From: Nitrospirota bacterium
GTDB lineage: Bacteria > Nitrospirota > Nitrospiria > SBBL01 > JAADHI01
DNA length: 64,000 nt
Direction of reading: 5' to 3'
NCBI GenBank assembly: GCA_029261155.1
Contig: JAJDBW010000010.1
Span: 1-64,000 of the forward strand
Both the position numbers and the translations under genes were made by a program. Positions 1-64,000 of this stretch are shown in pieces. The notes beneath the pieces are model-generated. The model was given only the letters and a program-made list of their open reading frames with translations. It ran no database searches and had not been told where the DNA came from. Positions within the stretch are counted from its first letter, which is position 1, and the number at the start of each line of letters is the position of its first letter.

Positions 1-123
1 CGGAGAGATATCTTTGACTATATCGAGTTGTTCTATAATCCAAAGCGCAAGCATGGTTATAATGGCAATCTGTCACCCATCGAGTTCGAACGGCAGTATT
101 TTGTGAAGCTAGGAACTGTCTAG
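1..123 (+). CDS. IS3-family transposase OrfB, C-terminal fragment
   Basis: The last 40 residues of an rve-type (DDE) transposase are visible before a TAG stop. The stretch FDYIELFYNPKRKHGYNG followed by LSPIEFE is the conserved C-terminal end of IS3-family OrfB proteins, where YNxxRxH and SPxEFE motifs close the integrase core. The catalytic DDE residues lie upstream of the window. The gene runs up to the inverted repeat, as is normal for the family. Whether the full element is active cannot be seen here. Confidence 0.85.
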   Translation, partial: RRDIFDYIELFYNPKRKHGYNGNLSPIEFERQYFVKLGTV

Positions 124-141
124 AAAATCGGGGTCGATTCA
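1..141 (+). mobile_element. Right end of an IS3-family insertion sequence
   Basis: The window opens inside an insertion sequence. It contains the last codons of an integrase-type transposase and then a short tail ending in GGGGTCGATTCA at about 141, which has the TCA-type terminus expected of an IS3-group right inverted repeat. The left end lies outside the window, so completeness cannot be judged, and no target duplication can be tested. Confidence 0.6.
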
Positions 142-183
142 TCCATTGAGTGCATGAGTCCCTCGTAGCAGATTCAAAGGTAG

Positions 184-1305
184 TTACGTTCCCAACTCTT
201 TAACCGTCCGAAAAAACCCAATCACATCTTCACGACTCAACATGCCGATGACTTGGTGATCCCGGATGACGGGCAGTTGGTTGACGCCATCGCGGTCCAT
301 CTTCTGGAGGGCGGCCCACAACTCGGTGTCCGGAGCGACGTGTTTTAATTGGTCCAAGGGAAGCATGACCTGATCGGTACGCGTCGTCGCCCATTCGGCC
401 CGCGCCACTTCCTTGATTCGATGCAAGGTCATCATCCCAATGGTGTGCTCTCCGCGCTGGACGAGAAAACACCGTTGCCCACCGCCAAGGATGTACTCGT
501 CCACCAGCTCCTGTAGCGTCAGATCTGCGGAGACGGCGGCGCAATGCCTGCGCATGGCCTGCGAGACGCGGTGGCCCGCCAGCAGGCCCTGAAACATCAC
601 TTGCTGCACCTGTGCGGACGCGGCATTTTCGAGGAACCAGCCGATGAATGCGATCCAAAGCCCGCCGACAATGTTGCCCCTGAGCATCTGCCAGACGCCG
701 GTGAAGATAAATAAAAAAGCAAAGAACCGGCCGACGTTCGCTGCGATGAGGGTCGCCCGGCGCATGTTTCCCGTGATCGCCCATACGATCGCCCGGAACA
801 CGCGACCGCCGTCGAGTGGGTAGCCGGGTATCAGGTTAAACAGGACCACGACCAGGTTGATGTATGCGAGGTACTTTGCCAGGCCCAAGAGCGGTTCGAC
901 GTCGGCGACCAGCGGCTGCACGAAGTAGAAAAAGATGGCGAGGAGCAGGCTCACGAAGGGCCCCGCAATCGCTATCAGAAATTCGGCGAAGGCCTTGGGC
1001 GGTTCCGCCGCAATCTGAGCAACACCCCCGAAGATGAAAAGCGTAATGCTGCGCACCGGAATTTTGAATCGCAATGCGACGACAGAATGCCCGAGTTCAT
1101 GGAGCAGCACGCTCACAAAGAGCATGATGGCCGTCACCGCACCCATAAACCAATACAGGAGCGGCGGCCAATTCTTGAACTCGGCGGGATAGTAACTGCC
1201 CCCCAGCGACCAGGTGAGCAGCGCGAAGATCAGAAACCAGGAATAATCCAAACCAATGGGAATACCCAGAATCCTGCCTAATGGGATGTTGTTGTGTCGC
1301 ATCAT
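184..1305 (-). CDS. M50 site-2-type metalloprotease with C-terminal CBS domains
   Basis: This is a membrane-embedded zinc protease of the S2P/SpoIVFB group. In a 373-residue protein the zinc motif HELGH lies at about 69-73 in a transmembrane helix. The second zinc ligand motif, NLIPGYPLDGG, is at about 157-167. Several hydrophobic segments surround both. The last 120 residues contain two CBS-like repeats that probably sense a nucleotide or regulate activity, as in many rhomboid-neighbour S2P homologues. I chose the ATG at 1305, preceded by AGGAAG, over an upstream in-frame ATG at 1404 that would add a poorly conserved leader. It reads away from ssb and has no obvious operon partner. The substrate is unknown. 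Confidence 0.9.
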   Translation of the reverse strand: MMRHNNIPLGRILGIPIGLDYSWFLIFALLTWSLGGSYYPAEFKNWPPLLYWFMGAVTAIMLFVSVLLHELGHSVVALRFKIPVRSITLFIFGGVAQIAAEPPKAFAEFLIAIAGPFVSLLLAIFFYFVQPLVADVEPLLGLAKYLAYINLVVVLFNLIPGYPLDGGRVFRAIVWAITGNMRRATLIAANVGRFFAFLFIFTGVWQMLRGNIVGGLWIAFIGWFLENAASAQVQQVMFQGLLAGHRVSQAMRRHCAAVSADLTLQELVDEYILGGGQRCFLVQRGEHTIGMMTLHRIKEVARAEWATTRTDQVMLPLDQLKHVAPDTELWAALQKMDRDGVNQLPVIRDHQVIGMLSREDVIGFFRTVKELGT

Positions 1306-1478
1306 GATCGTTCTTCCTGAGGGCTGCGCCAACGGATCATTTCCTTCGTTATAGTACGTGAATTTTCCGAGCAAGAGCAAGGTGACAGGCCCCGCACTCG
1401 CCACGCCTTTCCCTCTGTTCCAGTCATGCCCCCTGCTAAGCCTGTGACGATCCGATTGTTTCAGAGGTTCTCCTTTTG

Positions 1479-1526
1479 AATTCCTTTTTCCCCCTTCAGT
1501 CTTTTTGAAAGAGGGAAAAAGGAATT
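1479..1526. repeat. Long perfect inverted repeat between protease and ssb genes
   Basis: Arms AATTCCTTTTTCCC (1479-1492) and GGGAAAAAGGAATT (1513-1526) are a perfect 14-bp inverted repeat. The interior also pairs partly (CTTCA with TGAAAG), giving a nearly continuous hairpin. It sits in the 323-base gap between two divergently read genes, so it is not a terminator for either. A palindromic intergenic repeat or MITE-like element is more likely. I see nothing else definable in the gap. Confidence 0.65.
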
Positions 1527-1628
1527 TGTTTTTTAGTGAGCGGTGCGTTTTTGGAAGCCCTTGCCGTCGGGGGAAGAGGGGGTCGTCTTGGATGGTCTTG
1601 CGGGATGACGTTTATGGAGGAGGATAAT

Positions 1629-1955
1629 ATGAAGTCAATTAATGAAGTGAGGTTACTCGGGTTTTTAGGCAATGCACCCACGGTCTCTAAGGCGGAGAAA
1701 GGACAGGTGGCCACGTTTTCGATGGCGACGAGTGTCCGGGTAAAAGGAAGTAACGAGGAGCGAACGGAGTGGCATCAGATCGTGATGTTCGATCCCTTTG
1801 TGGATGTCTACGGGACGCTGCTTAAGAAAGGAAGCCGGGTATTTATCGAGGGTTGGTTGAAAACCACAACACGGGAGGTCAAAGGCGCGAAGCGATCGAA
1901 GACGGAGGTCGTGGTGACGAACGTGATCGATCTGGAGAAGCGCGCGGCCGCTTAA
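1629..1955 (+). CDS. ssb: Short single-stranded DNA-binding protein
   Basis: This is a 108-residue OB-fold SSB. MKSINEVRLLGFLGNAP at the N-terminus, the ATFSMATS strand, the EWHQIVMF motif and the KGSRVFIEGWLKT strand are the hallmark sequence of bacterial SSB. I chose the ATG at 1629 because it has a strong GGAGGA ribosome site about five bases upstream and begins exactly where the family begins. The protein stops right after the OB fold (VIDLEKRAAA): it lacks the flexible linker and the acidic DDDIPF-type tip that recruits replication and repair partners. It is therefore likely an accessory SSB (mobile element or competence type) rather than the replicative one. The adjacent accessory genes agree with this. 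Confidence 0.92.
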   Translation: MKSINEVRLLGFLGNAPTVSKAEKGQVATFSMATSVRVKGSNEERTEWHQIVMFDPFVDVYGTLLKKGSRVFIEGWLKTTTREVKGAKRSKTEVVVTNVIDLEKRAAA

Positions 1956-1966
1956 GGAGGGGGATG

Positions 1967-2004
1967 CCGGCGGGTGCGGCTGTTTGGGTGGCCGCATCCG
2001 CCGG
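1967..2004 (+). terminator. Strong GC hairpin after ssb
   Basis: CCGGCGGGTGCGGC (1967-1980) pairs with GCCGCATCCGCCGG (1991-2004) through a 10-base loop, with one G-T wobble in 14 pairs. It starts 11 bases after the ssb stop, in a convergent gap facing higA. There is no immediate T-run, so termination is inferred from position and stem strength only. Confidence 0.55.
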
Positions 2005-2064
2005 GCCTCTGGGATTGTTTAGAATGACACCCGAATTATTTTCTTGTTGGCGAAAATCTGATGC

Positions 2065-2078
2065 GCGTCTTAAGACGC
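2065..2078. repeat. 14-bp perfect palindrome over the higA stop codon
   Basis: GCGTCTTAAGACGC reads the same on both strands and contains the TAA stop of the antitoxin gene. It may serve as a small transcription or RNA-stability signal at the convergent end, or may be chance. Confidence 0.35.
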
Positions 2079-2381
2079 TTTGAGACGAAAGGGCCGGATG
2101 GTTTCTAATGCATCGGCCTCGGTCTGGCTTGCTTTGCATAAATCCCAATGAAGCTGAAGATTCATCCAGAAGTCTCCGGGTATGCCAAAAAATTTTGCGA
2201 GTCTTACGGCCGTCGCAGGGGTGATTCCGCGCCGCTGATTCACAATCTCATTAATCTGCTGGTAAGGCACATGGATCTCATTTGAGAGCTGCCTCTGAGT
2301 AATCCCCATCGGAATTAAGAACTCTTCAAGAAGCATTTCACCGGGATGGGTGGGTGTCCTATTTGTCGATATTCGAACCAT
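2070..2381 (-). CDS. higA: HigA/VapI-family XRE antitoxin, no cognate toxin adjacent
   Basis: This is a 103-residue DNA-binding antitoxin. THPGEMLLEEFLIPMGITQ opens the HigA-type helix-turn-helix, followed by LSNEIHVPYQQINEIVNQ and the RLAKFFGIPGDFWMNLQ signature shared by HigA and VapI. Such proteins normally neutralise the mRNA interferase HigB and repress their own operon. No higB is present here: the gene immediately upstream on the same strand is hicB, 39 bases away, so this is either an orphan regulator or the third gene of a hicA-hicB-higA transcript. The start at 2381 follows the family's usual N-terminus closely. Confidence 0.88.
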   Translation of the reverse strand: MVRISTNRTPTHPGEMLLEEFLIPMGITQRQLSNEIHVPYQQINEIVNQRRGITPATAVRLAKFFGIPGDFWMNLQLHWDLCKASQTEADALETIRPFRLKAS

Positions 2382-2420
2382 TCATGACTCCAGGCAAAAC
2401 AAATCCGATTGAGGCAGAAT

Positions 2421-2744
2421 CTATGTGAGTTTACTGGAAACGTAGCGGTTTAAACTGATGCCTTGTTCTGCTGCCTCTGTCGCGATGTGTCGGTGTTGTT
2501 CTGGCGGAATACGCACCATAAATTTTCCGCTATAGTCCTTTTCTGCGATCGGCTCCGGAATGATTTCGTCGTTCGTCGCCATATCCTTTACAACTTCTTT
2601 TACAAGTTCGAGCATGTTTTTAAGTGCGTCCGCCGGTGCTTCCGCTAGGGTAGAGAGACTGGGGAACTCTGCACAGAGTGCGACATATTCCCCGTCCTCT
2701 TCTGACCAAGTAACGCGGTATGTGTAATGTTTATAATTAACCAT
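2421..2744 (-). CDS. hicB: HicB-type antitoxin
   Basis: This is a 107-residue antitoxin. The N-terminal half (YTYRVTWSEEDGEYVALC, then EFPSLSTLAEAPADALKN) is the partial RNase-H fold that HicB uses to cover HicA. The C-terminal half (MVRIPPEQHRHIATEAA followed by GISLNRYVSSKL) is a ribbon-helix-helix DNA-binding domain. I chose ATG 2744, which overlaps the hicA stop by eight bases and has a GAGGATGAGGA purine-rich site upstream, over a longer reading starting at 2813 that lies inside hicA. The coupling suggests translation is linked to the toxin. The pair is probably autoregulated through the palindrome in the hicA promoter. Confidence 0.9.
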   Translation of the reverse strand: MVNYKHYTYRVTWSEEDGEYVALCAEFPSLSTLAEAPADALKNMLELVKEVVKDMATNDEIIPEPIAEKDYSGKFMVRIPPEQHRHIATEAAEQGISLNRYVSSKLT

Positions 2745-2994
2745 TGTCCTCATCCTCCATTCTGCGAATTGCAGCCAATACTTGCCTGACTTGGTAAGGC
2801 TTGGCCTTCCCATCCTTACTCTTTTGGATATTTACGCGGGGGTCGCCCTGCCACGGTGTTTTGTAAACATGGTGGCTCGTGCCCTTGTTGCGTGGTTCTC
2901 CAAAATAATGAGCACATAGCTTGGCGAGGTCGGCAAACTTCACGTTTTTAGGGTTCTCTGCAATCTCTTTGAGTTGTTTGTCGGTCTTACGCAT
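2737..2994 (-). CDS. hicA: HicA-type mRNA interferase toxin
   Basis: This is an 85-residue toxin with a double-stranded RNA-binding-like fold that cleaves mRNA without help from the ribosome. The core GTSHHVY at about residues 58-64 contains the family's catalytic histidine region, followed by the basic strand RVNIQKSKDGKAKPYQVRQV typical of the longer HicA subgroup. It is the first gene of the cluster, as usual for hicAB, and its start codon lies just downstream of a near-consensus sigma-70 promoter. Intact features suggest an active system, but toxicity is not demonstrable from sequence. Confidence 0.88.
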   Translation of the reverse strand: MRKTDKQLKEIAENPKNVKFADLAKLCAHYFGEPRNKGTSHHVYKTPWQGDPRVNIQKSKDGKAKPYQVRQVLAAIRRMEDEDNG

Positions 2995-3000
2995 AGAGCT

Positions 3001-3029
3001 ATTATAGTACCAATATTGATACTATGCAA
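3001..3029 (-). promoter_or_regulatory. hicA promoter embedded in a 20-bp operator-like palindrome
   Basis: On the minus strand TTGCAT (3024-3029) and TATAAT (3001-3006) are separated by exactly 17 bases, a near-perfect sigma-70 promoter seven bases before the hicA ATG. The whole spacer is a near-palindrome, TAGTACCAATATTGATACTA (3005-3024), with one mismatched pair. A HicB dimer bound there would block polymerase. The promoter is directly visible; the operator role is inferred. Confidence 0.75.
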
Positions 3030-3036
3030 GCGATAA

Positions 3037-3053
3037 GAGCGACATTGTCGCTC
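3037..3053. repeat. 8-bp inverted repeat GAGCGACA / TGTCGCTC
   Basis: This is a perfect palindromic arm pair around a single base, just upstream of the hicA -35 box. It could be a second operator or a REP-like end associated with the transposase remnant that follows. Confidence 0.4.
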
Positions 3054-3125
3054 ATTAAAAGTATCCGTTAAACTAGGGGAAGTTCAGGTCTTGCAATAAC
3101 ATATTTATTTTTATAATGTGTCGGG

Positions 3126-3182
3126 ATGCCTCGCCCCCTTCGCATTGAGTTCCCGGGAGCCATCTATCACGTCATCGAATAA
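3126..3182 (+). pseudogene. Remnant of a REP-associated tyrosine transposase (RAYT, Y1/IS200-like)
   Basis: An ATG opens 18 residues, MPRPLRIEFPGAIYHVIE, followed by TAA and TAG. This matches the highly conserved N-terminus of RAYT transposases (M-R-PLRIE-PGA-YHV). The normal continuation SRGN is replaced by the two stops, and no HUH motif or catalytic tyrosine is present downstream, so this is a dead fragment of a once-larger gene. Confidence 0.72.
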
Positions 3183-3218
3183 TAGGAACAGATACTGCTT
3201 CTCCATTCTCTGTTTCTC

Positions 3219-3239
3219 TTGGAATTCGATAAATTCCAA
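3219..3239. repeat. 8-bp inverted repeat TTGGAATT / AATTCCAA
   Basis: Perfect arms with a five-base centre, lying just after the transposase remnant. It might be a transposon-associated palindrome or a regulator site; nothing decides between them. Confidence 0.35.
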
Positions 3240-3368
3240 AGTGTAAACTTCCATTAAATATAAGATGTATACGATGCATATCGTATCGATTTTTTTCCTT
3301 TTTGAATAAATTATATTCCGAATATACTCTTTAAATTCAATATTTTATGTATTTTGTTGAAAAAAGGC

Positions 3369-3396
3369 TAAAGTTTTCTTCAGGGGCTGCCGATAA
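3369..3396 (+). promoter_or_regulatory. Sigma-28 (FliA) type flagellar promoter
   Basis: TAAAGTTT at 3369-3376 and GCCGATAA at 3389-3396 match the enterobacterial FliA consensus at every position. The spacing between the two boxes is 12 bases rather than 11. It lies 21 bases before the ATG of the rod-type protein, with an AAGGAG ribosome site between. The only downstream gene on this strand is that protein. Confidence 0.8.
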
Positions 3397-3417
3397 GACA
3401 GGGTAAGGAGAGAAACG

Positions 3418-3762
3418 ATGTTGTCACCCATTACAAGTTCATTATCGGGTATTTCGGCCAGCGTGAAGAAGATTGAAGCCGTTTCCAATAATACGGCCAA
3501 TTTCAGCACGAAGGGTTTTAAGAAAGATACGGTGCTTCAAAGCGAAGGTGGAACGGGTGGGGTGGTTGTGCATATCGAAAAGAACCTCAGTCCCGGTCCG
3601 CAGCTTCCAGAACCCGATGGGTCTTATGTCGAAGGCTCAAATGTCGATTTAGCCGAGGAAAGCGTAAATCAAATCTTGGCCAAAACTGAATTTAAGGCCA
3701 ATCTTGCCGCGCTTAAAGCTGCCGACGAAATGGAACAAAGTATTATCGATCTCTTTGCCTAA
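3418..3762 (+). CDS. Orphan flagellar basal-body rod-type protein (FlgC-like)
   Basis: This is a 114-residue protein with the two ends of axial flagellar proteins. The N-terminal helix ITSSLSGISASVKKIEAVSN then NTANFSTKGFKKD resembles the flg_bb_rod motif (ANxxTxGYK). The C-terminal SNVDLAEESVNQILAKTEFK with AADEMEQSIIDLF is the C-terminal rod domain. Such proteins form coiled-coil D0 structure in the rod, hook or hook-associated parts. It is about the length of a short FlgC/FlgB homologue but stands alone, with no other flagellar gene in the window. The sigma-28 promoter predicts late-class expression together with filament genes, unlike true rod genes, which are normally middle class. The exact role is unknown. 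Confidence 0.82.
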   Translation: MLSPITSSLSGISASVKKIEAVSNNTANFSTKGFKKDTVLQSEGGTGGVVVHIEKNLSPGPQLPEPDGSYVEGSNVDLAEESVNQILAKTEFKANLAALKAADEMEQSIIDLFA

Positions 3763-3789
3763 TCCCATAATCCCGCCTGTTCTTTTTCT

Positions 3790-6444
3790 TTATATCGTCG
3801 ATCGGTAGCCCGCTTCCTTGCTTTCAATTGCGGCTTGCGCGGCGGCCAGTCTTGCGATCGGTACCCGATAGGGAGAACAGCTCACGTAGTTCATTCCCAG
3901 TCGATGACAAAAGGCGATGGAGCTCGGTTCACCGCCGTGTTCGCCGCAGATGCCGATTTTGAGTTTCGCCTTGGTCTTCCTTCCTTTTTCGATTCCAATC
4001 TGCATCAGCGCACCCAAGCCTTCTTGATCGATGGCGACGAAGGGGTCTTGTGGCAGGATGCCTTTTTCGACATACTCGGGTAAAAAAGTTCCGGCATCGT
4101 CGCGCGAAAGGCCAAAGGTCGTCTGCGTGAGGTCGTTTGTCCCGAAGGAAAAGAAGTCGGCTTCCTTGGCGATTTGGTCGGCAAGGAGGGCGGCGCGCGG
4201 CAGCTCGATCATCGTCCCGATGGTATAACTGATTTGGGTCTTGCGTCGATCCATCACCTCCTTCGCCTTGCGGATGCAAAGGGCTTTAAGCTGGGCCAAT
4301 TCGTTGACATGGGCCACGAGGGGAATCATGATTTCCGGTATCACGTCGATCTGTTTTTTGCGCAAACTGCAGGCGGCCTCGATAATGGCTTCGACTTGCA
4401 TTTCGTAGATTTCTGGGAAGCTAATGCCGAGGCGGCAGCCGCGGTGGCCCAACATGGGGTTGAATTCGTGAAGGGAGCGCGTCTTTGCCCGGAGGGTTTC
4501 CACCGGAACCTTCATTTCTTGCGAAAGGTTTTGCAGGTCGGCCTCGGTTTGCGGAAGAAATTCGTGAAGTGGAGGGTCGAGGAGTCGGATCGTGACAGGT
4601 AGGCCCTTCATCTCCTGGAGGATTTTCACAAAATCGCCTTTTTGCATGGGCAGTAATTTCGCCAAGGCCTTCTTCCGGCCTTCAAGCGAAGCGGCTAAGA
4701 TCATCTCTCGGACCGCCTGAATCCGGTCTTCCTCAAAAAACATGTGTTCCGTCCGGCACAGGCCAATCCCTTCTGCGCCGAATTCTCTGGCGACGCGGGC
4801 ATCCCGTTTATTGTCGGCATTGGCGCGTACTTTCAGGCGCCGGATGCCGTCGGCCCAGCCCATTAAGGTTTTAAAGGCCGCGCTCAACTTGGGTTGGATG
4901 AGTTTGACTTCACCTAGGATCACCTCGCCGGTTGAACCGTTGAGGCTGATAAAGTCGCCGCCTTTCACCGTTACCCCTCGGGCCACAAAGGTCTTCGCCG
5001 CCACGTCGATGACGATTTCTCCACAGCCGGCCACGCAACACTTGCCCATGCCCCGCGCCACCACGGCGGCGTGGGACGTCATGCCGCCGCGCGCCGTCAC
5101 GATGCCTTCGGCGGCGTGCATGCCGCCGATGTCGTCGGGCGAGGTTTCGGATCGGACGAGGATGACTTTCTCGTGTCGCTCGGCCATCGCCTCGGCTTCT
5201 TCGGCGGAAAAAACAACCTTGCCGATCGCGGCGCCGGGTGAGGCGGGCAGCCCTTTGGCGATCACGTTGAGTTTTACCTTCGGGTCGATCATCGGATGCA
5301 GCAGCTGGTCGAGTTGTTGGGGGTCAATTCGTAAAATCGCAGTTTTCCGGCTGATGAGTTTTTCTTCAACCATGTCGACCGCAATTTGAATTGCCGCCGC
5401 TGCCGTGCGCTTGCCGACGCGGCTTTGCAGCATGTAGAGCTTGCCTTCTTGAATGGTAAATTCGATGTCGAGCATGTCTTTGTAATGTTTTTCCAGTTTT
5501 TTATAAATGGTGAGCAGAGATTGATAGGCCTTGGGCAAACGTTTTTTCAGGGCCTCGATGGCCAGGGGTGTTCGGATGCCCGCGACCACGTCTTCGCCCT
5601 GGGCGTTGAAGAGGAATTCGCCGAAGAATCGTTTTTTTCCGGTGGAGGGATCGCGTGTAAAGGCCACGCCGGTGCCGGAGGTTTCGCCCATGTTGCCGAA
5701 GACCATGGCCACCACGCTGACGGCCGTGCCCCAATCGTCCGGGATATTGTTTAAGCGCCGATAGGTGTTCGCTCGTTTTCCGTACCATGAATTAAAGACG
5801 GCGTCGATGCCGAGGCGGAGTTGTTCGAAGGGATCTTCCGGAAAGGCCGAGCCTGTTTCCTTCCGCACGATTTTTTTAAATTCTTTCACGAGATCCACAA
5901 GGGCCTCGACGGTGAGGTCCGTATCCAGATAAGCGCCAAGGCTTTGTTTCTTTTGTTCGAGGACCTGCTCGAAGCGTTCCCGATCGATCTTTAAGACCAC
6001 ACTGCCGAACATCGAAACAAAACGCCGGTAGGCGTCGTAGCCGAAACGTTCGTTGTCGGTTTTTTTTATGAGCCCTTGCACGGTTTGATCGTTAAGTCCC
6101 AGATTTAAAACCGTGTCCATCATGCCGGGCATCGAGGCCCGCGCACCGGAGCGCACGGAAACCAGCAAGGGTTCCAGCGGATCGCCGAATTTCAGGCCGA
6201 AGGACTTCTCCACCTTTTTGAGCGCGGCCAAGGCCTCTTGCCACAGCCCTGTCGGGTAGCGTTTGTCGCGTTGATAAAACGCGAGGCAGGCCTCGGTGGT
6301 AATTGTAAAACCCGCCGGTACCGGAATGCCCAAACGCGACATTTCCGCCAGCCCGGCACCCTTGCCGCCCAAGAGGTCTTTCATATCGCCGCGCCCTTCG
6401 GCCTTGCCATCGCCGAAGCTGTAAACGTATTTTTTGCCTTTCAT
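3790..6444 (-). CDS. ppdK: Pyruvate, phosphate dikinase
   Basis: This 884-residue enzyme interconverts pyruvate, ATP and Pi with PEP, AMP and PPi. The N-terminal ATP-grasp domain starts at GGKGAGLAEMSRLGIPVPAG (about 26-45) and contains SVRSGARASMPGMMDT. The swivelling phosphohistidine domain has GGMTSHAAVVARGMGK with catalytic His458. The C-terminal PEP/pyruvate barrel carries GLCRTEHMFF, GHRGCRLGI and FGTNDLTQTTFGLSRDD. The length matches bacterial PPDK. The ATG at 6444 follows TAGGAGAAAATGA, a good ribosome site. In an rTCA autotroph it would make PEP from newly fixed pyruvate for gluconeogenesis and anaplerosis. It appears to be transcribed on its own, after glyS on the same strand. Confidence 0.97.
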   Translation of the reverse strand: MKGKKYVYSFGDGKAEGRGDMKDLLGGKGAGLAEMSRLGIPVPAGFTITTEACLAFYQRDKRYPTGLWQEALAALKKVEKSFGLKFGDPLEPLLVSVRSGARASMPGMMDTVLNLGLNDQTVQGLIKKTDNERFGYDAYRRFVSMFGSVVLKIDRERFEQVLEQKKQSLGAYLDTDLTVEALVDLVKEFKKIVRKETGSAFPEDPFEQLRLGIDAVFNSWYGKRANTYRRLNNIPDDWGTAVSVVAMVFGNMGETSGTGVAFTRDPSTGKKRFFGEFLFNAQGEDVVAGIRTPLAIEALKKRLPKAYQSLLTIYKKLEKHYKDMLDIEFTIQEGKLYMLQSRVGKRTAAAAIQIAVDMVEEKLISRKTAILRIDPQQLDQLLHPMIDPKVKLNVIAKGLPASPGAAIGKVVFSAEEAEAMAERHEKVILVRSETSPDDIGGMHAAEGIVTARGGMTSHAAVVARGMGKCCVAGCGEIVIDVAAKTFVARGVTVKGGDFISLNGSTGEVILGEVKLIQPKLSAAFKTLMGWADGIRRLKVRANADNKRDARVAREFGAEGIGLCRTEHMFFEEDRIQAVREMILAASLEGRKKALAKLLPMQKGDFVKILQEMKGLPVTIRLLDPPLHEFLPQTEADLQNLSQEMKVPVETLRAKTRSLHEFNPMLGHRGCRLGISFPEIYEMQVEAIIEAACSLRKKQIDVIPEIMIPLVAHVNELAQLKALCIRKAKEVMDRRKTQISYTIGTMIELPRAALLADQIAKEADFFSFGTNDLTQTTFGLSRDDAGTFLPEYVEKGILPQDPFVAIDQEGLGALMQIGIEKGRKTKAKLKIGICGEHGGEPSSIAFCHRLGMNYVSCSPYRVPIARLAAAQAAIESKEAGYRSTI

Positions 6445-6525
6445 TCATTTTCTCCTAAAAGTGAGGTTTAAGCGCCTATGCAAGTTGGGATTTGCGGGCA
6501 AATTCCCTGATCGACGCGACTTGCT

Positions 6526-8679
6526 TTAAGTCCGTGTTTCGTTCTCCACAATTTTTGAAAAATCACCGAATCGGATAAAGAGGGTCTGTACGGCATGTAA
6601 TAGGCTTAGGCGGTTCTGCCGAATGGCTTCGTTTTTATCCATCACCATCACCGCGTCGAAAAATCCATTCAAGGGTTCAAAAAGGCCTGCGAGCGATTCG
6701 AGTATAAGGACATAGTGACCTTCGATCCAGAGCGGCTCGATGTTTTTTTCGATGGTGACGATTGCCTGGTGTAGATTTTTTTCCGCAGCTTCTTTTATCA
6801 AGTTTGTGTCGAGCCTGCCCCTAAAGCCGTCGGGGAGAATGCGGATGGCCCGTTTAAAGGCCGTCATCAGTGGGGAGAACAGGGGGGCTTTAGAAAACTG
6901 AACCAGGGCCTCGGCCCTTGAGATGATGTCGGCGGGGTAATCGACGCTTCCGGAGAGCAGGGCCTCCCGTAGATCATAGCGCAGCCCTCTGGATTGAAGC
7001 TCGGCATCGATCCGTTGCGTTAAGAACTGAGCTACAGCCTGAGCCGTCTTTTTCCCGGCAAATTTTTCCTGGGCTTCGTATTGTCCGACCGCTTCAGTGA
7101 GAATCGTTTCGATGGAAAGCGCTCGAAAGGCCTCTTCCGAGAGTAAGATCTGAATCAGGCCGAGACCTTGCCGCCGCAAGGCATAGGGATCTTCCGATCC
7201 GCTGGGAATCAGGCCCACGCCGAAGCAGCCGACAATCGTGTCTAATTTATCTGCAAGGGCGAGTATTCGTCCGTGCCGCGTAGCCGGAAGCGGGCCTCCG
7301 GATTGATGGGGGAGGTAGTGCGCTTCGATGGCCGCCGAAACCTCGGCGGGCTCGCCATCCAAGGCGGCGTATATCCGGCCCATCGTACCTTGCAGCGAGG
7401 GAAATTCCCGGACCACGCCCGTCAAGAGATCGGCCTTGGCGAGGAGTGCCGCGCCTTGGGCCTTGAGGATATCGGTCTTGTCGCCGCCCGTCTCTTTGGC
7501 GATAAAAACGGAAAGGGCGCAAAGGCGGACGGTTTTTTCCTGAAGGCTTCCGAGTTTTTCTTGAAAGGTCACGCGATCGAGGGCCGCCGAGAAGTCGGTC
7601 AAGTCCTGTTTTCGATCCTGTTCGAAATAAAAGCGGGCGTCCACCAGCCGCGCCCGCAACACGCGCTCGTTGCCTTTTTGGATCATGCTCATATCTTCAG
7701 AAACGACATTCGAGACGGTAATAAAATGAGGAAGCAAGGCGCCTTTGTCATTATAAACGGGGAAGTAGCCTTGGTGTTCCGCCATAGCGGTCGTAATAAT
7801 TTCTTTGGGTATGTCTAAAAAATCCGCATCGAAATTTCCACAGAGGGCTTTAGGATATTCCACCGTATCGGCAGCCTGAGCAAGGAGGCCTTCGTCGGCG
7901 ACGACACGACCTTGCTTTTCCATCGCCAAGGCTTGAACTTCTGACTGAATAAGACGCATGCGTTCTTTGGTATTGATCAGCACAAATCGCTTTCGCAAGC
8001 CTTCTCGATAGGATTCGAAGTCGTGCACCTCGAAAGCGTCCGGCGCCATAATGTGATGTCCCTGGGACAAATTTCCAGACGCCACGCCGGCATAGGAAAA
8101 GGGGACGCGCTTGCCGTCATAGATGGCCAAAAGGGATCGAATGGGCCGAACAAAGGCCACACCGCTGTCATTCCATCGCATGGATCGGGGAAAGGTCAAT
8201 TGGGCGATCATCTCTGGGATGAGGCTTTCAAGGCGCCCCGCTGTCGGCGCGCCCACGCGTTCCCGAGTGAACACGAGATATTCGCCCTTCTTCCCCTTGG
8301 CCGCCGGGCCGAGGCTTGCTGCGTCTTGAATCTGGATCTCCGGAAGGTCGACACCCTGCGATTTTGCAAAGCCGAGGGCCGCAGGTTTCGGTTTACCTTT
8401 CTCGTCAAAGGCGGCCTGTTTCGGCGGGCCGATAATGCGCTCGGTTTTCGTTTCTTGTTTGGGCGCGAGATGGGCCACATGAAGGACGATGCGTCGCGGC
8501 GTGCCGTAGACTTCGGCTTTGCTAAAAGGAAGGCCGTTTGCGTTAAAGACTTTCTCAGAAAGTTCAGCCAGTTGCTTTAAAGTCGTCGGAAGCACGTTGG
8601 ATGGAATTTCTTCGACCCCAATTTCGATGAGTAGGGGACGTTGTGTATCGGGACCGTTTGGACTAACGCGATCGTTCAT
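6526..8679 (-). CDS. glyS: Glycyl-tRNA synthetase, beta subunit
   Basis: This 717-residue beta chain belongs to the bacterial alpha2beta2 glycyl-tRNA synthetase, which charges tRNA-Gly. The N-terminus [16 protein letters not shown] is diagnostic, followed by [11 protein letters not shown], the long central region with [16 protein letters not shown], the HD-like segment [17 protein letters not shown], and a C-terminal anticodon-binding DALR-type region ([19 protein letters not shown]). The length is normal. Its start overlaps the end of glyQ by 17 bases, the usual glyQS arrangement, which implies translational coupling and balanced subunit supply. Confidence 0.97.
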
Positions 8680-9580
8680 TTTTTAGAAGGGGAAAGCCCG
8701 CAGCTTCTCTAAGTTGAAGATATTGGGCCGCGCAGGCGCGGGCCAGGCCTCGGACACGTCCGATGTAGCCGGTGCGTTCGGTCACGGAGATGGCACCCCG
8801 CGCGTCGAGCAAGTTAAACAGATGCGAACTCTTGATGCACTGATCGTAGGCGGGCAGGACAAGGTCTTTTTTGATCAAGGCCTTTCCCTCCATTTCCGCA
8901 TGGTCGAACAGGGTCTTTAGGGTCGCCACATCGGCCGATTCGAAATTATAGCGGGAAAATTGAACCTCGCCCTCGTGATGCACATCGCCATAATGCAGGT
9001 CGTCGGTCCAAAGTAAATCGTAGACATTGTCAACGCCCTGCAGATACATGGCGACCCGCTCCAGACCGTAGGTGATCTCCACCGAGACCGGGTCGAGGGC
9101 GATGCCCCCGATTTCCTGAAAATAGGTAAATTGGGTAATTTCCATGCCGTCGAGGCGAACCTCCCAGCCCAATCCCCAGGCCCCCAAAGAGGGCGATTCC
9201 CAATCGTCCTGCACGAAACGGATGTCGTGCTCGTTCAGGGCCAAGCCGAAGGACGAGAGACTCTGCAAATAAAGATCTTGGATGTCTTCGGGTGCGGGCT
9301 TCAAGAGGACCTGATATTGATAGTAATGCTGGAGACGGTTGGGATTTTCGCCGTAGCGCCCGTCGGTCGGTCTCCGGGAGGCTTGAACATAGGCGGCTTT
9401 CCAGGGTTCAGGGCCCAGGGCCTTTAAAAAGGTGGCCGGGTGAAAGGTGCCTGCGCCGACTTCATTGTCATAAGATTGAAGGATGAGGCAGCCCCGTTCG
9501 GCCCAGAAGCGATGAAGCGAGAGAAAAAGGTCTTGGAAGCTCAGGCACTGGCTTTGGGTCGATAACACGAGTCGGCTCAC
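8663..9580 (-). CDS. glyQ: Glycyl-tRNA synthetase, alpha subunit
   Basis: This 305-residue catalytic class II subunit forms glycyl-adenylate together with the beta chain. [57 protein letters not shown] (class II motif 2 region) and [17 protein letters not shown] are characteristic. The length matches the family. The first ATG at 9580 is accepted because the next conserved residues follow within 15 positions. The gene is separated from the efflux operon by 145 bases and has its own upstream region. Confidence 0.97.
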
Positions 9581-9652
9581 CTAGAGGATGCGGCTCCAAA
9601 AGTACCAGAATGGAAGAAATGATGTCAACGGAACAATAGGGAAAGCCTCAGA

Positions 9653-9672
9653 AATACGAGGGTTTTCGTATT
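9653..9672 (+). terminator. Hairpin with T-run between cusA and glyQ
   Basis: AATACGA pairs with TCGTATT through GGGTTT and is followed on the plus strand by GTTTTTTT, an intrinsic-terminator shape. Both flanking genes are on the minus strand, so it would stop antisense or read-through transcription rather than cusA. As a bidirectional hairpin it could also mark the end of the cus transcript. Its role is uncertain. Confidence 0.4.
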
Positions 9673-9725
9673 GTTTTTTTGTCTCCGGTGCTTGTCATAG
9701 GACTAAGTTGGATGACATGGGGTTC

Positions 9726-12700
9726 TTAGTCCGAGGCCCTGAGGGTAGGGAAGGCCTCTTTATCTCCCGAGAAAACAAGCTGCCCTTTCCGCCAAAGAAG
9801 ATAGATAGAAGGCAAAAGCAAGAGCTCCATCAGCGTTGCAGTGGCCATGCCGCCGACCATGGGGGCGGCAATACGCTTCATGACATCGGCCCCGGTGCCC
9901 GTGCTCCAGAGGATGGGCACCAAGCCGGCGATGGTGGTGGTCACCGTCATCAGCTTCGGTCGTACACGCAAGACCGCCCCTTCCATCACGGCGGCGTAGA
10001 GGTCCGGCAGACTCGCCAGACGACCTTCCGAACGGCGGCGGTCATAGGCCTCGTCCAAATAGAGAATCATCACCACGCCGGTTTCGGCGTCAACCCCGGC
10101 CAGGGCGATGATACCCACCCAGACGGCGATGCTCATGTTGTAGTCTAAAAGGGTGATGATCCATGTGGCGCCGATGAGAGAAAAAGGGATGGTCAAAAAT
10201 ATAATCAAGGTTTCCGGTACCGACTTGAAATGAAAATAAAGCAACAGAAAGACGATCAAGAGCGTGAGGGGGACGACAATTTTAAGCTGTGCTTTTGCCC
10301 GTTCGAGATAGGCATATTGCCCGGCCCAATTGAGGGCGTAGCCTGGCGGAAGGCTTACAGATGCCGTGACCTTGGCCTTCGCCTCTTGGACAAAGCCGCC
10401 CAAGTCGCGTCCGGCGACATCCACGAAAACCGTTCCCGTGAGCCGGCCGTTTTCGTTTTTAATCATCGGCGGCCCTTCGGTGTAGGCGATCTCGGCCAGG
10501 GCTGAAAGCGGAATCTGTGCGCCCCTGGGCGTGGCGATGAGGACGCGTTTTATTTTTTCGATATCGTCGCGGTATTCGCGGGCGTATCGCACATTAATGG
10601 GATAGCGCTCCCGGCCCTGAATCACCTGGGAGATGTTTTTCCCGCCGATGGCCGATTCGATGACCTCCTCGATTTCTCCGACGGTGAGGCCGTAGCGGGA
10701 CGCTTCTTCCCGTTTAATGTCGATGTCGAGATAGTAGCCTCCCGTTACCCGCTCGAAAAAGGCCGAGCGCACGCCGTCCATCCCGCTGATGAGGCCCTCG
10801 ATCTGCAGCCCTATTTTTTCTATCCCCTTTAGATTGGGTCCCAAGACCTTAATACCCACGCTGCTGCGCACGCCCGTCGCCAGCATTTCGGTTCGTGTTT
10901 GAATGGGCATCCACCAGATATTCGGCATGCCGGGGAAACGGACTTTTTTATCCATCTCGGCAATGAGGCCGTCCCAAGTGAGTCCAGGCCGCCATTCGGC
11001 TTTGGGCTTTAAGGTAATGGTTGTCTCGGTCATGGAGATCGGCGCGGGATCTGTCGGTGTATCTGCCTGGCCGATCTTACCGAAGACCCGCGCGACCTCG
11101 GGGATTTCCATCAGCAATTCATCCTGCCGCTGAAGCAGGCGCGTCGCCTCCGTGATCGAGATGCCGGGAAGGGTCGTCGGCATGTATAAAATTGCACCTT
11201 CATTCAGAGGCGGCATGAATTCCGAACCCAGTTTGAGAAAGACCGGCACGGTGCTGAAGAGCAGGATGAGGGCGACGAAGAGCAGGGTCTTGGGCCAGCG
11301 GAGTACGGCCCTCAAAATGGGGTCGTAAAGGGCGATTAAAAAACGGCTGACCGGGTGCCGCGCCTCCGGGCGGATCTTGCCGCGGATGAAGATCACCATC
11401 AAGGCGGGGGTGAGGGTGATGGCGAGGAAGGCCGAGAAGAACATCGCGAGCGTCTTGGTGTAAGCCAGGGGCTGGAAGAGCCGGCCTTCCTGGCCCTGGA
11501 GCACGAAGATGGGAAGAAAGGCGACCGAGATAATCAGCAGGGCGAAAAAGAGCGCCGGGCCGACTTCTTGGGCCGCCGCGATAATGGCATCACTCCGGGA
11601 TCCCTGCCGACCGGAGGCCTCCCATTTCTCCAGTTTTTTGTGGGCGTTTTCCACCATGACGATGGAGGAGTCCACCATCGCCCCGATCGCAATCGCGATG
11701 CCGCCGAGGGACATAATATTGGACGTGATTTTGAGATAGTGCATGAGAATGAAGGAAATCAAGATCGCCACCGGGAGGTTAATCATCACCACCAAGGCGC
11801 TCGGTAGATGGAACAAGAAGACCAGGCTGACCACGCTCACCACCAGGGCCAGTTTCAGCAGTTCCTCTTTCAAGGTGTCGATGGAGGCATGGATGAGTTC
11901 CGAGCGGTCATAGGTTGGCACGATTTTCATGCCCTCCGGTAGTGAGGGCAACATTTCCGTGATCTTTGCCTTCACGCCCTCGATCACCTTCAAGGCGTCC
12001 TCCCCGTAGCGCATGACGACGATGCCGCCGACCACTTCGCCTTGGCCGTCCAATTCTACGACCCCGCGCCGGATGTCGGGACCGAAGGCGACTTCCGCGA
12101 TATCGCCGACGCGGACTGGCGTTCCTTCGGTCTCGCTCCGGAGTACAACCTGGCGGAGATCGTCCAGCGACTGGATGTAGCCCCGTCCGCGCACCATGAA
12201 TTCCCGTCCGGCCTGTTCAATCACGCGGCCGCCGACATCGTTATTGCTCATGCGGATCTGTTGTGTGACATGAGAAAGCGACAATCCGTAGGCCGCGAGT
12301 TTGTTGGGATCGACGTTCACTTGATACTGCTTGACATGCCCGCCGATGGAGGCGACCTCGGCCACGCCTGGCACGGCCTGCAAGGCGTAACGCAAAGTCC
12401 AATCTTGAAAGCTACGGAGCGCAGCAAGGTCTTGCCTACCCGATGCGTCGACCAAGGCGTATTGATAGACCCAGCCCACGCCCGTGGCGTCCGGCCCCAG
12501 TCTCGGTGTGATGCCATCGGGGAGTTTGTCGCCGACCCCCTGCATGTATTCCAAGACCCGGCTCCGCGCCCAATAGAGGTCCGTGCCGTCCTCGAAAATC
12601 ACGTAGACATAGGAGTAGCCCAGCATGGACTGGCCCCGGACGGTTTTCACTTTGGGGGCCGAGATCATGGAGGAGACGATGGGATAGGTGACCTGGTCCT

Positions 12701-12890
12701 CCACCAAGTCCGGGCTCCGCCCGGGCCACTCCGTATAGATAATCACTTGGATGTCCGAAAGATCGGGCAGGGCATCCAGAGGAACCTTTCGCATTGCCCA
12801 GACACCCCAGGCCGAGAGAAAGCCGATCAGGAGCAAGACTAGAAATTTATTTTTTGCGCTGAGTTCGATAATTCGCGCCAGCATCCGCAT
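9726..12890 (-). CDS. cusA: Heavy-metal RND efflux pump, CusA family
   Basis: This 1054-residue inner-membrane RND transporter of the HME subfamily exports Cu(I)/Ag(I), or other metal ions, by proton antiport. The N-terminal transmembrane segment FLVLLLIGFLSAWGVWAMRK leads into the porter domain (WPGRSPDLVEDQVTYPIVSS; VGWVYQYALVD). TM4 contains GAMVDSSIVMVENAHKKLE with the conserved acidic residue of HME pumps. The C-terminal half repeats the fold (PFSLIGATWIITLLDYNMS; AETGVVMILYLDEAYD). The length is standard. It is the last gene of a minus-strand operon behind cusC and cusB, 78 bases after cusB. Metal specificity is inferred from the family and the Met-rich adaptor. Confidence 0.95.
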   Translation of the reverse strand: MRMLARIIELSAKNKFLVLLLIGFLSAWGVWAMRKVPLDALPDLSDIQVIIYTEWPGRSPDLVEDQVTYPIVSSMISAPKVKTVRGQSMLGYSYVYVIFEDGTDLYWARSRVLEYMQGVGDKLPDGITPRLGPDATGVGWVYQYALVDASGRQDLAALRSFQDWTLRYALQAVPGVAEVASIGGHVKQYQVNVDPNKLAAYGLSLSHVTQQIRMSNNDVGGRVIEQAGREFMVRGRGYIQSLDDLRQVVLRSETEGTPVRVGDIAEVAFGPDIRRGVVELDGQGEVVGGIVVMRYGEDALKVIEGVKAKITEMLPSLPEGMKIVPTYDRSELIHASIDTLKEELLKLALVVSVVSLVFLFHLPSALVVMINLPVAILISFILMHYLKITSNIMSLGGIAIAIGAMVDSSIVMVENAHKKLEKWEASGRQGSRSDAIIAAAQEVGPALFFALLIISVAFLPIFVLQGQEGRLFQPLAYTKTLAMFFSAFLAITLTPALMVIFIRGKIRPEARHPVSRFLIALYDPILRAVLRWPKTLLFVALILLFSTVPVFLKLGSEFMPPLNEGAILYMPTTLPGISITEATRLLQRQDELLMEIPEVARVFGKIGQADTPTDPAPISMTETTITLKPKAEWRPGLTWDGLIAEMDKKVRFPGMPNIWWMPIQTRTEMLATGVRSSVGIKVLGPNLKGIEKIGLQIEGLISGMDGVRSAFFERVTGGYYLDIDIKREEASRYGLTVGEIEEVIESAIGGKNISQVIQGRERYPINVRYAREYRDDIEKIKRVLIATPRGAQIPLSALAEIAYTEGPPMIKNENGRLTGTVFVDVAGRDLGGFVQEAKAKVTASVSLPPGYALNWAGQYAYLERAKAQLKIVVPLTLLIVFLLLYFHFKSVPETLIIFLTIPFSLIGATWIITLLDYNMSIAVWVGIIALAGVDAETGVVMILYLDEAYDRRRSEGRLASLPDLYAAVMEGAVLRVRPKLMTVTTTIAGLVPILWSTGTGADVMKRIAAPMVGGMATATLMELLLLPSIYLLWRKGQLVFSGDKEAFPTLRASD

Positions 12891-12968
12891 TTTCCTTTCA
12901 GATTAAAACAGCATTCGCGTTTGGCCGATGAATGAGGAGGGGGGCGCCTCCTTCATCGATACTCGACC

Positions 12969-14603
12969 CTACATGCCGGGCATGCCTTTCATATCGTCCA
13001 TGTCCATTTCGCCACCCGCCTCCAGCACGAATTTTTCTGAGCGCTCGGGTTTTCCGGGAAGCCTGACATGGGCCGTGACTTCCCAGGATCCCGCCATGCC
13101 GAAATTAACCGCCGCTTCATAATGGCCGTCCCGAAATTCGGCAGGCCGTTTCGTCACCCGCATGCCGGGCATTGGCATGGTGTAGGCGAAAACCACTTTT
13201 GCGTTTTCGACCCCCTTGCCGCTGCTGTCCGCGATCTTCAATTTCAAACGGTTTTCGCCCTCTTGCGGCGGGCTGGGTTCCGTGGAGAGGGTCCAAGTCA
13301 TGCCCTCCACCGTAAGACTTTGTACTGTGGCGGTTTTTATCTCCGACATCCCCTTCATTTCTTTCATGCCCCCCATATCCATTTCGCCCATCTGGGCCTG
13401 CTCCATCTTAATGCCGCCCATGCCCAAGGCCCCCATCATGTTGGCGGAGGCCATCAGCTTGCTTTCGGAGTCGATCAGGAAGTTCCCGGCGCTGACGACG
13501 CGTTCGCCCGCTTTTAGCCCGGAGAGGACGATGTAGGTTTCTCCGTTTCGGCTGACTTCCACATTCCGGGCGTCGTACATGCCCATGCCACGGTCAACGA
13601 AGACGATGCGGCGAAGGCCGGAATCGAGCACGGCCGATTCGGGAATCACGAGGGCCCGTCCAATAGGCGCATTGAATAGAACCTCGGCGAACATCTCCGG
13701 TTTTAAACGCAGGTCTGAATTGGGCAAGTCCAGTCGTACGCGAACCGTTCGTGTTTCGGGATTGAGCACCGGATCGATAAAGGCGATCTTTGCCGTGAAG
13801 CGCTCTCCCGGGAGCGCGGAGACATGGATCTCCGCATCCTGTCCGGGTGAAAGGGTGCCCATCTCCGATTCGTAGACCTCGGCGAAAACCCAGACCTTGG
13901 AGAGATCGGCGATTTCGTAGAGGGCCATCTCGGGCGTGATGCGCATGCCCTGTGTGCCCCTGCGTTTGATGACGACACCGTTGATGGGGGCATAGACGGT
14001 CATCACGGTATCGGCTTTTCCTCGCTCTTCCAGGTCTTGAATCTGTCTTTCGCTAATGTTCCACAAGCGCAGCCGTTTCTTCGCGGCCTCCACCAATAAA
14101 TTGCCCGTCTGCCTTACCTCTGCGACTGGACTGGCTTGAAGTTTCGCCTGGCTTTTTAAGGCCAATAGATACTCCTGCTGGGTGGAAAGAAAGTCCGGCG
14201 CGTAAACGCTAAAGAGCGGATCCCCTTTTTTTACGGCCTGTCCCGTGAAATTCACGAAGAGATCCTCAATCCAGCCCTCGACCCGAAGGTGAATTTGCGC
14301 AAGTCTGCGCTCGTCATAGGCCACGCGCCCCATGGCGCGGATCGTTTTAACCAGGTCTTGTTCTTCTACTGTCGCGAGCTTCAGGCCAATACGCTCCGCC
14401 TTGAGTGCATCCACCATGGTGGGCGGCTGCGCACCCTTTTGGTTTCCCATGTCCATGCCCGCCATACCCTGCATGTTGTCTTGGGCTTTGCTTTCTCCGG
14501 CAGTGGAGGAGAGGGGCGTGATCGGAAACAAGGCCAAGGCTGCCACCGCGATGATAAGCAGGGCGGACCTGGGTGAAGTCTTCGTAAGACGAATACGATT
14601 CAT
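12969..14603 (-). CDS. cusB: Cus-type periplasmic adaptor with Met-rich segments and a C-terminal FixH/YtkA-like domain
   Basis: This 544-residue membrane-fusion protein links the RND pump to the outer-membrane channel and delivers metal. An N-terminal hydrophobic segment (about 14-33) is a signal peptide or anchor. Residues 44-52 are Met-rich (MQGMAGMDM). The adaptor core follows, with VRVEGWIEDLFVNFTGQAVK, a coiled-coil hairpin and beta-barrel strands. A second Met-rich linker lies at about 385-421, then an immunoglobulin-like domain (LKLKIADSSGKGVENAKV; GSWEVTAHVRLPG) of the YtkA/FixH type, and a third Met cluster ends the protein (MDMDDMKGMPGM). Usual CusB proteins are roughly 400 residues, so the C-terminal domain is extra. 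It probably replaces the separate chaperone CusF, which is absent here. Confidence 0.93.
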   Translation of the reverse strand: MNRIRLTKTSPRSALLIIAVAALALFPITPLSSTAGESKAQDNMQGMAGMDMGNQKGAQPPTMVDALKAERIGLKLATVEEQDLVKTIRAMGRVAYDERRLAQIHLRVEGWIEDLFVNFTGQAVKKGDPLFSVYAPDFLSTQQEYLLALKSQAKLQASPVAEVRQTGNLLVEAAKKRLRLWNISERQIQDLEERGKADTVMTVYAPINGVVIKRRGTQGMRITPEMALYEIADLSKVWVFAEVYESEMGTLSPGQDAEIHVSALPGERFTAKIAFIDPVLNPETRTVRVRLDLPNSDLRLKPEMFAEVLFNAPIGRALVIPESAVLDSGLRRIVFVDRGMGMYDARNVEVSRNGETYIVLSGLKAGERVVSAGNFLIDSESKLMASANMMGALGMGGIKMEQAQMGEMDMGGMKEMKGMSEIKTATVQSLTVEGMTWTLSTEPSPPQEGENRLKLKIADSSGKGVENAKVVFAYTMPMPGMRVTKRPAEFRDGHYEAAVNFGMAGSWEVTAHVRLPGKPERSEKFVLEAGGEMDMDDMKGMPGM

Positions 14604-14656
14604 TGGACATCCTCCTCAATTTTTAAAATTGGTGTTACTTTTTTTCTTTATCCACA

Positions 14657-15919
14657 TTAAAACGGCATCCCGATGACCCCTTCCAGCTCGGCCAGATTTT
14701 TATTGAGATCCACGAAGGCGCGAAGGCGAGCCAAGGCGATGTCGCGGAGGCGTTTCTGGGCGTCGATTAAGGTAAGAAAGTCGTTCTTCTGCGTGCTGTA
14801 GCCGATAAGCGCGGCCTCCTGGGCCTGTTCGGCCAGGAGCAGCAAGCCGTCTTCGTAGAGCCGGGCGAGACGGAAATTTGTTTCGAAGGCAATGTAGAGG
14901 GCCTGAACCTGAAAGCGCGTTTCGTTGACGGCGGCCCGATAGGCCGACTCGGCGCGATGCCGCTCGGCCACGGCTTCCCGGATTCCTGCTTCATGGCTTT
15001 TTGGGTTGAGCCAAGGCAGGTTCATTTTAAAAGAGGTCATCCAGCGGTTTTGGCCGCCGTGCACATCCCAATAAGACAACTCGGCCATAAAGTCGGGTTG
15101 GAAAGAAGCCTTGGCCAGGGCGATGTTTGCGTCGCCCCGTTCAATGTTCAGGGCCCCGCCCCGATGTTCTGGGCGTGATTTTTCGGCCGCGGCTTGAAGC
15201 GCATCGAGCGGAGGCAGTTGAAGGGGGAGGCCCGGCGCTTCCGGAAGACCGAGGGGCGCTTCGACCGGGCGATTCAAGAGGCTGTAAATCCTTCCCGCCG
15301 CGCTTTCTAGAAATTGCTTCAGGCTCTCGCCTTGATTGGCGAGATCTAAGACCTCCATTTGCGCGCGAAGCACATCTTGCTGGCCGACTTTGCCGGCAGA
15401 AAATAATGCTGTGGCCGCCAGGGCAAAACGCTCGGAAAGCGCCTGCTGTTCATGATGAATTTCGAGATTTTGATGTGCGAAGTAATAGTCGAAGTAGGCC
15501 TGTTTGCCTTGGGCGATCAATCGGCGTTCAAGGCCCCTCAAGGTTTCGATGGAGATCCGGGCTTCCAATTCGGCAATACGCCCGCGCTTGTCTCGTTTTC
15601 CTAAAAAAGGCAGGCGCTGAGACAGGCTGTACCAGGTTTCGTTGGCCTCGAACCAGTCGAAGTTCGAAGGAATGGACCACTGCATTAGACCGATTTCCGG
15701 ATCGTCGAGGGCGCGGGCCTGAGGGATTTTTTCGCGCTCGCCTATCAGTCCGGCCCGTGCGGCCTTGAGCTCCGGGTTGTGTTGCATCAAGGCGGTAACA
15801 AGCGCATCGAGCGTGAAAACGGGCTGGCTTTTCTCCTCGGCCCAACCGGGGCCTGCGACCATTGCCCCGTAAAAAAAGACAGCAATCCACATGAGAGACT
15901 TCATGACAAAAGATTTCAT
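14657..15919 (-). CDS. cusC: TolC-family outer-membrane channel, CusC-like
   Basis: This 420-residue outer-membrane efflux protein has a signal peptide (MKSLMWIAVFFYGAMVAGPGWA) and the OEP repeats of long alpha-helices: HNPELKAARAGLIGEREKIP near the N-terminus and the second repeat with FQVQALYIAFETNFRLARLY. It would form the exit duct of the CusCBA complex. I chose the ATG at 15919 with GGAG upstream. A longer form from 15964 would place 15 extra residues ahead of the signal peptide. The gene is second in the operon, followed by cusB after 53 bases. Confidence 0.9.
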   Translation of the reverse strand: MKSFVMKSLMWIAVFFYGAMVAGPGWAEEKSQPVFTLDALVTALMQHNPELKAARAGLIGEREKIPQARALDDPEIGLMQWSIPSNFDWFEANETWYSLSQRLPFLGKRDKRGRIAELEARISIETLRGLERRLIAQGKQAYFDYYFAHQNLEIHHEQQALSERFALAATALFSAGKVGQQDVLRAQMEVLDLANQGESLKQFLESAAGRIYSLLNRPVEAPLGLPEAPGLPLQLPPLDALQAAAEKSRPEHRGGALNIERGDANIALAKASFQPDFMAELSYWDVHGGQNRWMTSFKMNLPWLNPKSHEAGIREAVAERHRAESAYRAAVNETRFQVQALYIAFETNFRLARLYEDGLLLLAEQAQEAALIGYSTQKNDFLTLIDAQKRLRDIALARLRAFVDLNKNLAELEGVIGMPF

Positions 15920-16034
15920 GAGCACTCCATTTCTAATTTTATTAAAAATAGACAAAAGGGACACCGCGCCACATGATGATGCGGAAAGCCATGTCGCTCA
16001 AGATTCTAGAGACGAAAAAAGATAAAGCGGGGGA

Positions 16035-16427
16035 TTAAATCAGGAGGCTGTGGTGAACGATAAAAAGATCTTGAATGCTCTGCCCCTCGATCTGTTGCAC
16101 ATCGAGAAGGTTCGAGGAAGGGGTCGCCGCTATGATTGAATTGGCGATGAGGCTCAGGCCGTCTTCACATAGAATCGCCATAGAAAAAGGCTGTTCGGGC
16201 GATTGAAGCGAGCGATGTTGGTCGGACAAATTACAAAAACGCTGGGCCGTTTCGGGGGAGGGCAGGGTCTTGCAAGGCATGGCCTTGTGATCTGCCGTGG
16301 GATTGCCGCCCAATGCCATGTGTTCCAGCATGCAGGCATCGGCCATAGGAAGGGCGAAGAACATGAGCCCGAGGACGATGGCGACGATCCGTTTTGTTTT
16401 TTTCTTCGAATTCATTTCAAAAGCCAT
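16035..16427 (-). CDS. Small secreted cysteine-containing protein at the head of the cus operon
   Basis: I do not recognise a family. The product (130 residues) has a basic start, a hydrophobic signal segment (IVAIVLGLMFFALPMADAC) whose end resembles a loose lipobox, and about four cysteines after it (DAC, PCK, FCN, LCE) with several Met and His residues. It would be exported and could bind metal in the periplasm or on a membrane. It is the first gene after the promoter of the efflux operon, where other organisms often place small copper-handling proteins. The second ATG (16415), with a GGATGG purine stretch upstream, may be the real start. No homology claim is made. Confidence 0.65.
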   Translation of the reverse strand: MAFEMNSKKKTKRIVAIVLGLMFFALPMADACMLEHMALGGNPTADHKAMPCKTLPSPETAQRFCNLSDQHRSLQSPEQPFSMAILCEDGLSLIANSIIAATPSSNLLDVQQIEGQSIQDLFIVHHSLLI

Positions 16428-16444
16428 CCGCAGATTTCAGCCCA

Positions 16445-16473
16445 ATAGTATAGGCGGCTTCGGCCAATGTCAA
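16445..16473 (-). promoter_or_regulatory. Sigma-70-type promoter of the cus operon
   Basis: On the minus strand TTGACA (16468-16473) and TACTAT (16445-16450) are 17 bases apart. This would start transcription only about ten bases before the first possible ATG, so the leader is very short. No clear CueR-type dyad or long 19-20-base spacer is visible, so metal control, if any, is not of the MerR type here. Confidence 0.6.
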
Positions 16474-16536
16474 TACGGCGGGTTTTGGGTTCCGGGATAG
16501 GGTGCTCGTCTCTCTTTTCCGATTTGAAATCGTATG

Positions 16537-17325
16537 TTATTGGACGCGAGTGGTTTTGGCGGATTGAGGCGTGGGGAAGGAAGTCGATCCGAATTGTTGC
16601 GGGGCCTTACCGGTGAGATGGGAGACGTAGGCGATTAAAACGGATTCGATTTCTTTTTTCATCTGTGCGGAGGGCTTTAGTCGATGAGCACGGAGAAAAT
16701 CCATTTTCTGGGAGGCATGCAGAAAGGCGCGGGTCCCCTGAGAGATGGCGATAAGGGCCGGGTTACCTGTGTCGCAATGACCACAGATGGCGCCGCCGGC
16801 TTTGCAGGAGAAGTGCACACCCAGCCGCAGGCCCGCTTTGAAGGCTTTTTTGCACTTGAGGCAAGGGTCCCATTGCGGTTGATAGCCGCAACAAGCGATG
16901 AGCCGGTTGATGAAAAGCATCGTCGAAAGCGGGCGGTCTTCGCCCGTTTCGAGGCGGTCGAGGCCTTGCAAGAGCAACTTAAAAATATCGGGATCGGCCT
17001 GGCGCTCGGGGGTCATCTGTTTAACCCAATCGACCATGCGCAGGGCGGATTCGATGCCCGTCCAGTCTTCCCGCAGCGCTTGGAAGGACTGGAGGATGTC
17101 GCACTGGTTCACGCGCGCCAGTTTGTCGCCCCCCTTTTCGAAGACGATGAGTTTGCAATGCGTGAAGGCCTCGAGCGAAGCCCCGAAGCGGCTCTTCATC
17201 CGCCGCGCCCCATTGGCCACGCCCGCAATCTTGCCTTTCTCCGCCGTAAAAAACGTGACTAACTTATCGGCCTCGCCCAACCGAATGCTCCCAAGCACGA
17301 TGGCTTCTGTAGTGAGAAGGGCCAT
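16537..17325 (-). CDS. recO: DNA repair protein RecO
   Basis: This 262-residue RecO recruits RecR and loads RecA onto SSB-coated gaps in the RecFOR pathway. The N-terminal OB fold is TEAIVLGSIRLGEADKLVTF followed by GKIAGVANGARRMKSRFG, the usual signature. The helical C-terminal part holds a zinc site made by C155, C158, C174 (and C181/C184, ICGHC). The length is standard. RecO normally binds the acidic tip of replicative SSB, and the short SSB in this window lacks that tip. The gene stands alone between the cus operon and an AT-rich orphan gene. Confidence 0.94.
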   Translation of the reverse strand: MALLTTEAIVLGSIRLGEADKLVTFFTAEKGKIAGVANGARRMKSRFGASLEAFTHCKLIVFEKGGDKLARVNQCDILQSFQALREDWTGIESALRMVDWVKQMTPERQADPDIFKLLLQGLDRLETGEDRPLSTMLFINRLIACCGYQPQWDPCLKCKKAFKAGLRLGVHFSCKAGGAICGHCDTGNPALIAISQGTRAFLHASQKMDFLRAHRLKPSAQMKKEIESVLIAYVSHLTGKAPQQFGSTSFPTPQSAKTTRVQ

Positions 17326-17416
17326 AAAGCTTTATCCTGTTGGTTCTAAACCGATTGACCCACGACTTAACACTAAACCAAGTCAAGTATTATGGAGTCG
17401 GGTTGAGCCAAGTTGG

Positions 17417-17980
17417 TCAAGTGTAGCTATTAATTCCTATTTTCTCATATGCTTTAGAACTGATCTTTTTCGAAAGGTCACTATGAAATTTTGACTCTGA
17501 ATTGGTAACAAATGAGGTGTTAGTCCCTTCTTTGTCTGCCCAAATAATGAAATCGATCTTTTCAATGTCACCGTTTTTAATTAGTCTTTCTAAATAGCGT
17601 AAATCTATTGGATCAGAAGTCTGATCTGGTGTGGTTCGTCCCGTTAGAACAAACCATAAATCTTGATACCCCACATAACCATGATGATTTATAAAAAATA
17701 AAATGTTAGGAACCTTGTGGTCAGGGTTGACAGAAAGAAACTGCTTTGTTGACTCATGAATTTTGTTTTGTATTTTATTATAAGTTGGGTCGGAATGTTC
17801 CCCTAGAACTTTATACTCAATAATTGATTTCAGTTCACAGTATCCAAACCGTTCGCCATTTATGAGCAATTCGAAATCAGGATTTTTATCCATTTGTTTT
17901 TTCCCAAAACAGCGTGCTTCGATATTCTTAGCCTTGAAAAAGTTTACGACTAGTCCTTTATCCGCCTTGTCTTCTTTCAT
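17417..17980 (-). CDS. AT-rich orphan protein with a PD-(D/E)XK nuclease-like motif
   Basis: I do not recognise a named family. The 187-residue product shows NPDFELLINGERFGYCELKS near the N-terminus: P34-D35, then E49-x-K51 after a short strand, the layout of PD-(D/E)XK nucleases. Later segments (VPNILFFINHHGYVGYQDLW; IDFIIWADKE) look like core beta-strands of an alpha/beta fold. The gene is clearly richer in A+T than recO and the transporter around it, with many AAA/AAT codons, suggesting transfer. No modification enzyme, helicase or integrase is adjacent. It could be a solitary restriction or defence nuclease, or an inactive relative. Confidence 0.7.
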   Translation of the reverse strand: MKEDKADKGLVVNFFKAKNIEARCFGKKQMDKNPDFELLINGERFGYCELKSIIEYKVLGEHSDPTYNKIQNKIHESTKQFLSVNPDHKVPNILFFINHHGYVGYQDLWFVLTGRTTPDQTSDPIDLRYLERLIKNGDIEKIDFIIWADKEGTNTSFVTNSESKFHSDLSKKISSKAYEKIGINSYT

Positions 17981-18205
17981 AAATTATAAACCGAATCTAA
18001 TTTTTCATTTGGAATGTTTGACGCTTAACCGGTAAATGAGTGAGCAAGGGCTCCTCGACTTTTAGGGAAGCCCTCAATCAGTCCGTATTGTAAGGTCTCC
18101 GTTAATGTTTTACAACTCTAGCGGAAGGCGCTATTCTAGCGCTCGTCATGCCGCAAAGTGGGCTAGTTCTGCATAAGAGAGACGAACTAAAAGGAATTTG
18201 TTGAC

Positions 18206-19660
18206 TTGATACTGCGCAACATAAAACAGATCGCCCTAATCACCGGCCCGCTCTTGGCCCTACTCGTTCCGGTCTTGTTCGACATCCAGGCGCATCCGCA
18301 GGCCGCCGCGATGCTGGGCATCGCCTTGTGGATGGCGCTATGGTGGATGACGGAGTGCGTGCCGCTGGCGGTGACGGCGCTGATTCCGCTGATCGCTTTT
18401 CCCCTGACGGGGATTGCCGCCGGAAAAGAGACGGCGCCGCGTTATATGACGAGCACTATCTTTCTTTTCTTGGGCGGTTTCCTCATTGCGCAGGCCATGG
18501 AGGCGACGGGGCTGCATCGCCGGCTTGCGCTTTTTATTCTCTCGCGTTGGAACGCCAGTCTCACGCAGATCCTCATCGGCTTTGCGCTGGCGACGGCCTT
18601 TCTTTCGATGTGGATTTCCAATACAGCCACGACGATGCTCATGGCGACCATTGCCCTAGCCGTGCTCTCCCGTTTGGATCGGGAACTTAAGCCGGAAGAG
18701 ATGAAGGTTGTCGCCTCGACCCTGCTCTTGACCATCGCCTATTCCGCCAACATCGGCGGCATGGGCACGCCGGTGGGCAGCCCGCCTAATTTGGTTTTTC
18801 TCGAAACGATGAAACGAACCTTTCCCGAAAACGTCCCGAGTTTCCTGCAATGGATGATGATTGGTGTGCCCGTCGTGATCGCCGGTCTGACCGTACTTTA
18901 TTTCATGGAAGGTCGGCGACTGCGCCATCTCCCTTGGTCGGAATCGGCGGTGACGATGCTCAAGCAAGAGGCCCAAGGCCTGGGTCCGATGCGAGGCGAT
19001 GAGCGTTTTGTCGCGGCCATACTGAGCCTCACGGCCTTGGCCTGGATGACGCGCGAAGGCATCGCGGGCGAGGGTTTCTCCATCCCCGGCTGGTCGGCCC
19101 TTTTGCCGCATAAAGGCTTGGATGATGGGACGGTGGCGATTGCCGCGGCCCTTACTTTTTTTGTCGTGCCGATTAAACAAGGCGTGCCGATTTTAGACCG
19201 CGCGGCCTTCGCTCGTTTGCCCTGGCATATCCTCCTTTTATTCGGGGGTGGTTTCGCCATGGCCATGGGCATGGAACGCTCCGGTCTTTCGGAAGTCATC
19301 GGAAACCAGATGGCTTTTCTTGCGGATGTTTCACCCCTGGTGATGATGCTGGGCCTCGCCCTTTCGGTGACTTTTCTGACGGAGATCACCAGCAACACGG
19401 CGACCACGCAAGTGCTGCTGCCTATTCTTGCGGCGGTGGCGGTGGGCAGCGGACAAGATGCTGTGTTGTTGTTGGCGACCGCGACGCTTTCGGCCTCCTG
19501 CGCCTTTATGCTGCCGGTCGCAACGCCGCCCAACGCCATCGTTTTTGGCACGGATCGCGTGCCCATGTCGGCGATGATGAAGGCCGGATTCAAGCTGAAT
19601 CTGGTCATGGCCTTGGTCATTGTCGCGATCGTCCGCTTGCTTCGTTTCGTGCTGCCATGA
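18206..19660 (+). CDS. DASS-family sodium/di- or tricarboxylate symporter
   Basis: This 484-residue inner-membrane transporter of the SLC13/CitT type has about a dozen hydrophobic helices. It contains two inverted-repeat SNT motifs, SNTATTM at about 138 and SNTATTQ at about 396, which bind sodium and the carboxylate. The loops GMGTPVGSPPN and ATPPNAIVFG complete the binding sites. It would import (or exchange) succinate, malate, fumarate or citrate. The start is a TTG at 18206 behind AAGGAA, because no ATG precedes the conserved region. It overlaps the next gene by four bases. Placement in an rTCA organism is suggestive, but the substrate is not determined. Confidence 0.9.
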   Translation: MILRNIKQIALITGPLLALLVPVLFDIQAHPQAAAMLGIALWMALWWMTECVPLAVTALIPLIAFPLTGIAAGKETAPRYMTSTIFLFLGGFLIAQAMEATGLHRRLALFILSRWNASLTQILIGFALATAFLSMWISNTATTMLMATIALAVLSRLDRELKPEEMKVVASTLLLTIAYSANIGGMGTPVGSPPNLVFLETMKRTFPENVPSFLQWMMIGVPVVIAGLTVLYFMEGRRLRHLPWSESAVTMLKQEAQGLGPMRGDERFVAAILSLTALAWMTREGIAGEGFSIPGWSALLPHKGLDDGTVAIAAALTFFVVPIKQGVPILDRAAFARLPWHILLLFGGGFAMAMGMERSGLSEVIGNQMAFLADVSPLVMMLGLALSVTFLTEITSNTATTQVLLPILAAVAVGSGQDAVLLLATATLSASCAFMLPVATPPNAIVFGTDRVPMSAMMKAGFKLNLVMALVIVAIVRLLRFVLP

Positions 19661-20553
19661 GCGTTCCGGGAGTGAAAAGGCTTCGTCTCCACAAGACGCT
19701 GGGAAAGCAAATCGAGGCCCTGCACCGTGTTCGCCAGCCCCAGGCGCGGCTACAAGCCGATCCTATCGAGATGCCCCGGCGCTATCGCGATCCCTTAGAT
19801 ATCGAAGTCGTCGGCCTCCTTTCGGCGACCTTGGCCTATGGGCGGGTCGGGCTTTTTAAGCCCGTAGTTGAAAAGATACTGTCTTTGTGTGGCGGTTCTC
19901 CTTTCCGTTATGTGGCCACTTTCGATGCAAAGCGGGAGCGGCCTCGCTTCAAGGGCCTTTATTATCGATTTAACCGTTCGGAAGACTTTGTCTCTTTCTT
20001 GGATCGCATGGGCCAAGTGATTCGACAGCATGATTCGCTGGGGCGCTGCTTTCTTTCCCATTATCGTGAAGCCGATGAAGACATCGGCCCGGCCTTGAGC
20101 GGTTTTATCGCCGCCTTGCATGCCGCGCGACCGGACGCCTTGTCGCGCGGTTTAGCCTATATGCTGCCTTCGCCCGAGGCGGGCAGCGCGTGCAAGCGCC
20201 TGAATCTCTACCTCCGTTGGATGATCCGGCCTGACGACGGTATCGATTTTGGGTTCTGGAAGGCCATTCCGTCGTCTAAACTCATTATTCCCCTCGATAC
20301 CCACGTCATCCGCATCGCCGCCTACTTGGGCTTAAGTCGGCGAAAGAGTCCCGATTGGAAGATGGCCAAGGAGATTACGGAGGCCCTCAAACGCTTCGAC
20401 CCTGCCGATCCCGTGAAATACGACTTCGCCCTTTGTCATCTCGGTATTTCGGGCGATTGCCCGCTTCAGGCAGACCCCGAGAAGTGCGAGGCTTGTCTCT
20501 TGCGGGAAGGCTGCCGCCGCGGGCGTCGCGCGCTGCGGCGCATCGCATCCTGA
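19657..20553 (+). CDS. TIGR02757 (DUF2400) protein, DNA-glycosylase-like fold with Cys cluster
   Basis: This 298-residue protein of a widespread uncharacterised family starts within the transporter stop (ATGA overlap). DPLDIEVVGLLSATLAYGRV and LNLYLRWMIRPDDGIDFG are family signatures. The sequence SSKLIIPLDTHVIRIAAYLGL places an Asp-Thr-His (214-216) where endonuclease III has its catalytic aspartate. The C-terminus carries C268-x8-C277-x2-C280-x5-C286, close to the Fe-S cluster loop of HhH-GPD glycosylases (x6-x2-x5). A role in base-excision repair or nucleic-acid binding is possible but unproven. The transporter coupling is probably incidental. Confidence 0.88.
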   Translation: MSVPGVKRLRLHKTLGKQIEALHRVRQPQARLQADPIEMPRRYRDPLDIEVVGLLSATLAYGRVGLFKPVVEKILSLCGGSPFRYVATFDAKRERPRFKGLYYRFNRSEDFVSFLDRMGQVIRQHDSLGRCFLSHYREADEDIGPALSGFIAALHAARPDALSRGLAYMLPSPEAGSACKRLNLYLRWMIRPDDGIDFGFWKAIPSSKLIIPLDTHVIRIAAYLGLSRRKSPDWKMAKEITEALKRFDPADPVKYDFALCHLGISGDCPLQADPEKCEACLLREGCRRGRRALRRIAS

Positions 20554-20727
20554 GCGCAGCGTCCTCTGCGTGCAATTTTCGAATCCCCCACCTTCTCCCG
20601 CCTTTTTTGGTGGAGGCCACCGAAACTCTGATAGATTTCACGCGCTTGCGCGGGAAAACCGTATTTACACAAAGTGTCGAACATGATAGCATGAGCAGAT
20701 TTTTAACCTGGAGGTCCTGTCGGCCCA

Positions 20728-23142
20728 TTGGCAAAGTTGTGTAAGTCTATTTTTATTTTCTTTTTTGTCCTCTTTTCTCTCTCTTCCGTGGCACTGGCGC
20801 AGGATAGGGAAATCCGGGTGAAGTTGATCGAGATTAAGGGAAACCGTAAGATCGACCGGATGACGATTCTATCCAGGTTGATCATGAAGGAGGGGGATCT
20901 CTTTTCTCCGGAAGGCATTCAGGACGAGATTAAAAACCTCTATCAAATGGGCTTTTTCGAACATGTCTCGGTCGAATCGGAAGGGCTTGAAGGTGGCGTC
21001 GCGCTTTATTTTATCGTTCAAGAGCGCCCTTTTTTAGTCGATGTGGTCTATGAGGGCAATGAAGATCTGGATGCCGATAAGCTAAACGAAGCCGTTTCAA
21101 TTCGCACCCAAACATTTTTCGATCCGGAAGCGGTCGCGGCTTACGTTGAAAGACTTAAGTCGGCCTATGAAGCGGAGGCCTACTATAATACCTCCGTCAT
21201 TCCAGTGACTCAGATTCTGCCCGAAAATAAAGCCGTGCTCACCTTCGTGATCGAGGAAGGCGGTCAAGCCTATATTCGGGAAGTGCGCTTCGAAGGAAAT
21301 GCCACCTTTAAGAGCAAACGCCTAAAAAAGGAGATCGAGACCTCCAGTTATTTTTGGCTAAGCTCTTGGATTACAGAGTCGGGCCGTTTTAAAAAGGAGC
21401 AACTCGATTTTGATCGGGAACGGCTCAAGGAATTTTACATGAACAACGGCTATTTTGACATCGAAATCGGCGCGCCTGAAGTGGTGTTAAGCGAAGACAA
21501 AGAATGGTTCGTGATTACGCTGGCGATTCGTGAAGGCGAAATTTACAGCCTGGCTTCCATCGATTACGAGGGCAGCGAGATTTTTGAAAAAGACGAGTTG
21601 GTGACCCTGACGGAAAGCAAGTCGGGCGGCATTTTTAATCGCGGCCTCTTGCGTGCCGATATCTCCCGCATGGTTGATCACTATGGGGAACGGGGTTATA
21701 TCTACGCCAATATCGTCCCCAATATTCAGCCCGGATTAATGGAACGGACGGTCGATGTGGTCTTCCAAATTACCGAGCAAGAACCGGTGAAGGTCCGGGA
21801 GATTCATATTTCGGGAAACAACAAAACGCGCGACAAAGTGATCCGTAGAGAAATTCGGGTCAACGAGCAGGAAACCATTAATACCAAGGGCCTACGCCGG
21901 AGTTTTCAACGCCTTCACAATCTTAACTTTTTCGAAACAGTGAACATTGTTCCGACGCCGATCGAGCCTGGTTGGGTGGACTTGGATGTCGAGGTGAAAG
22001 AAAAGCCCACTGGCACCTTCAGTATTGGCGGGGGCTACAGCTCGGAGGATCAATTCGTGGCCACCATGGATGTGACCATGGGCAACTTTCTCGGCAAAGG
22101 CCAGCTGCTTAAGCTACGGGCGGAAACGGGCCGCCGCCGCGATACCTACAGCCTGACCTTTCGGGAGCCCTACCTCTTCGACAGCCAATATTCGGGCACG
22201 GTCGATCTTTTTAATCAGGTCCGCGACTTCGGATCCTACGACGAAAAGCGGACGGGCGGTGATCTGATCTTGGGCCGCGCCTTCGGAGAATACACCCGTG
22301 CGAGCGCGAGTTATAAGATTGAGACCCTGGAGGTCTTTAATCTCGATACAGTGACACAAAATGTAAAAGACGCCAATAACAACGACATAATCGATCCGAA
22401 TACCGGTCTACCAATCACGCAAACGGTCGTCAGTCCTTCTGTCCCGATTCAGGCAGAAGAACAATCTCTTTTTGGTGAAACCCTCACCAGTTCCTTGGGT
22501 TTCAGTCTGGCACATGATACGCGTGATTTCGCCTTCGATCCTAAGGAAGGGGGCCGAAACTCGATCTCTTTCGAATACGCAGGCACTTTTTTGGGAGGAG
22601 ACAACGACTACTACAATGTTGTGACCGATTCGAGCCGTTTCTTCCCCCTGTGGTGGGACCACGTTTTTTCTCTCCATGGCCGTTTCGGTTTTGCAGAAGG
22701 CATAGGAAGGAAAGACCTGCCGGTTGGCGAACGCTTCTATGTCGGGGGGATTAACACGGTTCGGGGGTTCAAATTCGGAAGAGCTGGACCGGTCTCTACC
22801 TTGTTAGATCCAAATGGTAACCCTTTGTTGGACCCAAATGGTAACCCCGTCTTCGGAAATGGTGAAATCTTGGGCGGAAACAAACAGCTCTATTTTAACT
22901 TCGAGTATCTCGTTCCCTTGGTCAAGGAAGCGCAGATTAAGCTGGTGCTTTTTTATGACTACGGTGCGGCTTTTGACAACGGACAAGACATCGCGCGTTC
23001 TGGCATGCGGAAGTCGGCCGGGGTCGGCATTCGCTGGATCTCGCCGGTGGGTCCTCTGCGTTTAGAGTGGGGACGAAATTTGGAGCCCAGGTTGGGGGAA
23101 CCCTCTAAAACGGTCGAGTTTTCCATTGGCTCGTTGTTCTAA
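20728..23142 (+). CDS. bamA: Outer-membrane protein assembly factor BamA
   Basis: This 804-residue Omp85 protein inserts beta-barrel proteins into the outer membrane. A signal peptide (IFIFFFVLFSLSSVALAQD) is followed by five POTRA domains (for example VKLIEIKGNRKIDRMTILSR and VREIHISGNNKTRDKVIRRE) and a C-terminal barrel ending in the VEFSIGSLF beta-signal with terminal Phe. The barrel contains the lid-lock VGGINTVRGF, with the conserved RGF. I accept the TTG at 20728 behind GGAGG. A surface-loop region at about 692-707 is a tandem eight-residue repeat. It heads the envelope cluster and is followed by skp, as in many Gram-negative bacteria. Confidence 0.96.
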   Translation: MAKLCKSIFIFFFVLFSLSSVALAQDREIRVKLIEIKGNRKIDRMTILSRLIMKEGDLFSPEGIQDEIKNLYQMGFFEHVSVESEGLEGGVALYFIVQERPFLVDVVYEGNEDLDADKLNEAVSIRTQTFFDPEAVAAYVERLKSAYEAEAYYNTSVIPVTQILPENKAVLTFVIEEGGQAYIREVRFEGNATFKSKRLKKEIETSSYFWLSSWITESGRFKKEQLDFDRERLKEFYMNNGYFDIEIGAPEVVLSEDKEWFVITLAIREGEIYSLASIDYEGSEIFEKDELVTLTESKSGGIFNRGLLRADISRMVDHYGERGYIYANIVPNIQPGLMERTVDVVFQITEQEPVKVREIHISGNNKTRDKVIRREIRVNEQETINTKGLRRSFQRLHNLNFFETVNIVPTPIEPGWVDLDVEVKEKPTGTFSIGGGYSSEDQFVATMDVTMGNFLGKGQLLKLRAETGRRRDTYSLTFREPYLFDSQYSGTVDLFNQVRDFGSYDEKRTGGDLILGRAFGEYTRASASYKIETLEVFNLDTVTQNVKDANNNDIIDPNTGLPITQTVVSPSVPIQAEEQSLFGETLTSSLGFSLAHDTRDFAFDPKEGGRNSISFEYAGTFLGGDNDYYNVVTDSSRFFPLWWDHVFSLHGRFGFAEGIGRKDLPVGERFYVGGINTVRGFKFGRAGPVSTLLDPNGNPLLDPNGNPVFGNGEILGGNKQLYFNFEYLVPLVKEAQIKLVLFYDYGAAFDNGQDIARSGMRKSAGVGIRWISPVGPLRLEWGRNLEPRLGEPSKTVEFSIGSLF
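22801..22848 (+). repeat. Tandem 24-bp repeat inside bamA
   Basis: Two copies encode LLDPNGNP twice in a row, differing at a few third positions. They fall just after the RGF lid-lock, in a probable extracellular loop. Unit count could change by slippage without breaking the frame. A related motif, IDPNTGLP, occurs in another loop about 135 residues earlier. Confidence 0.8.
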
Positions 23143-23237
23143 AAAATAACGTTTTATAAATTAAGATGGACAGGATTTATTCATGGCATCAACTAAGAAA
23201 GACATTCGATAGGTTATATCGTTATCAAGGAGGAAGG

Positions 23238-23783
23238 ATGAAAAGATTCGGTTATTTGATCGCCCTGGCCGCCCTCGTTTTATTTACGGGGAATACGGCT
23301 TTTTCGGAATCGCTTAATGTGGCCTTCGTCGAGGCGCAAAAGGTCTTGGAAGTGTCCCAGGCCGGTAAGCAGGTGCAAGCCAAGATGGAAGAATTTGTCA
23401 TGAGCCGCCAGAAGATTATCGACCTGGAAGAAAAAGACCTTCGCGAGCTTGAGGAGGATTTGACCAAGCAGGCCGCGCTGTTGTCTCCCGAGGCCAAGCG
23501 GGCCAAGCAGGAAGAATTTCAAAAAAAACTCATGGACTATCAGAAAAGGGCAAGGGATCTGAATAAAGAAGTCCAAGAAAAAAAGATTGAATCGCTCAAG
23601 CACTTCAACCTTAGGATGGAAGAGGTGGTCAAGGGGATTGCCGAAAAGGAGGGCTATGCCTTCGTCCTCGATAAAGGAAACGAAGGCGGTGTTGTGCTTT
23701 TTGCCAAAGACGCCTTAGATATTACGGATCAAGTGGTGAAGTCGCTCGATCAAAAAGAAAGTGAAAAGACTAAATCCAAGTAA
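23238..23783 (+). CDS. skp: Periplasmic chaperone Skp/OmpH
   Basis: This 181-residue protein escorts unfolded outer-membrane proteins to BamA. A signal peptide ([20 protein letters not shown], ending near AFS) is followed by [20 protein letters not shown], long charged coiled-coil arms ([20 protein letters not shown]) and the C-terminal strand [18 protein letters not shown]. This is the OmpH jellyfish-like trimer design. The ATG at 23238 is chosen because of AAGGAGGAAGG directly upstream; a longer frame from 23166 has no support. It lies between bamA and lpxD, the classic arrangement. Confidence 0.93.
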
Positions 23784-23794
23784 AGGTTCTTCGG

Positions 23795-24847
23795 ATGGCT
23801 AGGCCGCTTAGCGAAATTGCAAAGGCCTTAAAGGGTCGCATCGTCGGTGACGCGGGGCTTCAGATCGAAGGCATTTCCGCGCTTGAAACCGCAAAGGCCG
23901 GGGAGCTGAGCTTCGTCGCCGATAAGAAAAACGAAAAGAAGGCCGCGGTGAGCGGGGCCTCCGCCTTGATCGTTCGCGCGGCTTTGGAGGGGCTAGAGAA
24001 AACATTCCTCGTGGTTGATAACCCTTATTTTGCCTTTGCCCAAGCGATGGTGCTGTTCTACCCCCCCAAGACCTATCCTTCCGGCGTGGATTCGAGCGCC
24101 GTGCTCGGCACAGGGGTGGATATCGGCAAAAGGGCCTCAGTGGGACAACTGGCCATCATCGAAAACAACGTGAAGATTGGCGAACGCGCACGCATCGGCG
24201 CCGGCGTTTTTGTCGGCGAAGGCAGCATAATCGGAGACGACACCCTGATTCATCCGAATGTTACCATCCGCGAAGGCGTAAAAATCGGCGCACGGGTCAT
24301 CGTCCACAGCGGCACGGTCATCGGCAGCGACGGCTTCGGCTTCGCCCCCGATCAAGGGCGCTATCATAAAATTCCGCAGGTCGGCGGCGTCATCATCGAA
24401 GACGATGTGGAATTGGGGTCCAATGTTTCCGTCGATCGGGGTGCATTGGGCGATACGGTGATCGGCCGTGGGACCAAGGTCGACAACCTGGTGCAGATCG
24501 GCCACAACGTCGTCATCGGAAACGACACCATTCTCGTCGCGCAAGTCGGCATCTCCGGCAGCGTGAAGATTGGCCATCACGCGACCTTGGCGGGCCAGGT
24601 GGGCGTGGCAGGACATCTGACGATTGGAGACCATGTTGTCCTCGGCGGAAAATCGGGCGTGACGAAGGACATCCCCTCCGGCAGCGGCATGACGGGTTTC
24701 CCGCCGATTCCCCATAAAGATTGGCTCCGGGCGCAGGCTGTCTTCCGGCATCTGCCCGAGATGAAAAACCAAGTGAAGAACCTGAACGAAAAAATCGCAC
24801 AATTGGAAAACGAAATGTCGAAGCTTAAGAACAGGGAGAACGCATAA
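23795..24847 (+). CDS. lpxD: UDP-3-O-acylglucosamine N-acyltransferase LpxD
   Basis: This 350-residue enzyme performs the third step of lipid A synthesis, adding the second hydroxyacyl chain from acyl-ACP at the 2-amino group. The N-terminal uridine-binding domain ([20 protein letters not shown]) is followed by a left-handed beta-helix of hexapeptide repeats with the catalytic-site region [20 protein letters not shown]. The C-terminus is a helix with a coiled-coil ([20 protein letters not shown]) that helps trimerise. It starts 11 bases after skp and ends directly at the fabZ start. Confidence 0.97.
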
Positions 24848-25288
24848 ATGGATATCCAGGAGATCTTGGCGATCTTACCGCACCGCTACCCCTTTCTGCT
24901 CGTCGATCGCATCCTTGAGATTGATCCTGGAAAGCAAATCGTCGCATTGAAAAACGTCTCGATGAACGAACCTTTTTTTCAGGGGCACTTCCCAAAACAT
25001 CCGATTATGCCGGGGGTCTTGATTATTGAGGCCATGGCGCAAGCGGGCGCGGTCTTGGCCTATAAGTCGTCCAAAGAAAATGAAGGCAAGCTGGTCTTTT
25101 TTCTCGGCATCGACAAGGCCAAATTTAGGAAGCCGGTTTATCCCGGAGATCAGCTGCGGATCGAAGTCAGCGTCGTTCGGGAACGCCCGCCTTTTTGGAA
25201 ACTCAAAGGCATGGCCTATGTCGAAGGCACACTCTATGCCGAGGCCGAATTGAAGGCGATGTTGGGCGAGGAAGGGGCCAAAGAATGA
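24848..25288 (+). CDS. fabZ: 3-hydroxyacyl-ACP dehydratase FabZ
   Basis: This 146-residue hot-dog-fold dehydratase works in fatty-acid elongation and competes with lipid A enzymes for 3-hydroxyacyl-ACP. The N-terminus [20 protein letters not shown] and the active-site helix [20 protein letters not shown], with its catalytic His, are diagnostic. The ATG follows the lpxD stop without a gap, and its own stop overlaps the lpxA start (ATGA). The lpxD-fabZ-lpxA order is conserved across Gram-negative bacteria. Confidence 0.97.
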
Positions 25289-26058
25289 ACATTCACCCCA
25301 GCGCCATCGTAGACCCCAAGGCGCAAGTCGATCCAAGCGTAACCATCGGTCCCTACACGACGATCGGGGCGCATGTGAAAATCGGCAAGGACACGCAAAT
25401 TGGCTCTCATGTCGTCATCGACGGCTGGACGGAGATCGGCGAGGGCAACAAAATCTTCCCTTTTGCTTCCATCGGCATGGAGCCCCAGGACTTAAAGTTT
25501 AAGGACGAAAAGACCTTTGTGAAAATCGGTTCGCACAATGTGGTCCGGGAATATGTCACCATTCATCGCGGCACCGGCACCGGCGGCGGGACGACGACCA
25601 TCGGCGATCACGCTTATCTCATGGCCTATGTGCACGTCGCTCACGATTGCAAGGTCGGGAATAAGGTCATCATGGCCAATGCCGCCACCCTCGCGGGTTG
25701 TATCGACATTGGTGATCATGCCATTTTGGGCGGATTGGTGGCCGTGCATCAATTTGTTCGTGTGGGGTCCTACGCCATGATCGGGGGTTGTTCCGCCGTG
25801 GCCCAGGACGTTCCCCCTTATGTCACCGTGGCGGGCAATCACGCAAAGCTCTATGGCCTCAACAGCGTGGGCCTCAAACGGCATGGCTTTTCGAACGATC
25901 AAATCCGAAAACTCAAAGCGGTTTACAAGCTGCTCTTTCGTTCGGGCATGCCCCAGCGCGAGGCCATAAAGCAAGGTCGCGAGCAATGGGGCGACGTTTC
26001 CGAAGTCGCACAGTTTCTGGCCTTTATTGAGAATTCCAAGCGCGGGGTCTGCCGGTGA
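25285..26058 (+). CDS. lpxA: UDP-N-acetylglucosamine acyltransferase LpxA
   Basis: This 257-residue enzyme performs the first committed step of lipid A synthesis. Starting at the ATG that overlaps the fabZ stop gives [20 protein letters not shown], the expected N-terminus. The beta-helix follows, with [18 protein letters not shown], and the conserved [20 protein letters not shown] containing the catalytic His. The C-terminal helical domain begins near [20 protein letters not shown]. The stop overlaps the lpxI GTG start. Because a Gfo/Idh dehydrogenase follows in the cluster, the acceptor could be a diamino sugar (see findings). Confidence 0.97.
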
Positions 26059-26894
26059 GCGAAGCCGCTATTGCCGAAAGGGTGGGCCTCATTGCCGGGA
26101 GCGGCTGTTTTCCGCACCTCTTCGCGGAAAACGCGCGGCGCATGGGCTTGTCGGTGGTTGCAGTCGCCCATCAGGGCGAAACCGCAGAAAGCCTTTCCGG
26201 CGAGGTGGACGACATCCTTTGGATCCGCGTCGGTCAGATCGGAAAGGTGATCGCCTTTTTCAAGAAAATGGGGATCAAAAATACGGTCATGGCGGGCGGC
26301 ATCCGGAAGACCCGTATCTTCGAGATGCGTCCCGATGCGCGGGCCTTGGCTATCCTCGCCCGCATCAAGGAAAAGAAAGACGATGTCTTACTGCGCGCCT
26401 TTGCGGATGAATTGGAACGCGAGAACATTCACGTGGAGGAAGCGACCCGTTATCTCGGGAGCTTTCTCGCGGAGGAAGGCGAGTGGACCCGTCCCCTCAA
26501 AAAGGCGGAAAAGGAAGATATTCGATGGGGCTGGCCCTTGGCGAAGCAGGTCGGCGCGCTCGATATCGGGCAGTGCGTCGTGGTCCGAAAGGGCGTAATC
26601 CTGGCCGTCGAAGCGATCGAAGGAACCGATGCGGCAATCCGCCGTGGCGGATTGCTGGGTCAAGAAGAGGCGGTCGTCATTAAGATCTGCAAGCCTCAAC
26701 AGGATCTCCGCTTCGACCTGCCGACCGTCGGTCCACAAACAATCCGAACGATGAAAGAAGTCAAAGCAAGTGTCCTTGCAGTGGAAGCCGGAAGAACCCT
26801 TGTCCTTGAGCGGGCCTTGTTCCTCAAAGAGGCCAAGGCCGCTGGCATTGCCGTGGTGGGCTGCAAGGACGGCGCGGGGATTTTATTGGTTTGA
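26055..26894 (+). CDS. lpxI: UDP-2,3-diacylglucosamine pyrophosphatase LpxI
   Basis: This 279-residue protein cleaves UDP-2,3-diacylglucosamine to lipid X, the alternative to LpxH found in alphaproteobacteria and many deep-branching phyla. VGLIAGSGCFPHLFAENARR at the N-terminus, GGIRKTRIFEMRPD, KKDDVLLRAFADELE and the C-terminal EAGRTLVLERALFLKEA region are typical. It starts with GTG inside the lpxA stop codon. No lpxH-like gene is visible, so this probably supplies the only activity in the pathway. Confidence 0.95.
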   Translation: MSEAAIAERVGLIAGSGCFPHLFAENARRMGLSVVAVAHQGETAESLSGEVDDILWIRVGQIGKVIAFFKKMGIKNTVMAGGIRKTRIFEMRPDARALAILARIKEKKDDVLLRAFADELERENIHVEEATRYLGSFLAEEGEWTRPLKKAEKEDIRWGWPLAKQVGALDIGQCVVVRKGVILAVEAIEGTDAAIRRGGLLGQEEAVVIKICKPQQDLRFDLPTVGPQTIRTMKEVKASVLAVEAGRTLVLERALFLKEAKAAGIAVVGCKDGAGILLV

Positions 26895-26928
26895 GTGTGG
26901 GGGGTTGTTTTTTTAAATCCCCCTCGAT

Positions 26929-26947
26929 CCCCCTTTGTTAAAGGGGG
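26929..26947 (+). repeat. CCCCCTTT-GTT-AAAGGGGG hairpin after lpxI
   Basis: A perfect 8-bp stem with a three-base loop lies in the gap between lpxI and the oxidoreductase, preceded by a second CCCCCTCGAT copy of the arm. There is no T-run behind it, so it resembles the small intergenic palindromes repeated in some genomes more than a terminator. Confidence 0.55.
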
Positions 26948-26972
26948 AAGGTTCTAAAACATTTTTTAAAAT

Positions 26973-27944
26973 ATGAGCAAAGATAAAACAATGCAATCAG
27001 AAAAATTGAAAGTTGCAGTCATCGGCGTCGGCTCGCTGGGCCAACACCATGCCCGTGTTTATGCTGAAATGGAAGACGTCGCTCTGGTCGGCGTGGTCGA
27101 TCAGGATCTGAACCGGGCCAAGGAAATCGCCGCCAAATATGATTGCGAGGCTTATCATGAGATTGACCCGCTCTTCGGACACATCGATGCGGCGAGCGTT
27201 GTCGTGCCGACCCTCTATCATCATCCGGTCTCCAAGCGGCTCTTGGAACAAGGCGTGCATCTGCTCCTTGAAAAACCAATGACCACAACCTTGGCGGAAG
27301 CCGACGAGCTTATCGCCCTCTCGGAGCAAAGCGGGGCCCTGCTTCAAATCGGTCATATCGAACAATTCAACGCCGGCGTGCGAGCCTTAAAAAAACACCT
27401 AAGCCAGCCGCGTTTTTTTGAATGCCATCGCATCGGCCCCTTTGTTGGTCGCGGCACCGATGTCCATGTGATTCTCGATTTAATGATCCATGATCTGGAT
27501 ATCATTTTATCGCTGGTGCCTTCAGAGCTCAGCGAGATCCGGGCCGTCGGAACCTCGGTGCTGACGCCGCAAATCGATATCGCCAATGTCCGCCTCGCTT
27601 TTGAGAATGGCTGCGTCGCCAATATTACGGCGAGCCGGGTGTCTCAAGAAAAGCTACGGAAGATTCGAATCTTCCAGTCCGACGCCTATTTCTCGCTCGA
27701 TTACATGGCGCAAGCGATGGTGATTTACCGGCGTGAAATCCAGGCGGACGGCACGCCGACCATTAAAGTAGAAAAGATCGCCGCAGAAAAAGAAGAGTCC
27801 TTAAAGGCCGAACTGGCCGCATTTATTCAATCGGTCCGGACACAAAGCACCCCGCAGATTTCCGGGCGCGAAGGGCGTCGCGCCCTGGATCTTGCGCTAC
27901 GGATCGTCGACCTCATCAAAAATGGCCAAGCAACAGGACCTTAA
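26973..27944 (+). CDS. Gfo/Idh/MocA-family NAD(P)-dependent sugar dehydrogenase in the lipid A cluster
   Basis: This is a 323-residue oxidoreductase. The Rossmann motif VAVIGVGSLGQHHARVYAEM begins near residue 10, EKPMTTTLAEADELI holds the family EKP motif, and DVHVILDLMIHDLDIILSL supplies the catalytic Asp/His region. It lies between lpxI and lpxB, so a UDP-GlcNAc-derived substrate is likely. The best-known example in such a position is GnnA, which oxidises the 3-hydroxyl of UDP-GlcNAc before transamination by GnnB. No aminotransferase is present in the window. The first ATG has little ribosome-site support; 26991 is an alternative. Confidence 0.88.
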   Translation: MSKDKTMQSEKLKVAVIGVGSLGQHHARVYAEMEDVALVGVVDQDLNRAKEIAAKYDCEAYHEIDPLFGHIDAASVVVPTLYHHPVSKRLLEQGVHLLLEKPMTTTLAEADELIALSEQSGALLQIGHIEQFNAGVRALKKHLSQPRFFECHRIGPFVGRGTDVHVILDLMIHDLDIILSLVPSELSEIRAVGTSVLTPQIDIANVRLAFENGCVANITASRVSQEKLRKIRIFQSDAYFSLDYMAQAMVIYRREIQADGTPTIKVEKIAAEKEESLKAELAAFIQSVRTQSTPQISGREGRRALDLALRIVDLIKNGQATGP

Positions 27945-29133
27945 TTCGAGAGACACGACCTCCCGCATCATGATGGTCGCCGGAGAGGCCTCCGGTGATT
28001 TGCATGGTGGGGCCTTGGCCGAAGCCTTATTCGCCTTAGACCGCAACCTCGAGATTGTGGGTTTCGGCGGCGGGGCGATGCGAGAGGCGGGCGTCGACAT
28101 CCGTTACGATATCGAACAACTTGGAATCGTTGGCCTGATCGAGGTGCTCTATCATTTTAACGAGATCTTAGCGGCCTACCAAAAAGCCTTGACGCTCTTG
28201 ACCGACCAGGTGCAGGTCCTCGTTCTGATCGACTTTCCCGATTTTAATCTCCGCCTTGCGAAAGCGGCCAAGGGCTTGGGGATTCCGGTGGTGTACTATG
28301 TCAGCCCGCAAATTTGGGCCTGGCGTTCGGGGCGGATTAAAATGATTGCCGAACGAGTTGATCGCATGCTGGTGATTCTCCCATTTGAAGAAAAAATCTA
28401 TCGACAGGCCGAGGTGCCCTGCGAATTCGTCGGACACCCTTTGCTGGACGAGTTTGAAAAAAAGGGACTGGAGCGAAAAGAGAAAACGACAAGACCTATC
28501 TCAACACCGCCCACCCTGGCGCTGCTTCCGGGCAGCCGGAAGCGGGAGGTGAGCGTTCTCTTGCCCCTCATGCTGGCTGGGACCGAACGATTGGTGCGGG
28601 ATTTTCCCGGTTTGCAGATCCTGATTCCGGCGGCACCCTCACTTCCTGAAGATTTTATTTCAGACTTAGTGGCTTCCTCTCCCTTGCCCGTGAAGATCCT
28701 AAAAGGGGGTGTGTACGAGGCCTTTTCCGCCTCCGACCTGGCCCTGGTGGCCTCCGGAACCGCGACCTTGCAGGGGGCGCTTGCCGGGACGCCCATGGTG
28801 GTTATTTATAAGATTTCGTGGATCAGCTATTGGATTGCACGCGTCCTGGTGCAAGTCAAGTCGATGAGCCTCGCCAATATTATCGCCGACGCACCCTTTA
28901 TTCCGGAACTGATCCAGTCGGAGGTGACGCCCATTCGAATCGCCCAAGAACTGACCCGGCTTTTAAAAGACGATACGGCGCGGGAAGCGATGCGGCGGGA
29001 ACTCCATACGGTCGCCGGACGACTGGGACAAGCTGGCGCTTCCCAGCGTGCAGCCCAAGCCGTATTAAGGGTGCGCGACGGTGGACTTGAAGACAATGAA
29101 GCCCTTTCGCTCGCGCAAGAGATCTCGGCATGA
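27922..29133 (+). CDS. lpxB: Lipid-A-disaccharide synthase LpxB
   Basis: This 403-residue GT19 enzyme joins lipid X to UDP-2,3-diacylglucosamine. Its N-terminal MMVAGEASGDLHGGALAEAL is invariant in the family. FPDFNLRLAKAAKGLGIPVV, YYVSPQIWAWRSGRIKMI and LALLPGSRKREV follow as expected. I take ATG 27922, which overlaps the preceding gene by 23 bases; the ATG at 27970 would begin right at the conserved motif and cannot be excluded. It is coupled to msbA by an ATGA overlap. Confidence 0.95.
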   Translation: MAKQQDLNSRDTTSRIMMVAGEASGDLHGGALAEALFALDRNLEIVGFGGGAMREAGVDIRYDIEQLGIVGLIEVLYHFNEILAAYQKALTLLTDQVQVLVLIDFPDFNLRLAKAAKGLGIPVVYYVSPQIWAWRSGRIKMIAERVDRMLVILPFEEKIYRQAEVPCEFVGHPLLDEFEKKGLERKEKTTRPISTPPTLALLPGSRKREVSVLLPLMLAGTERLVRDFPGLQILIPAAPSLPEDFISDLVASSPLPVKILKGGVYEAFSASDLALVASGTATLQGALAGTPMVVIYKISWISYWIARVLVQVKSMSLANIIADAPFIPELIQSEVTPIRIAQELTRLLKDDTAREAMRRELHTVAGRLGQAGASQRAAQAVLRVRDGGLEDNEALSLAQEISA

Positions 29134-30893
29134 GGCTTTATATTCGACTGTTTCAATACATTAAGCCTTACCGCCGGTGGCTGATCGGATCGGTCGCCTG
29201 CGCCGGAATCGTCTCCGCGATGACGGCGTCCTACGCTTGGCTCATCAAGCCCGTCATCGACGATGTCTTCATCCGAAAAGACGAAGCGATGTTGATCATC
29301 GTTCCCGCCGCCATCATTATCGTGTCCTTACTCAAGGGCCTGTCGAGCTATGGTCAGTCCTACATGATGCGCTACGCGGGCAGCTGGATCATCGCCGATT
29401 TGCGTAAGGCTCTCTACCGGCAGATGCTGCTCTTGCCCGTCGGCTATCACACCGAGCAGGCAACCGGGCAGCTGATCTCCCGCATCATTCACGACGTTGA
29501 GGTGATGCAAAACGCCGTCTCGACTGTGGTGAAGGACCTCTTTCAACAAACGCTGACCCTCATCGGCCTGGTGGCCGTGGTGCTTTATCAAGATTGGCAA
29601 CTCGCCCTCTTCGTCGTCCTCGGCATGCCGATTTTGACCTATCCCATTGTCCTCATCGGCAAGCGTCTTCGGGAGATTGGGCGTAAAGGCCAGGAGCGTG
29701 CAGGCGACTTGACCAATATTCTTCAAGAAGCGCTCGCCGGGATACGCATTGTGAAGGCCTTCGGACGAGAAGATTTCGAGGCGGATCGCTTCAACAATCG
29801 AAACGTGGCCTACTATAAAACCGTGGTCAAATCGGTCGCCATCGGGGAGATCACCTCGCCCTTAATCGAAACCATCCTGAGCTTCGCGATTGGCGCGGTG
29901 ATTTGGTATGGCGGCTCCCGCGTGATTGCCGATGCCATGACGCCGGGAACCTTTTTCTCTTTTATCGCGGCCGCCTCCATGATGTATGCGCCCATTAAAA
30001 GTTTGAGCCGCGCCAACAATCAACTTCAGCAAGCCATGGCAGCGGCGGAACGGGTTTTCTCCGTGCTTGATTTAAAAAACGAGCGGCAACGCGATTCGGG
30101 CAAGGCCCTCATGCCGAGGTTGAAAGGTGCGGTGGAATTTCAATCGGTCTCTTTTGTTTACAGCGATGCGGAGGCCCCCGCTCTCTCCGGGATCACGCTC
30201 AAAGCCGCGCCGGGCGATCTCGTGGCCTTGGTCGGCAGCAGTGGCGCGGGTAAGACCACCTTGATCAATCTCATCCCTCGATTCTACGAAGCCTCCTCCG
30301 GACAAATTCTCATGGACGGCATCCCCATTCAAAGTGTCACCCTGGCCTCGCTGCGCGCGCAGATCGGCATCGTCAGCCAAGAGGTCGTACTTTTCGACGA
30401 GAGCGTTCGCTGGAATATTGCCTACGGGAGGCCAGATGCGAGCGATGCGCAGATTAAGGCGGCGGCGAAGGCCGCCTACGCCGATGCCTTTATCGACAAG
30501 CTTCCCATGGGCTACGACACCTTAATTGAAAAGGGCGGCGCGAATTTGTCCGGGGGCGAACGGCAACGCTTGGCCATCGCACGGGCGCTTTTAAAAGACC
30601 CGCCGATTCTGATTCTCGACGAGGCGACCTCCGCCCTCGATACCGAATCGGAATTCATTATCCGAAAGGCCTTGGCCGGCTTGATGGAAAACCGGACGAC
30701 CTTTGTGATTGCGCATCGTCTTTCGACGATCCAACGTGCAAGCTGTATTTATGTGATCGACCAAGGGCGTATCGCCGAGCAGGGGCGACATGATGATCTG
30801 ATTCAACGGGACGGCCTCTACCGCAAGGTCTATCGCATGCAGTTTAAGGAGATCGAAGACATTGCACCGCGCGAAGGGCTTTCCGTCGAATAG
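29130..30893 (+). CDS. msbA: Lipid A flippase, ABC transporter MsbA
   Basis: This 587-residue half-transporter (membrane domain plus ATPase) flips core-lipid A across the inner membrane. Six hydrophobic helices occupy the first 310 residues. The ATPase has Walker A LVGSSGAGKTT at about 368-378, signature LSGGERQRLAIARALLKD near 473, and Walker B ILILDEATSALD. The start codon overlaps the lpxB stop. The context between lpxB and waaA makes MsbA the clear choice over other exporters of the same fold. Confidence 0.95.
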   Translation: MRLYIRLFQYIKPYRRWLIGSVACAGIVSAMTASYAWLIKPVIDDVFIRKDEAMLIIVPAAIIIVSLLKGLSSYGQSYMMRYAGSWIIADLRKALYRQMLLLPVGYHTEQATGQLISRIIHDVEVMQNAVSTVVKDLFQQTLTLIGLVAVVLYQDWQLALFVVLGMPILTYPIVLIGKRLREIGRKGQERAGDLTNILQEALAGIRIVKAFGREDFEADRFNNRNVAYYKTVVKSVAIGEITSPLIETILSFAIGAVIWYGGSRVIADAMTPGTFFSFIAAASMMYAPIKSLSRANNQLQQAMAAAERVFSVLDLKNERQRDSGKALMPRLKGAVEFQSVSFVYSDAEAPALSGITLKAAPGDLVALVGSSGAGKTTLINLIPRFYEASSGQILMDGIPIQSVTLASLRAQIGIVSQEVVLFDESVRWNIAYGRPDASDAQIKAAAKAAYADAFIDKLPMGYDTLIEKGGANLSGGERQRLAIARALLKDPPILILDEATSALDTESEFIIRKALAGLMENRTTFVIAHRLSTIQRASCIYVIDQGRIAEQGRHDDLIQRDGLYRKVYRMQFKEIEDIAPREGLSVE

Positions 30894-30971
30894 GCCAGGC
30901 ACAATAACGGGTCCGCGCAGCTGTCCACTCAAGCTCCCCGGACGCAAACACTTGGCCGCAAGAGCGGACAC

Positions 30972-32306
30972 ATGAAAACACGCTTTTTTTATGGCCTCTA
31001 CAATCTATCTTTTCTGCTCCTCCTCCCCTTTTTTTTATTGTTCCTCCTCGGCGTCTTCGTCTTTCAACCGGCCTATCGGCGACACATGGGCATGCGTTTC
31101 GGTATTTACCCCGCGGGGTTTTTCGAGCGGCTTCGCGGCGGGCGGCGCTTTTGGATTCATGCCGCCTCCGTCGGGGAGGTCATCATGTCCCGTCCCTTCG
31201 TCCGGGCCTTAAGGGAACGCTATCCGGAGGCCCTCATCGCCGTTTCGACCATCACCCCGACGGGGCGGGCGGCGGCGCAGGGCCAACTCCCGGAGGCTGA
31301 TTTGTGTTTTTACTTTCCCTTCGATTTTTTTTGGATCGTACCCGGCCTGCTGGAGAAACTGAAACCGGCGCTCCTCATTCTCATGGAAACAGAACTCTGG
31401 CCCAATTGCCTTCGAAGCCTCGCGAGGCGCAAGATCCCCGCCGTCCTCGTCAACGGCCGGATTTCGAATAAAAGCTTTCCCCGTTACCTTCGGTTTCGGC
31501 CCTTTATCGCCTGTGTGCTTGAGTCCCTTCCACACTATTTGATGCAATCGCAGTCGGATGCGGATCGCATCGTCGCCCTCGGCGCTGCACCGGGACGTGT
31601 GGAAGTCACAGGCAATATGAAGTATGATCAAGGCTTGGACGAAGGCCGTCCAAGCGCGGATCGCCTTCGCGAAAAGCTGGGACTTGCCGAAGACGATGTT
31701 GTGATGATCGCGGGCAGCACGCGGCCTGGCGAAGAAGCCGCGGTCTTGGAGGCCTATCTCAGGCTCCGGGCGGTCTTGCCCGCCTTGGTGCTGATGATCG
31801 CGCCACGTCACTTGCATCGCTTGGCCGAGATCGAGCGGCTCCTCGCCGAGCGGGGCTTGACCTCGATTCGGAAAAGCGCAATCGCGGGCGACTTTCGGCG
31901 GGAGGACGGCGTGCAGGCGCCAGTTATTTTAATCGACACCATGGGCGAGCTGGGCAGGCTCTACCCTTTTGGACGTTATATTTTTATCGGCGGCAGTCTG
32001 GCCCCCTTGGGCGGACAAAATCCCTTGGAGGCGGCGGCTTGCCGCAAGCCGGTTTTTTTTGGTCCGCACATGGACAACTTTAAGGAAATCGCGGCACAAC
32101 TGCTTGCCGTCGAGGCGGCGATACAAGTGGCTGACGGTGCGGATTTGGGCGAAAAAATGCTTCGCTTGCATGCACAGCCTGAAGACTACGAAAAAAAAGC
32201 GGAAGCCGCCTACCAAGTTGTCCTCAAGCATCGGGGGGCGGTCGAGCGGAACCTGGCGCAGATCGCGACCTTGATCGAGAGCGGCAATATGGACGGGAGG
32301 GACTGA
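30972..32306 (+). CDS. waaA: 3-deoxy-D-manno-octulosonic acid (Kdo) transferase WaaA
   Basis: This 444-residue GT30 enzyme adds Kdo from CMP-Kdo to the lipid A precursor. An N-terminal membrane helix (LSFLLLLPFFLLFLLGVFVF) anchors it. IHAASVGEVIMSRPFVRAL carries the catalytic Glu motif, ISTITPTGR-like AVSTITPTGRAAA follows, and the C-terminal domain shows GNMKYDQ, GSTRPGEE and GGSLAPLGGQNPLEAAA. The length fits. It lies 78 bases after msbA. Whether it adds one, two or more Kdo residues cannot be read directly, although a Kdo kinase downstream often goes with a single phosphorylated Kdo. Confidence 0.95.
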   Translation: MKTRFFYGLYNLSFLLLLPFFLLFLLGVFVFQPAYRRHMGMRFGIYPAGFFERLRGGRRFWIHAASVGEVIMSRPFVRALRERYPEALIAVSTITPTGRAAAQGQLPEADLCFYFPFDFFWIVPGLLEKLKPALLILMETELWPNCLRSLARRKIPAVLVNGRISNKSFPRYLRFRPFIACVLESLPHYLMQSQSDADRIVALGAAPGRVEVTGNMKYDQGLDEGRPSADRLREKLGLAEDDVVMIAGSTRPGEEAAVLEAYLRLRAVLPALVLMIAPRHLHRLAEIERLLAERGLTSIRKSAIAGDFRREDGVQAPVILIDTMGELGRLYPFGRYIFIGGSLAPLGGQNPLEAAACRKPVFFGPHMDNFKEIAAQLLAVEAAIQVADGADLGEKMLRLHAQPEDYEKKAEAAYQVVLKHRGAVERNLAQIATLIESGNMDGRD

Positions 32307-32362
32307 TCATCGGCGCAGATCTGTATCGCCCCTCCGCCCTCCAGCGAGCGGGCATCAAAGGG

Positions 32363-33445
32363 ATGTCTCCTTTTCTGGCCTGGCTTTGGGGTGAGGGCGG
32401 TGGAATTTCGAATGGGCTGAAGCTGCCTTTTAGTGCTGCCGCCTGGCTCTATGGCGGGGTGATCGGCCTACGGATCTTCCTCTACCGGACCGGTCTACTG
32501 CCCACAAAACGGGTGGACTGCCACGTCGTCAGCGTGGGTAATTTAACGACGGGCGGCACGGGAAAAACACCGGTGGTCCTCTATTTGGCCGAGCAATGGC
32601 AGGCCCGGGGGAAGCGTGTGGGCATTGTGAGCCGGGGCTATCGCCGGAAAAAGAAGGATGGCGTGGTCTTGGTGTCCGACGGAGAACAGGTCTTGGAGAC
32701 CGCCGAGGCTGTGGGAGACGAAGCCTACTTGATGGCGGAACGTTTAAAGGGGATCCCCGTGGCCGTGGCCGCCGACCGCTATGCAGGCTGCCGATTTCTG
32801 CAATCCCGTTTCGCGGTCGATGTTATTTTGCTCGACGACGGCTTTCAACACCTGAGACTGCATCGCGACCTCAATCTCTTGCTCGTGGATGCCACGAAGC
32901 CCTTCGGCAACGGGCATCTCTTGCCAAGAGGCGCGCTCCGGGAACCCTTGTCACAAATGCAACGGGCCGACATGGTGATTTTGACGCGCGCGGATGACCA
33001 GGTCGAGCTGGATAAAACAATGTCTACCGTCTCCGCCTTTGGTCTACCGACACTTCAAAGCTGTTTTCAGCCGACGGGTTTGGTGAATTTAAAGACCGCT
33101 GAAACGCGCGCGCATTCAGAACTGTCCGGCCAAAGCGTCTTGCCGGTCTGCGGCATTGGAAACCCGGATGCCTTTTTGAGGCAGTTGGCCGATCTCGGCG
33201 CAAAACTGGAATCGCCCATGCTTTTCCCTGATCATCACCCCTATGGGCCCGCGGATCTTGAGCGGATTGACCGCGTTGCCGAAGCGGCGGGACTGCGTTG
33301 GATTGTGACGACGGAAAAAGATGCAGTAAAAATCAAGGCGCTCGATCTGATTCATCCAATGGCAGCCAAATTTTATGCGCTTCGCATCGGACCGATTTTT
33401 AAGGACGAATCTGGACCCGCCTTTCGGCGCTTGTTCGAAAAATGA
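32363..33445 (+). CDS. lpxK: Tetraacyldisaccharide 4'-kinase LpxK
   Basis: This 360-residue membrane-associated kinase forms lipid IVA. A P-loop, VGNLTTGGTGKTPVVLYLAE, starts near residue 58. The family motifs GYRRKKKDGVVLVSDG, VGDEAYLMA and DVILLDDGFQHLRLHRDLNL follow, then LLPRGALREPL. The ATG at 32363 is used, though readable frame upstream (no good start) suggests the N-terminus might be a little longer. The stop overlaps the next ATG by four bases. Confidence 0.95.
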   Translation: MSPFLAWLWGEGGGISNGLKLPFSAAAWLYGGVIGLRIFLYRTGLLPTKRVDCHVVSVGNLTTGGTGKTPVVLYLAEQWQARGKRVGIVSRGYRRKKKDGVVLVSDGEQVLETAEAVGDEAYLMAERLKGIPVAVAADRYAGCRFLQSRFAVDVILLDDGFQHLRLHRDLNLLLVDATKPFGNGHLLPRGALREPLSQMQRADMVILTRADDQVELDKTMSTVSAFGLPTLQSCFQPTGLVNLKTAETRAHSELSGQSVLPVCGIGNPDAFLRQLADLGAKLESPMLFPDHHPYGPADLERIDRVAEAAGLRWIVTTEKDAVKIKALDLIHPMAAKFYALRIGPIFKDESGPAFRRLFEK

Positions 33446-34341
33446 AGCAACAGATTGAATACCTCCTGCTGATACTTTTGATCGGCGTCTTCCGAATCCT
33501 GCCCTATCCCCTCGCCCTGCGCTTGGGCGCCGCCTTGGGCGGCGGATTTCATCGCCTCGACCGGCGGCATCGCTTGATCGCCCTCGACAATTTACGCGCC
33601 GCCTTCAAGAGCGAAAAGACAGAAGCGGAATTGGAGACGATTGCCCTGGGTGTGTACCAAAACCTGGGCCGCTCGGCCGTGGAAGTGATGCGGCTTTCGC
33701 ATCAGACCCCCGCGGAGATTATGGCGATGACGGAAATCGAAGGGCTTGAACATTATCAAGCGGCGAAGCAGGGGAATAAAGGGGTGATCCTTTTGGGTGC
33801 GCATTTTGGCAATTGGGAGTGGATTCCGACGGCCTTGGGCATCGCGGGCGCGCCCATGCACATCATCGTACGCCCTATCGACAACCCATTCATCGATCGG
33901 ATGATTCATGCCTTGCGCGAGCGGCACGGCAACACCGTCTTAAACAAGCGGACCGATACCCCGGAGGTGATCCGGCTTTTAAGGAAGGGCGAGGCCATTG
34001 GCTTTTTGCTTGATCAAAATGTCGGGCGCGAAAAGGCCATCTTTGTGGACTACTTCGGGCGTCCCGCTGGAACGAACAAGGCCCTGGCGACGATTGCCCT
34101 GCGCACCGGCGCGCCCGTGGTGCCGATGTTCGTCATCCGGCAAAAGTACGGCCATAAAATCGTGATCGAAAAACCCATGGACCTGCCGCGCAGCGGGGTC
34201 TTGAAGGACGACTTAGTGGACATCACACGCTTGTTTACGAACAAAATCGAATCCTATGTCCGGCAGTATCCGGAGCAATGGCTCTGGCTCCATCGCCGCT
34301 GGAAGACTCGGCCGCCGGAAGAGGATGGGGTGGACGGTTGA
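33442..34341 (+). CDS. lpxL: Lipid A late acyltransferase (LpxL/HtrB family)
   Basis: This 299-residue lysophospholipid-acyltransferase-like enzyme adds a secondary acyl chain to Kdo-lipid A. An N-terminal membrane helix is followed by the H-x4-E catalytic motif in GAHFGNWEW (His121, Glu126), then GEAIGFLLDQNVGREKAIFV and GTNKALATIALRTGAPVVP. LpxL and LpxM cannot be told apart with certainty from sequence alone; only one such gene is present, so a penta-acyl lipid A, or a second gene elsewhere, is expected. Confidence 0.9.
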   Translation: MKQQIEYLLLILLIGVFRILPYPLALRLGAALGGGFHRLDRRHRLIALDNLRAAFKSEKTEAELETIALGVYQNLGRSAVEVMRLSHQTPAEIMAMTEIEGLEHYQAAKQGNKGVILLGAHFGNWEWIPTALGIAGAPMHIIVRPIDNPFIDRMIHALRERHGNTVLNKRTDTPEVIRLLRKGEAIGFLLDQNVGREKAIFVDYFGRPAGTNKALATIALRTGAPVVPMFVIRQKYGHKIVIEKPMDLPRSGVLKDDLVDITRLFTNKIESYVRQYPEQWLWLHRRWKTRPPEEDGVDG

Positions 34342-34385
34342 CGGTGATCAGTTGAAAAATAGAAACCTGAAAATTCATACATTAA

Positions 34386-35978
34386 ATGTATAAAAAAATT
34401 TTAGTGCGTGCGCACAATTGGATCGGCGACGGGGTGATGGCGACACCCACGCTCTCGTGCCTTCGGCGTGCGTTTAAAGACGCGGAGATTGTGCTCTTGG
34501 CGAAGCCAGCGGTCGCGGCCTTGCTCGAAGGGCAGCCCGATATCGACCGCATCATCCGCTACGAAAAACCGGGGAAGGACGCGGGCGTGCTCGGCTTTTG
34601 GCGTTTGTCCCGGCGGCTGAAAGCAGAACAATTCGATCTGGCCTTCTTGCTGCAGAACGCCATCGAAGCCGCACTCATCGCCTTTCTCTCCGGCATCCCC
34701 GAACGGGTCGGTTATGCGACAGACGGCCGTTCGCTTTTGTTGACCCGATCTTTAAAGCTGAAAGACGCGCCCCTGCATTGCCGCGAACGCTATCGGGCCT
34801 TGCTCTCCCTCGTGTCCGCCAAGCCCGAAGGGCGTGGTCCCTATCTCCATGTGACATCGGCGGAGCGATCGGCGGCCCGGGCCTTATTACAGACCGAGGG
34901 GCGATCTGAAGGAAAGCCCTTGGTCGGCCTCAATCCGGGCGCGGCCTATGGGTCTTCAAAGCGTTGGTTTCCGGAACGCTTCGCTGCAATGGCCGACCGG
35001 CTGGCGGCGGAATACGGCTCGGAAAGCCTCCTCTTTTGGGGGCCGGGCGAACTGGAGCTCGCCGAGGCGGTCCAAAAAGCGATGCGACAACCCGCTCTCG
35101 TACTGAGTCGAAAAACAACGGTGCGCGAGATGATGGCCCTCATCGCCCAGTGCGATTTGTTTGTTTCGAACGACTCCGGCCCCATGCACATCGCCTCGGC
35201 CCTCGGTGTTCCGCAGGTGGTGGTCTTCGGCCCCACCGATCCGGCAGCCTACTATCCAGATGGTTCGAATGACCGGATGCTGCATGTACCGGTCGATTGC
35301 TATCCTTGCAAGCACCGAGCTTGCCCCATCGACCATCGTTGCATGGACCGCGTAAGCGCGGAGGTCGTGTTCGAAACGGCGGCGGCGCTTTTGCGAGCTG
35401 GAAAAGAAAAGCGCGGGGCGGTCTTCCTCGACCGGGACGGTACAATCAATCCGGATGCGGGCTATATCGATGCCATCGACCGCTTCCATTTGTTTCCGGG
35501 CGCGGCGGCGGCCATTGCGAAATTGAATCGGCGGGGCATCCCTGTTATGCTCGTCACCAATCAATCGGGCATCGCCAGAGGCTTTTTTGACGAAGATTTT
35601 TTAGACAGGCTGCACCGGCATCTTCAGGGCCTACTGGCCCGCGAAGGGGCCTATTTGGACGGCATCTATTATTGCCCGCACCATCCGGACTTTAGCCCTT
35701 GCGATTGCCGGAAACCGGCGAAGGGTATGATCGATGCGGCGATTCTCGATCATGGGATCGATTTTTCGAAGTCCTTCGTTGTCGGCGATAAAGCCCTCGA
35801 CATCGCCTTGGCCCAAGATGGGGCGCAAGGGATCCTGGTTCAAACCGGAGAAGGCGAGGCTTCGCTTCGGGAATTAGAAACAGCGGGAAGCCTGCCGGCC
35901 CATGTGGCGAAGGATTTGGCGGGGGCGGTCGATTGGATCTTGGACCATTACGAAGGAGGACAGCATGGCGATCAGTAA
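34386..35978 (+). CDS. waaF: Fusion: LPS heptosyltransferase (WaaF-type GT9) + D-glycero-D-manno-heptose-1,7-bisphosphate phosphatase (GmhB)
   Basis: One 530-residue chain joins two steps of heptose metabolism. Residues 1-335 are a GT9 transferase: ILVRAHNWIGDGVMATPTLS, LVGLNPGAAYGSSKRWFPER, SNDSGPMHIASALGVP and GPTDP, closest in style to heptosyltransferase II. After a short linker, residues 345-495 are a HAD phosphatase with nucleophile motif FLDRDGTIN (347-355), TNQSGIARG, and the GmhB zinc loop C430-x-H432-H433...C439-D-C441 (CDCRKP). The phosphatase makes the heptose-1-phosphate that leads to ADP-heptose, the donor used by the first half. There is no clear ribosome site; the start codon lies inside a 15-base ATACATT/AATGTAT palindrome. 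Confidence 0.92.
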   Translation: MYKKILVRAHNWIGDGVMATPTLSCLRRAFKDAEIVLLAKPAVAALLEGQPDIDRIIRYEKPGKDAGVLGFWRLSRRLKAEQFDLAFLLQNAIEAALIAFLSGIPERVGYATDGRSLLLTRSLKLKDAPLHCRERYRALLSLVSAKPEGRGPYLHVTSAERSAARALLQTEGRSEGKPLVGLNPGAAYGSSKRWFPERFAAMADRLAAEYGSESLLFWGPGELELAEAVQKAMRQPALVLSRKTTVREMMALIAQCDLFVSNDSGPMHIASALGVPQVVVFGPTDPAAYYPDGSNDRMLHVPVDCYPCKHRACPIDHRCMDRVSAEVVFETAAALLRAGKEKRGAVFLDRDGTINPDAGYIDAIDRFHLFPGAAAAIAKLNRRGIPVMLVTNQSGIARGFFDEDFLDRLHRHLQGLLAREGAYLDGIYYCPHHPDFSPCDCRKPAKGMIDAAILDHGIDFSKSFVVGDKALDIALAQDGAQGILVQTGEGEASLRELETAGSLPAHVAKDLAGAVDWILDHYEGGQHGDQ

Positions 35979-36138
35979 GGATTTGCTCGAAATTTTGGCC
36001 TGCCCCAAGTGCAAGGGGGAGATTCAGCTCAACGAAAAAGAGGACGGCTTGAGCTGTGCGGCCTGTCGCGTGCTCTATCCCATCCGGGACGACATCCCCG
36101 TGATGTTGATCGACGAAGCCTTGTCCTTGGATCAATAA
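35965..36138 (+). CDS. Trm112-like (UPF0434, YcaR-type) small zinc-ribbon protein
   Basis: This 57-residue protein starts at an ATG with GGAGGA upstream and overlaps the end of the fusion gene by 14 bases. LLEILACPKCKGEIQL and LSCAACRVLYPIRDDIPVML form a four-cysteine knuckle typical of the Trm112/YcaR family. YcaR-type genes are frequently found beside lpxK and other LPS genes, but their role there is unknown. The full length for this family is about 60 residues, so it is intact. Confidence 0.9.
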   Translation: MAISKDLLEILACPKCKGEIQLNEKEDGLSCAACRVLYPIRDDIPVMLIDEALSLDQ

Positions 36139-36147
36139 AAAGAGACA

Positions 36148-37257
36148 TTGAGAGTGAGTACTTTTGGGAAAGATATCGATTCGGCTGAGGCCTATCTCGT
36201 GGTCCGTCTTGGGGCGATTGGCGATGTGTTGCGGGTCTGTCCCGCCCTTGCGGCCCTGCGCAAGGCCCGCCCCGACGCTAAAATCGGCTGGGCAGTTGAA
36301 GGCTGGGCCGCGCCCTTGTTGAAGCATTGTCCCGCGATCGACCGGCTCCATCTCCTCGATCGGGGCGCACTTTCAGCAGGCTGGGGTGCCGCGATTCGGG
36401 AAATTCGTCGTTTTGTGCAGGAGTTGCGGGAGGCGCATTATACGGTGGCTTTGGATTTTCATGGACGCTTCAAGAGCGGATGGGTCACGCGGCTTTCGGG
36501 GGCAACAACCCGCATCGGCTATGCCCAGGGCCAAAGTACGGAGTTCAACCCCCTCTTTACCAACCGCCAGGTCCGGCTGAGCGATCCCAAAGAAAATCGG
36601 GTCTTGCGTTTTCTGAATCTACTCAAGCCCTTGGAAATGGATGCGCGCTTCGATCTCAATGACATCGGCATCGTTCTTCCCGAGGCCGAAATGGCGGCGG
36701 CGCGGCAAGGCTATGCCGAGATGGGGCAGCCCGAATTGGCGGTGTTCGCGGGCTGCAGCACGCACCAGTCGACCTATCACCGTTGGCCGATGGAAAAATG
36801 GATTGCTCTTTTGCAGCAGACCGGAAAGGCCGGTATCTCTTCCGTCTTATTCTGGGGGCCCGACGAAGCGGAACTCAGCCAGAAAATCGTGAAGGCCGTC
36901 GGAGCAGGATGCGCCCTCGCCCCGCGAACCGCTTTGGTGGAGATGATGGCTCGGATTGGATGTTTTCCGGCATTTATCGGCGGAAATACGGCGGCGATGC
37001 ACATGGCTTGGATGCAGGGGGTGCCCACGGTGTTTTTCCCTGGCCCGGCCGATCCGAAAACCGACGGCCCGCTCGATCCCGTTCCTGGTTTCCCCTTGCG
37101 GGCCGAGCATTTGCTTCGAGCGGATCGCTCCAAGCGGCATCAGGCGGAAGTGACCTCTGCTGTGAGTGTCGAGGAGGCCTTTGCCGCCGTGCAAGCCTGT
37201 CTCAATGTCGGTGTTTCGCGAAAAAATAACCTGACCCTTTACCTCCGATCCGGATAA
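36148..37257 (+). CDS. GT9 heptosyltransferase-family protein (WaaC-like)
   Basis: This 369-residue GT-B glycosyltransferase is likely to transfer heptose to Kdo or the inner core. It shows YLVVRLGAIGDVLRVCPALA near the N-terminus, PDAKIGWAVEGWAAPLLKHC (typical of heptosyltransferase I), and the acceptor/donor segments AVFAGCSTHQSTYHRWPMEK and FIGGNTAAMHMAWMQGVPTV. The start is TTG 36148 or GTG 36154, both behind AAAAGAGA. It sits directly before the Kdo kinase, which supports an inner-core role. Confidence 0.88.
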   Translation: MRVSTFGKDIDSAEAYLVVRLGAIGDVLRVCPALAALRKARPDAKIGWAVEGWAAPLLKHCPAIDRLHLLDRGALSAGWGAAIREIRRFVQELREAHYTVALDFHGRFKSGWVTRLSGATTRIGYAQGQSTEFNPLFTNRQVRLSDPKENRVLRFLNLLKPLEMDARFDLNDIGIVLPEAEMAAARQGYAEMGQPELAVFAGCSTHQSTYHRWPMEKWIALLQQTGKAGISSVLFWGPDEAELSQKIVKAVGAGCALAPRTALVEMMARIGCFPAFIGGNTAAMHMAWMQGVPTVFFPGPADPKTDGPLDPVPGFPLRAEHLLRADRSKRHQAEVTSAVSVEEAFAAVQACLNVGVSRKNNLTLYLRSG

Positions 37258-37267
37258 TCTGATTGTA

Positions 37268-37996
37268 ATGGTCCCTTCTTATCTTCACGTATCCAATCAA
37301 CACCTGCTCTACGATTCCGCCATCTTAACCGAAATCGCGCCTTCCTTCTTTGATTCCACAGAATGGCATCAGCGAAATGCCGTGTTCGGAGAGGCCGAAG
37401 GACGCGGGACGGCACTTTTCGTTTCGCAGGGGGCGTATCGATTTGTCATCCGGCATTACCGTAGAGGAGGTCTCTTGTCCAATCTGAACTCAGACCATTA
37501 TCTTTGGAATGGTCTGGAAAACACACGCGCTTGGCGGGAGTGGCATTTACTGAGCCGCATGTACCAGGAGGGGCTGCCTGTCCCCCGGCCCGTGGGGGCT
37601 CGTGTTGAACGGATCGGCTTCCGATACCGGGCAGACCTGAGCACCTTTTTTCTTCCGGACTGCGAGTCCATCGCCAGTCGATTGAGGGCGGGCGCGGTAA
37701 CGAAGGCGCTTTGGATAAAGGTCGGCCGGACGATCCGGCGGTTTCACGATGCCGGATATTGTCACGCGGACCTGAATACGCATAATGTCTTGATTGACGC
37801 GTCGGCGAAGGTCTACTTGATCGATTTCGACAAAGGACGCCAATGGCAAGACCGGGACGATTGGAAAAGTGCGAACCTGAAGCGTTTCCATCGCTCCCTA
37901 TTAAAAGTGACGAAAGCGTCGGTGGGTGTGTTTTCCAATGAAGATTGGCAGGCCTGCCTGGGGGGCTATCATGGCGATGTTTCCTTTGGCGCTTGA
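37268..37996 (+). CDS. kdkA: 3-deoxy-D-manno-octulosonic acid kinase
   Basis: This 242-residue small eukaryotic-kinase-like protein phosphorylates Kdo of the lipid A core. The catalytic loop HADLNTHN (166-173) and the metal motif DFDKG (186-190) are intact. The N-terminal RFVIRHYRRGGLLSNLNSDH resembles KdkA/WaaP glycine-rich lobes. Kdo phosphorylation usually replaces the second Kdo, as in Haemophilus. It lies between a WaaC-like transferase and a sugar-nucleotide decarboxylase in the core-assembly block. Confidence 0.9.
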   Translation: MVPSYLHVSNQHLLYDSAILTEIAPSFFDSTEWHQRNAVFGEAEGRGTALFVSQGAYRFVIRHYRRGGLLSNLNSDHYLWNGLENTRAWREWHLLSRMYQEGLPVPRPVGARVERIGFRYRADLSTFFLPDCESIASRLRAGAVTKALWIKVGRTIRRFHDAGYCHADLNTHNVLIDASAKVYLIDFDKGRQWQDRDDWKSANLKRFHRSLLKVTKASVGVFSNEDWQACLGGYHGDVSFGA

Positions 37997-38034
37997 TCTT
38001 AGGCTGCTCATCGGCGCTCGGAAGCGGTCCCGAC

Positions 38035-38066
38035 TTGACACGGGTCTTTTGAATGCGTCATATGAT
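38035..38066 (+). promoter_or_regulatory. Possible promoter with a 20-base spacer before the decarboxylase gene
   Basis: TTGACA (38035-38040) and TATGAT (38061-38066) stand before the ATG at 38122, but their 20-base spacing is long for sigma-70 and would need an activator or be fortuitous. Confidence 0.3.
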
Positions 38067-38121
38067 AGCGCATTTAGATGGGCTTTTTTAAGCCACAATT
38101 CCAATCAGAGGGTGTAGACCG

Positions 38122-39063
38122 ATGCGGATATTGGTAACTGGGGGTTCGGGATTTTTAGGCTCGCACCTTTGTGAGGCCCTGCTGAGTCAAGGCCATGAGG
38201 TGATTTGCCTCGACAATTTTTTCACCGGATCGAAATCCAACATCCGTCCGCTCTTGACACACGACCATTTCGAGCTGATTCGGCACGACATCATCAATCC
38301 CATCGATGTCGAATGCGATCGAATCTACAACCTCGCCTGCCCGGCATCGCCTGTGCACTATCAATTCAATCCCGTTCGGACCATTCAGGCCAACGTGTTG
38401 GGGATGACCCACATGCTGGAATTGGCCAAGCGGACGAAAGCCCGGATTCTGCAGGCCTCGACCTCGGAAGTTTACGGTGATCCGACGGTTCACCCGCAAA
38501 AAGAGGACTATTGGGGCAATGTGAACCCCATTGGTCCCCGGAGTTGTTATGACGAAGGGAAGCGGGTAGCGGAAACATTGATGAAAGACTATAATAGACA
38601 ATTCAATGTGGAGATCCGTATAGCGCGAATTTTCAATACCTACGGTCCGCGCATGGCCTTAAACGATGGTCGGGTGGTCAGTAACTTTATTCTTCAGGCC
38701 TTGCGCGGTGAGGCGATAACGATCTACGGGAAAGGGACCCAAACCCGTTCATTTTGCTATGTGAGCGACATGATTGAGGGCCTCATCCGCTTGATGGAAT
38801 CGGACACCTTAGAAGGTCCGGTAAACCTAGGCAACCCCAACGAGTTGACTGTATCCACCTTGGCGAATCAGATCGTCGCACTTTGTGACTCGAAAAGCCC
38901 GATTCAATATGATCCCCTGCCCCAAGACGATCCAGTGATGCGCCGCCCCGATATTGGTTTGGCTAAAACGCAGCTCGACTGGGAACCCAAAGTCGAATTG
39001 ACCACGGGCCTTAAAAAGACAATGGCCTACTTTCAGGAACGAGTGAAGAAGATCTCAGGATAA
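38122..39063 (+). CDS. UDP-glucuronate decarboxylase (UDP-xylose synthase), SDR family
   Basis: This 313-residue short-chain dehydrogenase/reductase oxidises and decarboxylates UDP-glucuronate to UDP-xylose. The NAD motif [10 protein letters not shown] (7-16), [19 protein letters not shown], the [20 protein letters not shown] signature, SCYDEGKR with the catalytic Tyr/Lys, and [20 protein letters not shown] match UXS. The length is right for a bacterial or plant-type UXS without membrane anchor. It implies a pentose (xylose) in the LPS core or another polysaccharide. It begins the second half of the cluster. Confidence 0.94.
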
Positions 39064-39157
39064 GTGCTGATGGATGGCTACCATATAATAACAGACAGAT
39101 ATTCCGTATGCTCTCATCACATGATGATCATGGCGGACCCCTTTTTTAAGGCATTCA

Positions 39158-40444
39158 TTGCCGCGACGAGTGAATAATCCCCGACTCCATTTAAGTTTAA
39201 CTTGGCGGAATCGCCTGGTCTATGCCATCGTCTTCCTTTTTCCGATTGTTGTGGCTACGCTGCGCGATGCGGCGAGCACCCTCTACGGACTCCTTGTTGT
39301 GCTCAGCCTATTTTATTGTCAAAGGGCCTGGCAGCTCTTGGACCCCAAAGAAAAGCGATTTTTAATTGCCTTGGGCCTTTTTTTCTCTTTTTCGTTTTTG
39401 TCCCTCTTGATGACGGAAGATCTACGAGAGGGCTTTAAAAGGTCGGAACGCTATTTCCGCTTGATTTTACTCATCCCGATCTATCTGATGCTTCGTCGGG
39501 AGCAAATCGATACCGCAAAGCCATTCATGCTGGGGATTTGCGGCGCCGTTCTGGTGATGATGGGCCAGGCCGTGTACCAGGTTTCTTTTTTAAAAGAAAC
39601 GGTTGCGCATGGGGCTTATCACAAAATTATCCTGGGAGATTTAGCGATTCTTTTTTCAACGCTTATTTTTATCGGCGTTTTGTTTTTCGGGAGAAAAAAG
39701 GCCGATTATTTATTAGCCATACCGGCCATACTGGCCGGGACCTACACCAGTTTGCTTTCAGGGACTCGGACCGCTTGGTTTTTCGTGCCGGTGATCTTCG
39801 TTTGCCTACTATGGATGTGTCGAAAAGACTTTAACCCCAAGGCCTGGACGCGTATTACGATCGGCATTGGGATTTGCCTCTTACTGCTTGGCGGCCTGCA
39901 GCCCAAGCGCTTGACCGAAGGCTTGGCTCAGGGTTTGAGTGACCTCAAAACCTTTCAGCAGGATCCCGCCATAGAAACCTCCTGGGGTTCGCGCCTGGTC
40001 ATGTGGCACAACAGCATTCTTATTTTTAAGGACTCTCCGATCATCGGCACAGGCATGGGCGATTTTAAAACGGATTCGCAAATGCTTTATGACAAAGGAC
40101 TGTCCTACAGCAACGATTTTGCCTTGAATCAATCGCATGCCCATAACTTATATCTTCAATTGCTGGCGGAAGGTGGGATCATGGGTGTGATACTCTTAAC
40201 GGTCGCATTGTTTGTCTTTCCTTTTCTTTTTTTACATGCCCTAGGACGCCGGACTTCGGATAAGCCTTTACGGTTCTACACCCTGTCGGGAATCATTGGG
40301 GTCCTTGCCTTTGCCTGGTTCGGCATTAGCGAAAGCTGGGCGCTGCGCAATCCGATGATTACGGCCTATTGCATGGTGATGCTGGTTTTTATGACCAGTG
40401 CGGCCAATAGAAAAAGTGGAAACACCTCATCACCACCCATTTAA
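39158..40444 (+). CDS. O-antigen ligase/polymerase-like membrane protein (WaaL/Wzy-type)
   Basis: This 428-residue protein has about ten to twelve hydrophobic segments and a large periplasmic loop late in the sequence. That loop contains WGSRLVMWHNSILIFKDSPI, GTGMGDF and NQSHAHNLYLQLLAEGGIMG, the Wzy_C signature (H-N...L-E-G) of ligases that attach O-antigen to lipid A-core. Its place amid core glycosyltransferases favours the ligase. The start is TTG 39158 behind AAGG, or GTG 39170; no ATG is available in the right place. Confidence 0.88.
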   Translation: MPRRVNNPRLHLSLTWRNRLVYAIVFLFPIVVATLRDAASTLYGLLVVLSLFYCQRAWQLLDPKEKRFLIALGLFFSFSFLSLLMTEDLREGFKRSERYFRLILLIPIYLMLRREQIDTAKPFMLGICGAVLVMMGQAVYQVSFLKETVAHGAYHKIILGDLAILFSTLIFIGVLFFGRKKADYLLAIPAILAGTYTSLLSGTRTAWFFVPVIFVCLLWMCRKDFNPKAWTRITIGIGICLLLLGGLQPKRLTEGLAQGLSDLKTFQQDPAIETSWGSRLVMWHNSILIFKDSPIIGTGMGDFKTDSQMLYDKGLSYSNDFALNQSHAHNLYLQLLAEGGIMGVILLTVALFVFPFLFLHALGRRTSDKPLRFYTLSGIIGVLAFAWFGISESWALRNPMITAYCMVMLVFMTSAANRKSGNTSSPPI

Positions 40445-40473
40445 TCTAGGAAGTCCATGCATGCCTCTCCATC

Positions 40474-41598
40474 ATGAACATTCTTGAGCTCTGTCTTTCA
40501 CCCGCCCTGGGTGGATTGGAGCTATACCCCTTTAGAAGTAGCCAATTTCTTTCAAAAACGGACACCGTTGTCGCGATGATTCACCCGAAGGGGCGACTGA
40601 AGAGCGTTTTCGAGAAAGCGGGCCTGCCTTTTATTACAGAAACCGCATGCTTTCGTCCCCTGCCTCTCGCTGCGGCGCGGCGGGTTGCCGCCGTCATCGA
40701 TCGCACTGCGATTGACGCAGTCCATGTCCACTGGGGAAAAGATTTCCCTTTGGCGGCCTTGAGTAAGTGGTTTTCTCGGCGGAAGCCTCGTCTGATCTAT
40801 ACCCGACAAATGAAGATAACACGGAGTAAAAATGATCTGTACCACACCTTTCTGTATGGGCAAATGGACCAGATGCTTACGATTACGGACAAGCTGGCCG
40901 ACGAAGCGAAGGAGTTTTTAAATCCAAGGGACGCTCAAAAAGTAAGCCGGCTTTACTATGGTGTGGAGGTGCCGCGCCGTATATTAAGTCGAACAGAGCG
41001 AATTGAGATGAGGCGGTCCTTGGGCATCGATGAAACCGTGTTTTTGGCTGGCCTTTTCGGACGCATTGAGGAAGAGAAAGGGCAATATCTTTTGGTGGAT
41101 GCCATCGGCTCGGCGAAGGTGGCGGATCGTGCGATCAGCGGTTTGATTGTCGGGCATGCGATGCGGGAAGACCATCTGATGGAACTCAAACGTCGCGTCG
41201 AAGAACGCGGCATTCAGCAAAGGATCGCCTTTCAATCCTTTGTCGATCAGCCCCAAGATTGGATGCAAATCTGTGACTGCGTTGTGCTGGCCACACACGA
41301 GGAAACCTTTGGATTAGTCCTGGCCGAGGCGATGCGGGCGGGGATTGCCGTGATCGGTTCCAATCGTGGCGGCGTGCCCGAGATCATCACGCATGAAAAG
41401 ACCGGCCTCATGTTTCGTTCGGGTGATAGCGAAGATTTGTACCGTTGTCTTCGGCGCTTAGAAGAAGATCCGGGGTTTAGAGCCAGATTGGCGGCGGCGG
41501 GCAAGGAAAAGGCAGATCGGTTCTTCGATCCGGACGCGCATTACCGGATACTTCGGCACTGCATGGCCGGTGGCTCAGATGCTTTTCAAAGGGCCTGA
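40474..41598 (+). CDS. Glycosyltransferase family 4 protein
   Basis: This 374-residue GT-B transferase, probably cytoplasmic and membrane-associated, builds the LPS core. MNILELCLSPALGGLELYPF is the typical glycine-rich opening. The C-terminal nucleotide-sugar domain shows FLAGLFGRIEEEKGQYLLVD, the E-x7-E motif region HEETFGLVLAEAMRAGIAVI and GGVPEIITHEKTGLMF. Donor and acceptor are unknown. Its 3' end overlaps the next, oppositely oriented gene by 13 bases, a tail-to-tail overlap. Confidence 0.92.
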   Translation: MNILELCLSPALGGLELYPFRSSQFLSKTDTVVAMIHPKGRLKSVFEKAGLPFITETACFRPLPLAAARRVAAVIDRTAIDAVHVHWGKDFPLAALSKWFSRRKPRLIYTRQMKITRSKNDLYHTFLYGQMDQMLTITDKLADEAKEFLNPRDAQKVSRLYYGVEVPRRILSRTERIEMRRSLGIDETVFLAGLFGRIEEEKGQYLLVDAIGSAKVADRAISGLIVGHAMREDHLMELKRRVEERGIQQRIAFQSFVDQPQDWMQICDCVVLATHEETFGLVLAEAMRAGIAVIGSNRGGVPEIITHEKTGLMFRSGDSEDLYRCLRRLEEDPGFRARLAAAGKEKADRFFDPDAHYRILRHCMAGGSDAFQRA

Positions 41599-42854
41599 GG
41601 GGGCGAGAGGCGATAGTGCTTAGAAATTATTTTCGCCGCCTGGCCCATATCGATCCGCTGCATATCTTCCGGGTCGCCACCCTCCTCTGGTGAAAAGCTA
41701 AGGCGATTCCGTGTGCTGTTTAAGGTCTGCCAACGCAGGGCGGTCGAGGATCGCCGTCGCGGGTAGAAGGCGGCGGTGGGGACATCCAAGGCCCCCGCGA
41801 TATGCAAGGGACCGGTCGAACCGCTGATAAATAGATCGGCGCATTGAATATGTTCGGCGAAGCGACGAAGGCCTTCCGTAGAATGGTAGAGACTATGCGG
41901 CGTCTCCCCCAAGGCCTTGCCGAGCGCTTCCGCCTGCGTTCGCTCTTGAGGTCCCGCGCTAATCACCAGGTGGTGGCCCTGAGTGGACCTTATTTTTTTT
42001 GCAAGGTCCGCATATTGATCGATGGAAAGGTTATTCGCGGAGCCGCCGCTGCCCGGATGCAAAAAAATCAGCAGGCGCGACGGCGCAATCCCATGCGAAT
42101 GACAGAAGCGTTTTTTTAAGGCGATAACTTCTGCCTCATTGAAGCGAAGGAAGGGCGGGTCCGGTTCTTTGTGAATCGGGTGCCCATGGCCTTCGAGAAA
42201 GTGTCTGATGAGGTCTTGATTGTATCGGTATTCCGGTCTTTCGGACCGAGAGCGGCGCTGAGTCAAACGATCCGAATAGAATAGCTGCCAGGCCTTTGTG
42301 GCGGGCGCGAGCCGATAGGGAATGCCCGCAATTCGTGCGGCCAAGGCGACGCGGCTTGTCGAATAAAGCGCGATGAGCGCATCGAAGGCTTCCTCTCGGA
42401 AAAGCCGTGCCAGAGCGAAGGCAGAGCGCCAAGATCCTTGGGGCTTTGGATCGATTAGAACGTGGTCGATCCAAGGACAGGCTTCCGCCATGTCTTTCGT
42501 GTATGTCGAAACCAAGGCGTAGAGTGTGGTCTCCGGCAGATTTTCTTTAAGCATGGCAAAGCTGGGGTAGGCCAGCATGAAATCGCCGAGCTTGTCGTTG
42601 CGGACGACGAGGATTTTTTTGAATGCGGTTCGTTGCGCGGGCGTCAAAGTTTTTATATCCCATAGCAGGTCCGGTTTTATCCGGAAAAGGGAAGTGTACT
42701 TGAGCGCACCCAGCTTGGCAAGGTCTCGTGTAAGCGGTATCGCGCTTGTGCGTTTGACAGCGCGTGGAGCTTGCGTGTAACTTCTGCCGAACAGAAAGCA
42801 TCGGCAGCTCGATTCAAAGACCCCTGATCGCAGGCGAGGAGGAAAGATGCACAT
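41586..42854 (-). CDS. GT9 heptosyltransferase-family protein, antisense to the cluster
   Basis: The GT9 core is clear: KKILVVRNDKLGDFMLAYPS, LYALVSTYTKDMAEACPWID, FLHPGSGGSANNLSIDQYAD and FISGSTGPLHIAGALDVPTA. About 78 residues precede the usual N-terminus. If the ATG at 42854 is used, its first bases overlap the start of the divergent DUF6165 gene by eight bases. No other ATG or GTG exists in frame; a TTG at 42647 would start ten residues before the conserved strand and may be real. The reversed orientation suggests a later insertion into the plus-strand cluster. The sugar transferred is unknown; five GT9 genes in one region imply specialisation. Confidence 0.85.
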   Translation of the reverse strand: MCIFPPRLRSGVFESSCRCFLFGRSYTQAPRAVKRTSAIPLTRDLAKLGALKYTSLFRIKPDLLWDIKTLTPAQRTAFKKILVVRNDKLGDFMLAYPSFAMLKENLPETTLYALVSTYTKDMAEACPWIDHVLIDPKPQGSWRSAFALARLFREEAFDALIALYSTSRVALAARIAGIPYRLAPATKAWQLFYSDRLTQRRSRSERPEYRYNQDLIRHFLEGHGHPIHKEPDPPFLRFNEAEVIALKKRFCHSHGIAPSRLLIFLHPGSGGSANNLSIDQYADLAKKIRSTQGHHLVISAGPQERTQAEALGKALGETPHSLYHSTEGLRRFAEHIQCADLFISGSTGPLHIAGALDVPTAAFYPRRRSSTALRWQTLNSTRNRLSFSPEEGGDPEDMQRIDMGQAAKIISKHYRLSPPQAL

Positions 42855-43233
42855 TTACGCAGAGGTTTCACCGGGCGAACTTTTTGATAAACTCACGATC
42901 CTGGAAATTAAAATAGAACGGATTGCCGACGCTGAAAAATTAGCCAATGTCAAAAAAGAATACAAGATATTGAGCGAAATCCGTGATAAGGAAGTGAGCC
43001 CTTCTAATCCGCTTTCGCGATTGGTGGCACAACTCAAGGCGGTCAATGAAACACTGTGGACGATTGAGGACGATATTCGAGATTGTGAAAGACGAGGTGA
43101 TTTTGGGCAGGCCTTCGTTGCATTGGCTCGATCCGTTTATATCAACAACGATGAGCGCGCCGCGATTAAGAAAAGAATCAATACCCTGCTTCACTCGAAT
43201 CTCTTTGAAGAAAAATCCTATCAGGCATATTAA
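42847..43233 (+). CDS. DUF6165 family protein
   Basis: This 128-residue, highly charged helical protein starts MHIYAEVSPGELFDKLTILE and contains LKAVNETLWTIEDDIRDCER and YINNDERAAIKKRIN, which I recognise as DUF6165, a family often found next to LPS or capsule glycosyltransferases. It has no catalytic motif, signal or membrane segment. It could be a scaffold or accessory for a transferase. GAGGAGGAAAG just upstream supports the ATG. It ends four bases before the GTG start of the next gene, so the two are likely co-expressed. Confidence 0.85.
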   Translation: MHIYAEVSPGELFDKLTILEIKIERIADAEKLANVKKEYKILSEIRDKEVSPSNPLSRLVAQLKAVNETLWTIEDDIRDCERRGDFGQAFVALARSVYINNDERAAIKKRINTLLHSNLFEEKSYQAY

Positions 43234-43236
43234 CCC

Positions 43237-44229
43237 GTGAAGATACTGATCGTCCGTGTAGGCCGAACGGGTGACATGGTGATGACGACACCGGGCATTT
43301 CGGCCCTGCTTCGTTACTATCCAGATGCCGAGTTCACAGTACTGACCAGCCCCGAAGGCAACAGGGTATTGGGCGATTTTAGCCCTCGCATCACCTCGAT
43401 CTGGGTTTACGATTGGAAGCCCCGAGTCTCTCTTTTCGAGCGATCGACGCTCCGTGAAAGGATTGCCTCAGCAGGGTTTGACCACATCTATTGCTTTGAA
43501 TATAAACCTCGATACTATCGTCTCTTTCGCACCTCGCAGGCCCAGGTACACGGATTACGCCAGCTTAAAGACGAGAAGCATTACGCCCAATTGTGCCTGG
43601 ACTTGGTTTCAAATGGGCTTGGATCTGCTTCTAGGCCTTTTCCCTTATTCTTGCCGGTTAGCGCTGAGGCCGAAGAAAAAAACAAGGCTTATCTCGCCCA
43701 GAACGGCATTGGCGAAACGACGAAGCTCTTGGCCATCCATCCAACCTATTATGCGATCGGAAAACGTTTCGGGCCCTCGAAGCATAAAAAAAATAAACAC
43801 TGGCCGGCCGAATCTTACGGCACTTTGTGCGATCGATTACATCTCCATGCCAAAGCGCTGGGGCTCGACCTTAGAATCGTAATGAACTTGATGCCGGAGG
43901 AAAGGGCCATGGGGGAGAAGGTCCTTGCCTGTAGCCGAGGCAGTGTCGAACTGCTCTTGCCAGAGCCGGACTTTCAAGTCTACAAAGCTTTCCTGAGGCG
44001 GGCTGATTTGTTGGTGGCGCCGGATACCGGTCCCATGCACCTTGCCGCTGCGCTCGGGACACCGGTTGTCGCGCTCTTTTCCGGAAAAAACCCGGAAGAC
44101 TGTGGGCCTTTCGTTCCTGAGGCCCGCCGCCGCATTCTACGCGCGGAGTTGACTGAGTCTCCGGAGCAGGGTATTGCGGCCATCGGCGTTGAGCCTGTTT
44201 ATGCGGCCTGCCTCTCACTGCTCACTTAG
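43237..44229 (+). CDS. GT9 heptosyltransferase-family protein
   Basis: This 330-residue GT-B transferase begins with a GTG four bases after DUF6165. KILIVRVGRTGDMVMTTPGI is the GT9 N-terminal strand and loop. LLAIHPTYYAIGKRFGPSKH then KKNKHWPAESYG, and VAPDTGPMHLAAALGTPVVA with FSGKNPEDCGP, form the donor domain. It is a distant relative of WaaF/WaaC rather than an orthologue, so another heptose or hexose position is possible. Confidence 0.9.
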   Translation: MKILIVRVGRTGDMVMTTPGISALLRYYPDAEFTVLTSPEGNRVLGDFSPRITSIWVYDWKPRVSLFERSTLRERIASAGFDHIYCFEYKPRYYRLFRTSQAQVHGLRQLKDEKHYAQLCLDLVSNGLGSASRPFPLFLPVSAEAEEKNKAYLAQNGIGETTKLLAIHPTYYAIGKRFGPSKHKKNKHWPAESYGTLCDRLHLHAKALGLDLRIVMNLMPEERAMGEKVLACSRGSVELLLPEPDFQVYKAFLRRADLLVAPDTGPMHLAAALGTPVVALFSGKNPEDCGPFVPEARRRILRAELTESPEQGIAAIGVEPVYAACLSLLT

Positions 44230-44286
44230 TTTTTCCGGATTTTTGGAAGGGAAACCCGATTTCATTAGTAAACTTCATGGATCTGC

Positions 44287-45048
44287 ATGATGTCTAAAAT
44301 CAGCGCCTGTATTATTTCTTATAACGAAGAAAAAAAGATCGCGGATTGCCTTGAGAGCCTCGAAGGCATAGTCGACGAAATTGTGCTCGTCGATTCCAAC
44401 AGCACAGACAAAACGATCGAAATCGCGTCGTCTTATACGGACAAGATCTATCGGCAAGATTTTTTAGGCTATGTCGACCAGAAAAATCTTGCGGTCGAAA
44501 AGGCGAGTCACGATTGGATTTTAAGCCTCGATTGCGATGAACGATTGTCGAGCGAACTCCGGCAGTCGATCGAAGGAGTGAAAGACCGTATCGATGCCTA
44601 CGATGCCTACACGATGAACCGTAAGACCTACTATGTTTACCGCTGGTTGAATCATTGCTGGTATCCCGACCGCAAGGTCCGCCTCTTTAACAAGCGGCAG
44701 GCCAAGTGGGTGGGTCTTAATCTGCACGAGAAAGTGGGGGTCGGCACGGGCAACACCCATTGGTTGGCGGGCGATATACTCCACTATTCCTTCGATACCC
44801 TTTCGGACCACCTACAAACCCTCGATCGCTTTACGGAGATTGGCGCGGAAGAGATCCTTCAACGCGGAGAAAGGGTGAGCATTGTCTCACCGCTTGCGCA
44901 TGGGGCCTGGACCTTTTTTAGTCTGTATTTTCTGCGTCGGGGTTTATTAGACGGCTTTGCCGGATTGATGGTTTCGGTCTTGTCGTTTACGCATGTCTTT
45001 GTGAAATACAGCAAGGTTATCGTGCGGCGACGTCGGCACGACAATTAG
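44287..45048 (+). CDS. Glycosyltransferase family 2 (WaaE/KdtX-like)
   Basis: This 253-residue GT-A transferase has the family opening ISACIISYNEEKKIADCLES, then VDEIVLVDSNSTDKTIEIAS and the DxD-like DWILSLDCDERLSSEL. The later part, YRWLNHCWYPDRKVRLFNKR with LHEKVGVG, is typical of LPS beta-1,4-glucosyltransferase WaaE/KdtX, which adds glucose to the first heptose. A hydrophobic C-terminal helix ends the protein. Two adjacent ATGs open it (44287 and 44290). Confidence 0.9.
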   Translation: MMSKISACIISYNEEKKIADCLESLEGIVDEIVLVDSNSTDKTIEIASSYTDKIYRQDFLGYVDQKNLAVEKASHDWILSLDCDERLSSELRQSIEGVKDRIDAYDAYTMNRKTYYVYRWLNHCWYPDRKVRLFNKRQAKWVGLNLHEKVGVGTGNTHWLAGDILHYSFDTLSDHLQTLDRFTEIGAEEILQRGERVSIVSPLAHGAWTFFSLYFLRRGLLDGFAGLMVSVLSFTHVFVKYSKVIVRRRRHDN

Positions 45049-45057
45049 GAGGAGGTA

Positions 45058-46131
45058 CTACGAACTTTGGCGCTTGCCTAAATCGTTTCCGGTTATTTTT
45101 TTTGCCTTTCGTATTCCATCCATAAGCCGAGCGGCGGCGGCAAACGCGGTCTCCACCTCGACTTCAGTGCCGTCCAAACGATAGACGATGTCATGCAGGC
45201 CGTATCGCGGCCAATAGCGAAAGGGCTGCGTGCTGCCCTTGCCGGTCCCGAAAAAGAGGCACAAGGTGGGGGTTTGAACAGCGATGCCGACATGGCGAAT
45301 GCCGGTGTCATTCGAAATTAATAAATCCGCACCTTTAATGAACGCGAGGGTTTCTTCGAGCTTGTCGATTTGAATGCTTTTGATGTTTCCCTTTTCTTCG
45401 TTGCCTTCAAGGAGTTCCGAAATCGATTCCCAATCGCCGATTCCCTTTAAAATGATATGGTCATGCGCCGGATAGGCCCCGGACATCTCGGCAATGAGTT
45501 GTTTGAATTTTTGCAAAGACCAACGTTTCGCGTCGGTCGAGGCGCCTGTAAAATAGACGAGGTAGGGCCTCTCGCACGGAGGGGCTGAGGGCTGAAGATG
45601 AAAATCGGGTGGATGCGCTGTCCGAATTCCCAGAAGTTGAAGCATATGGAGCAAGAGTTCGGCTTCGAAAACGAAATCGGAACGCAAGATTGTTGCATCA
45701 TAAACGAGATAGCGATAGATCGTTTTATAAGGAAAGCCGATTTTTAATTGGGCCTTGTTCAGCAAGCAAAGCAGCAGGGATCGTGAAGTGTCGGCCAGAT
45801 CGAAGATAATGTCGTGATCACCCAAGTCCTGTAGGTTTTCTATTTTCTTTTTTAAGGAGAGGTGGTCGTTGCCCTTTCGATAGACGATGTGAACACGATC
45901 AACGAGATCTTCCGGGGCGCCGCGCGTATAATGATCGAGGACACTTAATGTGATTTTTGCCTTGGGAAAGGCCTTTCTGAGTTCGAACAAAAAAGGACGC
46001 GTGAGCAACATGTCGCCAAGGGCTGTGTGCCGAATAACGGCAATCGATCGAAGGGCTTCCGGATTGAGGTGCTTGATAGCCGCCCATCCTTTTTTAGAAG
46101 CCCATGCCCCTTTTTTAAACCAAAATCGCAT
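45058..46131 (-). CDS. GT9 heptosyltransferase-family protein, antisense to the cluster
   Basis: This 357-residue GT9 enzyme contains RSIAVIRHTALGDMLLTRPF, LVYFTGASTDAKRWSLQKFK and LISNDTGIRHVGIAVQTPTL with FFGTGKGSTQP. A ribosome site, GAGGT, lies just before the ATG at 46131. It faces the GT2 gene tail-to-tail and follows a methyltransferase gene on the same strand, giving a small reversed pair inside the cluster. A perfect palindrome AAGAAAACGTTTTCTT lies 18 bases upstream of its start and may regulate it. Confidence 0.9.
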   Translation of the reverse strand: MRFWFKKGAWASKKGWAAIKHLNPEALRSIAVIRHTALGDMLLTRPFLFELRKAFPKAKITLSVLDHYTRGAPEDLVDRVHIVYRKGNDHLSLKKKIENLQDLGDHDIIFDLADTSRSLLLCLLNKAQLKIGFPYKTIYRYLVYDATILRSDFVFEAELLLHMLQLLGIRTAHPPDFHLQPSAPPCERPYLVYFTGASTDAKRWSLQKFKQLIAEMSGAYPAHDHIILKGIGDWESISELLEGNEEKGNIKSIQIDKLEETLAFIKGADLLISNDTGIRHVGIAVQTPTLCLFFGTGKGSTQPFRYWPRYGLHDIVYRLDGTEVEVETAFAAAARLMDGIRKAKKITGNDLGKRQSS

Positions 46132-46149
46132 GTAACCTCACATAGTTCA

Positions 46150-46165
46150 AAGAAAACGTTTTCTT
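46150..46165. promoter_or_regulatory. 16-bp perfect palindrome AAGAAAACGTTTTCTT
   Basis: It is centred on CG, like LacI-family operators, and is placed between the methyltransferase and the GT9 gene on the minus strand. No LacI-type regulator is in the window, so the role is speculative. Confidence 0.35.
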
Positions 46166-46223
46166 CCTGTCTTAAACACAATGTACTATTTTGGATTGAG
46201 CACAAGATGATGTTGAGTAAAGT

Positions 46224-46736
46224 TCAGGAACTTTTTTTAACGCTCAGATTCCATGTAATATTCCCTGGTCGAAAAATAAAGCACCAACTTTTTTCATATT
46301 GTCTTTTGCTTATACTGAATATCATTCTTCCGATGAAGCTTCCGGGCGATCCTGGGAAACTGAGCTTGATTCGATCTAGTGTGAATCCGCCAAATTTAAA
46401 ATGGGTCGGATTGTCGCAGTAATCGTCGATTGAAAAAACGGATAAATGTTGTATGTGAGTAGGATCTAGCCATGAATTAAAACTCGCGAAATGAGGCGTT
46501 ACGATGGTTATTTTTGCGCCGTCTGCGCACACTCGGTTAATTTCGCGAAGAAAATGGGTAACATCCTTCAAGTGTTCGATGATGTGTTCCGCGATCAACT
46601 CATCGATCACATTGTCGGAGAAAGGGAGGTTGCCGTTTAAATCGCACTTCACGTCTGCCCCCTTGCATTTGAACAGATCTAAGCCAATAAAGCCTTCAAT
46701 CCTCTGGTCTCCGCATCCTAATAGGAGTTTTGACAC
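46224..46736 (-). CDS. SAM-dependent class I methyltransferase
   Basis: This 170-residue methyltransferase has SAM motif I at KLLLGCGDQRIEGFIGLDLF and the post-motif acidic turn ADVKCDLNGNLPFSDNVIDE, followed by IIEHLKDVTHFLREINRVCA, of the Methyltransf_11 type found in surface-polysaccharide clusters. The GTG start behind GAGGGG is chosen. The 3' half is lower in GC than its neighbours. The target (a sugar or small carbohydrate unit) is unknown. Confidence 0.82.
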   Translation of the reverse strand: MSKLLLGCGDQRIEGFIGLDLFKCKGADVKCDLNGNLPFSDNVIDELIAEHIIEHLKDVTHFLREINRVCADGAKITIVTPHFASFNSWLDPTHIQHLSVFSIDDYCDNPTHFKFGGFTLDRIKLSFPGSPGSFIGRMIFSISKRQYEKSWCFIFRPGNITWNLSVKKSS

Positions 46737-46995
46737 CGCTTCCCCTCGCTTGCTGGGTGCATATGTTTTGTTTTTGCATACGCAGCACTTTTCGTTGAGG
46801 GTTTTTTACGCTAAGCAGATCGGATTAGTCAATTTATCCTGGCTGCGCCAGCGGCTTTGCGTCTTGAGAGATCCCTTAAAAATAGAACCTAGGCCAGAAA
46901 GGTCATTATAATGCGAAACATTTTGGCTAGTCTTCGCAGGCATATTTTGTTAAAGTGCTAGCCTCGATTATAAGCATGAAGGAGCGTGGGCGGAC

Positions 46996-47940
46996 ATGAT
47001 CATTGTGACTGGCGGAGCCGGATTTATTGGAAGCAATCTCATTAAAGGCTTAAACGCGAGCGGGCGCAGCGATGTGCTTGTCGTCGACAATCTAACAAAA
47101 GGAGAAAAATTTCGAAACCTTGTCGATCTCGATTTTCTGGATTATATCGACAAGGACGATTTTTTAGACGACATTCTATCCGGTCAGCCCTTTCCCGAAG
47201 CCATCGACGCCATCTTCCACCAAGGGGCTTGTTCCACGACGACCGAATGGGACGGCCGCTACATGCTCCAAAACAACTACGATTATTCGAAAGATCTCTT
47301 GCGCTATGCTTTGGAACGCGAGATTCCTTTTCTCTATGCCTCTTCTGCGGCGACTTACGGTGCCGGGACGACTTTTGTCGAGGAACGCGGTAACGAATCG
47401 CCCTTGAACGTCTACGGTTACTCTAAGTTTTTGTTCGATCAATACGTCCGTCGCCTGCTTCCGGAGGCGAAGACCCAGATTGCCGGCATGCGCTATTTCA
47501 ATGTCTACGGGCCGCGGGAGACCCACAAGGAAGGCATGGCGAGCGTGGCATTTCACTTTGATCGGCAATTACGAGAAACAGGAAAGATCAAGCTTTTCGA
47601 AGGAAGCGGGGGCTATGCCCAAGGCGAGCAACGGCGCGATTTTATCTTTGTGGACGATGCGGTTGCGGTGAATCTGTGGTTTTTTAAACATCCCGAAGCC
47701 TCGGGCATCTTCAATGTCGGGACGGGACGGAGCCAGACTTTTAATGAGGTGGCCCGTGCCGTCATCGCCTGGCATGGCCGAGGGCAAATCGAATACATTC
47801 CCTTCCCGGAAAAGCTGCGCGCCGCCTATCAGAGCTTTACGGAGGCCGACCTGAGTGTCCTTCGTAAAGCCGGATATTCCTCCGCCTTTAAAACGGTTGA
47901 AGAAGGGGTGAAAGACTACATGGCCTGGCTCAATGCCTAG
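46996..47940 (+). CDS. hldD: ADP-L-glycero-D-manno-heptose 6-epimerase
   Basis: This 314-residue SDR enzyme performs the last step in making the heptose donor. [40 protein letters not shown] (a specific HldD signature), [27 protein letters not shown] with Tyr/Lys, and [20 protein letters not shown] are clear. It supplies the GT9 enzymes of this region and complements the GmhB half of the fusion. HldE or GmhA homologues are not seen in the window. GGAGCG precedes the ATG. Confidence 0.96.
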
Positions 47941-47979
47941 GCCCTCGATGAGGGGCCTGCGCTGCCCGTCTCTCTGTGT

Positions 47980-48474
47980 TTACCGATAATTCACGAACTG
48001 AAAATCAATCCCAAAATCCTGAGATGTGAGTAATTGAATCACTTCCTGGAGATCGTCCTTGCTTTTTCCGGTAACACGCAACTGATCGCCTTGTATTTGG
48101 GCCTGCACCTTTAGCTTTTTGTCTCGAATTGCCTTACTCACGACCTTGGCCTTTTCTTGCGAGATGCCTTGTTGTAGGGTAATCCGCTGACGGGCCTTGC
48201 CGCCGAGGGCTTGTTCTATCTTTTGATATTCAAGTGATTTAAGCGAAATGCCCCGTTTAACCAATTTCGATTGAAGGATGTCGATGACGGCCTTGAGCTT
48301 GAATTCGTCATCGGAGGAAACGACGAGCTCTTTATCCTCTTCTAGTTTGATTTCGCTCTTCGTGCCTTTTAAGTCATAGCGTTGGCGGAGTTCTTTGGTC
48401 GCCGTTTCGACAGCATTTTTTACCTCTTGGATATCGACCTTCGATACGATGTCGAAAGAACTGCTGGATGCCAT
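47980..48474 (-). CDS. yajQ: YajQ-family (UPF0234) nucleotide-binding protein
   Basis: This 164-residue protein has two ferredoxin-like domains. [20 protein letters not shown], then [18 protein letters not shown], and [20 protein letters not shown] with [15 protein letters not shown] are the family blocks. Members bind cyclic di-GMP or tRNA/GTP in some species, with regulatory effects that vary. It is convergent with hldD, lies alone, and ends the envelope region. It is complete and of normal length. Confidence 0.95.
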
Positions 48475-48713
48475 ACGGACCTCCTATCAAGTTGTGAATA
48501 CTGAAAATGCACCCTAGTCTGCTACAAGTCCATGGCGTGTTTCAAGCCTTGTTTATAAAAAGATCGAAATTGGACGAAGGGGGTCGTTCGAATTGAGCTT
48601 GGGGGCCTCGGGCGATTTTAAGAGACGATACAATACTGTCCTCCGGTTTAGGTTTTGGTTGATGATCCGAGGAAGGGGGCGAAGGCCTCAATCAATTTGA
48701 TGAAGGTTCTCCC

Positions 48714-49391
48714 ATGATCCCGCTTAAAGACGATCTGCCCACCCAGCATTTTCCTTGGGTCACGATTACGCTCATTGTCGCAAATATCGCCGTTTTTTTG
48801 CATGAGCTTTCTCTGGGTCCCCAAGTGGAGCAGGTTTTTTTTAGGTATGGGGCCATTCCCTTCGAACTGATGCACGGCATCGCCGTGGGGGATCGGCCCT
48901 TCCCTATTGGCGCGACCGTGCTCACTTCCATGTTCGTTCACGGCGGCTTTTTTCATGTGGGTGGGAACATGCTCTATCTTTGGATTTTTGGGAACAACAT
49001 TGAAGATGTGATGGGTCACCGGCGTTTTATCGTCTTTTATCTGCTCTGTGGTGCGATCGCTGCCTATTCCCATGCCTACATCGCGCCCGATTCAAAATTG
49101 CCGATGGTCGGCGCGAGCGGCGCCGTTTCTGGGATTTTGGGCGCCTATCTGCTGCTTTTTCCCCGGGCAAAGGTGCTGACCCTTGTTCCGCTTTTTATTT
49201 TTATCCAGATCATCCGAATCCCGGCAGTTTTCGTCCTAGGTTTTTGGATTGTCGCGCAGGTGTTCAACGGATTCTTGGGAAATCAAAGTGGCATTGCCTG
49301 GTTTGCCCATATTGGAGGCTTCATCGCGGGAATGGTTTTGATCTTTTTTTTCAGAAAAGCGCAACCGCGCCGACGGCGTGTTCTTTCTTGA
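48714..49391 (+). CDS. Rhomboid-family intramembrane serine protease
   Basis: This 225-residue membrane protein has six predicted helices. The catalytic serine lies in PMVGASGAVSGILGAYL (Ser135), and the histidine of the dyad is in GIAWFAHIGGFIAG (His199). VHGGFFHVGGNMLYLWIFGN, with the HxxxN oxyanion residues, completes the site. It cleaves transmembrane substrates; the target is unknown. The ATG at 48714 is 239 bases past yajQ, and the gene reads toward the ACL operon but is separated by its promoter. Confidence 0.94.
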   Translation: MIPLKDDLPTQHFPWVTITLIVANIAVFLHELSLGPQVEQVFFRYGAIPFELMHGIAVGDRPFPIGATVLTSMFVHGGFFHVGGNMLYLWIFGNNIEDVMGHRRFIVFYLLCGAIAAYSHAYIAPDSKLPMVGASGAVSGILGAYLLLFPRAKVLTLVPLFIFIQIIRIPAVFVLGFWIVAQVFNGFLGNQSGIAWFAHIGGFIAGMVLIFFFRKAQPRRRRVLS

Positions 49392-49459
49392 AATTGGGCT
49401 TTTTTTTAGGCACAGTCTTTCGAAAAGTCATTGAAAAGTCCGCTGAATAAGAAAAATCA

Positions 49460-49489
49460 TTGACAAGCTAGGCGCTAGCTCTTTAAAAT
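49460..49489 (+). promoter_or_regulatory. Promoter of the rTCA operon with a palindrome in the spacer
   Basis: TTGACA (49460-49465) and TAAAAT (49484-49489) are 18 bases apart, about 90 bases before the aclB ATG. Inside the spacer lies AGCTAG-GCG-CTAGCT (49466-49480), a perfect six-base inverted repeat filling most of the space between the two boxes, where a bound repressor would block RNA polymerase. Directly downstream, CGCGGTTTTGTAAACTGCG is a weaker imperfect dyad. Confidence 0.65.
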
Positions 49490-49579
49490 TGCGCGGTTTT
49501 GTAAACTGCGTTTATTTTCTTGAATATTTACAGGATTTTAGTCAAGGTTTCCTGTAATCAAAATTTGCGGAGGCAGGAT

Positions 49580-50785
49580 ATGGCAAAGGTACTTGAGGGG
49601 CCCGGAATGGGACTCCTTGCGAAATGGGGGATGCCCGTCCCGCATTATGTGGTGATTACAGAAGCGGCCCAGCTCGATGCGCTGGCCAAAGCGAATCCTT
49701 GGTTGATTGAGTCGAAACTGGTGGCGAAGGCGCATGAAGCGATCGGTTCTCGGATGAAGTTAGGCCTGGTTAAAGTGGGGCTGGATTTAGATGGGGCCCG
49801 AGAAGCCGCGAAAGAAATGCTTGGAAAGGCCGTTTCCGAAGTGACGATCTCTCAGGTCATTATCTCCGAGATGGTCGATCACCAAGATGAATATTATATT
49901 GCGGCCCAATCAACCCGCGAAGGCGCCGAGCTCCTCCTGGCATCGATGGGCGGCATCGAAGTGGAAGCGAATTGGGAGAAGGTTAGAAAACTGGCGATCT
50001 CCTTGGGAAGCGAACCGACAGGGACGGAATTGGAAAAATTGGCCAAGGATGCCGGATTCGAGGGTGATTTGGTCGGCAAGGTGGCGCAATTCGCCGCAAA
50101 ACTCTATCGTTGTTTGGACGAGGAAGACGGGACCTATCTGGAAGTCAACCCGCTCGTTCTCCGGGCCTCAAATGGCGAACTCACGGCCTTGGATGCGGTG
50201 ACCATGGTGGATGCCGATGCCCGCTTCCGCCATCCCGATTGGAATTTCACCTTTGCCTCCGAATTCGGCCGGCCCTATTCCGATAACGAAAAGGCGATCC
50301 TGGAAATCGACACCCGCGTGAAGGGCTCAGTGAAGTTTATCGAAATCCCCGGCGGCGACACGGCCCTCCTTCCGGCGGGCGGTGGGGCTTCTGTTTATTA
50401 TTCGGACGCCGTATTGGCCATGGGGGGGACTTTGGCCAACTACGCGGAATATTCCGGCGATCCGCCCGACTGGGCCGTCGAGGCCCTTACCGAAAAAGTC
50501 TGTTCGCTCAAGGGCATCAAACGCATTATTGTTGGCGGTGCCATCGCAAATTTCACCAATGTCAAAAAGACCTTTTCCGGCATCATCAAGGGTTTCCGAA
50601 AGGCCAAGGCCGAAGGAAAAATGGAAGGGGTTTCTATTTGGGTTCGGCGCGGCGGCCCTTTCGAAAAAGAAGGGCTGGCGGCGATGAAAGTCCTTGAAAA
50701 CGAGGGGTTCGACATCCACGTCTACGACCGTTATACCCCCTTGACCGACATCGTTGACTATTCGATTAAAGGAGTGAGCGCATGA
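49580..50785 (+). CDS. aclB: ATP citrate lyase, beta (small) subunit
   Basis: This 401-residue subunit resembles succinyl-CoA synthetase beta with an ATP-grasp domain. With its partner it cleaves citrate, ATP and CoA to acetyl-CoA and oxaloacetate, the key rTCA step. MAKVLEGPGMGLLAKWGMPV, ATP-grasp strands such as VISEMVDHQDEYYIAAQSTR, TYLEVNPLVLR, and the C-terminal IPGGDTALLPAGGGASVYYS, then NYAEYSGDPPDWAVEALTEK, match AclB of Nitrospirae, Aquificae and Chlorobi. The ATG at 49580 follows GGAGGCAG; 20 further codons in frame upstream lack support. The stop overlaps aclA. Confidence 0.95.
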   Translation: MAKVLEGPGMGLLAKWGMPVPHYVVITEAAQLDALAKANPWLIESKLVAKAHEAIGSRMKLGLVKVGLDLDGAREAAKEMLGKAVSEVTISQVIISEMVDHQDEYYIAAQSTREGAELLLASMGGIEVEANWEKVRKLAISLGSEPTGTELEKLAKDAGFEGDLVGKVAQFAAKLYRCLDEEDGTYLEVNPLVLRASNGELTALDAVTMVDADARFRHPDWNFTFASEFGRPYSDNEKAILEIDTRVKGSVKFIEIPGGDTALLPAGGGASVYYSDAVLAMGGTLANYAEYSGDPPDWAVEALTEKVCSLKGIKRIIVGGAIANFTNVKKTFSGIIKGFRKAKAEGKMEGVSIWVRRGGPFEKEGLAAMKVLENEGFDIHVYDRYTPLTDIVDYSIKGVSA

Positions 50786-52599
50786 GTATCCTCACAAGCA
50801 AAGACACCCGCGTGGTGATTCAAGGTGGTCCGGCCGGCGTAAACGCCGCGCGCCGCATGGCGGAATTCTGTCACCTCAGCCGGATTCCATTCAACGTCTC
50901 CGCCTTTGTCTTTCCACCCGATGCGGGTAAAACGGTCGAAATCCCCTGTGGCAGCACGCTGGTTTCGGTACCGACCTTCAGCACTGTGGAAGAGGCGACC
51001 AAGGCCGACCCCGGTATCAATACCTCGCTGATTTACATTGGGCCCAGCCGGGCCTACGACGGCACCATGGAGGCCTTGAAAGATCCAAAAATTAAATTGG
51101 TATCGATGATTACCGAAGGCCTACCCGAAAAAGACGCCAAGAAGTTACGGATCGAATCCGAACGGCTGGGCAAAACGTTTAACGGCCCCTCATCCATCGG
51201 CATTATCTCGGCAGGGGAGGCGCGCTTGGGTGTCATCGGCGGCTCCTACGACAACCTCGTGCTTTGCAAACTGCATCGCCAGGGTTCCTTTGGGGTGATT
51301 ACCAAGTCGGGTGGGCTGTCCAACGAAATCATGTGGATCTGCAGCCAGTTCGCCAACGGGATCACCACGGCCATCGGCATCGGCGGAGACACTTATCCGG
51401 GCTCCGACTTTTCGACCTATCTTGAGATGTTCGAAAACGATCCCCAAACGCATGCCGTGGTCATGGTGGGTGAAATGGGAGGCGATCTCGAAGAAAAGGC
51501 TGCTGCATGGTTTGCCGCGAAGAAGCGCCGGATTCAGCTTATCGCCGTGGTCAGCGGCTATTGCCAGGAGGAATTGCCCAAGGGCATGAAGTTCGGCCAT
51601 GCCGGCGCAAAGGAAGGCCTGCACGGCGAAGGCTCGGCGCGGGCCAAGGCGGAGGCCCTTCAAAAAGCGGGTGCCCTCGTGCCGGCCACATTTGGTGGAT
51701 TGGGCCCGGCCATTAAAAAGACCTATGAAGCGCTCCTTGCCGGCGGCAAGCTGACGACGGTTGCTGAGGACGCAGTGCCTCAAAATCTACCGAAGACGAT
51801 TGAAGAGGCCATCGCCGACGGTGATGTCTTTGTCGAACCGCTGGTTAAATCCTCCATTTGCGACGACCGCGGCGACGAGCCCTATTACAGCGGCTATCCG
51901 GCTTCGGAACTGATCAACAAGGGCTACCAGATCCCCCACGTCATCGGCCTCCTGTGGGACAAACGTTTGATTACGCCAGTTGAATCGGAAATCGTCAAGC
52001 GCATTGTCATGCTTTCGGCCGATCATGGTCCTTGTGTTTCTGGCGCGCTGGTGACCATCATCGCGGCCTGCGCGGGCATTCAAATGGCCCAGTCGGTGGC
52101 GGCCGGGATGATTATGATCGGACCGCGCTTCGGCGGTGCCGTGACCGGTGCGGGGACTTGGTTTAAGTACGCGGTCGAAAACAAACTGAGTGTGGATGAC
52201 TTTCTCAGCTACATGAAGCAAAACGTGGGTCCCGTGCCGGGTATTGGCCATCGGGTGAAATCGCTTCGGAATCCGGACAAGCGGGTGAAAGAGCTGGTCA
52301 TTTTTGTGAAGTCGCAAAAAATTTCAACGCCGCATCTCGACTTCGCCCTTGCGGTGGAGGAAAAAACGACGGCAAAAAAAGACACCTTGATTTTGAACGT
52401 GGACGGCACGATGGCCGCCGTCTTGGTCGACCTGGGCTTTAAAGTTGAGGCCTTAAATGGTTTTTTTATTTTGTCCCGAACCATCGGTCTCATCGGTCAT
52501 TGGATCGACCAAAATCAGCAGGGCAGCCGTCTCATCCGGCTCTTTAAGTATTTGGCCAACTACGTTGCACCGAAAAAGAGAGAGGTGCCGCCGCTTTAA
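50782..52599 (+). CDS. aclA: ATP citrate lyase, alpha (large) subunit
   Basis: In this 605-residue subunit the first 350 residues resemble succinyl-CoA synthetase alpha, with CoA-binding strands and the phosphohistidine motif KFGHAGAKEG (His273). The C-terminal part is a citrate-synthase-like domain with SADHGPCVSGA (His415), GPRFGGAVTGAG and GIGHRVKS (His490). This split two-gene ATP citrate lyase is diagnostic for an rTCA autotroph, as opposed to the citryl-CoA synthetase/lyase variant. It is translationally coupled to aclB (ATGA). No citrate synthase gene is seen nearby. Confidence 0.96.
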   Translation: MSILTSKDTRVVIQGGPAGVNAARRMAEFCHLSRIPFNVSAFVFPPDAGKTVEIPCGSTLVSVPTFSTVEEATKADPGINTSLIYIGPSRAYDGTMEALKDPKIKLVSMITEGLPEKDAKKLRIESERLGKTFNGPSSIGIISAGEARLGVIGGSYDNLVLCKLHRQGSFGVITKSGGLSNEIMWICSQFANGITTAIGIGGDTYPGSDFSTYLEMFENDPQTHAVVMVGEMGGDLEEKAAAWFAAKKRRIQLIAVVSGYCQEELPKGMKFGHAGAKEGLHGEGSARAKAEALQKAGALVPATFGGLGPAIKKTYEALLAGGKLTTVAEDAVPQNLPKTIEEAIADGDVFVEPLVKSSICDDRGDEPYYSGYPASELINKGYQIPHVIGLLWDKRLITPVESEIVKRIVMLSADHGPCVSGALVTIIAACAGIQMAQSVAAGMIMIGPRFGGAVTGAGTWFKYAVENKLSVDDFLSYMKQNVGPVPGIGHRVKSLRNPDKRVKELVIFVKSQKISTPHLDFALAVEEKTTAKKDTLILNVDGTMAAVLVDLGFKVEALNGFFILSRTIGLIGHWIDQNQQGSRLIRLFKYLANYVAPKKREVPPL

Positions 52600-52621
52600 A
52601 CAACAGAAAACTTTAACAAAT

Positions 52622-52651
52622 TTGAATTCACGTCTATGCTTCGGTTACAAT
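52622..52651 (+). promoter_or_regulatory. Candidate promoter of the aconitase gene
   Basis: TTGAAT (52622-52627) and TACAAT (52646-52651) are separated by 18 bases in the 113-base gap between aclA and acn, so acn and the genes after it may be transcribed separately from aclBA. Confidence 0.5.
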
Positions 52652-52712
52652 GGTCACTTCCCGAAAAACCGTTTAAAGACCGAGGCATCGATCAGCCCAA
52701 AGGAGTGTCCAA

Positions 52713-54962
52713 ATGTCGACTGAGTTGATTGCAAAGCAATACCAAAAGATGCAAGAAAAGGTGGACCAGGCCCGAACCCACTTGGGGCATCCACTGACCT
52801 TGGCGGAAAAGATTCTGTTTTCGCACCTCGACGATCCGGATAATCAAGTCTTGGAACGCGGCAAGGCCCAACTGGCCCTGCGACCCGATCGGGTCGCCAT
52901 GCAGGACGCCACGGCGCAAATGGCCATGCTCCAGTTTATTCAAGCCCGAAAGAAAAAGGCGGCCATTCCCAGCACCATCCACTGCGATCACTTGGTTCGT
53001 GCTCATACGGGGGCGAAGGAAGACATCGAACGGGCGATCAACGAGAACAAGGAGGTCTACGAATTTCTCCGCTCGGCCGCCGAAAAATACGGTATCGGGT
53101 TTTGGAGACCCGGCGCGGGCATCATCCATCAAGTCGTCCTCGAAAACTATGCCTATCCCGGCGCGCTGATCATCGGCACCGACTCCCACACGCCCAACGG
53201 CGGCGGACTGGGTGCCTTGGCCATCGGCGTGGGTGGCGCGGATGCGGGCGAGGTCATGGCGGGCCTGCCTTGGGAAGTCTTGCATCCCAAACTCCTGGGC
53301 GTAAAGCTCACGGGATCCTTAAGCGGCTGGACCTCGGCAAAGGATGTCATCCTCTATCTCTGCGGCCTGCTCACCACCAAGGGCGGCACCAATAAAATTG
53401 TCGAATATTTTGGGCCGGGCGCCGAAACTATCAGCGCCACCGGCAAGGGCACCATTACGAATATGGGCGCGGAGTTGGGCGCAACGACCTCCGTTTTCCC
53501 CTACGATCAAAAGATGGCGGCCTATCTCAAAATCACCAATCGCAGCGACGTGGCCGAGCTGGCCGATGTCCACCGTGCGCTCTTGACGGCGGACCCCGAA
53601 GTCTTGGCCGATCCGAAAAGCTATTACGATGAGGTGGTCGAGATCGATCTCAGCACTTTGGAGCCCCACGTGGTCGGACCACACTCACCGGACTTGGCCC
53701 GGCCGATCTCAAAGCTGAGGGCCGAGGCCGAGGAAAAAGGCTATCCGAGGGAAATCAAGGCCGCGCTGGTCGGAAGCTGCACTAACTCCTCTTACGAAGA
53801 TCTCACCCGCTCGGCGCATATCGCGCGTCAAGGTTTGAAAGCCGGTTTGAAGGCCAAGGCGCAATTCCTGATTACCCCTGGATCGGAGCGCATCTATTAC
53901 ACCATCAAGCGCGACGGTTTAATGCAGACCTTCGAGGAGATGGGCGGCACGGTCATGGCGAATGCCTGCGGCCCCTGCATTGGGCAATGGAAGCGCGACG
54001 ATATTCAAAAGGGCGAGAAAAATTCGATCATCAGTTCCTACAACCGAAACTTCGCGGGCCGGAACGATGCGAACCCGGAAACCCTCTCTTTTTTAAGCAG
54101 CCCCGAACTCGTCACGGTGATGGCTTTTGCCGGAGATCTCGGCTTTAATCCCATGACCGATACATTGGCCACCGCCGACGGGACGAAGATTAAGTTCGAA
54201 CCGCCCCAGGGCGACGAGCTGCCAGTGAGCGGTTTTGCCGAGGGAGAAGAAGGGTTTGTCGCGCCCGCCGAAAATGGCGACAATGTCGAAGTCATTGTCG
54301 GACCCGAGAGCGAACGGCTTCAGCTCCTCGAGCCCTTCCCGGTTTGGGACGGAAACGATTTCGATAAACTCCTGGTGCTCCTTAAAGTAAAGGGCAAGTG
54401 CACGACCGATCATATCTCGCCAGCTGGACCCTGGCTGCGTTATCGGGGCCACCTCGATCGCATCAGTGACAATATGTTTTTAGGCGCGAACAATCTTTTT
54501 ACCGAAGAGGCGGGCAAGGCGAACGATGTCTTGGACAAGGCGTCGAACCTGACCCCGGCACAAGTCGCTCGGCGTTATAAGTTGAAGGGCCTGGGTTCCG
54601 TCGTCATTGGCGACGAAAACTACGGCGAAGGCAGCTCGCGTGAGCATGCGGCCATGTCGCCCCGTTTCCTCGGCATCCAGGTCGTCATCACCAAGAGCTT
54701 CGCCCGGATTCACGAAACCAATTTAAAGAAACAAGGCGTGTTGCCCTTGACCTTCGCCGATCCGAAAGATTGGGAAAGCATCGATCAAGACGACCGCGTC
54801 AGCGTGGTCGGCTTGGCGGATCTGGCGCCGGGCAAGCCGGTAGAAGTGGTGGTGCACAAAGCCGATGGAAGCGAGCTGCGCTTCCAAACGAACCACAGCA
54901 TGACGGAACAACAAGTCGGCTGGTTTAAAGCGGGTTCAGCCTTAAACGCCCTAAACGCATAA
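52713..54962 (+). CDS. acn: Aconitate hydratase, mitochondrial type
   Basis: This 749-residue [4Fe-4S] enzyme interconverts citrate, cis-aconitate and isocitrate. GTDSHTPNGGGLGALAIGVG and YLKITNRSDVAELADV are present. The Fe-S ligands are the Cys of GSCTNSSYED (about 355) and both Cys of ANACGPCIGQW (about 420). The swivel domain carries GSSREHAAMSPRFLG. Compared with the standard bacterial AcnA (about 890) or AcnB (about 860), the length and GWTSAKDVILYLCG region fit the eukaryote-mitochondrial group. It is placed after ATP citrate lyase; in the reductive cycle it runs towards citrate. AAGGAG precedes the ATG. Confidence 0.95.
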   Translation: MSTELIAKQYQKMQEKVDQARTHLGHPLTLAEKILFSHLDDPDNQVLERGKAQLALRPDRVAMQDATAQMAMLQFIQARKKKAAIPSTIHCDHLVRAHTGAKEDIERAINENKEVYEFLRSAAEKYGIGFWRPGAGIIHQVVLENYAYPGALIIGTDSHTPNGGGLGALAIGVGGADAGEVMAGLPWEVLHPKLLGVKLTGSLSGWTSAKDVILYLCGLLTTKGGTNKIVEYFGPGAETISATGKGTITNMGAELGATTSVFPYDQKMAAYLKITNRSDVAELADVHRALLTADPEVLADPKSYYDEVVEIDLSTLEPHVVGPHSPDLARPISKLRAEAEEKGYPREIKAALVGSCTNSSYEDLTRSAHIARQGLKAGLKAKAQFLITPGSERIYYTIKRDGLMQTFEEMGGTVMANACGPCIGQWKRDDIQKGEKNSIISSYNRNFAGRNDANPETLSFLSSPELVTVMAFAGDLGFNPMTDTLATADGTKIKFEPPQGDELPVSGFAEGEEGFVAPAENGDNVEVIVGPESERLQLLEPFPVWDGNDFDKLLVLLKVKGKCTTDHISPAGPWLRYRGHLDRISDNMFLGANNLFTEEAGKANDVLDKASNLTPAQVARRYKLKGLGSVVIGDENYGEGSSREHAAMSPRFLGIQVVITKSFARIHETNLKKQGVLPLTFADPKDWESIDQDDRVSVVGLADLAPGKPVEVVVHKADGSELRFQTNHSMTEQQVGWFKAGSALNALNA

Positions 54963-55021
54963 ATCTAATCACAGGAAGCGCATCACCGACGCGCTTTCAG
55001 GAAGAATGACATTCAAACGAC

Positions 55022-55711
55022 ATGAGCGTTACGGAGACACAAGGCAGGGCATCGGAGACCATTGCCGTCGAGATCATGGGGAAGAAGTACCGTATTCCGC
55101 CCGGCCTCACCATGCTGCAAGCGATGTGGCATACGGGCCACGAATTGGTACGCGGCGTCGGCTGTTTGGGTGCGGTCTGCGGGGCGTGTCCCTCGACCTA
55201 TCGCACAAAGGGCGACACCAAGATCAAAACCACCTTGGCCTGTCAGACGCAGGTCGAGGACGGCATGTCCTTTTCGCTGACCGCGTCCTATTACCCGGAC
55301 AAAAAGGTCGTCTATCATTTCGACGAGATGAAGGACCCGAAGCAGGATCTCTTCCATTATTATCCAGAGGCGGCCTTGTGCCGCAACTGCGATGCCTGCA
55401 CGGTGGCCTGTCCCAAGGGCATCGACGTCCGCACCGGCGTGTGGAAAGCCGTCTTCGGCGACTTTAAGGACGCCTCGGATCTCTTTCTCTCTTGCGTCAT
55501 GTGCAGTTTGTGTGTCCCCGTGTGTATCGCGGATATTGCGCCGAACCAGGTGGGCCTTTTTGCCCGGCGGGCCCAGGGCATCTTTTTCGAAGAAAAAAAA
55601 CCGCAGCTTTCGCTTCGCGTGAAGGAAATCGCGGACGGAAAATTTGATACCGAATGGGAACGGCTGATGACCTTGCCGGACGAGGCCATCCAGGCCGAAT
55701 CTTCGGTCTAG
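55022..55711 (+). CDS. frdB: Fumarate reductase-type iron-sulphur subunit 1
   Basis: This 229-residue electron-transfer subunit has an N-terminal [2Fe-2S] beta-grasp domain with C48-x4-C53-x2-C56 and C74 (VGCLGAVCGACPS, LACQT). An alpha-helical ferredoxin domain follows with two CxxCxxCxxxC clusters, C120-C130 (CRNCDACTVACPKG) and C158-C168 (CVMCSLCVPVC). It belongs to the SdhB/FrdB superfamily, but in standard SdhB the last cluster is [3Fe-4S], whereas both here have four regular cysteines. It is followed by a paralogue and a flavoprotein; no heme or anchor subunit is near. It probably passes electrons from a soluble donor to the flavin. Confidence 0.9.
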   Translation: MSVTETQGRASETIAVEIMGKKYRIPPGLTMLQAMWHTGHELVRGVGCLGAVCGACPSTYRTKGDTKIKTTLACQTQVEDGMSFSLTASYYPDKKVVYHFDEMKDPKQDLFHYYPEAALCRNCDACTVACPKGIDVRTGVWKAVFGDFKDASDLFLSCVMCSLCVPVCIADIAPNQVGLFARRAQGIFFEEKKPQLSLRVKEIADGKFDTEWERLMTLPDEAIQAESSV

Positions 55712-55730
55712 GACCGTTTCAAGACGGTCC
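55711..55730 (+). other. Small hairpin between the two Fe-S genes
   Basis: GGACCGT pairs with ACGGTCC over a six-base loop, beginning in the frdB1 stop codon and followed by ATTTTAATAT. It could slow or stop transcription, or protect the upstream RNA end, and so set different levels for the two Fe-S subunits. Confidence 0.5.
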
Positions 55731-55760
55731 ATTTTAATATGTAGAGAGGAGAGACCGGCG

Positions 55761-56396
55761 ATTTCGCAGTCTGTCACAATTAAAGTAGACGGCTCGGCCC
55801 ATGCCGTTCCCGAAGGCATTACCGTCATCCAGGCCATGTGGCACTTGGGGCGGCCGATGCTGCACGGCGTCGGCTGTTTGGGCGGCGTCTGCGGAGCCTG
55901 TCCCATTAGCATCCGCCTGCCCAATCAAATGGCCCCGAAGACGGCCTTGGCTTGCCAGACCCTGGTTGCAGAGGGGGCCGAAATGGCCTTTCTGCCCGGC
56001 GACGCCTCGAAAAAAGAGATCGCCCCGCTGCCCGCCGAAACGCCGAACCAGAACACGCTCTTTCAATATTATCCCGAAACGCGCCGTTGCGTGGCCTGCG
56101 GGGCCTGTACGTCCATCTGTCCGCAAGGCATCGATGTGATGGCAAGCGTACGGGAGGCGATGAACGGAAAATTGGCCGAGACCGCCGATCGCTTTGTCGA
56201 TTGCGTGATGTGCGGCCTCTGCGCCGCTGTCTGCGACGTGAAAGTCCGGCCGCACCGCGTCGGCCTTTATACTCGGCGTTTGATCGGCGCCTTTCAAGAA
56301 AATGAAGCGACACAACTGAAAAAACGCATCGAAGAGATCGGTTCCGGCCATTACAAGGAGCAATGGGCTGCCTTAATGGAAGAGGCCGTTCATTGA
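55761..56396 (+). CDS. Fumarate reductase-type iron-sulphur subunit 2 (probable ATT start)
   Basis: This 211-residue paralogue of the preceding gene has GVGCLGGVCGACPIS for [2Fe-2S] (C39, C44, C47, C65) and two CxxCxxCxxxC sets (CVACGACTSICPQG at 110-120; CVMCGLCAAVC at 148-158). The first ATG, at 55836, would remove the first strands of the beta-grasp domain. The frame continues upstream through SVTIKVDGSAHAVPEGITVI, matching the paralogue, but offers no ATG, GTG, TTG or CTG. The best start is ATT at 55761 with a GAGGAGAGA site nine bases before it. Two tandem FrdB-type subunits are also annotated beside rTCA fumarate reductases in Aquifex. Confidence 0.88.
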   Translation: MSQSVTIKVDGSAHAVPEGITVIQAMWHLGRPMLHGVGCLGGVCGACPISIRLPNQMAPKTALACQTLVAEGAEMAFLPGDASKKEIAPLPAETPNQNTLFQYYPETRRCVACGACTSICPQGIDVMASVREAMNGKLAETADRFVDCVMCGLCAAVCDVKVRPHRVGLYTRRLIGAFQENEATQLKKRIEEIGSGHYKEQWAALMEEAVH

Positions 56397-56411
56397 AAGC
56401 ACGCATCGCCC

Positions 56412-57998
56412 ATGTCTGATATCGACGTTTCAAAAGAACGGGTCAATACCTCCCGCGCCGCGCGCAGCCAACAAGAAATGCCGCGCCTTTCCGCCGAAGA
56501 GAAGGATGACCTCGTTCACCGCTATCATCCCGATTACAAAAAAGAGGCCTACGCCACCCTCCGCTTTGGGCCCAACAAAGGCGAGCAAACCGTACACGAA
56601 TTGGCGCGTTTGCTGGAGGGCGAAAGCCCGGTGCCCGCCGATTTCCCCGCCTTGAAACCGGCGCATCAGGTGGACATCCTCATTATCGGCGGCGGCGGCG
56701 CCGGGGCCACGGCCGCGCTCACTGCGAAGGCCGCGGGCGCGAAAATTCTCATGGCGACCAAGCTGCGCTTGGGCGATTCGAATACTGTTATGGCCGAGGG
56801 CGGCATGCAGGTGGCCGTTTCCCCGGAGGATTCGCCCATCCGTCATTTCGTCGATTCGCTCAAGGGCGGACATATGGCGAATGACCGGGTCCTCTTAAAA
56901 CAGCTGGTCGAGGAAGGCCCCTCGGTGGCGCAATGGCTTATCGACCTTGGCGTGATGTTCGACCGCGAGGATGACGGCAACCTCAGCCTCCGCGCGGGCG
57001 GTGGCAGCAGCCTACCGCGCCTCTTGCGCTGCAAGGACTACACGGGTCTCGAACTCATGCGCGTCCTTAAGGATTGCGTACTCAACGAGGAGGTCGAGGT
57101 CCTGGAATTCTCACCGGTGATCGAACTTTTAACCGATGGCAAAGGTAGCTGCACGGGGGCGATTTTAAAAGACCTCGACAACGACCGACGCATCGTCGTC
57201 CAAGCCAAGACCGTGATCTTGGCGACGGGCGGCATCGGCCGCTTGCACATTCAAGGCTTTCCCACCAGCAATCATTTCGGCGCGACGGGGGATGGCTTGT
57301 CCATTACCTATCGTGCGGGCGCATCGCTGACCTTGCAGGATACCTTTCAATATCACCCCACAGGCGCGGTGTTTCCCGAAGCCATGGCGGGTCTGTTGGT
57401 GACCGAGGCCATTCGTTCGGCCGGGGCGCACCTCTTAAACGCCAAGGGCGAGCGTTTTGTTTACGAGCTGGAAACGCGAGACGCCGTGGCCTCCGCCGTG
57501 ATTCGCGAATGCCTCGAAGGCCGCGGAATTCAAACGCCTGCGGGCCGCTACGGGGTGTGGATTGACATGCCCCTGGTGGACCAAATCAACGGCGAAGGGA
57601 CGCTGGAGAAACGCTTTCCCAACATGATCCGGCAGTTCAGCCGTTACGACATCGATATCCGAAAAGAACCGGTCTTGGTTTATCCGACGCTCCATTATCA
57701 AAACGGCGGCATCCAGATCGATGCCGAGGGCGAATCGACCTTGAAAAACCTGTTCGTCGCCGGAGAGGCCTCCGGTGGGATTCACGGACGCAACCGACTG
57801 ATGGGGAATTCCTTGCTCGACATCATCGTCTACGGCAAGCGCGCCGGAGCAGCAGCTTCGAAACGCGCGGCGGCCTCCGATTTTGGGCCGCTTTCCTTGG
57901 ACCATCTTTCGCGTTTTCGAAAAGAGCGAAGCGAGGCCGGCGTGAATTCGGATGTGGTTTCGCCGATGCTTTTTCCGGATTACGTTAAAAAGCAATAA
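56412..57998 (+). CDS. frdA: Fumarate reductase flavoprotein subunit, non-covalent FAD type
   Basis: This is a 528-residue FAD subunit. After an unusual 85-residue N-terminal extension the Rossmann motif VDILIIGGGGAGATAALTAK begins near 87. At the position of the FAD-linked histidine in FrdA/SdhA (SHTV-A-GG) it has GDSNTVMAEGG: Asn124 instead of His, so FAD should be bound non-covalently, as in L-aspartate oxidase. Active-site elements are kept: FQYHPTGA, TEAIRSAGAH, ETRDAV, PTLHYQNGGIQID and GGIHGRNRLMGNSL. Aspartate oxidase is the main alternative, but the two adjacent Fe-S subunits and sucCD favour fumarate reduction. Starts 15 bases after frdB2. Confidence 0.9.
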   Translation: MSDIDVSKERVNTSRAARSQQEMPRLSAEEKDDLVHRYHPDYKKEAYATLRFGPNKGEQTVHELARLLEGESPVPADFPALKPAHQVDILIIGGGGAGATAALTAKAAGAKILMATKLRLGDSNTVMAEGGMQVAVSPEDSPIRHFVDSLKGGHMANDRVLLKQLVEEGPSVAQWLIDLGVMFDREDDGNLSLRAGGGSSLPRLLRCKDYTGLELMRVLKDCVLNEEVEVLEFSPVIELLTDGKGSCTGAILKDLDNDRRIVVQAKTVILATGGIGRLHIQGFPTSNHFGATGDGLSITYRAGASLTLQDTFQYHPTGAVFPEAMAGLLVTEAIRSAGAHLLNAKGERFVYELETRDAVASAVIRECLEGRGIQTPAGRYGVWIDMPLVDQINGEGTLEKRFPNMIRQFSRYDIDIRKEPVLVYPTLHYQNGGIQIDAEGESTLKNLFVAGEASGGIHGRNRLMGNSLLDIIVYGKRAGAAASKRAAASDFGPLSLDHLSRFRKERSEAGVNSDVVSPMLFPDYVKKQ

Positions 57999-58070
57999 AG
58001 AAAAAGTCAGCATCCGCAGATGGAAGAACGCCTTCTATCTTTATATCACTCGCGATCTTGGGAGGAAGCT

Positions 58071-58499
58071 ATGAACGGACTGAGAGTCATCTTTGCTGCA
58101 GCTTTGATCTTTATATCCGGCACGGCCGTTTTTGCCGACATGTCCAGATCGGCCTCGTCGAAAGGGGCCTCGGTTTATATTATTTCACCGAAGGATGGCG
58201 AAACGGTTTCGGAACACCTGATCGTGCGCTTTGGGCTCAAAGGCATGGGCGTGGCCCCGGCGGGCACCGAAAAAGGGGGAACCGGTCATCACCATCTCTT
58301 GGTCGATGCAGAGGCCCTTCCGCCCATGGACAAGCCCATGGGCAAGGACGGCATTCAGCATTTCGGCGGCGGCCAAACTGAAACCATGCTGATGTTGAAA
58401 CCGGGCAAGCACACCTTGCAGTTGGTCCTGGGCGATCAACATCACCTGCCTCACGATCCACCCCTGGTTTCGAAAAGGATTACGATCACGGTGAAGTAA
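58071..58499 (+). CDS. Periplasmic DUF4399 protein
   Basis: This 142-residue secreted protein has a signal peptide (MNGLRVIFAAALIFISGTAV, cleaved near VFA-DM) followed by the DUF4399 domain: VYIISPKDGETVSEHLIVRF, GTGHHHLLVD, QHFGGGQTETMLML and LVLGDQHHLPHDPPLVS. The histidine pairs suggest metal or ligand binding, but function is unknown. The ATG at 58071 follows GGGAGGAAGC. It lies between the fumarate reductase flavoprotein and sucC, an odd place for an exported protein. Confidence 0.88.
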   Translation: MNGLRVIFAAALIFISGTAVFADMSRSASSKGASVYIISPKDGETVSEHLIVRFGLKGMGVAPAGTEKGGTGHHHLLVDAEALPPMDKPMGKDGIQHFGGGQTETMLMLKPGKHTLQLVLGDQHHLPHDPPLVSKRITITVK

Positions 58500-58562
58500 G
58501 GCGCGGTAAACGGTAGGAACCGCGTCTATTTTTTTGCGATCAACGATAAGGATTAAATCCCG

Positions 58563-59726
58563 ATGAATATTCACGAATACCAAGCCAAGGCCTTGTTTGC
58601 CAAGTATCAAATCCCCGTTCCGAAGGGCAGCGTCGCTTTTTCGAAGGAAGAGGCGGTGAGCGTCGCGGAATCCCTCGGCAGTCCCGTGGCCGTCGTCAAG
58701 GCCCAGATTCATGCGGGCGGGCGCGGCAAGGCCGGTGGGGTGAAGTTGGCCAAGGGCAAGTCCGAGGTGTTGCCGATTGCCGACGAGATTCTCGGCAAGA
58801 TCCTGGTGACGCCCCAGACCGGGCCGGAAGGCAAAGAAGTGAAAAAGCTCCTCGTCGAAGAGGGCCTCGATATTAAAAAGGAGCTCTATCTCAGTCTGGT
58901 TGCGGATCGCGGCACTGCATCCGTGGCGATTATCGCCAGCACAGAGGGCGGGATGGAAATCGAAGAAGTGGCCGAAACCCATCCCGAAAAGATTATTCGG
59001 GAATCCATCGACCCGGTCTTCGGTTTTCAGGCCTATCAAGGCCGGGCGGTGGCCTTTAAAATGGGCTTGCCGAAGGAAGTGATCGGCCAGTGGGTGAAAC
59101 TGCTTGCCAATCTGTACCGGCTTTTCGTCGATAAGAGCGCCACGCAAATCGAGATCAACCCGCTGATTATTACGGGAGACCTGCGACTCGTCGCTCTCGA
59201 CGCCAAAGTCGGCTTCGACGACAACGCCTTGTTTCGAAGTCCGGATCTCAGCGAACTGCGTGACCTTGACGAAGAAGATCCCTTGGAGACGCGTGCGGCC
59301 CAGCATGGCCTGAACTATATCAAGCTCGATGGCACCATCGGCTGCATGGTCAACGGCGCGGGTCTGGCGATGTCCACGATGGATGTCATCAAACTGGCGG
59401 GCGGCGAACCGGCGAACTTTTTGGATGTCGGCGGCGGCGCGTCGAAAGAAACGGTGAAGCAGGCCTTTCAAATCCTCTTGGACGATCCGAATGTGAAGGG
59501 CGTTTTTGTGAACATCTTCGGCGGCATCGTGCGCTGCGAGCGCATTGCGGGCGGCATTCTCGATGCGGCGAAGGAGGTCGCGCTGACGGTGCCGCTTGTC
59601 GTCCGCTTACAAGGCACGAACGCGGAAGAGGCCCGGCAGTTGCTTGCGGCCTCCGATTTAAAATTGACCGTCGCCGACACCCTCTGGGACGGCGCGCAGA
59701 AGATCGTCGCCGAAGTGGGTAAATAG
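58563..59726 (+). CDS. sucC: Succinyl-CoA synthetase, beta subunit
   Basis: This 387-residue ATP-grasp subunit contains [50 protein letters not shown] and [20 protein letters not shown] followed by GGGASKETV, with [14 protein letters not shown] near the C-terminus. With SucD it interconverts succinate and succinyl-CoA; in the reductive cycle it makes succinyl-CoA for the next carboxylation. It has normal length and is followed by sucD after 26 bases. Confidence 0.97.
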
Positions 59727-59752
59727 AGCGTTACAAAAAGTAAGGAGTTGCC

Positions 59753-60625
59753 ATGTCTGTTCTGGTGAATAAAGACACACGGGTCTTGGTACAAGGGATT
59801 ACGGGGAAGGAAGGTTCCTTTCACGCCGCCGCTTGTAAGGCATACGGCACGCAAGTGGTCGCGGGCGTGACCCCCGGCAAGGGGGGCGAGGAATGCGAGG
59901 GTATCCCCGTTTTTAATACCGTCGAAGCCGCGGTGGTGCAAACCAATGCCGACGTGGCCTTGATCTTCGTGCCCCCGCCCTTCGCCGCCGATGCGATTAT
60001 GGAATCGGCCCAGGCGGGCGTGCCCTTGATCATTTGCATTACCGAAGGCATTCCCGTTTTGGACATGATGCGGGTGAAGCGCTTTTTGGCCGGAAAGCCC
60101 GTGCGCCTCATCGGCCCGAACTGCCCCGGCATTATCACCCCCGGCGAATGCAAGATCGGCATCATGCCCGGCTTCATTCATAAAAAGGGGAGCGTCGGCG
60201 TGGTCTCGCGCAGCGGCACGCTCACCTACGAAGCGGTGTGGCAATTGACGGAACTCGGACTGGGCCAATCCACCTGTATCGGCATCGGCGGCGATCCGGT
60301 GAATGGGACCCACTTTGTCGACGTGTTGGAGCTGTTCGAAAAAGACGGCCAAACAGAAGCCATCGTCCTCATCGGCGAGATCGGCGGCGACGCAGAAGAG
60401 ACGGCGGCGGCCTATATCAAGGCCCATGTCAGCAAACCGGTTGTCGCCTTTATCGCGGGCATGACCGCGCCGCCCGGCAGACGCATGGGTCACGCGGGCG
60501 CAATTATCTCCGGCGGCAAAGGCACGGCGGCGGACAAAATGACCGCACTGGAAGCGGCCGGCGTCACGGTCGTGAAAAACCCTGCTCTCATCGGCGAAGC
60601 CATTGCGAAGCGTTTAAAAAAATAA
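59753..60625 (+). CDS. sucD: Succinyl-CoA synthetase, alpha subunit
   Basis: This 290-residue CoA-binding subunit contains [65 protein letters not shown] and the phosphohistidine site [20 protein letters not shown] (His247). AAGGAG precedes the ATG. Together with sucC it closes the rTCA block. The 2-oxoglutarate:ferredoxin oxidoreductase that would use succinyl-CoA is not in the window. Confidence 0.97.
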
Positions 60626-60640
60626 GGATACACGCCGGGG

Positions 60641-61387
60641 ATGGACCATCGGAGCCTGCACGCCTGGGATGTGACCCCGGCGGAAGCCATCCAAATCCAG
60701 CACCGCCTCCGTCCGCATCTCCGCCTCGATCAGGCACCCGAAAAAATCGAAAGTCTTGCGGGTATCGATGTCTCTTACTCACGGGGTTCGCATCAACTTT
60801 TTGCCGCCATCGTCGTCCTCGATTTAACGGAACCCATCCTTAAAAAAAACGGAAAGGACACAGCGGGTTTTCCTGTAATTGAATCCGCCACGGCCGCGCT
60901 CACCGTCGATTTTCCTTATATCCCCGGCCTGCTTTCCTTTCGTGAAATTCCGGTCATCTTGAAGGCCTGGGAGAAATTAAAAACACGACCGGATTGCCTC
61001 CTTTGCGATGGGCAGGGCCTCGCGCATCCAAGACGCATGGGCCTGGCCTCGCATCTGGGTTTGCTTTTCGGTCTGCCGTCCATCGGTTGCGGCAAGACCC
61101 GTCTCGTTGGCGAAGACCGCAGGCCCGGTCCGGAACGCGGCGATCGTGTGGCCCTCGTTGACAAAGGCGAAACCATCGGTATGATTTTAAGAACGCGTCT
61201 TAACGTGAAACCCCTCTATATTTCCCAAGGACACCACATGACCCTGGACCGCGCCGTCGAAATTGTCCTCGCCTGTCAAAGCCGCTATCGCCTGCCCGAA
61301 GCGATTCGTATGGCGCACACGCTAGTCAATGAAACGCGCCGGGAAGCCGAAGCGTCAGAACGCCCTGCTGAGGTCTGCACCCTATGA
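60641..61387 (+). CDS. nfi: Endonuclease V
   Basis: This 248-residue deoxyinosine endonuclease cuts one base 3' of deaminated adenine. IESLAGIDVSYSRGSHQLFA carries the first catalytic Asp. VDFPYIPGLLSFREIPVILK, CLLCDGQGLAHPRRMGLASH and the Lys of SIGCGKTRLVGE complete the RNase-H-like active site. The length is somewhat above that of E. coli Nfi (about 223). It starts 15 bases after sucD and ends in an ATGA overlap with uppP, so it is probably in the same transcript; the link is incidental. Confidence 0.95.
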   Translation: MDHRSLHAWDVTPAEAIQIQHRLRPHLRLDQAPEKIESLAGIDVSYSRGSHQLFAAIVVLDLTEPILKKNGKDTAGFPVIESATAALTVDFPYIPGLLSFREIPVILKAWEKLKTRPDCLLCDGQGLAHPRRMGLASHLGLLFGLPSIGCGKTRLVGEDRRPGPERGDRVALVDKGETIGMILRTRLNVKPLYISQGHHMTLDRAVEIVLACQSRYRLPEAIRMAHTLVNETRREAEASERPAEVCTL

Positions 61388-62178
61388 GCGAGTGGTTTCA
61401 AGCGGTATTATTAGGACTCCTCGAAGGTCTCACCGAGTTCATCCCCGTTTCTTCGACCGGCCATCTTATCGTCGTCGGCCACCTCATCGAATTCAAGGGT
61501 GATCGGGCGGCGACCTTCGAGGTCTTCATTCAACTGGGGGCGATTCTTGCCGTCGTGTTTATCTATAAAGATAAATTTTTGGGTTTGCTCGATTTCGAAA
61601 AGAAGTCCGGTTTTTCGGGGGCAAACGGCATCGTCCTCTTGGCCCTCACTACCGCACCCGCGCTGGTGGTTGGCTTGCTCATCCATTCCTACATCAAAAC
61701 CTATCTCTTCAATCCCATGACCGTGGCCCTGGGCCTGGGATTGGGCGGTTTGGTGATGATCTGGGCGGAGCGGCATCTGCCCAAGCCGGCGGAATCGAGT
61801 TTAGATGAAATCCTAAAAGGGGATGCCTTTAAGATCGGCCTGTTTCAGTGCCTGGCCATGTGGCCGGGGGTGTCGCGTTCCGGGGCCACAATTATCGGCG
61901 GGATGATGATCGGTATGCACCGGAAGGTCGCCTCCGAATATTCTTTTCTCGCGGCCGTGCCCGTGATGTGCGCCGCAACGATTTTCGATCTCTACAAAAG
62001 CCGCGATTTTTTAAGTGCCGCCGACGTGCCGATTTTTCTCATCGGCTTCGTCGTTTCCTTCATCTCGGCCTGGTTCGCCGTCAAATTCTTCCTCCGCCTC
62101 ATCAGCACCCACACCCTCGAAGCCTTCGGCTGGTACCGGGTGGCGCTGTCCGTGGGAATTTTGGCTTTCATGTTGTGA
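61384..62178 (+). CDS. uppP: Undecaprenyl-diphosphatase UppP (BacA)
   Basis: This 264-residue inner-membrane enzyme recycles the undecaprenyl carrier for peptidoglycan and O-antigen. LLGLLEGLTEFIPVSSTGHL holds the E/S/H active-site motif, and MWPGVSRSGATIIGGMMIGM holds the conserved Arg. About eight hydrophobic helices follow the family plan. It is coupled to nfi. Activity here matters for the O-antigen ligase and core genes upstream. Confidence 0.97.
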   Translation: MSEWFQAVLLGLLEGLTEFIPVSSTGHLIVVGHLIEFKGDRAATFEVFIQLGAILAVVFIYKDKFLGLLDFEKKSGFSGANGIVLLALTTAPALVVGLLIHSYIKTYLFNPMTVALGLGLGGLVMIWAERHLPKPAESSLDEILKGDAFKIGLFQCLAMWPGVSRSGATIIGGMMIGMHRKVASEYSFLAAVPVMCAATIFDLYKSRDFLSAADVPIFLIGFVVSFISAWFAVKFFLRLISTHTLEAFGWYRVALSVGILAFML

Positions 62179-62358
62179 AAGCATCCATTGCGGACGAGTA
62201 AGGCTAGAACCTTGTAATATGCAACAAAGCCAGAGACTAGGTTGTTGTTTTCCGCTTCATGCGATATCTCATCTAATAAACGTCACGCCATTTGGATATT
62301 TGCTTACCTATACTGTGCGCTGCATTTACCCGAATCTATTTCAACTATCTATAAGTTT

Positions 62359-62387
62359 TTGACTTTTTTAAATAATGAGGCTATATA
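62359..62387 (+). promoter_or_regulatory. Promoter of the HEPN-like gene
   Basis: TTGACT (62359-62364) and TATATA (62382-62387) are exactly 17 bases apart in an AT-rich 277-base gap (62179-62455), about 69 bases before the ATG. Nothing else definable is in the gap. Confidence 0.6.
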
Positions 62388-62455
62388 AAAATTCAATCTT
62401 AAAAACGACACTTGAATCTTATTGTAATTATATATTTTAGGTCAGTGATATTTTT

Positions 62456-63220
62456 ATGAATGTTTCTTTCGAATCGATAGAAAATACTCTTAAGAAAAAT
62501 ATCGCCGATGTCTATCAGCTGGCGCATTTTGACCGCATTGTTTTAGATTTTGCGATCAATCAGTTAGAGGGGCTTGAGAAAAAGCTGAATAAAGACCACT
62601 TTATCGATAATCCACAATTAACTGCAGCAACAACAAGAAAGTCTCTTGAAAACATACGGACTAATGAATCACTGAAATCACGATTTGAAATTATTAATAA
62701 TCAATGTGTCGTGCTACTCGTTTCGCTTTTTGCGTCCGCGATCGCAGATCTTTATCGCGATGCGATTACGAATCTTGCGTTATCGGGGACCAGTCCGAAG
62801 CTAAATGATGAGGAACTCAAATTTACAGTAAGCGAAATAGTTCGAGATGATACTGTTTTGGCAAAGCGGATCGGCAGGCTAATGGAAGAAAAGAGAGACG
62901 TCTCATTTCAAGATATGAAAAGCATTGGTCGTGCTTTCAAAGAATACTTCGATGTAAAGATAGATAGGGGGAACACCGTAAATAATATAATCATGGCGCA
63001 AGCTGGTCGTCACGTAATCGTACACGACGGGGCGATGATTAATGACAGGCTCCGAAAGCAAGTAGGAAATGCAGTGCCTCGAGAGTTGATGCCTGCCATC
63101 CCAAACAAAGGTCGCTTGTTGTTTCAGCCTAAAGAATTGAAGATTGCAGGAAGTAGCATGCTTGAATATTTCTCCGAATTACGACTCCGGATGGAACGAA
63201 GATTTGACGATCAGGGATAA
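62456..63220 (+). CDS. HEPN-like protein with an R-x4-H motif
   Basis: I do not recognise a named subfamily. The 254-residue protein is almost all helical and AT-rich. The stretch AQAGRHVIVHDGAMINDRLR holds Arg185-x4-His190, the HEPN RNase-type motif, followed by the usual polar turn. The N-terminal helices (IADVYQLAHFDRIVLDFAIN; CVVLLVSLFASAIADLYRDA) resemble the dimerising helices of RiboL-PSP-HEPN or MAE_28990-type defence proteins. The typical minimal nucleotidyltransferase or other partner is missing. It could be a stand-alone RNase, an antiphage factor, or inactive. Confidence 0.65.
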   Translation: MNVSFESIENTLKKNIADVYQLAHFDRIVLDFAINQLEGLEKKLNKDHFIDNPQLTAATTRKSLENIRTNESLKSRFEIINNQCVVLLVSLFASAIADLYRDAITNLALSGTSPKLNDEELKFTVSEIVRDDTVLAKRIGRLMEEKRDVSFQDMKSIGRAFKEYFDVKIDRGNTVNNIIMAQAGRHVIVHDGAMINDRLRKQVGNAVPRELMPAIPNKGRLLFQPKELKIAGSSMLEYFSELRLRMERRFDDQG

Positions 63221-63236
63221 TAATGCTCTTACATTC

Positions 63237-63260
63237 GACCGAGATAGAATACGCTCGGTC
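63237..63260 (+). terminator. Weak hairpin after the HEPN-like gene
   Basis: GACCGAG pairs with CTCGGTC over a ten-base loop, 17 bases after the stop. There is no strong T-run, so termination is only suggested by position. Confidence 0.3.
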
Positions 63261-63360
63261 TTGTATGAGTCGGTAGCGTCAGTAGGGTCGCATCTTACAT
63301 TACGACAATGTATGAAATTGCAAGGCGTGACCCAATAGGCACACTTACCTCACACCAGGA

Positions 63361-63753
63361 GTGGCTTTGGCAATTCGTATTGTCCGACTAGGAAGTCCGC
63401 GTAAAAAGAATGAAGGATTGCGCATTGGCACTGTTCGGCGGCCACCGCGCGGGGTACCTAAGGAAGACTATGCGGCGAAGAACATCTATGACCTGTGGTA
63501 TCCGAATCTCGCGCCGAGCGAGGCCTTGTTAAGGGAAGCGCCGCCGGCTGAGAACGCGAAATCGTGGAAGCTTTTCCGGCAAAGATATTTAAAGGAGATG
63601 AAGACACCCGTGGCAAAGCACGATTTGAACCTGCTTGCGGCCTTGTCGCACAAGAGTGATTTTTCCCTCGGTTGTTATTGCGCCAATGAAGCCCGCTGCC
63701 ACCGCTCGATCCTAAAAGAACTTCTTCAAGACAGAGGCGCGGAGATTAAATAG
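63361..63753 (+). CDS. DUF488-family protein
   Basis: This is a 130-residue small alpha/beta protein. IYDLWYPNLAPSEALLREAP, then FRQRYLKEMKTPVAKHDLNL, and the closing GCYCANEARCHRSILKELL, with conserved Cys and His, are characteristic of DUF488. Function is unknown. The start is GTG 63361 or the TTG at 63367, which has AGGAG five bases before it. GC content returns to the level of the core genome. It overlaps a possible small gene on the other strand. Confidence 0.85.
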   Translation: MALAIRIVRLGSPRKKNEGLRIGTVRRPPRGVPKEDYAAKNIYDLWYPNLAPSEALLREAPPAENAKSWKLFRQRYLKEMKTPVAKHDLNLLAALSHKSDFSLGCYCANEARCHRSILKELLQDRGAEIK

Positions 63754-63857
63754 GCCTGCGCCGCCTGTTCTTTACGCAACTTTTCAAAACCGTGTATTAC
63801 ACCCTGCAAAGGCCCCTCCTTCACATCATTAAAAAATCGAAACGGACGCTGGGGCAT
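63726..63857 (-). CDS. Possible 43-residue small protein after the MBL-fold gene
   Basis: An ATG with TAGGA about nine bases upstream opens MPQRPFRFFNDVKEGPLQGV and 23 more residues, ending AQAYLISAPLS. It begins 29 bases after the stop of the hydrolase gene on the same strand and overlaps the DUF488 gene end by 28 bases. I recognise no family; composition is plausible for a real protein but this could be a chance frame. Confidence 0.3.
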   Translation of the reverse strand: MPQRPFRFFNDVKEGPLQGVIHGFEKLRKEQAAQAYLISAPLS

Positions 63858-63886
63858 CGGCTCAGGTCCTAAATGCGGCGTGGAGC

Positions 63887-64000
63887 TTAGGCGGGGAAAA
63901 ACGGATTGTGCCGTTGTTCTTCCGCCACCGTCGTTACCGGCCCGTGGCCCGGGAAGAGAAGCGTTTCGGGAGGGAAGGACAAGATGACCTCCTTCACGGA
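63887..64000 (-). CDS. Metallo-beta-lactamase-fold hydrolase, C-terminal fragment
   Basis: The window ends inside a minus-strand gene whose last 37 residues contain LLFPGHGPVTTVAEEQRHNP and a final FFPA. The PGHGP histidine and TT-EE-NP tail are typical of the C-terminus of glyoxalase II-like (YcbL-type) MBL-fold hydrolases. The catalytic HxHxDH motif lies outside the window, so the substrate and integrity cannot be judged. Confidence 0.82.
   Translation of the reverse strand, partial: SVKEVILSFPPETLLFPGHGPVTTVAEEQRHNPFFPA

Follow-up and report, generated by a model that had tools for sequence, protein, structure and literature searches.

A core-only protein of the flagellar axial family behind a putative sigma-28 promoter in a Nitrospirota bacterium

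It is customary to regard the rod, hook and junction subunits of the flagellum as a complete set. A gate recognition motif docks early rod and hook subunits at FlhB (PMC8983047), and in Actinobacteria, FlgB and FlgC are reported to consist of D0 plus Dc only (PMC10746217). Campylobacter FlaC, a flagellin, is reported to be secreted and to play no part in motility (PMC4863622). In the open-licence literature that was searched, we found no paper on the protein family described here; the one 'FlgC-like' match was set aside, as it concerns LfgC from Flag-2 in E. coli, a protein that is not a member of this family. What is new here is an axial family of its own, reduced to the core and with a late-type promoter, the parts of which were already known.

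The candidate transcription unit (Table 1) lies within the window, by which we mean the whole stretch of 64,000 nucleotides that was analysed. Taken together, the two half-sites agree with the FliA consensus at 16 of 16 positions over a spacer of 12, and the ATG of P0001 at position 3418 follows 21 nt past the -10 half-site. The original observation of a lone 114-residue gene downstream of this promoter seems to be borne out, since the next gene, encoding a pyruvate phosphate dikinase (3790-6444), is on the opposite strand. In a consensus scan of positions 3000-4000, two terminator-like hairpins were found against 1.2 in shuffles, and no sigma-70-like site was found against 1.9 in shuffles. 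With a hairpin on its 5' side, no sigma-70-like site and an opposite-strand neighbour, the P0001 gene appears to be solitary. Within the window, two sites come within three mismatches of the promoter versus 0.54 expected, a count that 11 of 100 shuffles also reach. Directly 5' of the unit, on the - strand (window 2070-2994), are an HTH ORF, a HicB-family ORF and a small HicA-reminiscent ORF without a Pfam match, and these genes look toxin-antitoxin-like.

Table 1. Features of the candidate promoter and its transcription unit, in window coordinates
Feature	Coordinates	Strand	Evidence
Terminator-like hairpin with trailing T run, 5' of the unit	3272..3288	+	Consensus scan; weak alone
-35 half-site TAAAGTTT, FliA (sigma-28) type	3369..3376	+	8/8 consensus positions; conserved 5' of many relatives
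-10 half-site GCCGATAA	3389..3396	+	8/8 consensus positions; 12-base spacer
Ribosome-binding site AAGGAG	3405..3410	+	Read from sequence
ORF P0001, 114-aa core-only flagellar axial-family protein	3418..3762	+	Pfam, fold, tree, codon-position bias

Both Pfam models and the predicted D0-type core fold make P0001 a member of the axial superfamily. It scores 44 bits on Flg_bbr_C (cut-off 23) and barely passes Flg_bb_rod (20.8 bits, cut-off 20.7). Of the 25 NCBIfam models listed, it reaches the cut-off of none; its highest scores there are up to 52 bits with FlgE models and 46 bits with the FlgEFG subfamily. The AlphaFold2 model, made with 56 family sequences (pLDDT 80.4, pTM 0.66), has a helix at residues 4-27, short beta strands and a helix at residues 78-113. 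As modelled, P0001 is the shared axial core without outer domains, comprising two terminal helices and a short beta domain. The top Foldseek match is a Salmonella proximal rod chain (E 3.7e-8; TM 0.90 by query, 0.80 by target), and the chain 7bin_V, named FlgC, is matched at E 1.1e-5 (TM 0.88 by query, 0.76 by target). A structure comparison against the rod proteins, as had been suggested, thus returned a rod-type fold with the proximal rod on top, but hook and junction chains match alike: VIA Z ranges from 12.2 to 14.0 across ranks 1-16, in which rod, hook and junction chains are mixed. Because entries of all three kinds rank alike by VIA, the fold singles out no one subunit. Furthermore, P0001 and its relative L014 differ at 30, 16 and 69 first, second and third codon positions, respectively (pN 0.208, pS 0.763), a bias that points to purifying selection.

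In the own assembly (3,562,211 bases in 90 contigs), the perfect promoter pattern with spacers of 10-13 occurs once and the reversed-pattern control not at all, so that the half-sites, which were claimed to fit the FliA consensus at every position, form the single perfect site of the genome. When up to three mismatches are allowed, 40 sites with a spacer of 12 are found versus 65 in the control, and 69 with a spacer of 11 versus 70; the relaxed motif shows no bulk enrichment and proves nothing by itself. The match was to count as a coincidence if the genome had no fliA or flagellar export genes, but fliA (245.9 bits, cut-off 189.6) and flhA are both present, and the genome encodes its own FlgB, FlgC, FlgE, FlgF, FlgG and FlgK. 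The search for flgM and other genes with this promoter was likewise productive. Candidate sites were found before a flagellin gene (15/16, spacer 11), before the gene of a 69-aa DVU0524-like protein (14/16, spacer 12), before flgM followed by a flgN-like ORF and then flgK (13/16), and before cheA adjoining fliA (13/16). The 69-aa protein matches the DVU0524 FlgM-associated family weakly (E 0.0064, below cut-off), and flgM, flgN, flgK and cheA are named from sequence and gene order. These four flagellar sites were chosen by reading the neighbouring ORFs among 60 sites read, most of which lie inside long open frames. Elsewhere in the genome, a gene for a 330-aa protein of no Pfam family (C22:37784-38774; L252, L046) starts 54 nt past a 14/16 FliA-like site with a spacer of 12 and half-sites TTAAGTTT/TCCGATAA, and is a second candidate orphan late gene.

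An alignment search yielded at least 240 relatives of P0001, of which 80, from named genome contigs, were kept; 76 of these loci were used for the upstream and neighbour work, the other four (L113, L145, L156 and L172) being omitted for having fewer than 190 bases upstream. Taking the best match in 250 nt, and counting near-identical Nitrospira genes separately, a promoter of at least 13/16 precedes 34 of the 76 family members, compared to 11 of 459 other ORFs at the same loci and none of the 76 reversed upstreams. Among the nine distinct nearest genes, at 58% identity or more (that of the window, L014-L017, L102, L103, L105 and L106), eight carry the site, with the start codon 18-24 nt further on in each; the exception is L015, which is on the same contig as L104. 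The spacer is 12 in five of these eight and 11 in three. The one extra spacer base that had been remarked upon is therefore real, the spacer here being 12, and it is no objection to the site, as orthologues use both lengths. The Candidatus Manganitrophus locus (L106) scores 15/16, and matches of 15 or 16/16 recur further off, at L162, L165 and L167, whose labels read Deltaproteobacteria or Desulfobacteraceae, as well as at L018 and L112 of a Nitrospirota genome that lies outside the class. The remaining 42 of the 76 upstreams score below 13. Low scores are found in flagellated Nitrospira (G009 and G236, both 9) and in the cultured carriers Desulfobulbus alkaliphilus (10) and Acidovorax facilis (9). 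Since the site is conserved in relatives, the promoter is more than chance, and this conservation implies that P0001 would be transcribed by FliA (sigma-28).

One relative (G290) holds a second family copy with 59% identity to the window protein (G290:C41:18867-19181), its first copy being without a promoter match. At L120, a chemoreceptor-like neighbour (+1851 from the small gene) has a FliA-like site of 13-14/16, and the upstream genes at L119, L130 and L135, HD-GYP-type as far as they can be read, have FliA-like sites of 13-14/16 as well. Some family neighbourhoods may as such be co-regulated by FliA-like sites.

On balance, P0001 is probably, if not firmly so, a FliA-transcribed, late accessory protein that is axial or exported; the FliA dependence of its transcription, its export and its final place are what we infer. 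Upon completion of the hook, FlgM would leave the cell and FliA would be freed, which would then read the P0001 gene alongside flagellin and flgM, and hence late. The protein would be exported as a late substrate after the specificity switch, and would then either be built in at the hook-filament end, as a minor subunit of the core, or be shed. Its terminal helices would be of the kind that packs in the rod, hook and junction lattice (D0).

The gate recognition motif has the form FxxxPhi, and was sought in the stretch after NxAN. P0001 carries an ANNxAN-type segment and no FxxxPhi, which follows NxAN in only 4 of 56 family members. Of the six own axial proteins, FlgB, FlgE, FlgF and FlgG have the motif, and FlgK and the early subunit FlgC do not. 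Its rarity in the family agrees with late export, yet early FlgC is also without it, so the motif is not decisive.

How dispensable the gene is can be read from its distribution. Relatives of P0001 occur in 57 of the 295 genomes of the phylum (E 1e-6), and a first collection scan with P0001 as single query gave no match. The matches listed include Candidatus Manganitrophaceae, Nitrospira, Desulfobulbus, Desulfocapsa, Geobacteraceae and Acidovorax, as well as bins labelled Nitrospinota and Latescibacterota, the closest named relative among them being a Manganitrophaceae bin (68%). Weak matches (29-30% identity) are located on four Azospirillum plasmids. Among 269 Nitrospiria genomes, incomplete bins included, the family gene (E 1e-15) is found in 122 and FlhA (E 1e-30) in 182; both are found in 113, the family gene alone in 9, FlhA alone in 69 and neither in 78. 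Counted as raw genomes, uncorrected for relatedness, FlhA is thus present in 113 of 122 carriers versus 182 of all 269. A genome of the same genus as that of the window (G139) has FlgC and FlhA and gives no family gene match at E 1e-15. The P0001 gene is accessory, and because G139 and 69 of the 182 FlhA-bearing genomes show no copy, its product is not a needed structural part.

Overlapping with the preferred reading is the possibility that P0001 is made late, passes out through the flagellum and is shed into the medium unassembled, like Campylobacter FlaC. The late-type promoter, an axial core without outer domains and the accessory distribution would all suit such a protein, and FlaC, for which secretion and no motility role are reported (PMC4863622), is a precedent. 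FlaC is however a flagellin rather than a rod/hook-type protein, and we regard shedding without assembly as possible but unlikely.

Somewhat less likely still is a non-flagellar role, in which the axial core has been recruited for another purpose (e.g. secreted, self-assembling or regulatory) while still being wired to FliA in many lineages. This is suggested by four Nitrospiria from three genera, G077, G125 and G351 (each at 99% completeness) and G341 (87%), in which a search limited to FlhA and Flg_bbr_C proteins found an intact family gene as the only Flg_bbr_C protein and no FlhA. Their upstream scores are 9-10, without a promoter match, as are those of several flagellated relatives. Four other carriers without FlhA (G388, G390, G398 and G429) have further Flg_bbr_C proteins, so that their lack of FlhA probably reflects a gap in the assembly. 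The family gene of G351, compared pairwise with those of flagellated relatives, has a pN of 0.039 against a pS of 0.631, which would fit a role kept without a flagellum; the pairs cannot date the loss, nor separate selection before it from selection after it, and the low ratio may date from before the flagellum was lost. Moreover, the association with FlhA described above argues against independence from the flagellum, and a partial family match in G105, which has neither FlhA nor any Flg_bbr_C protein, suggests that gene loss may follow flagellum loss. Even so, because several Nitrospiria without FlhA or another Flg_bbr_C protein keep the gene intact, a stand-alone role is possible, and we hold out a modest chance that the family is a further core-only late axial class whose role is no longer bound to the flagellum, its members acting on their own as exported, assembling or regulatory proteins.

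A non-flagellar role is also in keeping with the neighbouring genes. In a blastp comparison (E 1e-10) against the ORFs of nine flagellar-gene stretches of the window's genome, the 722 neighbouring ORFs in the 76 loci, family gene aside, gave no flagellar match save three to a sigma-54 activator. At 34 of the 76 loci, all of Nitrospira type and found among L108-L155 and L168, the small gene is followed on its own strand by one for a radical-SAM protein of about 724 aa, with about 1.5 kb separating the two at L114, L117 and L146. At L155, in one metagenome bin, the small axial protein and the radical-SAM protein are fused in frame, a fusion that apparently arose by deletion, and an 805-aa frame of G349 (C161) may be another such fusion. 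The enzyme is present in 195 of the 269 genomes of the class, many of them without the small gene, and nothing matched it in the genome of the window or elsewhere in that family. A modification operon comprising the radical-SAM enzyme and the small gene was rejected on these grounds as an explanation of this gene.

Could P0001 then be a true proximal-rod subunit, taking the place of FlgC or sitting beside it as a second one? Its length and fold are near those of FlgC, and to this extent the original description as FlgC-like stands. The curated FlgC model (TIGR01395) does not agree, giving 38.1 bits versus a cut-off of 102.1, and neither does the tree, which was built from 67 core segments over 86 columns: 29 of the 56 family rows (a motif filter removed one of the 30 first selected) and 38 rows of other axial proteins, with FlgL outside it. 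The 29 family rows group together (support 92/93, in 92% of 200 bootstrap trees) and sit outside FlgB, FlgC, FlgE, FlgF, FlgG and FlgK, while FlgC, with 20 rows, is a 100/100 group of its own to which the P0001 family does not belong. This apparent separateness is limited by few columns, by row labels of our own making, assigned by length and sequence (L230, called E, resembles FlgK, and the long L175 and L177 are unsure), and by two long branches, and the order near FlgE, FlgF and FlgG is unsettled. Contig C58 has the order FlgB-FlgC-FliE-FliF with another gene as FlgC, and a late promoter would yield its product only after rod assembly. With the model score, the tree and a normal flgBC-fliE elsewhere in the genome against it, we set a second FlgC aside as very improbable.

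That the promoter is coincidental and the gene a decaying duplicate, as the lack of motif enrichment in the relaxed scans and the 42 of 76 relatives below 13/16 might suggest, is the least credible reading of all and was discarded, since the site is kept at a short distance from the start in the nearest orthologues with low controls, substitutions relative to L014 fall mainly at the third codon position, and the family is found in several phyla.

If P0001 is the late accessory protein that we favour, the list of axial proteins would gain either a component or a new flagellum-exported class, in the form of a separate family that is reduced to the lattice core, has a late-type promoter and is present in several phyla. 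That this family survives in Nitrospiria in which no flagellum is detectable would furthermore show what an axial core can do alone.

Compared with the described subunits, P0001 shares with FlgC its fold over the full length, a core-only architecture and a similar size, whereas it has its own group in the tree, a score far under the FlgC cut-off, and a lone gene with a late-type promoter where FlgC is encoded in flgBC-fliE. With FlgE, FlgF and FlgG it has in common its best sub-cut-off NCBIfam scores and an N.AN..T.GFK segment; it differs from these in being 114 aa without outer domains, theirs here being about 250-430 aa, in having no FxxxPhi motif, and again in its own tree group. FlgK is likewise without FxxxPhi, and a 13/16 candidate late site precedes flgM/flgN-like/flgK, but P0001 is far shorter than FlgK and FlgL, has no outer domains, is encoded outside the flgK operon and is not grouped with FlgK. 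Finally, Campylobacter FlaC differs from P0001 in being a flagellin that is reported to be secreted, and resembles it as an accessory axial-type protein, one that is reported to be dispensable for motility (PMC4863622).

Follow-up and report, generated by a model that had tools for sequence, protein, structure and literature searches.

A candidate soluble fumarate reductase with two tandem iron-sulfur subunits in a Nitrospirota reductive TCA operon

Which enzyme reduces fumarate in the reductive TCA (rTCA) cycle of a Nitrospirota bacterium, in which direction it runs and where its electrons come from are questions raised by three same-strand ORFs, frdB1-frdB2-frdA, that are flanked by aconitase and sucCD in an aclBA rTCA operon. 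The ORFs lie in the window analyzed here, a stretch of 64,000 nucleotides from contig JAJDBW010000010.1 of assembly GCA_029261155.1. The host genome, of the Ca. Troglogloeales type within the Nitrospirota, comprises 3.56 Mb in 90 contigs, and its FrdA shares 70–80% identity with that of the closest named relatives, which are Ca. Manganitrophaceae/Troglogloeales MAGs.

Gene organization and the iron-sulfur subunits

The genes are ordered aclB, aclA, acn, frdB1, frdB2, frdA, a gene for a secreted DUF4399 protein, sucC and sucD (Table 1). All three frd genes were found as same-strand ORFs where the original prediction had placed them, and only the start of FrdB2 was corrected. No in-frame ATG, GTG or TTG is present upstream of 55836 in frdB2, and a start at 55836 would cut off the beginning of the [2Fe-2S] domain. 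An ATT codon further upstream aligned exactly with an ATG in L051/L022, which sets the limits of FrdB2 given in Table 1. The ATT start is kept in five other related species, two of which (L044 and L046) likewise have no alternative start. FrdB2 was truncated in the plain ORF list because its start codon is non-standard.

Table 1 Features of the rTCA operon in the window.
Feature	Coordinates	Strand	Remarks
aclB-type ATP-citrate lyase subunit	49580..50785	+	same operon; ORF list begins at 49520
aclA-type ATP-citrate lyase subunit	50782..52599	+	same operon
Aconitase (acn)	52713..54962	+	same operon
FrdB1, [2Fe-2S] + two [4Fe-4S] protein, 229 aa	55022..55711	+	placed with the FrdB of other lineages that have only one
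FrdB2, ancient FrdB1 paralog, 211 aa	55761..56396	+	ATT start codon at 55761, purine-rich GAGGAG upstream
FrdA, fumarate-reductase-type flavoprotein, 528 aa	56412..57998	+	Asn124 at the covalent-FAD column
sucC, succinyl-CoA synthetase beta	58563..59726	+	reaction after fumarate reduction
sucD, succinyl-CoA synthetase alpha	59753..60625	+	ORF plus synteny

FrdB1 and FrdB2, which both match Pfam Fer2_4, are about 40% identical to each other, and in both of them 4+4+4 cysteines match one [2Fe-2S] and two [4Fe-4S] sites. These 12 cluster cysteines were 100% conserved in 51 homologs, both paralogs included. The position of V208 in E. coli FrdB, which belongs to the 3Fe-4S third cluster, is occupied by cysteine in FrdB1 and FrdB2. 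The predicted pair of paralogous proteins with two [4Fe-4S] clusters each was thus right at the motif level, and differs from E. coli complex II, in which one 4Fe-4S cluster is combined with a 3Fe-4S cluster.

In a tree of 57 rows, FrdB2 and its counterparts formed one clade (support 99/98), and FrdB1 fell with the FrdB of those other lineages that have just one. FrdB2 was present in all eight genomes of the window's family, in all six of the Manganitrophus family, in two more families of the class and in one family outside it. Because this clade is spread over several Nitrospirota families, FrdB2 is an old paralog that has been retained. A fold search with FrdB2 gave only partial matches, to the [2Fe-2S] domains of RnfC and complex I, at a TM of about 0.3.

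No convincing membrane helix was found in FrdB1, FrdB2 or FrdA by a hydropathy scan in 19-residue windows, and the best of these windows coincided with the Cys motifs and the FAD-binding motif. The predicted lack of a membrane subunit nearby agrees with the operon neighbors, which are aclB, aclA, acn, the DUF4399 gene, sucC and sucD.

The flavoprotein and the direction of the reaction

In the window FrdA, Asn124 occupies the column of the covalent-FAD histidine of E. coli FrdA (alignment of 93 proteins), as the original prediction had stated. A reading of this change as a peculiarity of the protein did not hold, as asparagine is the invariant family state. All FrdA-family members in the alignment have Asn, SdhA and E. 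coli FrdA have His, and NadB has Ser, Ala or Asn, the last of these in Nitrospira-type NadB. Since Asn occurs in every aligned family member, across at least six phyla, the replacement is not a chance event. The substrate-site motifs were intact, in line with what had been predicted: H315, E332, R356, H428 and R462 of FrdA correspond to H232, E245, R287, H355 and R390 of E. coli FrdA (mature numbering), so that the His, Glu and Arg residues all align.

Three groups were recovered in the tree, namely the FrdA family (100/100), SdhA/FrdA (100/99) and NadB (99/97), with an unsure branching order among them due to the long E. coli branches. The predicted structure of FrdA (mean pLDDT 89.7, from a 27-row alignment) had E. 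coli FrdA as its best PDB match, over 450 columns. The flavoprotein fold and the substrate residues are hence common to FrdA and E. coli complex II (FrdABCD/SdhABCD), from which the window enzyme differs by its Asn in place of His, the missing anchor and a shorter flavoprotein. The match to the curated FrdA/TfrA profiles ended near position 410 of about 550–570; FrdA is without the C-terminal domain of FrdA/SdhA/TfrA and has an added N-terminal extension of 85 residues. Against TIGR01812 (SdhA/FrdA) FrdA scored 294 bits and did not reach the curated cut-off of 567.3. The best curated match was to the methanogen thiol:fumarate reductase TfrAB (NCBIfam NF004900/NF004898), with 362 bits for FrdA, half of the cut-off of 718. 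Unlike TfrB, FrdB has no HdrB-like thiol-oxidizing CCG domain, and it scored 21.7 of 385 bits.

A His-type SdhA, a NadB and AprAB are encoded on other contigs of the host genome, as are an SdhB and, after it, a CCG-type SdhE anchor. Judged by these genes, the predicted E-type succinate dehydrogenase is an enzyme apart from FrdB1-FrdB2-FrdA, which would allow the operon enzyme to work reductively. According to PMC9557727, fumarate is reduced by soluble fumarate reductases and by L-aspartate oxidase, which hold FAD non-covalently and are unable to oxidize succinate; by analogy, this supports, without proving, a reductive direction here. Fumarate reduction is the likely activity of FrdB1-FrdB2-FrdA, and residues, tree and operon all favor the soluble, anchorless and reductive rTCA enzyme with non-covalent FAD that had been proposed from the window.

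Two other identities of the enzyme were weighed against this evidence. FrdA might be an L-aspartate oxidase (NadB) or another dicarboxylate oxidoreductase, given that NadB also lacks the covalent-FAD histidine and is the neighboring clade. This identity is hardly credible and was rejected on the basis of the tree, the diagnostic residues and the separate NadB of the host: FrdA did not cluster with NadB, the NadB-specific Glu121 and Ser389 are Gly in the FrdA family (with minor exceptions, Ala or Pro, at the Glu121 column in NuoF-linked relatives), and the NadB model gave 294 bits with a cut-off of 452.75. The FrdB partner of FrdA is moreover conserved, and the operon is of the rTCA type. A membrane-linked quinol:fumarate reductase with its anchor encoded elsewhere would draw on the E-type anchor (SdhE, with CCG domains) present in the genome. 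However, this SdhE, the sole anchor of its type seen, adjoins its own SdhB, a His-type SdhA is encoded as well, and a hidden anchor was therefore rejected. In addition, FrdB1 and FrdB2 scored 19.1 and 29.9 bits against TIGR00384 (complex II iron-sulfur protein), well short of the curated cut-off of 88, and no anchor gene was found near FrdBA in any lineage read, or in the operon of the related loci read. We consider the quinol-linked enzyme very unlikely.

Distribution and operon partners of FrdBA

FrdBA is near-universal in the class Nitrospiria. FrdA was detected at ≥ 61% identity in 55 of 58 related genomes; of the remaining three, two (G012 and G020) are 82–85% complete, and in the third (G025) FrdB lies at the end of a contig. 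Across the class, the position between acn and sucCD in the acl operon is kept. Phylum-wide, 93 of 198 genomes gave a strong FrdA match (E-values in the genome searches were computed per genome), and FrdA also turned up in additional Nitrospirota families that carry rTCA-type genes. Outside the phylum, FrdB-FrdA pairs were found in Bacillota, Synergistota, Fibrobacterota, Fusobacteriota, Myxococcota, Chloroflexota and Pseudomonadota. The window has all the traits of this FrdBA family, namely the FrdA clade, the invariant Asn, the 12-Cys FrdB and no anchor gene nearby.

Four types of operon partner were distinguished. In type a, HdrA-FlxD-FlxC-FlxB-FlxA-FrdB-FrdA, sometimes with HdrB/HdrC, was found in anaerobes (Clostridia, Ilyobacter, Synergistaceae and the second copy of Nitrospirota family f19). 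Type b, FrdB-FrdA-NuoF, occurred in Bergeriella, Chloroploca, Cupriavidus, Paraburkholderia and Pseudoroseomonas. Three genera of Nitrospirota family f14 have type c, FrdB2-FrdB1-FrdA-sucC-sucD-FlxC-FlxB-FlxA. Type d, seen in Nitrospiria, family f22 and Magnetococcales, has no donor module, and FrdB(-FrdB)-FrdA-sucCD is accompanied by acl, citryl-CoA-type or kor-like genes; the window locus is of this type, with tandem FrdB.

Related operons have been described before. Putative tfrAB genes are interspersed with flxABCD-hdrABC in rTCA clusters (PMC6315080), and the succinate operon of P. thermosuccinogenes combines Flx-Hdr with a 'unique' or 'novel' fumarate reductase for which a link to ferredoxin reduction was proposed (PMC7282089, which cites the preprint Koendjbiharie & van Kranenburg 2019). 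These systems resemble the FrdBA loci in context, having fumarate reductase genes together with rTCA or flxABCD-hdr genes, and the Flx-Hdr-FrdBA operons of Ilyobacter and Clostridia match their published description, a likeness at the level of operon description only. The window differs from the putative tfrAB systems in having no Flx/Hdr genes and a second FrdB paralog. The family has thus already been proposed in the literature; new are the FrdB2 clade with its ATT start, the operons in which FlxABC accompanies tandem FrdB, and the NuoF linked to mdh that is described below, with no earlier account of them, and no biochemistry of the FrdBA family, found in open-licence papers. A 2022 comparison of Manganitrophaceae reported complete rTCA gene sets and mentioned fumarate only in fumarate hydratase (PMC9040806).

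The fumarate reductase of Hydrogenobacter and Aquifex is soluble, belongs to the rTCA cycle and uses NADH as its donor. Compared by description only, this FrdABCDE enzyme differs from the window in its five subunits and larger FrdA (63.9 kDa in Aquifex). The Aquifex FrdA-E are listed in PMC10052474.

Candidate electron donors

Ferredoxin or an unidentified protein had been put forward as the donor. Of this, ferredoxin stands as a possible donor, but NADH is at least as likely, because in relatives FrdBA is repeatedly encoded with modules that oxidize NAD(P)H. FlpD/FlxD was absent from all 58 related genomes including the host in a search that matched in two control genomes, and FlxC and HdrA were not found in the host or the 58 related genomes in searches run without a positive control. 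A PF17179 (FlxB-like) protein is encoded at a contig end of the host, and the PF17179 matches in the relatives read lay mostly in group 3b [NiFe]-hydrogenase operons. With the FlpD, FlxC and HdrA searches empty, we rejected Flx-Hdr as the donor in the host, where it is unlikely.

With the FrdBA-linked NuoF as query, the best match in nearly every genome was a NuoF outside the complex I operon. In the host, this orphan gene, at C32:98937-100109, lies in a cluster of mdh, a sigma-54 regulator, a short zinc-ribbon-like ORF, nuoF and erpA. The mdh-nuoF linkage was found in ten families (f1, f2, f3, f5, f6, f9, f10, f11, f12 and f13), and the mdh product is the rTCA enzyme two steps upstream of fumarate reduction. 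The orphan NuoF was present, and FrdA not detected, in one genome (G012, 82% complete). The complex I operons have NuoEFG of their own, and the mdh-linked NuoFs fell outside the complex I clade. Being distinct from complex I and linked to mdh across the class, this NuoF is a candidate NADH-input subunit, although it could serve another enzyme. In the free tree, it did not group with the FrdBA-linked NuoFs, and a joint clade was neither supported nor rejected (p-AU 0.226).

We infer the activity, the non-covalent FAD, the direction, the role of FrdB2 and the donor from sequence, as follows. FrdB1, FrdB2 and FrdA would form a soluble cytoplasmic fumarate reductase that supplies succinate to sucCD in the rTCA cycle, and the separate E-type Sdh enzyme would take care of succinate oxidation. 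Electrons would enter through the [2Fe-2S] and two [4Fe-4S] clusters of FrdB and pass to a FAD that, with Asn at the linking position, is probably non-covalent and of low potential, which would bias the enzyme toward fumarate reduction. FrdB2 may connect FrdB1-FrdA to the donor, as an extra relay or as a docking subunit. The electrons would most likely come from NADH by way of a NuoF-type subunit encoded off-operon, for which the orphan, mdh-linked NuoF is the candidate, and reduced ferredoxin is the chief alternative source. To this explanation as a whole we assign a probability of about 70%. More tentatively, the enzyme may be a split NADH:fumarate reductase, with FrdB1-FrdB2-FrdA as the catalytic half and the mdh-linked orphan NuoF as the NADH-oxidizing half, encoded at two distant loci; on this view, FrdBA would be a module that evolution has joined to different NAD(P)H modules on three or more occasions (NuoF, FlxABC and Flx-Hdr).

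The same enzyme might instead take its electrons directly from reduced ferredoxin, which a variant of complex I would generate by reverse electron flow, with FrdB2 as a ferredoxin docking subunit. We regard this as a conceivable but doubtful arrangement. It fits with the lack of a donor gene within the operon and with the empty Flx and Hdr searches, as well as with the Magnetococcales, in which FrdBA and sucCD are followed by genes like those of the ferredoxin-dependent KorAB; moreover, complex I_3 has been proposed as the source of ferredoxin in Manganitrophaceae (PMC9040806). Against it, the donor modules encoded with FrdBA oxidize NAD(P)H, and ferredoxin would be a costly donor for the fumarate couple. 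Only a slight chance is given to an electron-bifurcating enzyme in the host, in which NADH oxidation by fumarate is coupled to ferredoxin reduction. Such coupling has been proposed for Flx-Hdr-linked relatives (PMC7282089, PMC6315080), and HdrA-FlxDCBA-FrdBA operons occur in relatives, yet the bifurcating-flavin subunit HdrA and FlxD are among the proteins not found in the host or the related genomes.

If the two-locus soluble enzyme is correct, Nitrospiria, including Nitrospira, lineages provisionally labeled 'Leptospirillum-like' and manganese oxidizers, would run the fumarate reduction of the rTCA cycle with it. This bears on the way in which aerobic rTCA autotrophs, growing with nitrite, Fe or Mn as high-potential donors, reduce fumarate when no membrane quinol:fumarate reductase is dedicated to the step. 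The comparative map, with one FrdBA core, varied donor modules, an ancient extra FrdB and an orphan NuoF by mdh, makes the question of the donor one that can be addressed by reconstitution.

The flavoprotein and the FrdB2 start

In Nitrospira-type NadB the covalent-FAD column is likewise occupied by Asn (loci L101-L104, L109 and L110), and Asn at this position is therefore not diagnostic of fumarate reductase. At the start of FrdB2, sequence comparison showed that the ATT, a very rare start codon, is kept in five related species; at locus L051 the alignment places ATG in this column. The ATT start may result in low FrdB2 synthesis. The DUF4399 gene also separates frdA from sucC in the closest relatives of the window, and was absent from this position in Manganitrophus and the other Nitrospiria read.

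Coordinates of the features discussed
Feature	Position	Context
FrdB2 start codon, ATT	window 55761-55763	
Secreted DUF4399 protein	window 58020-58499	between frdA and sucC
Orphan nuoF cluster	L133:8507-12928	own-genome contig C32
Second orphan NuoF-like protein, 468 aa	L134:8676-10079	own-genome contig C25

Orphan NuoF genes

On C32, nuoF lies beside a malate dehydrogenase gene, without nuoE or nuoG. The same cluster contains erpA, a gene for a sigma-54 regulator and a short ORF that resembles a CxxC zinc ribbon. The cluster is kept beside malate dehydrogenase throughout the class (L136, L140, L142, L144-L146, L149 and L151). The C25 protein formed a separate clade in the NuoF tree, and no complex I genes were seen nearby at its locus.

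FrdBA operons in other lineages

In three genera of family f14 (L173, L174 and L175), the operon order was frdB-frdB-frdA-sucC-sucD-flxC-flxB-flxA, with FlxABC present and HdrA and FlxD missing from the operon. On an Ilyobacter polytropus plasmid (L129), aspartate ammonia-lyase lies immediately upstream of an Hdr-Flx-FrdBA operon, which suggests that fumarate from aspartate serves as electron acceptor. Nitrospirota family f19 has two FrdBA sets (L177, L179 and L186 versus L176 and L178), one with sucCD and the other in a full HdrCBA-FlxDCBA operon, and these provide a natural comparison inside a single genome.
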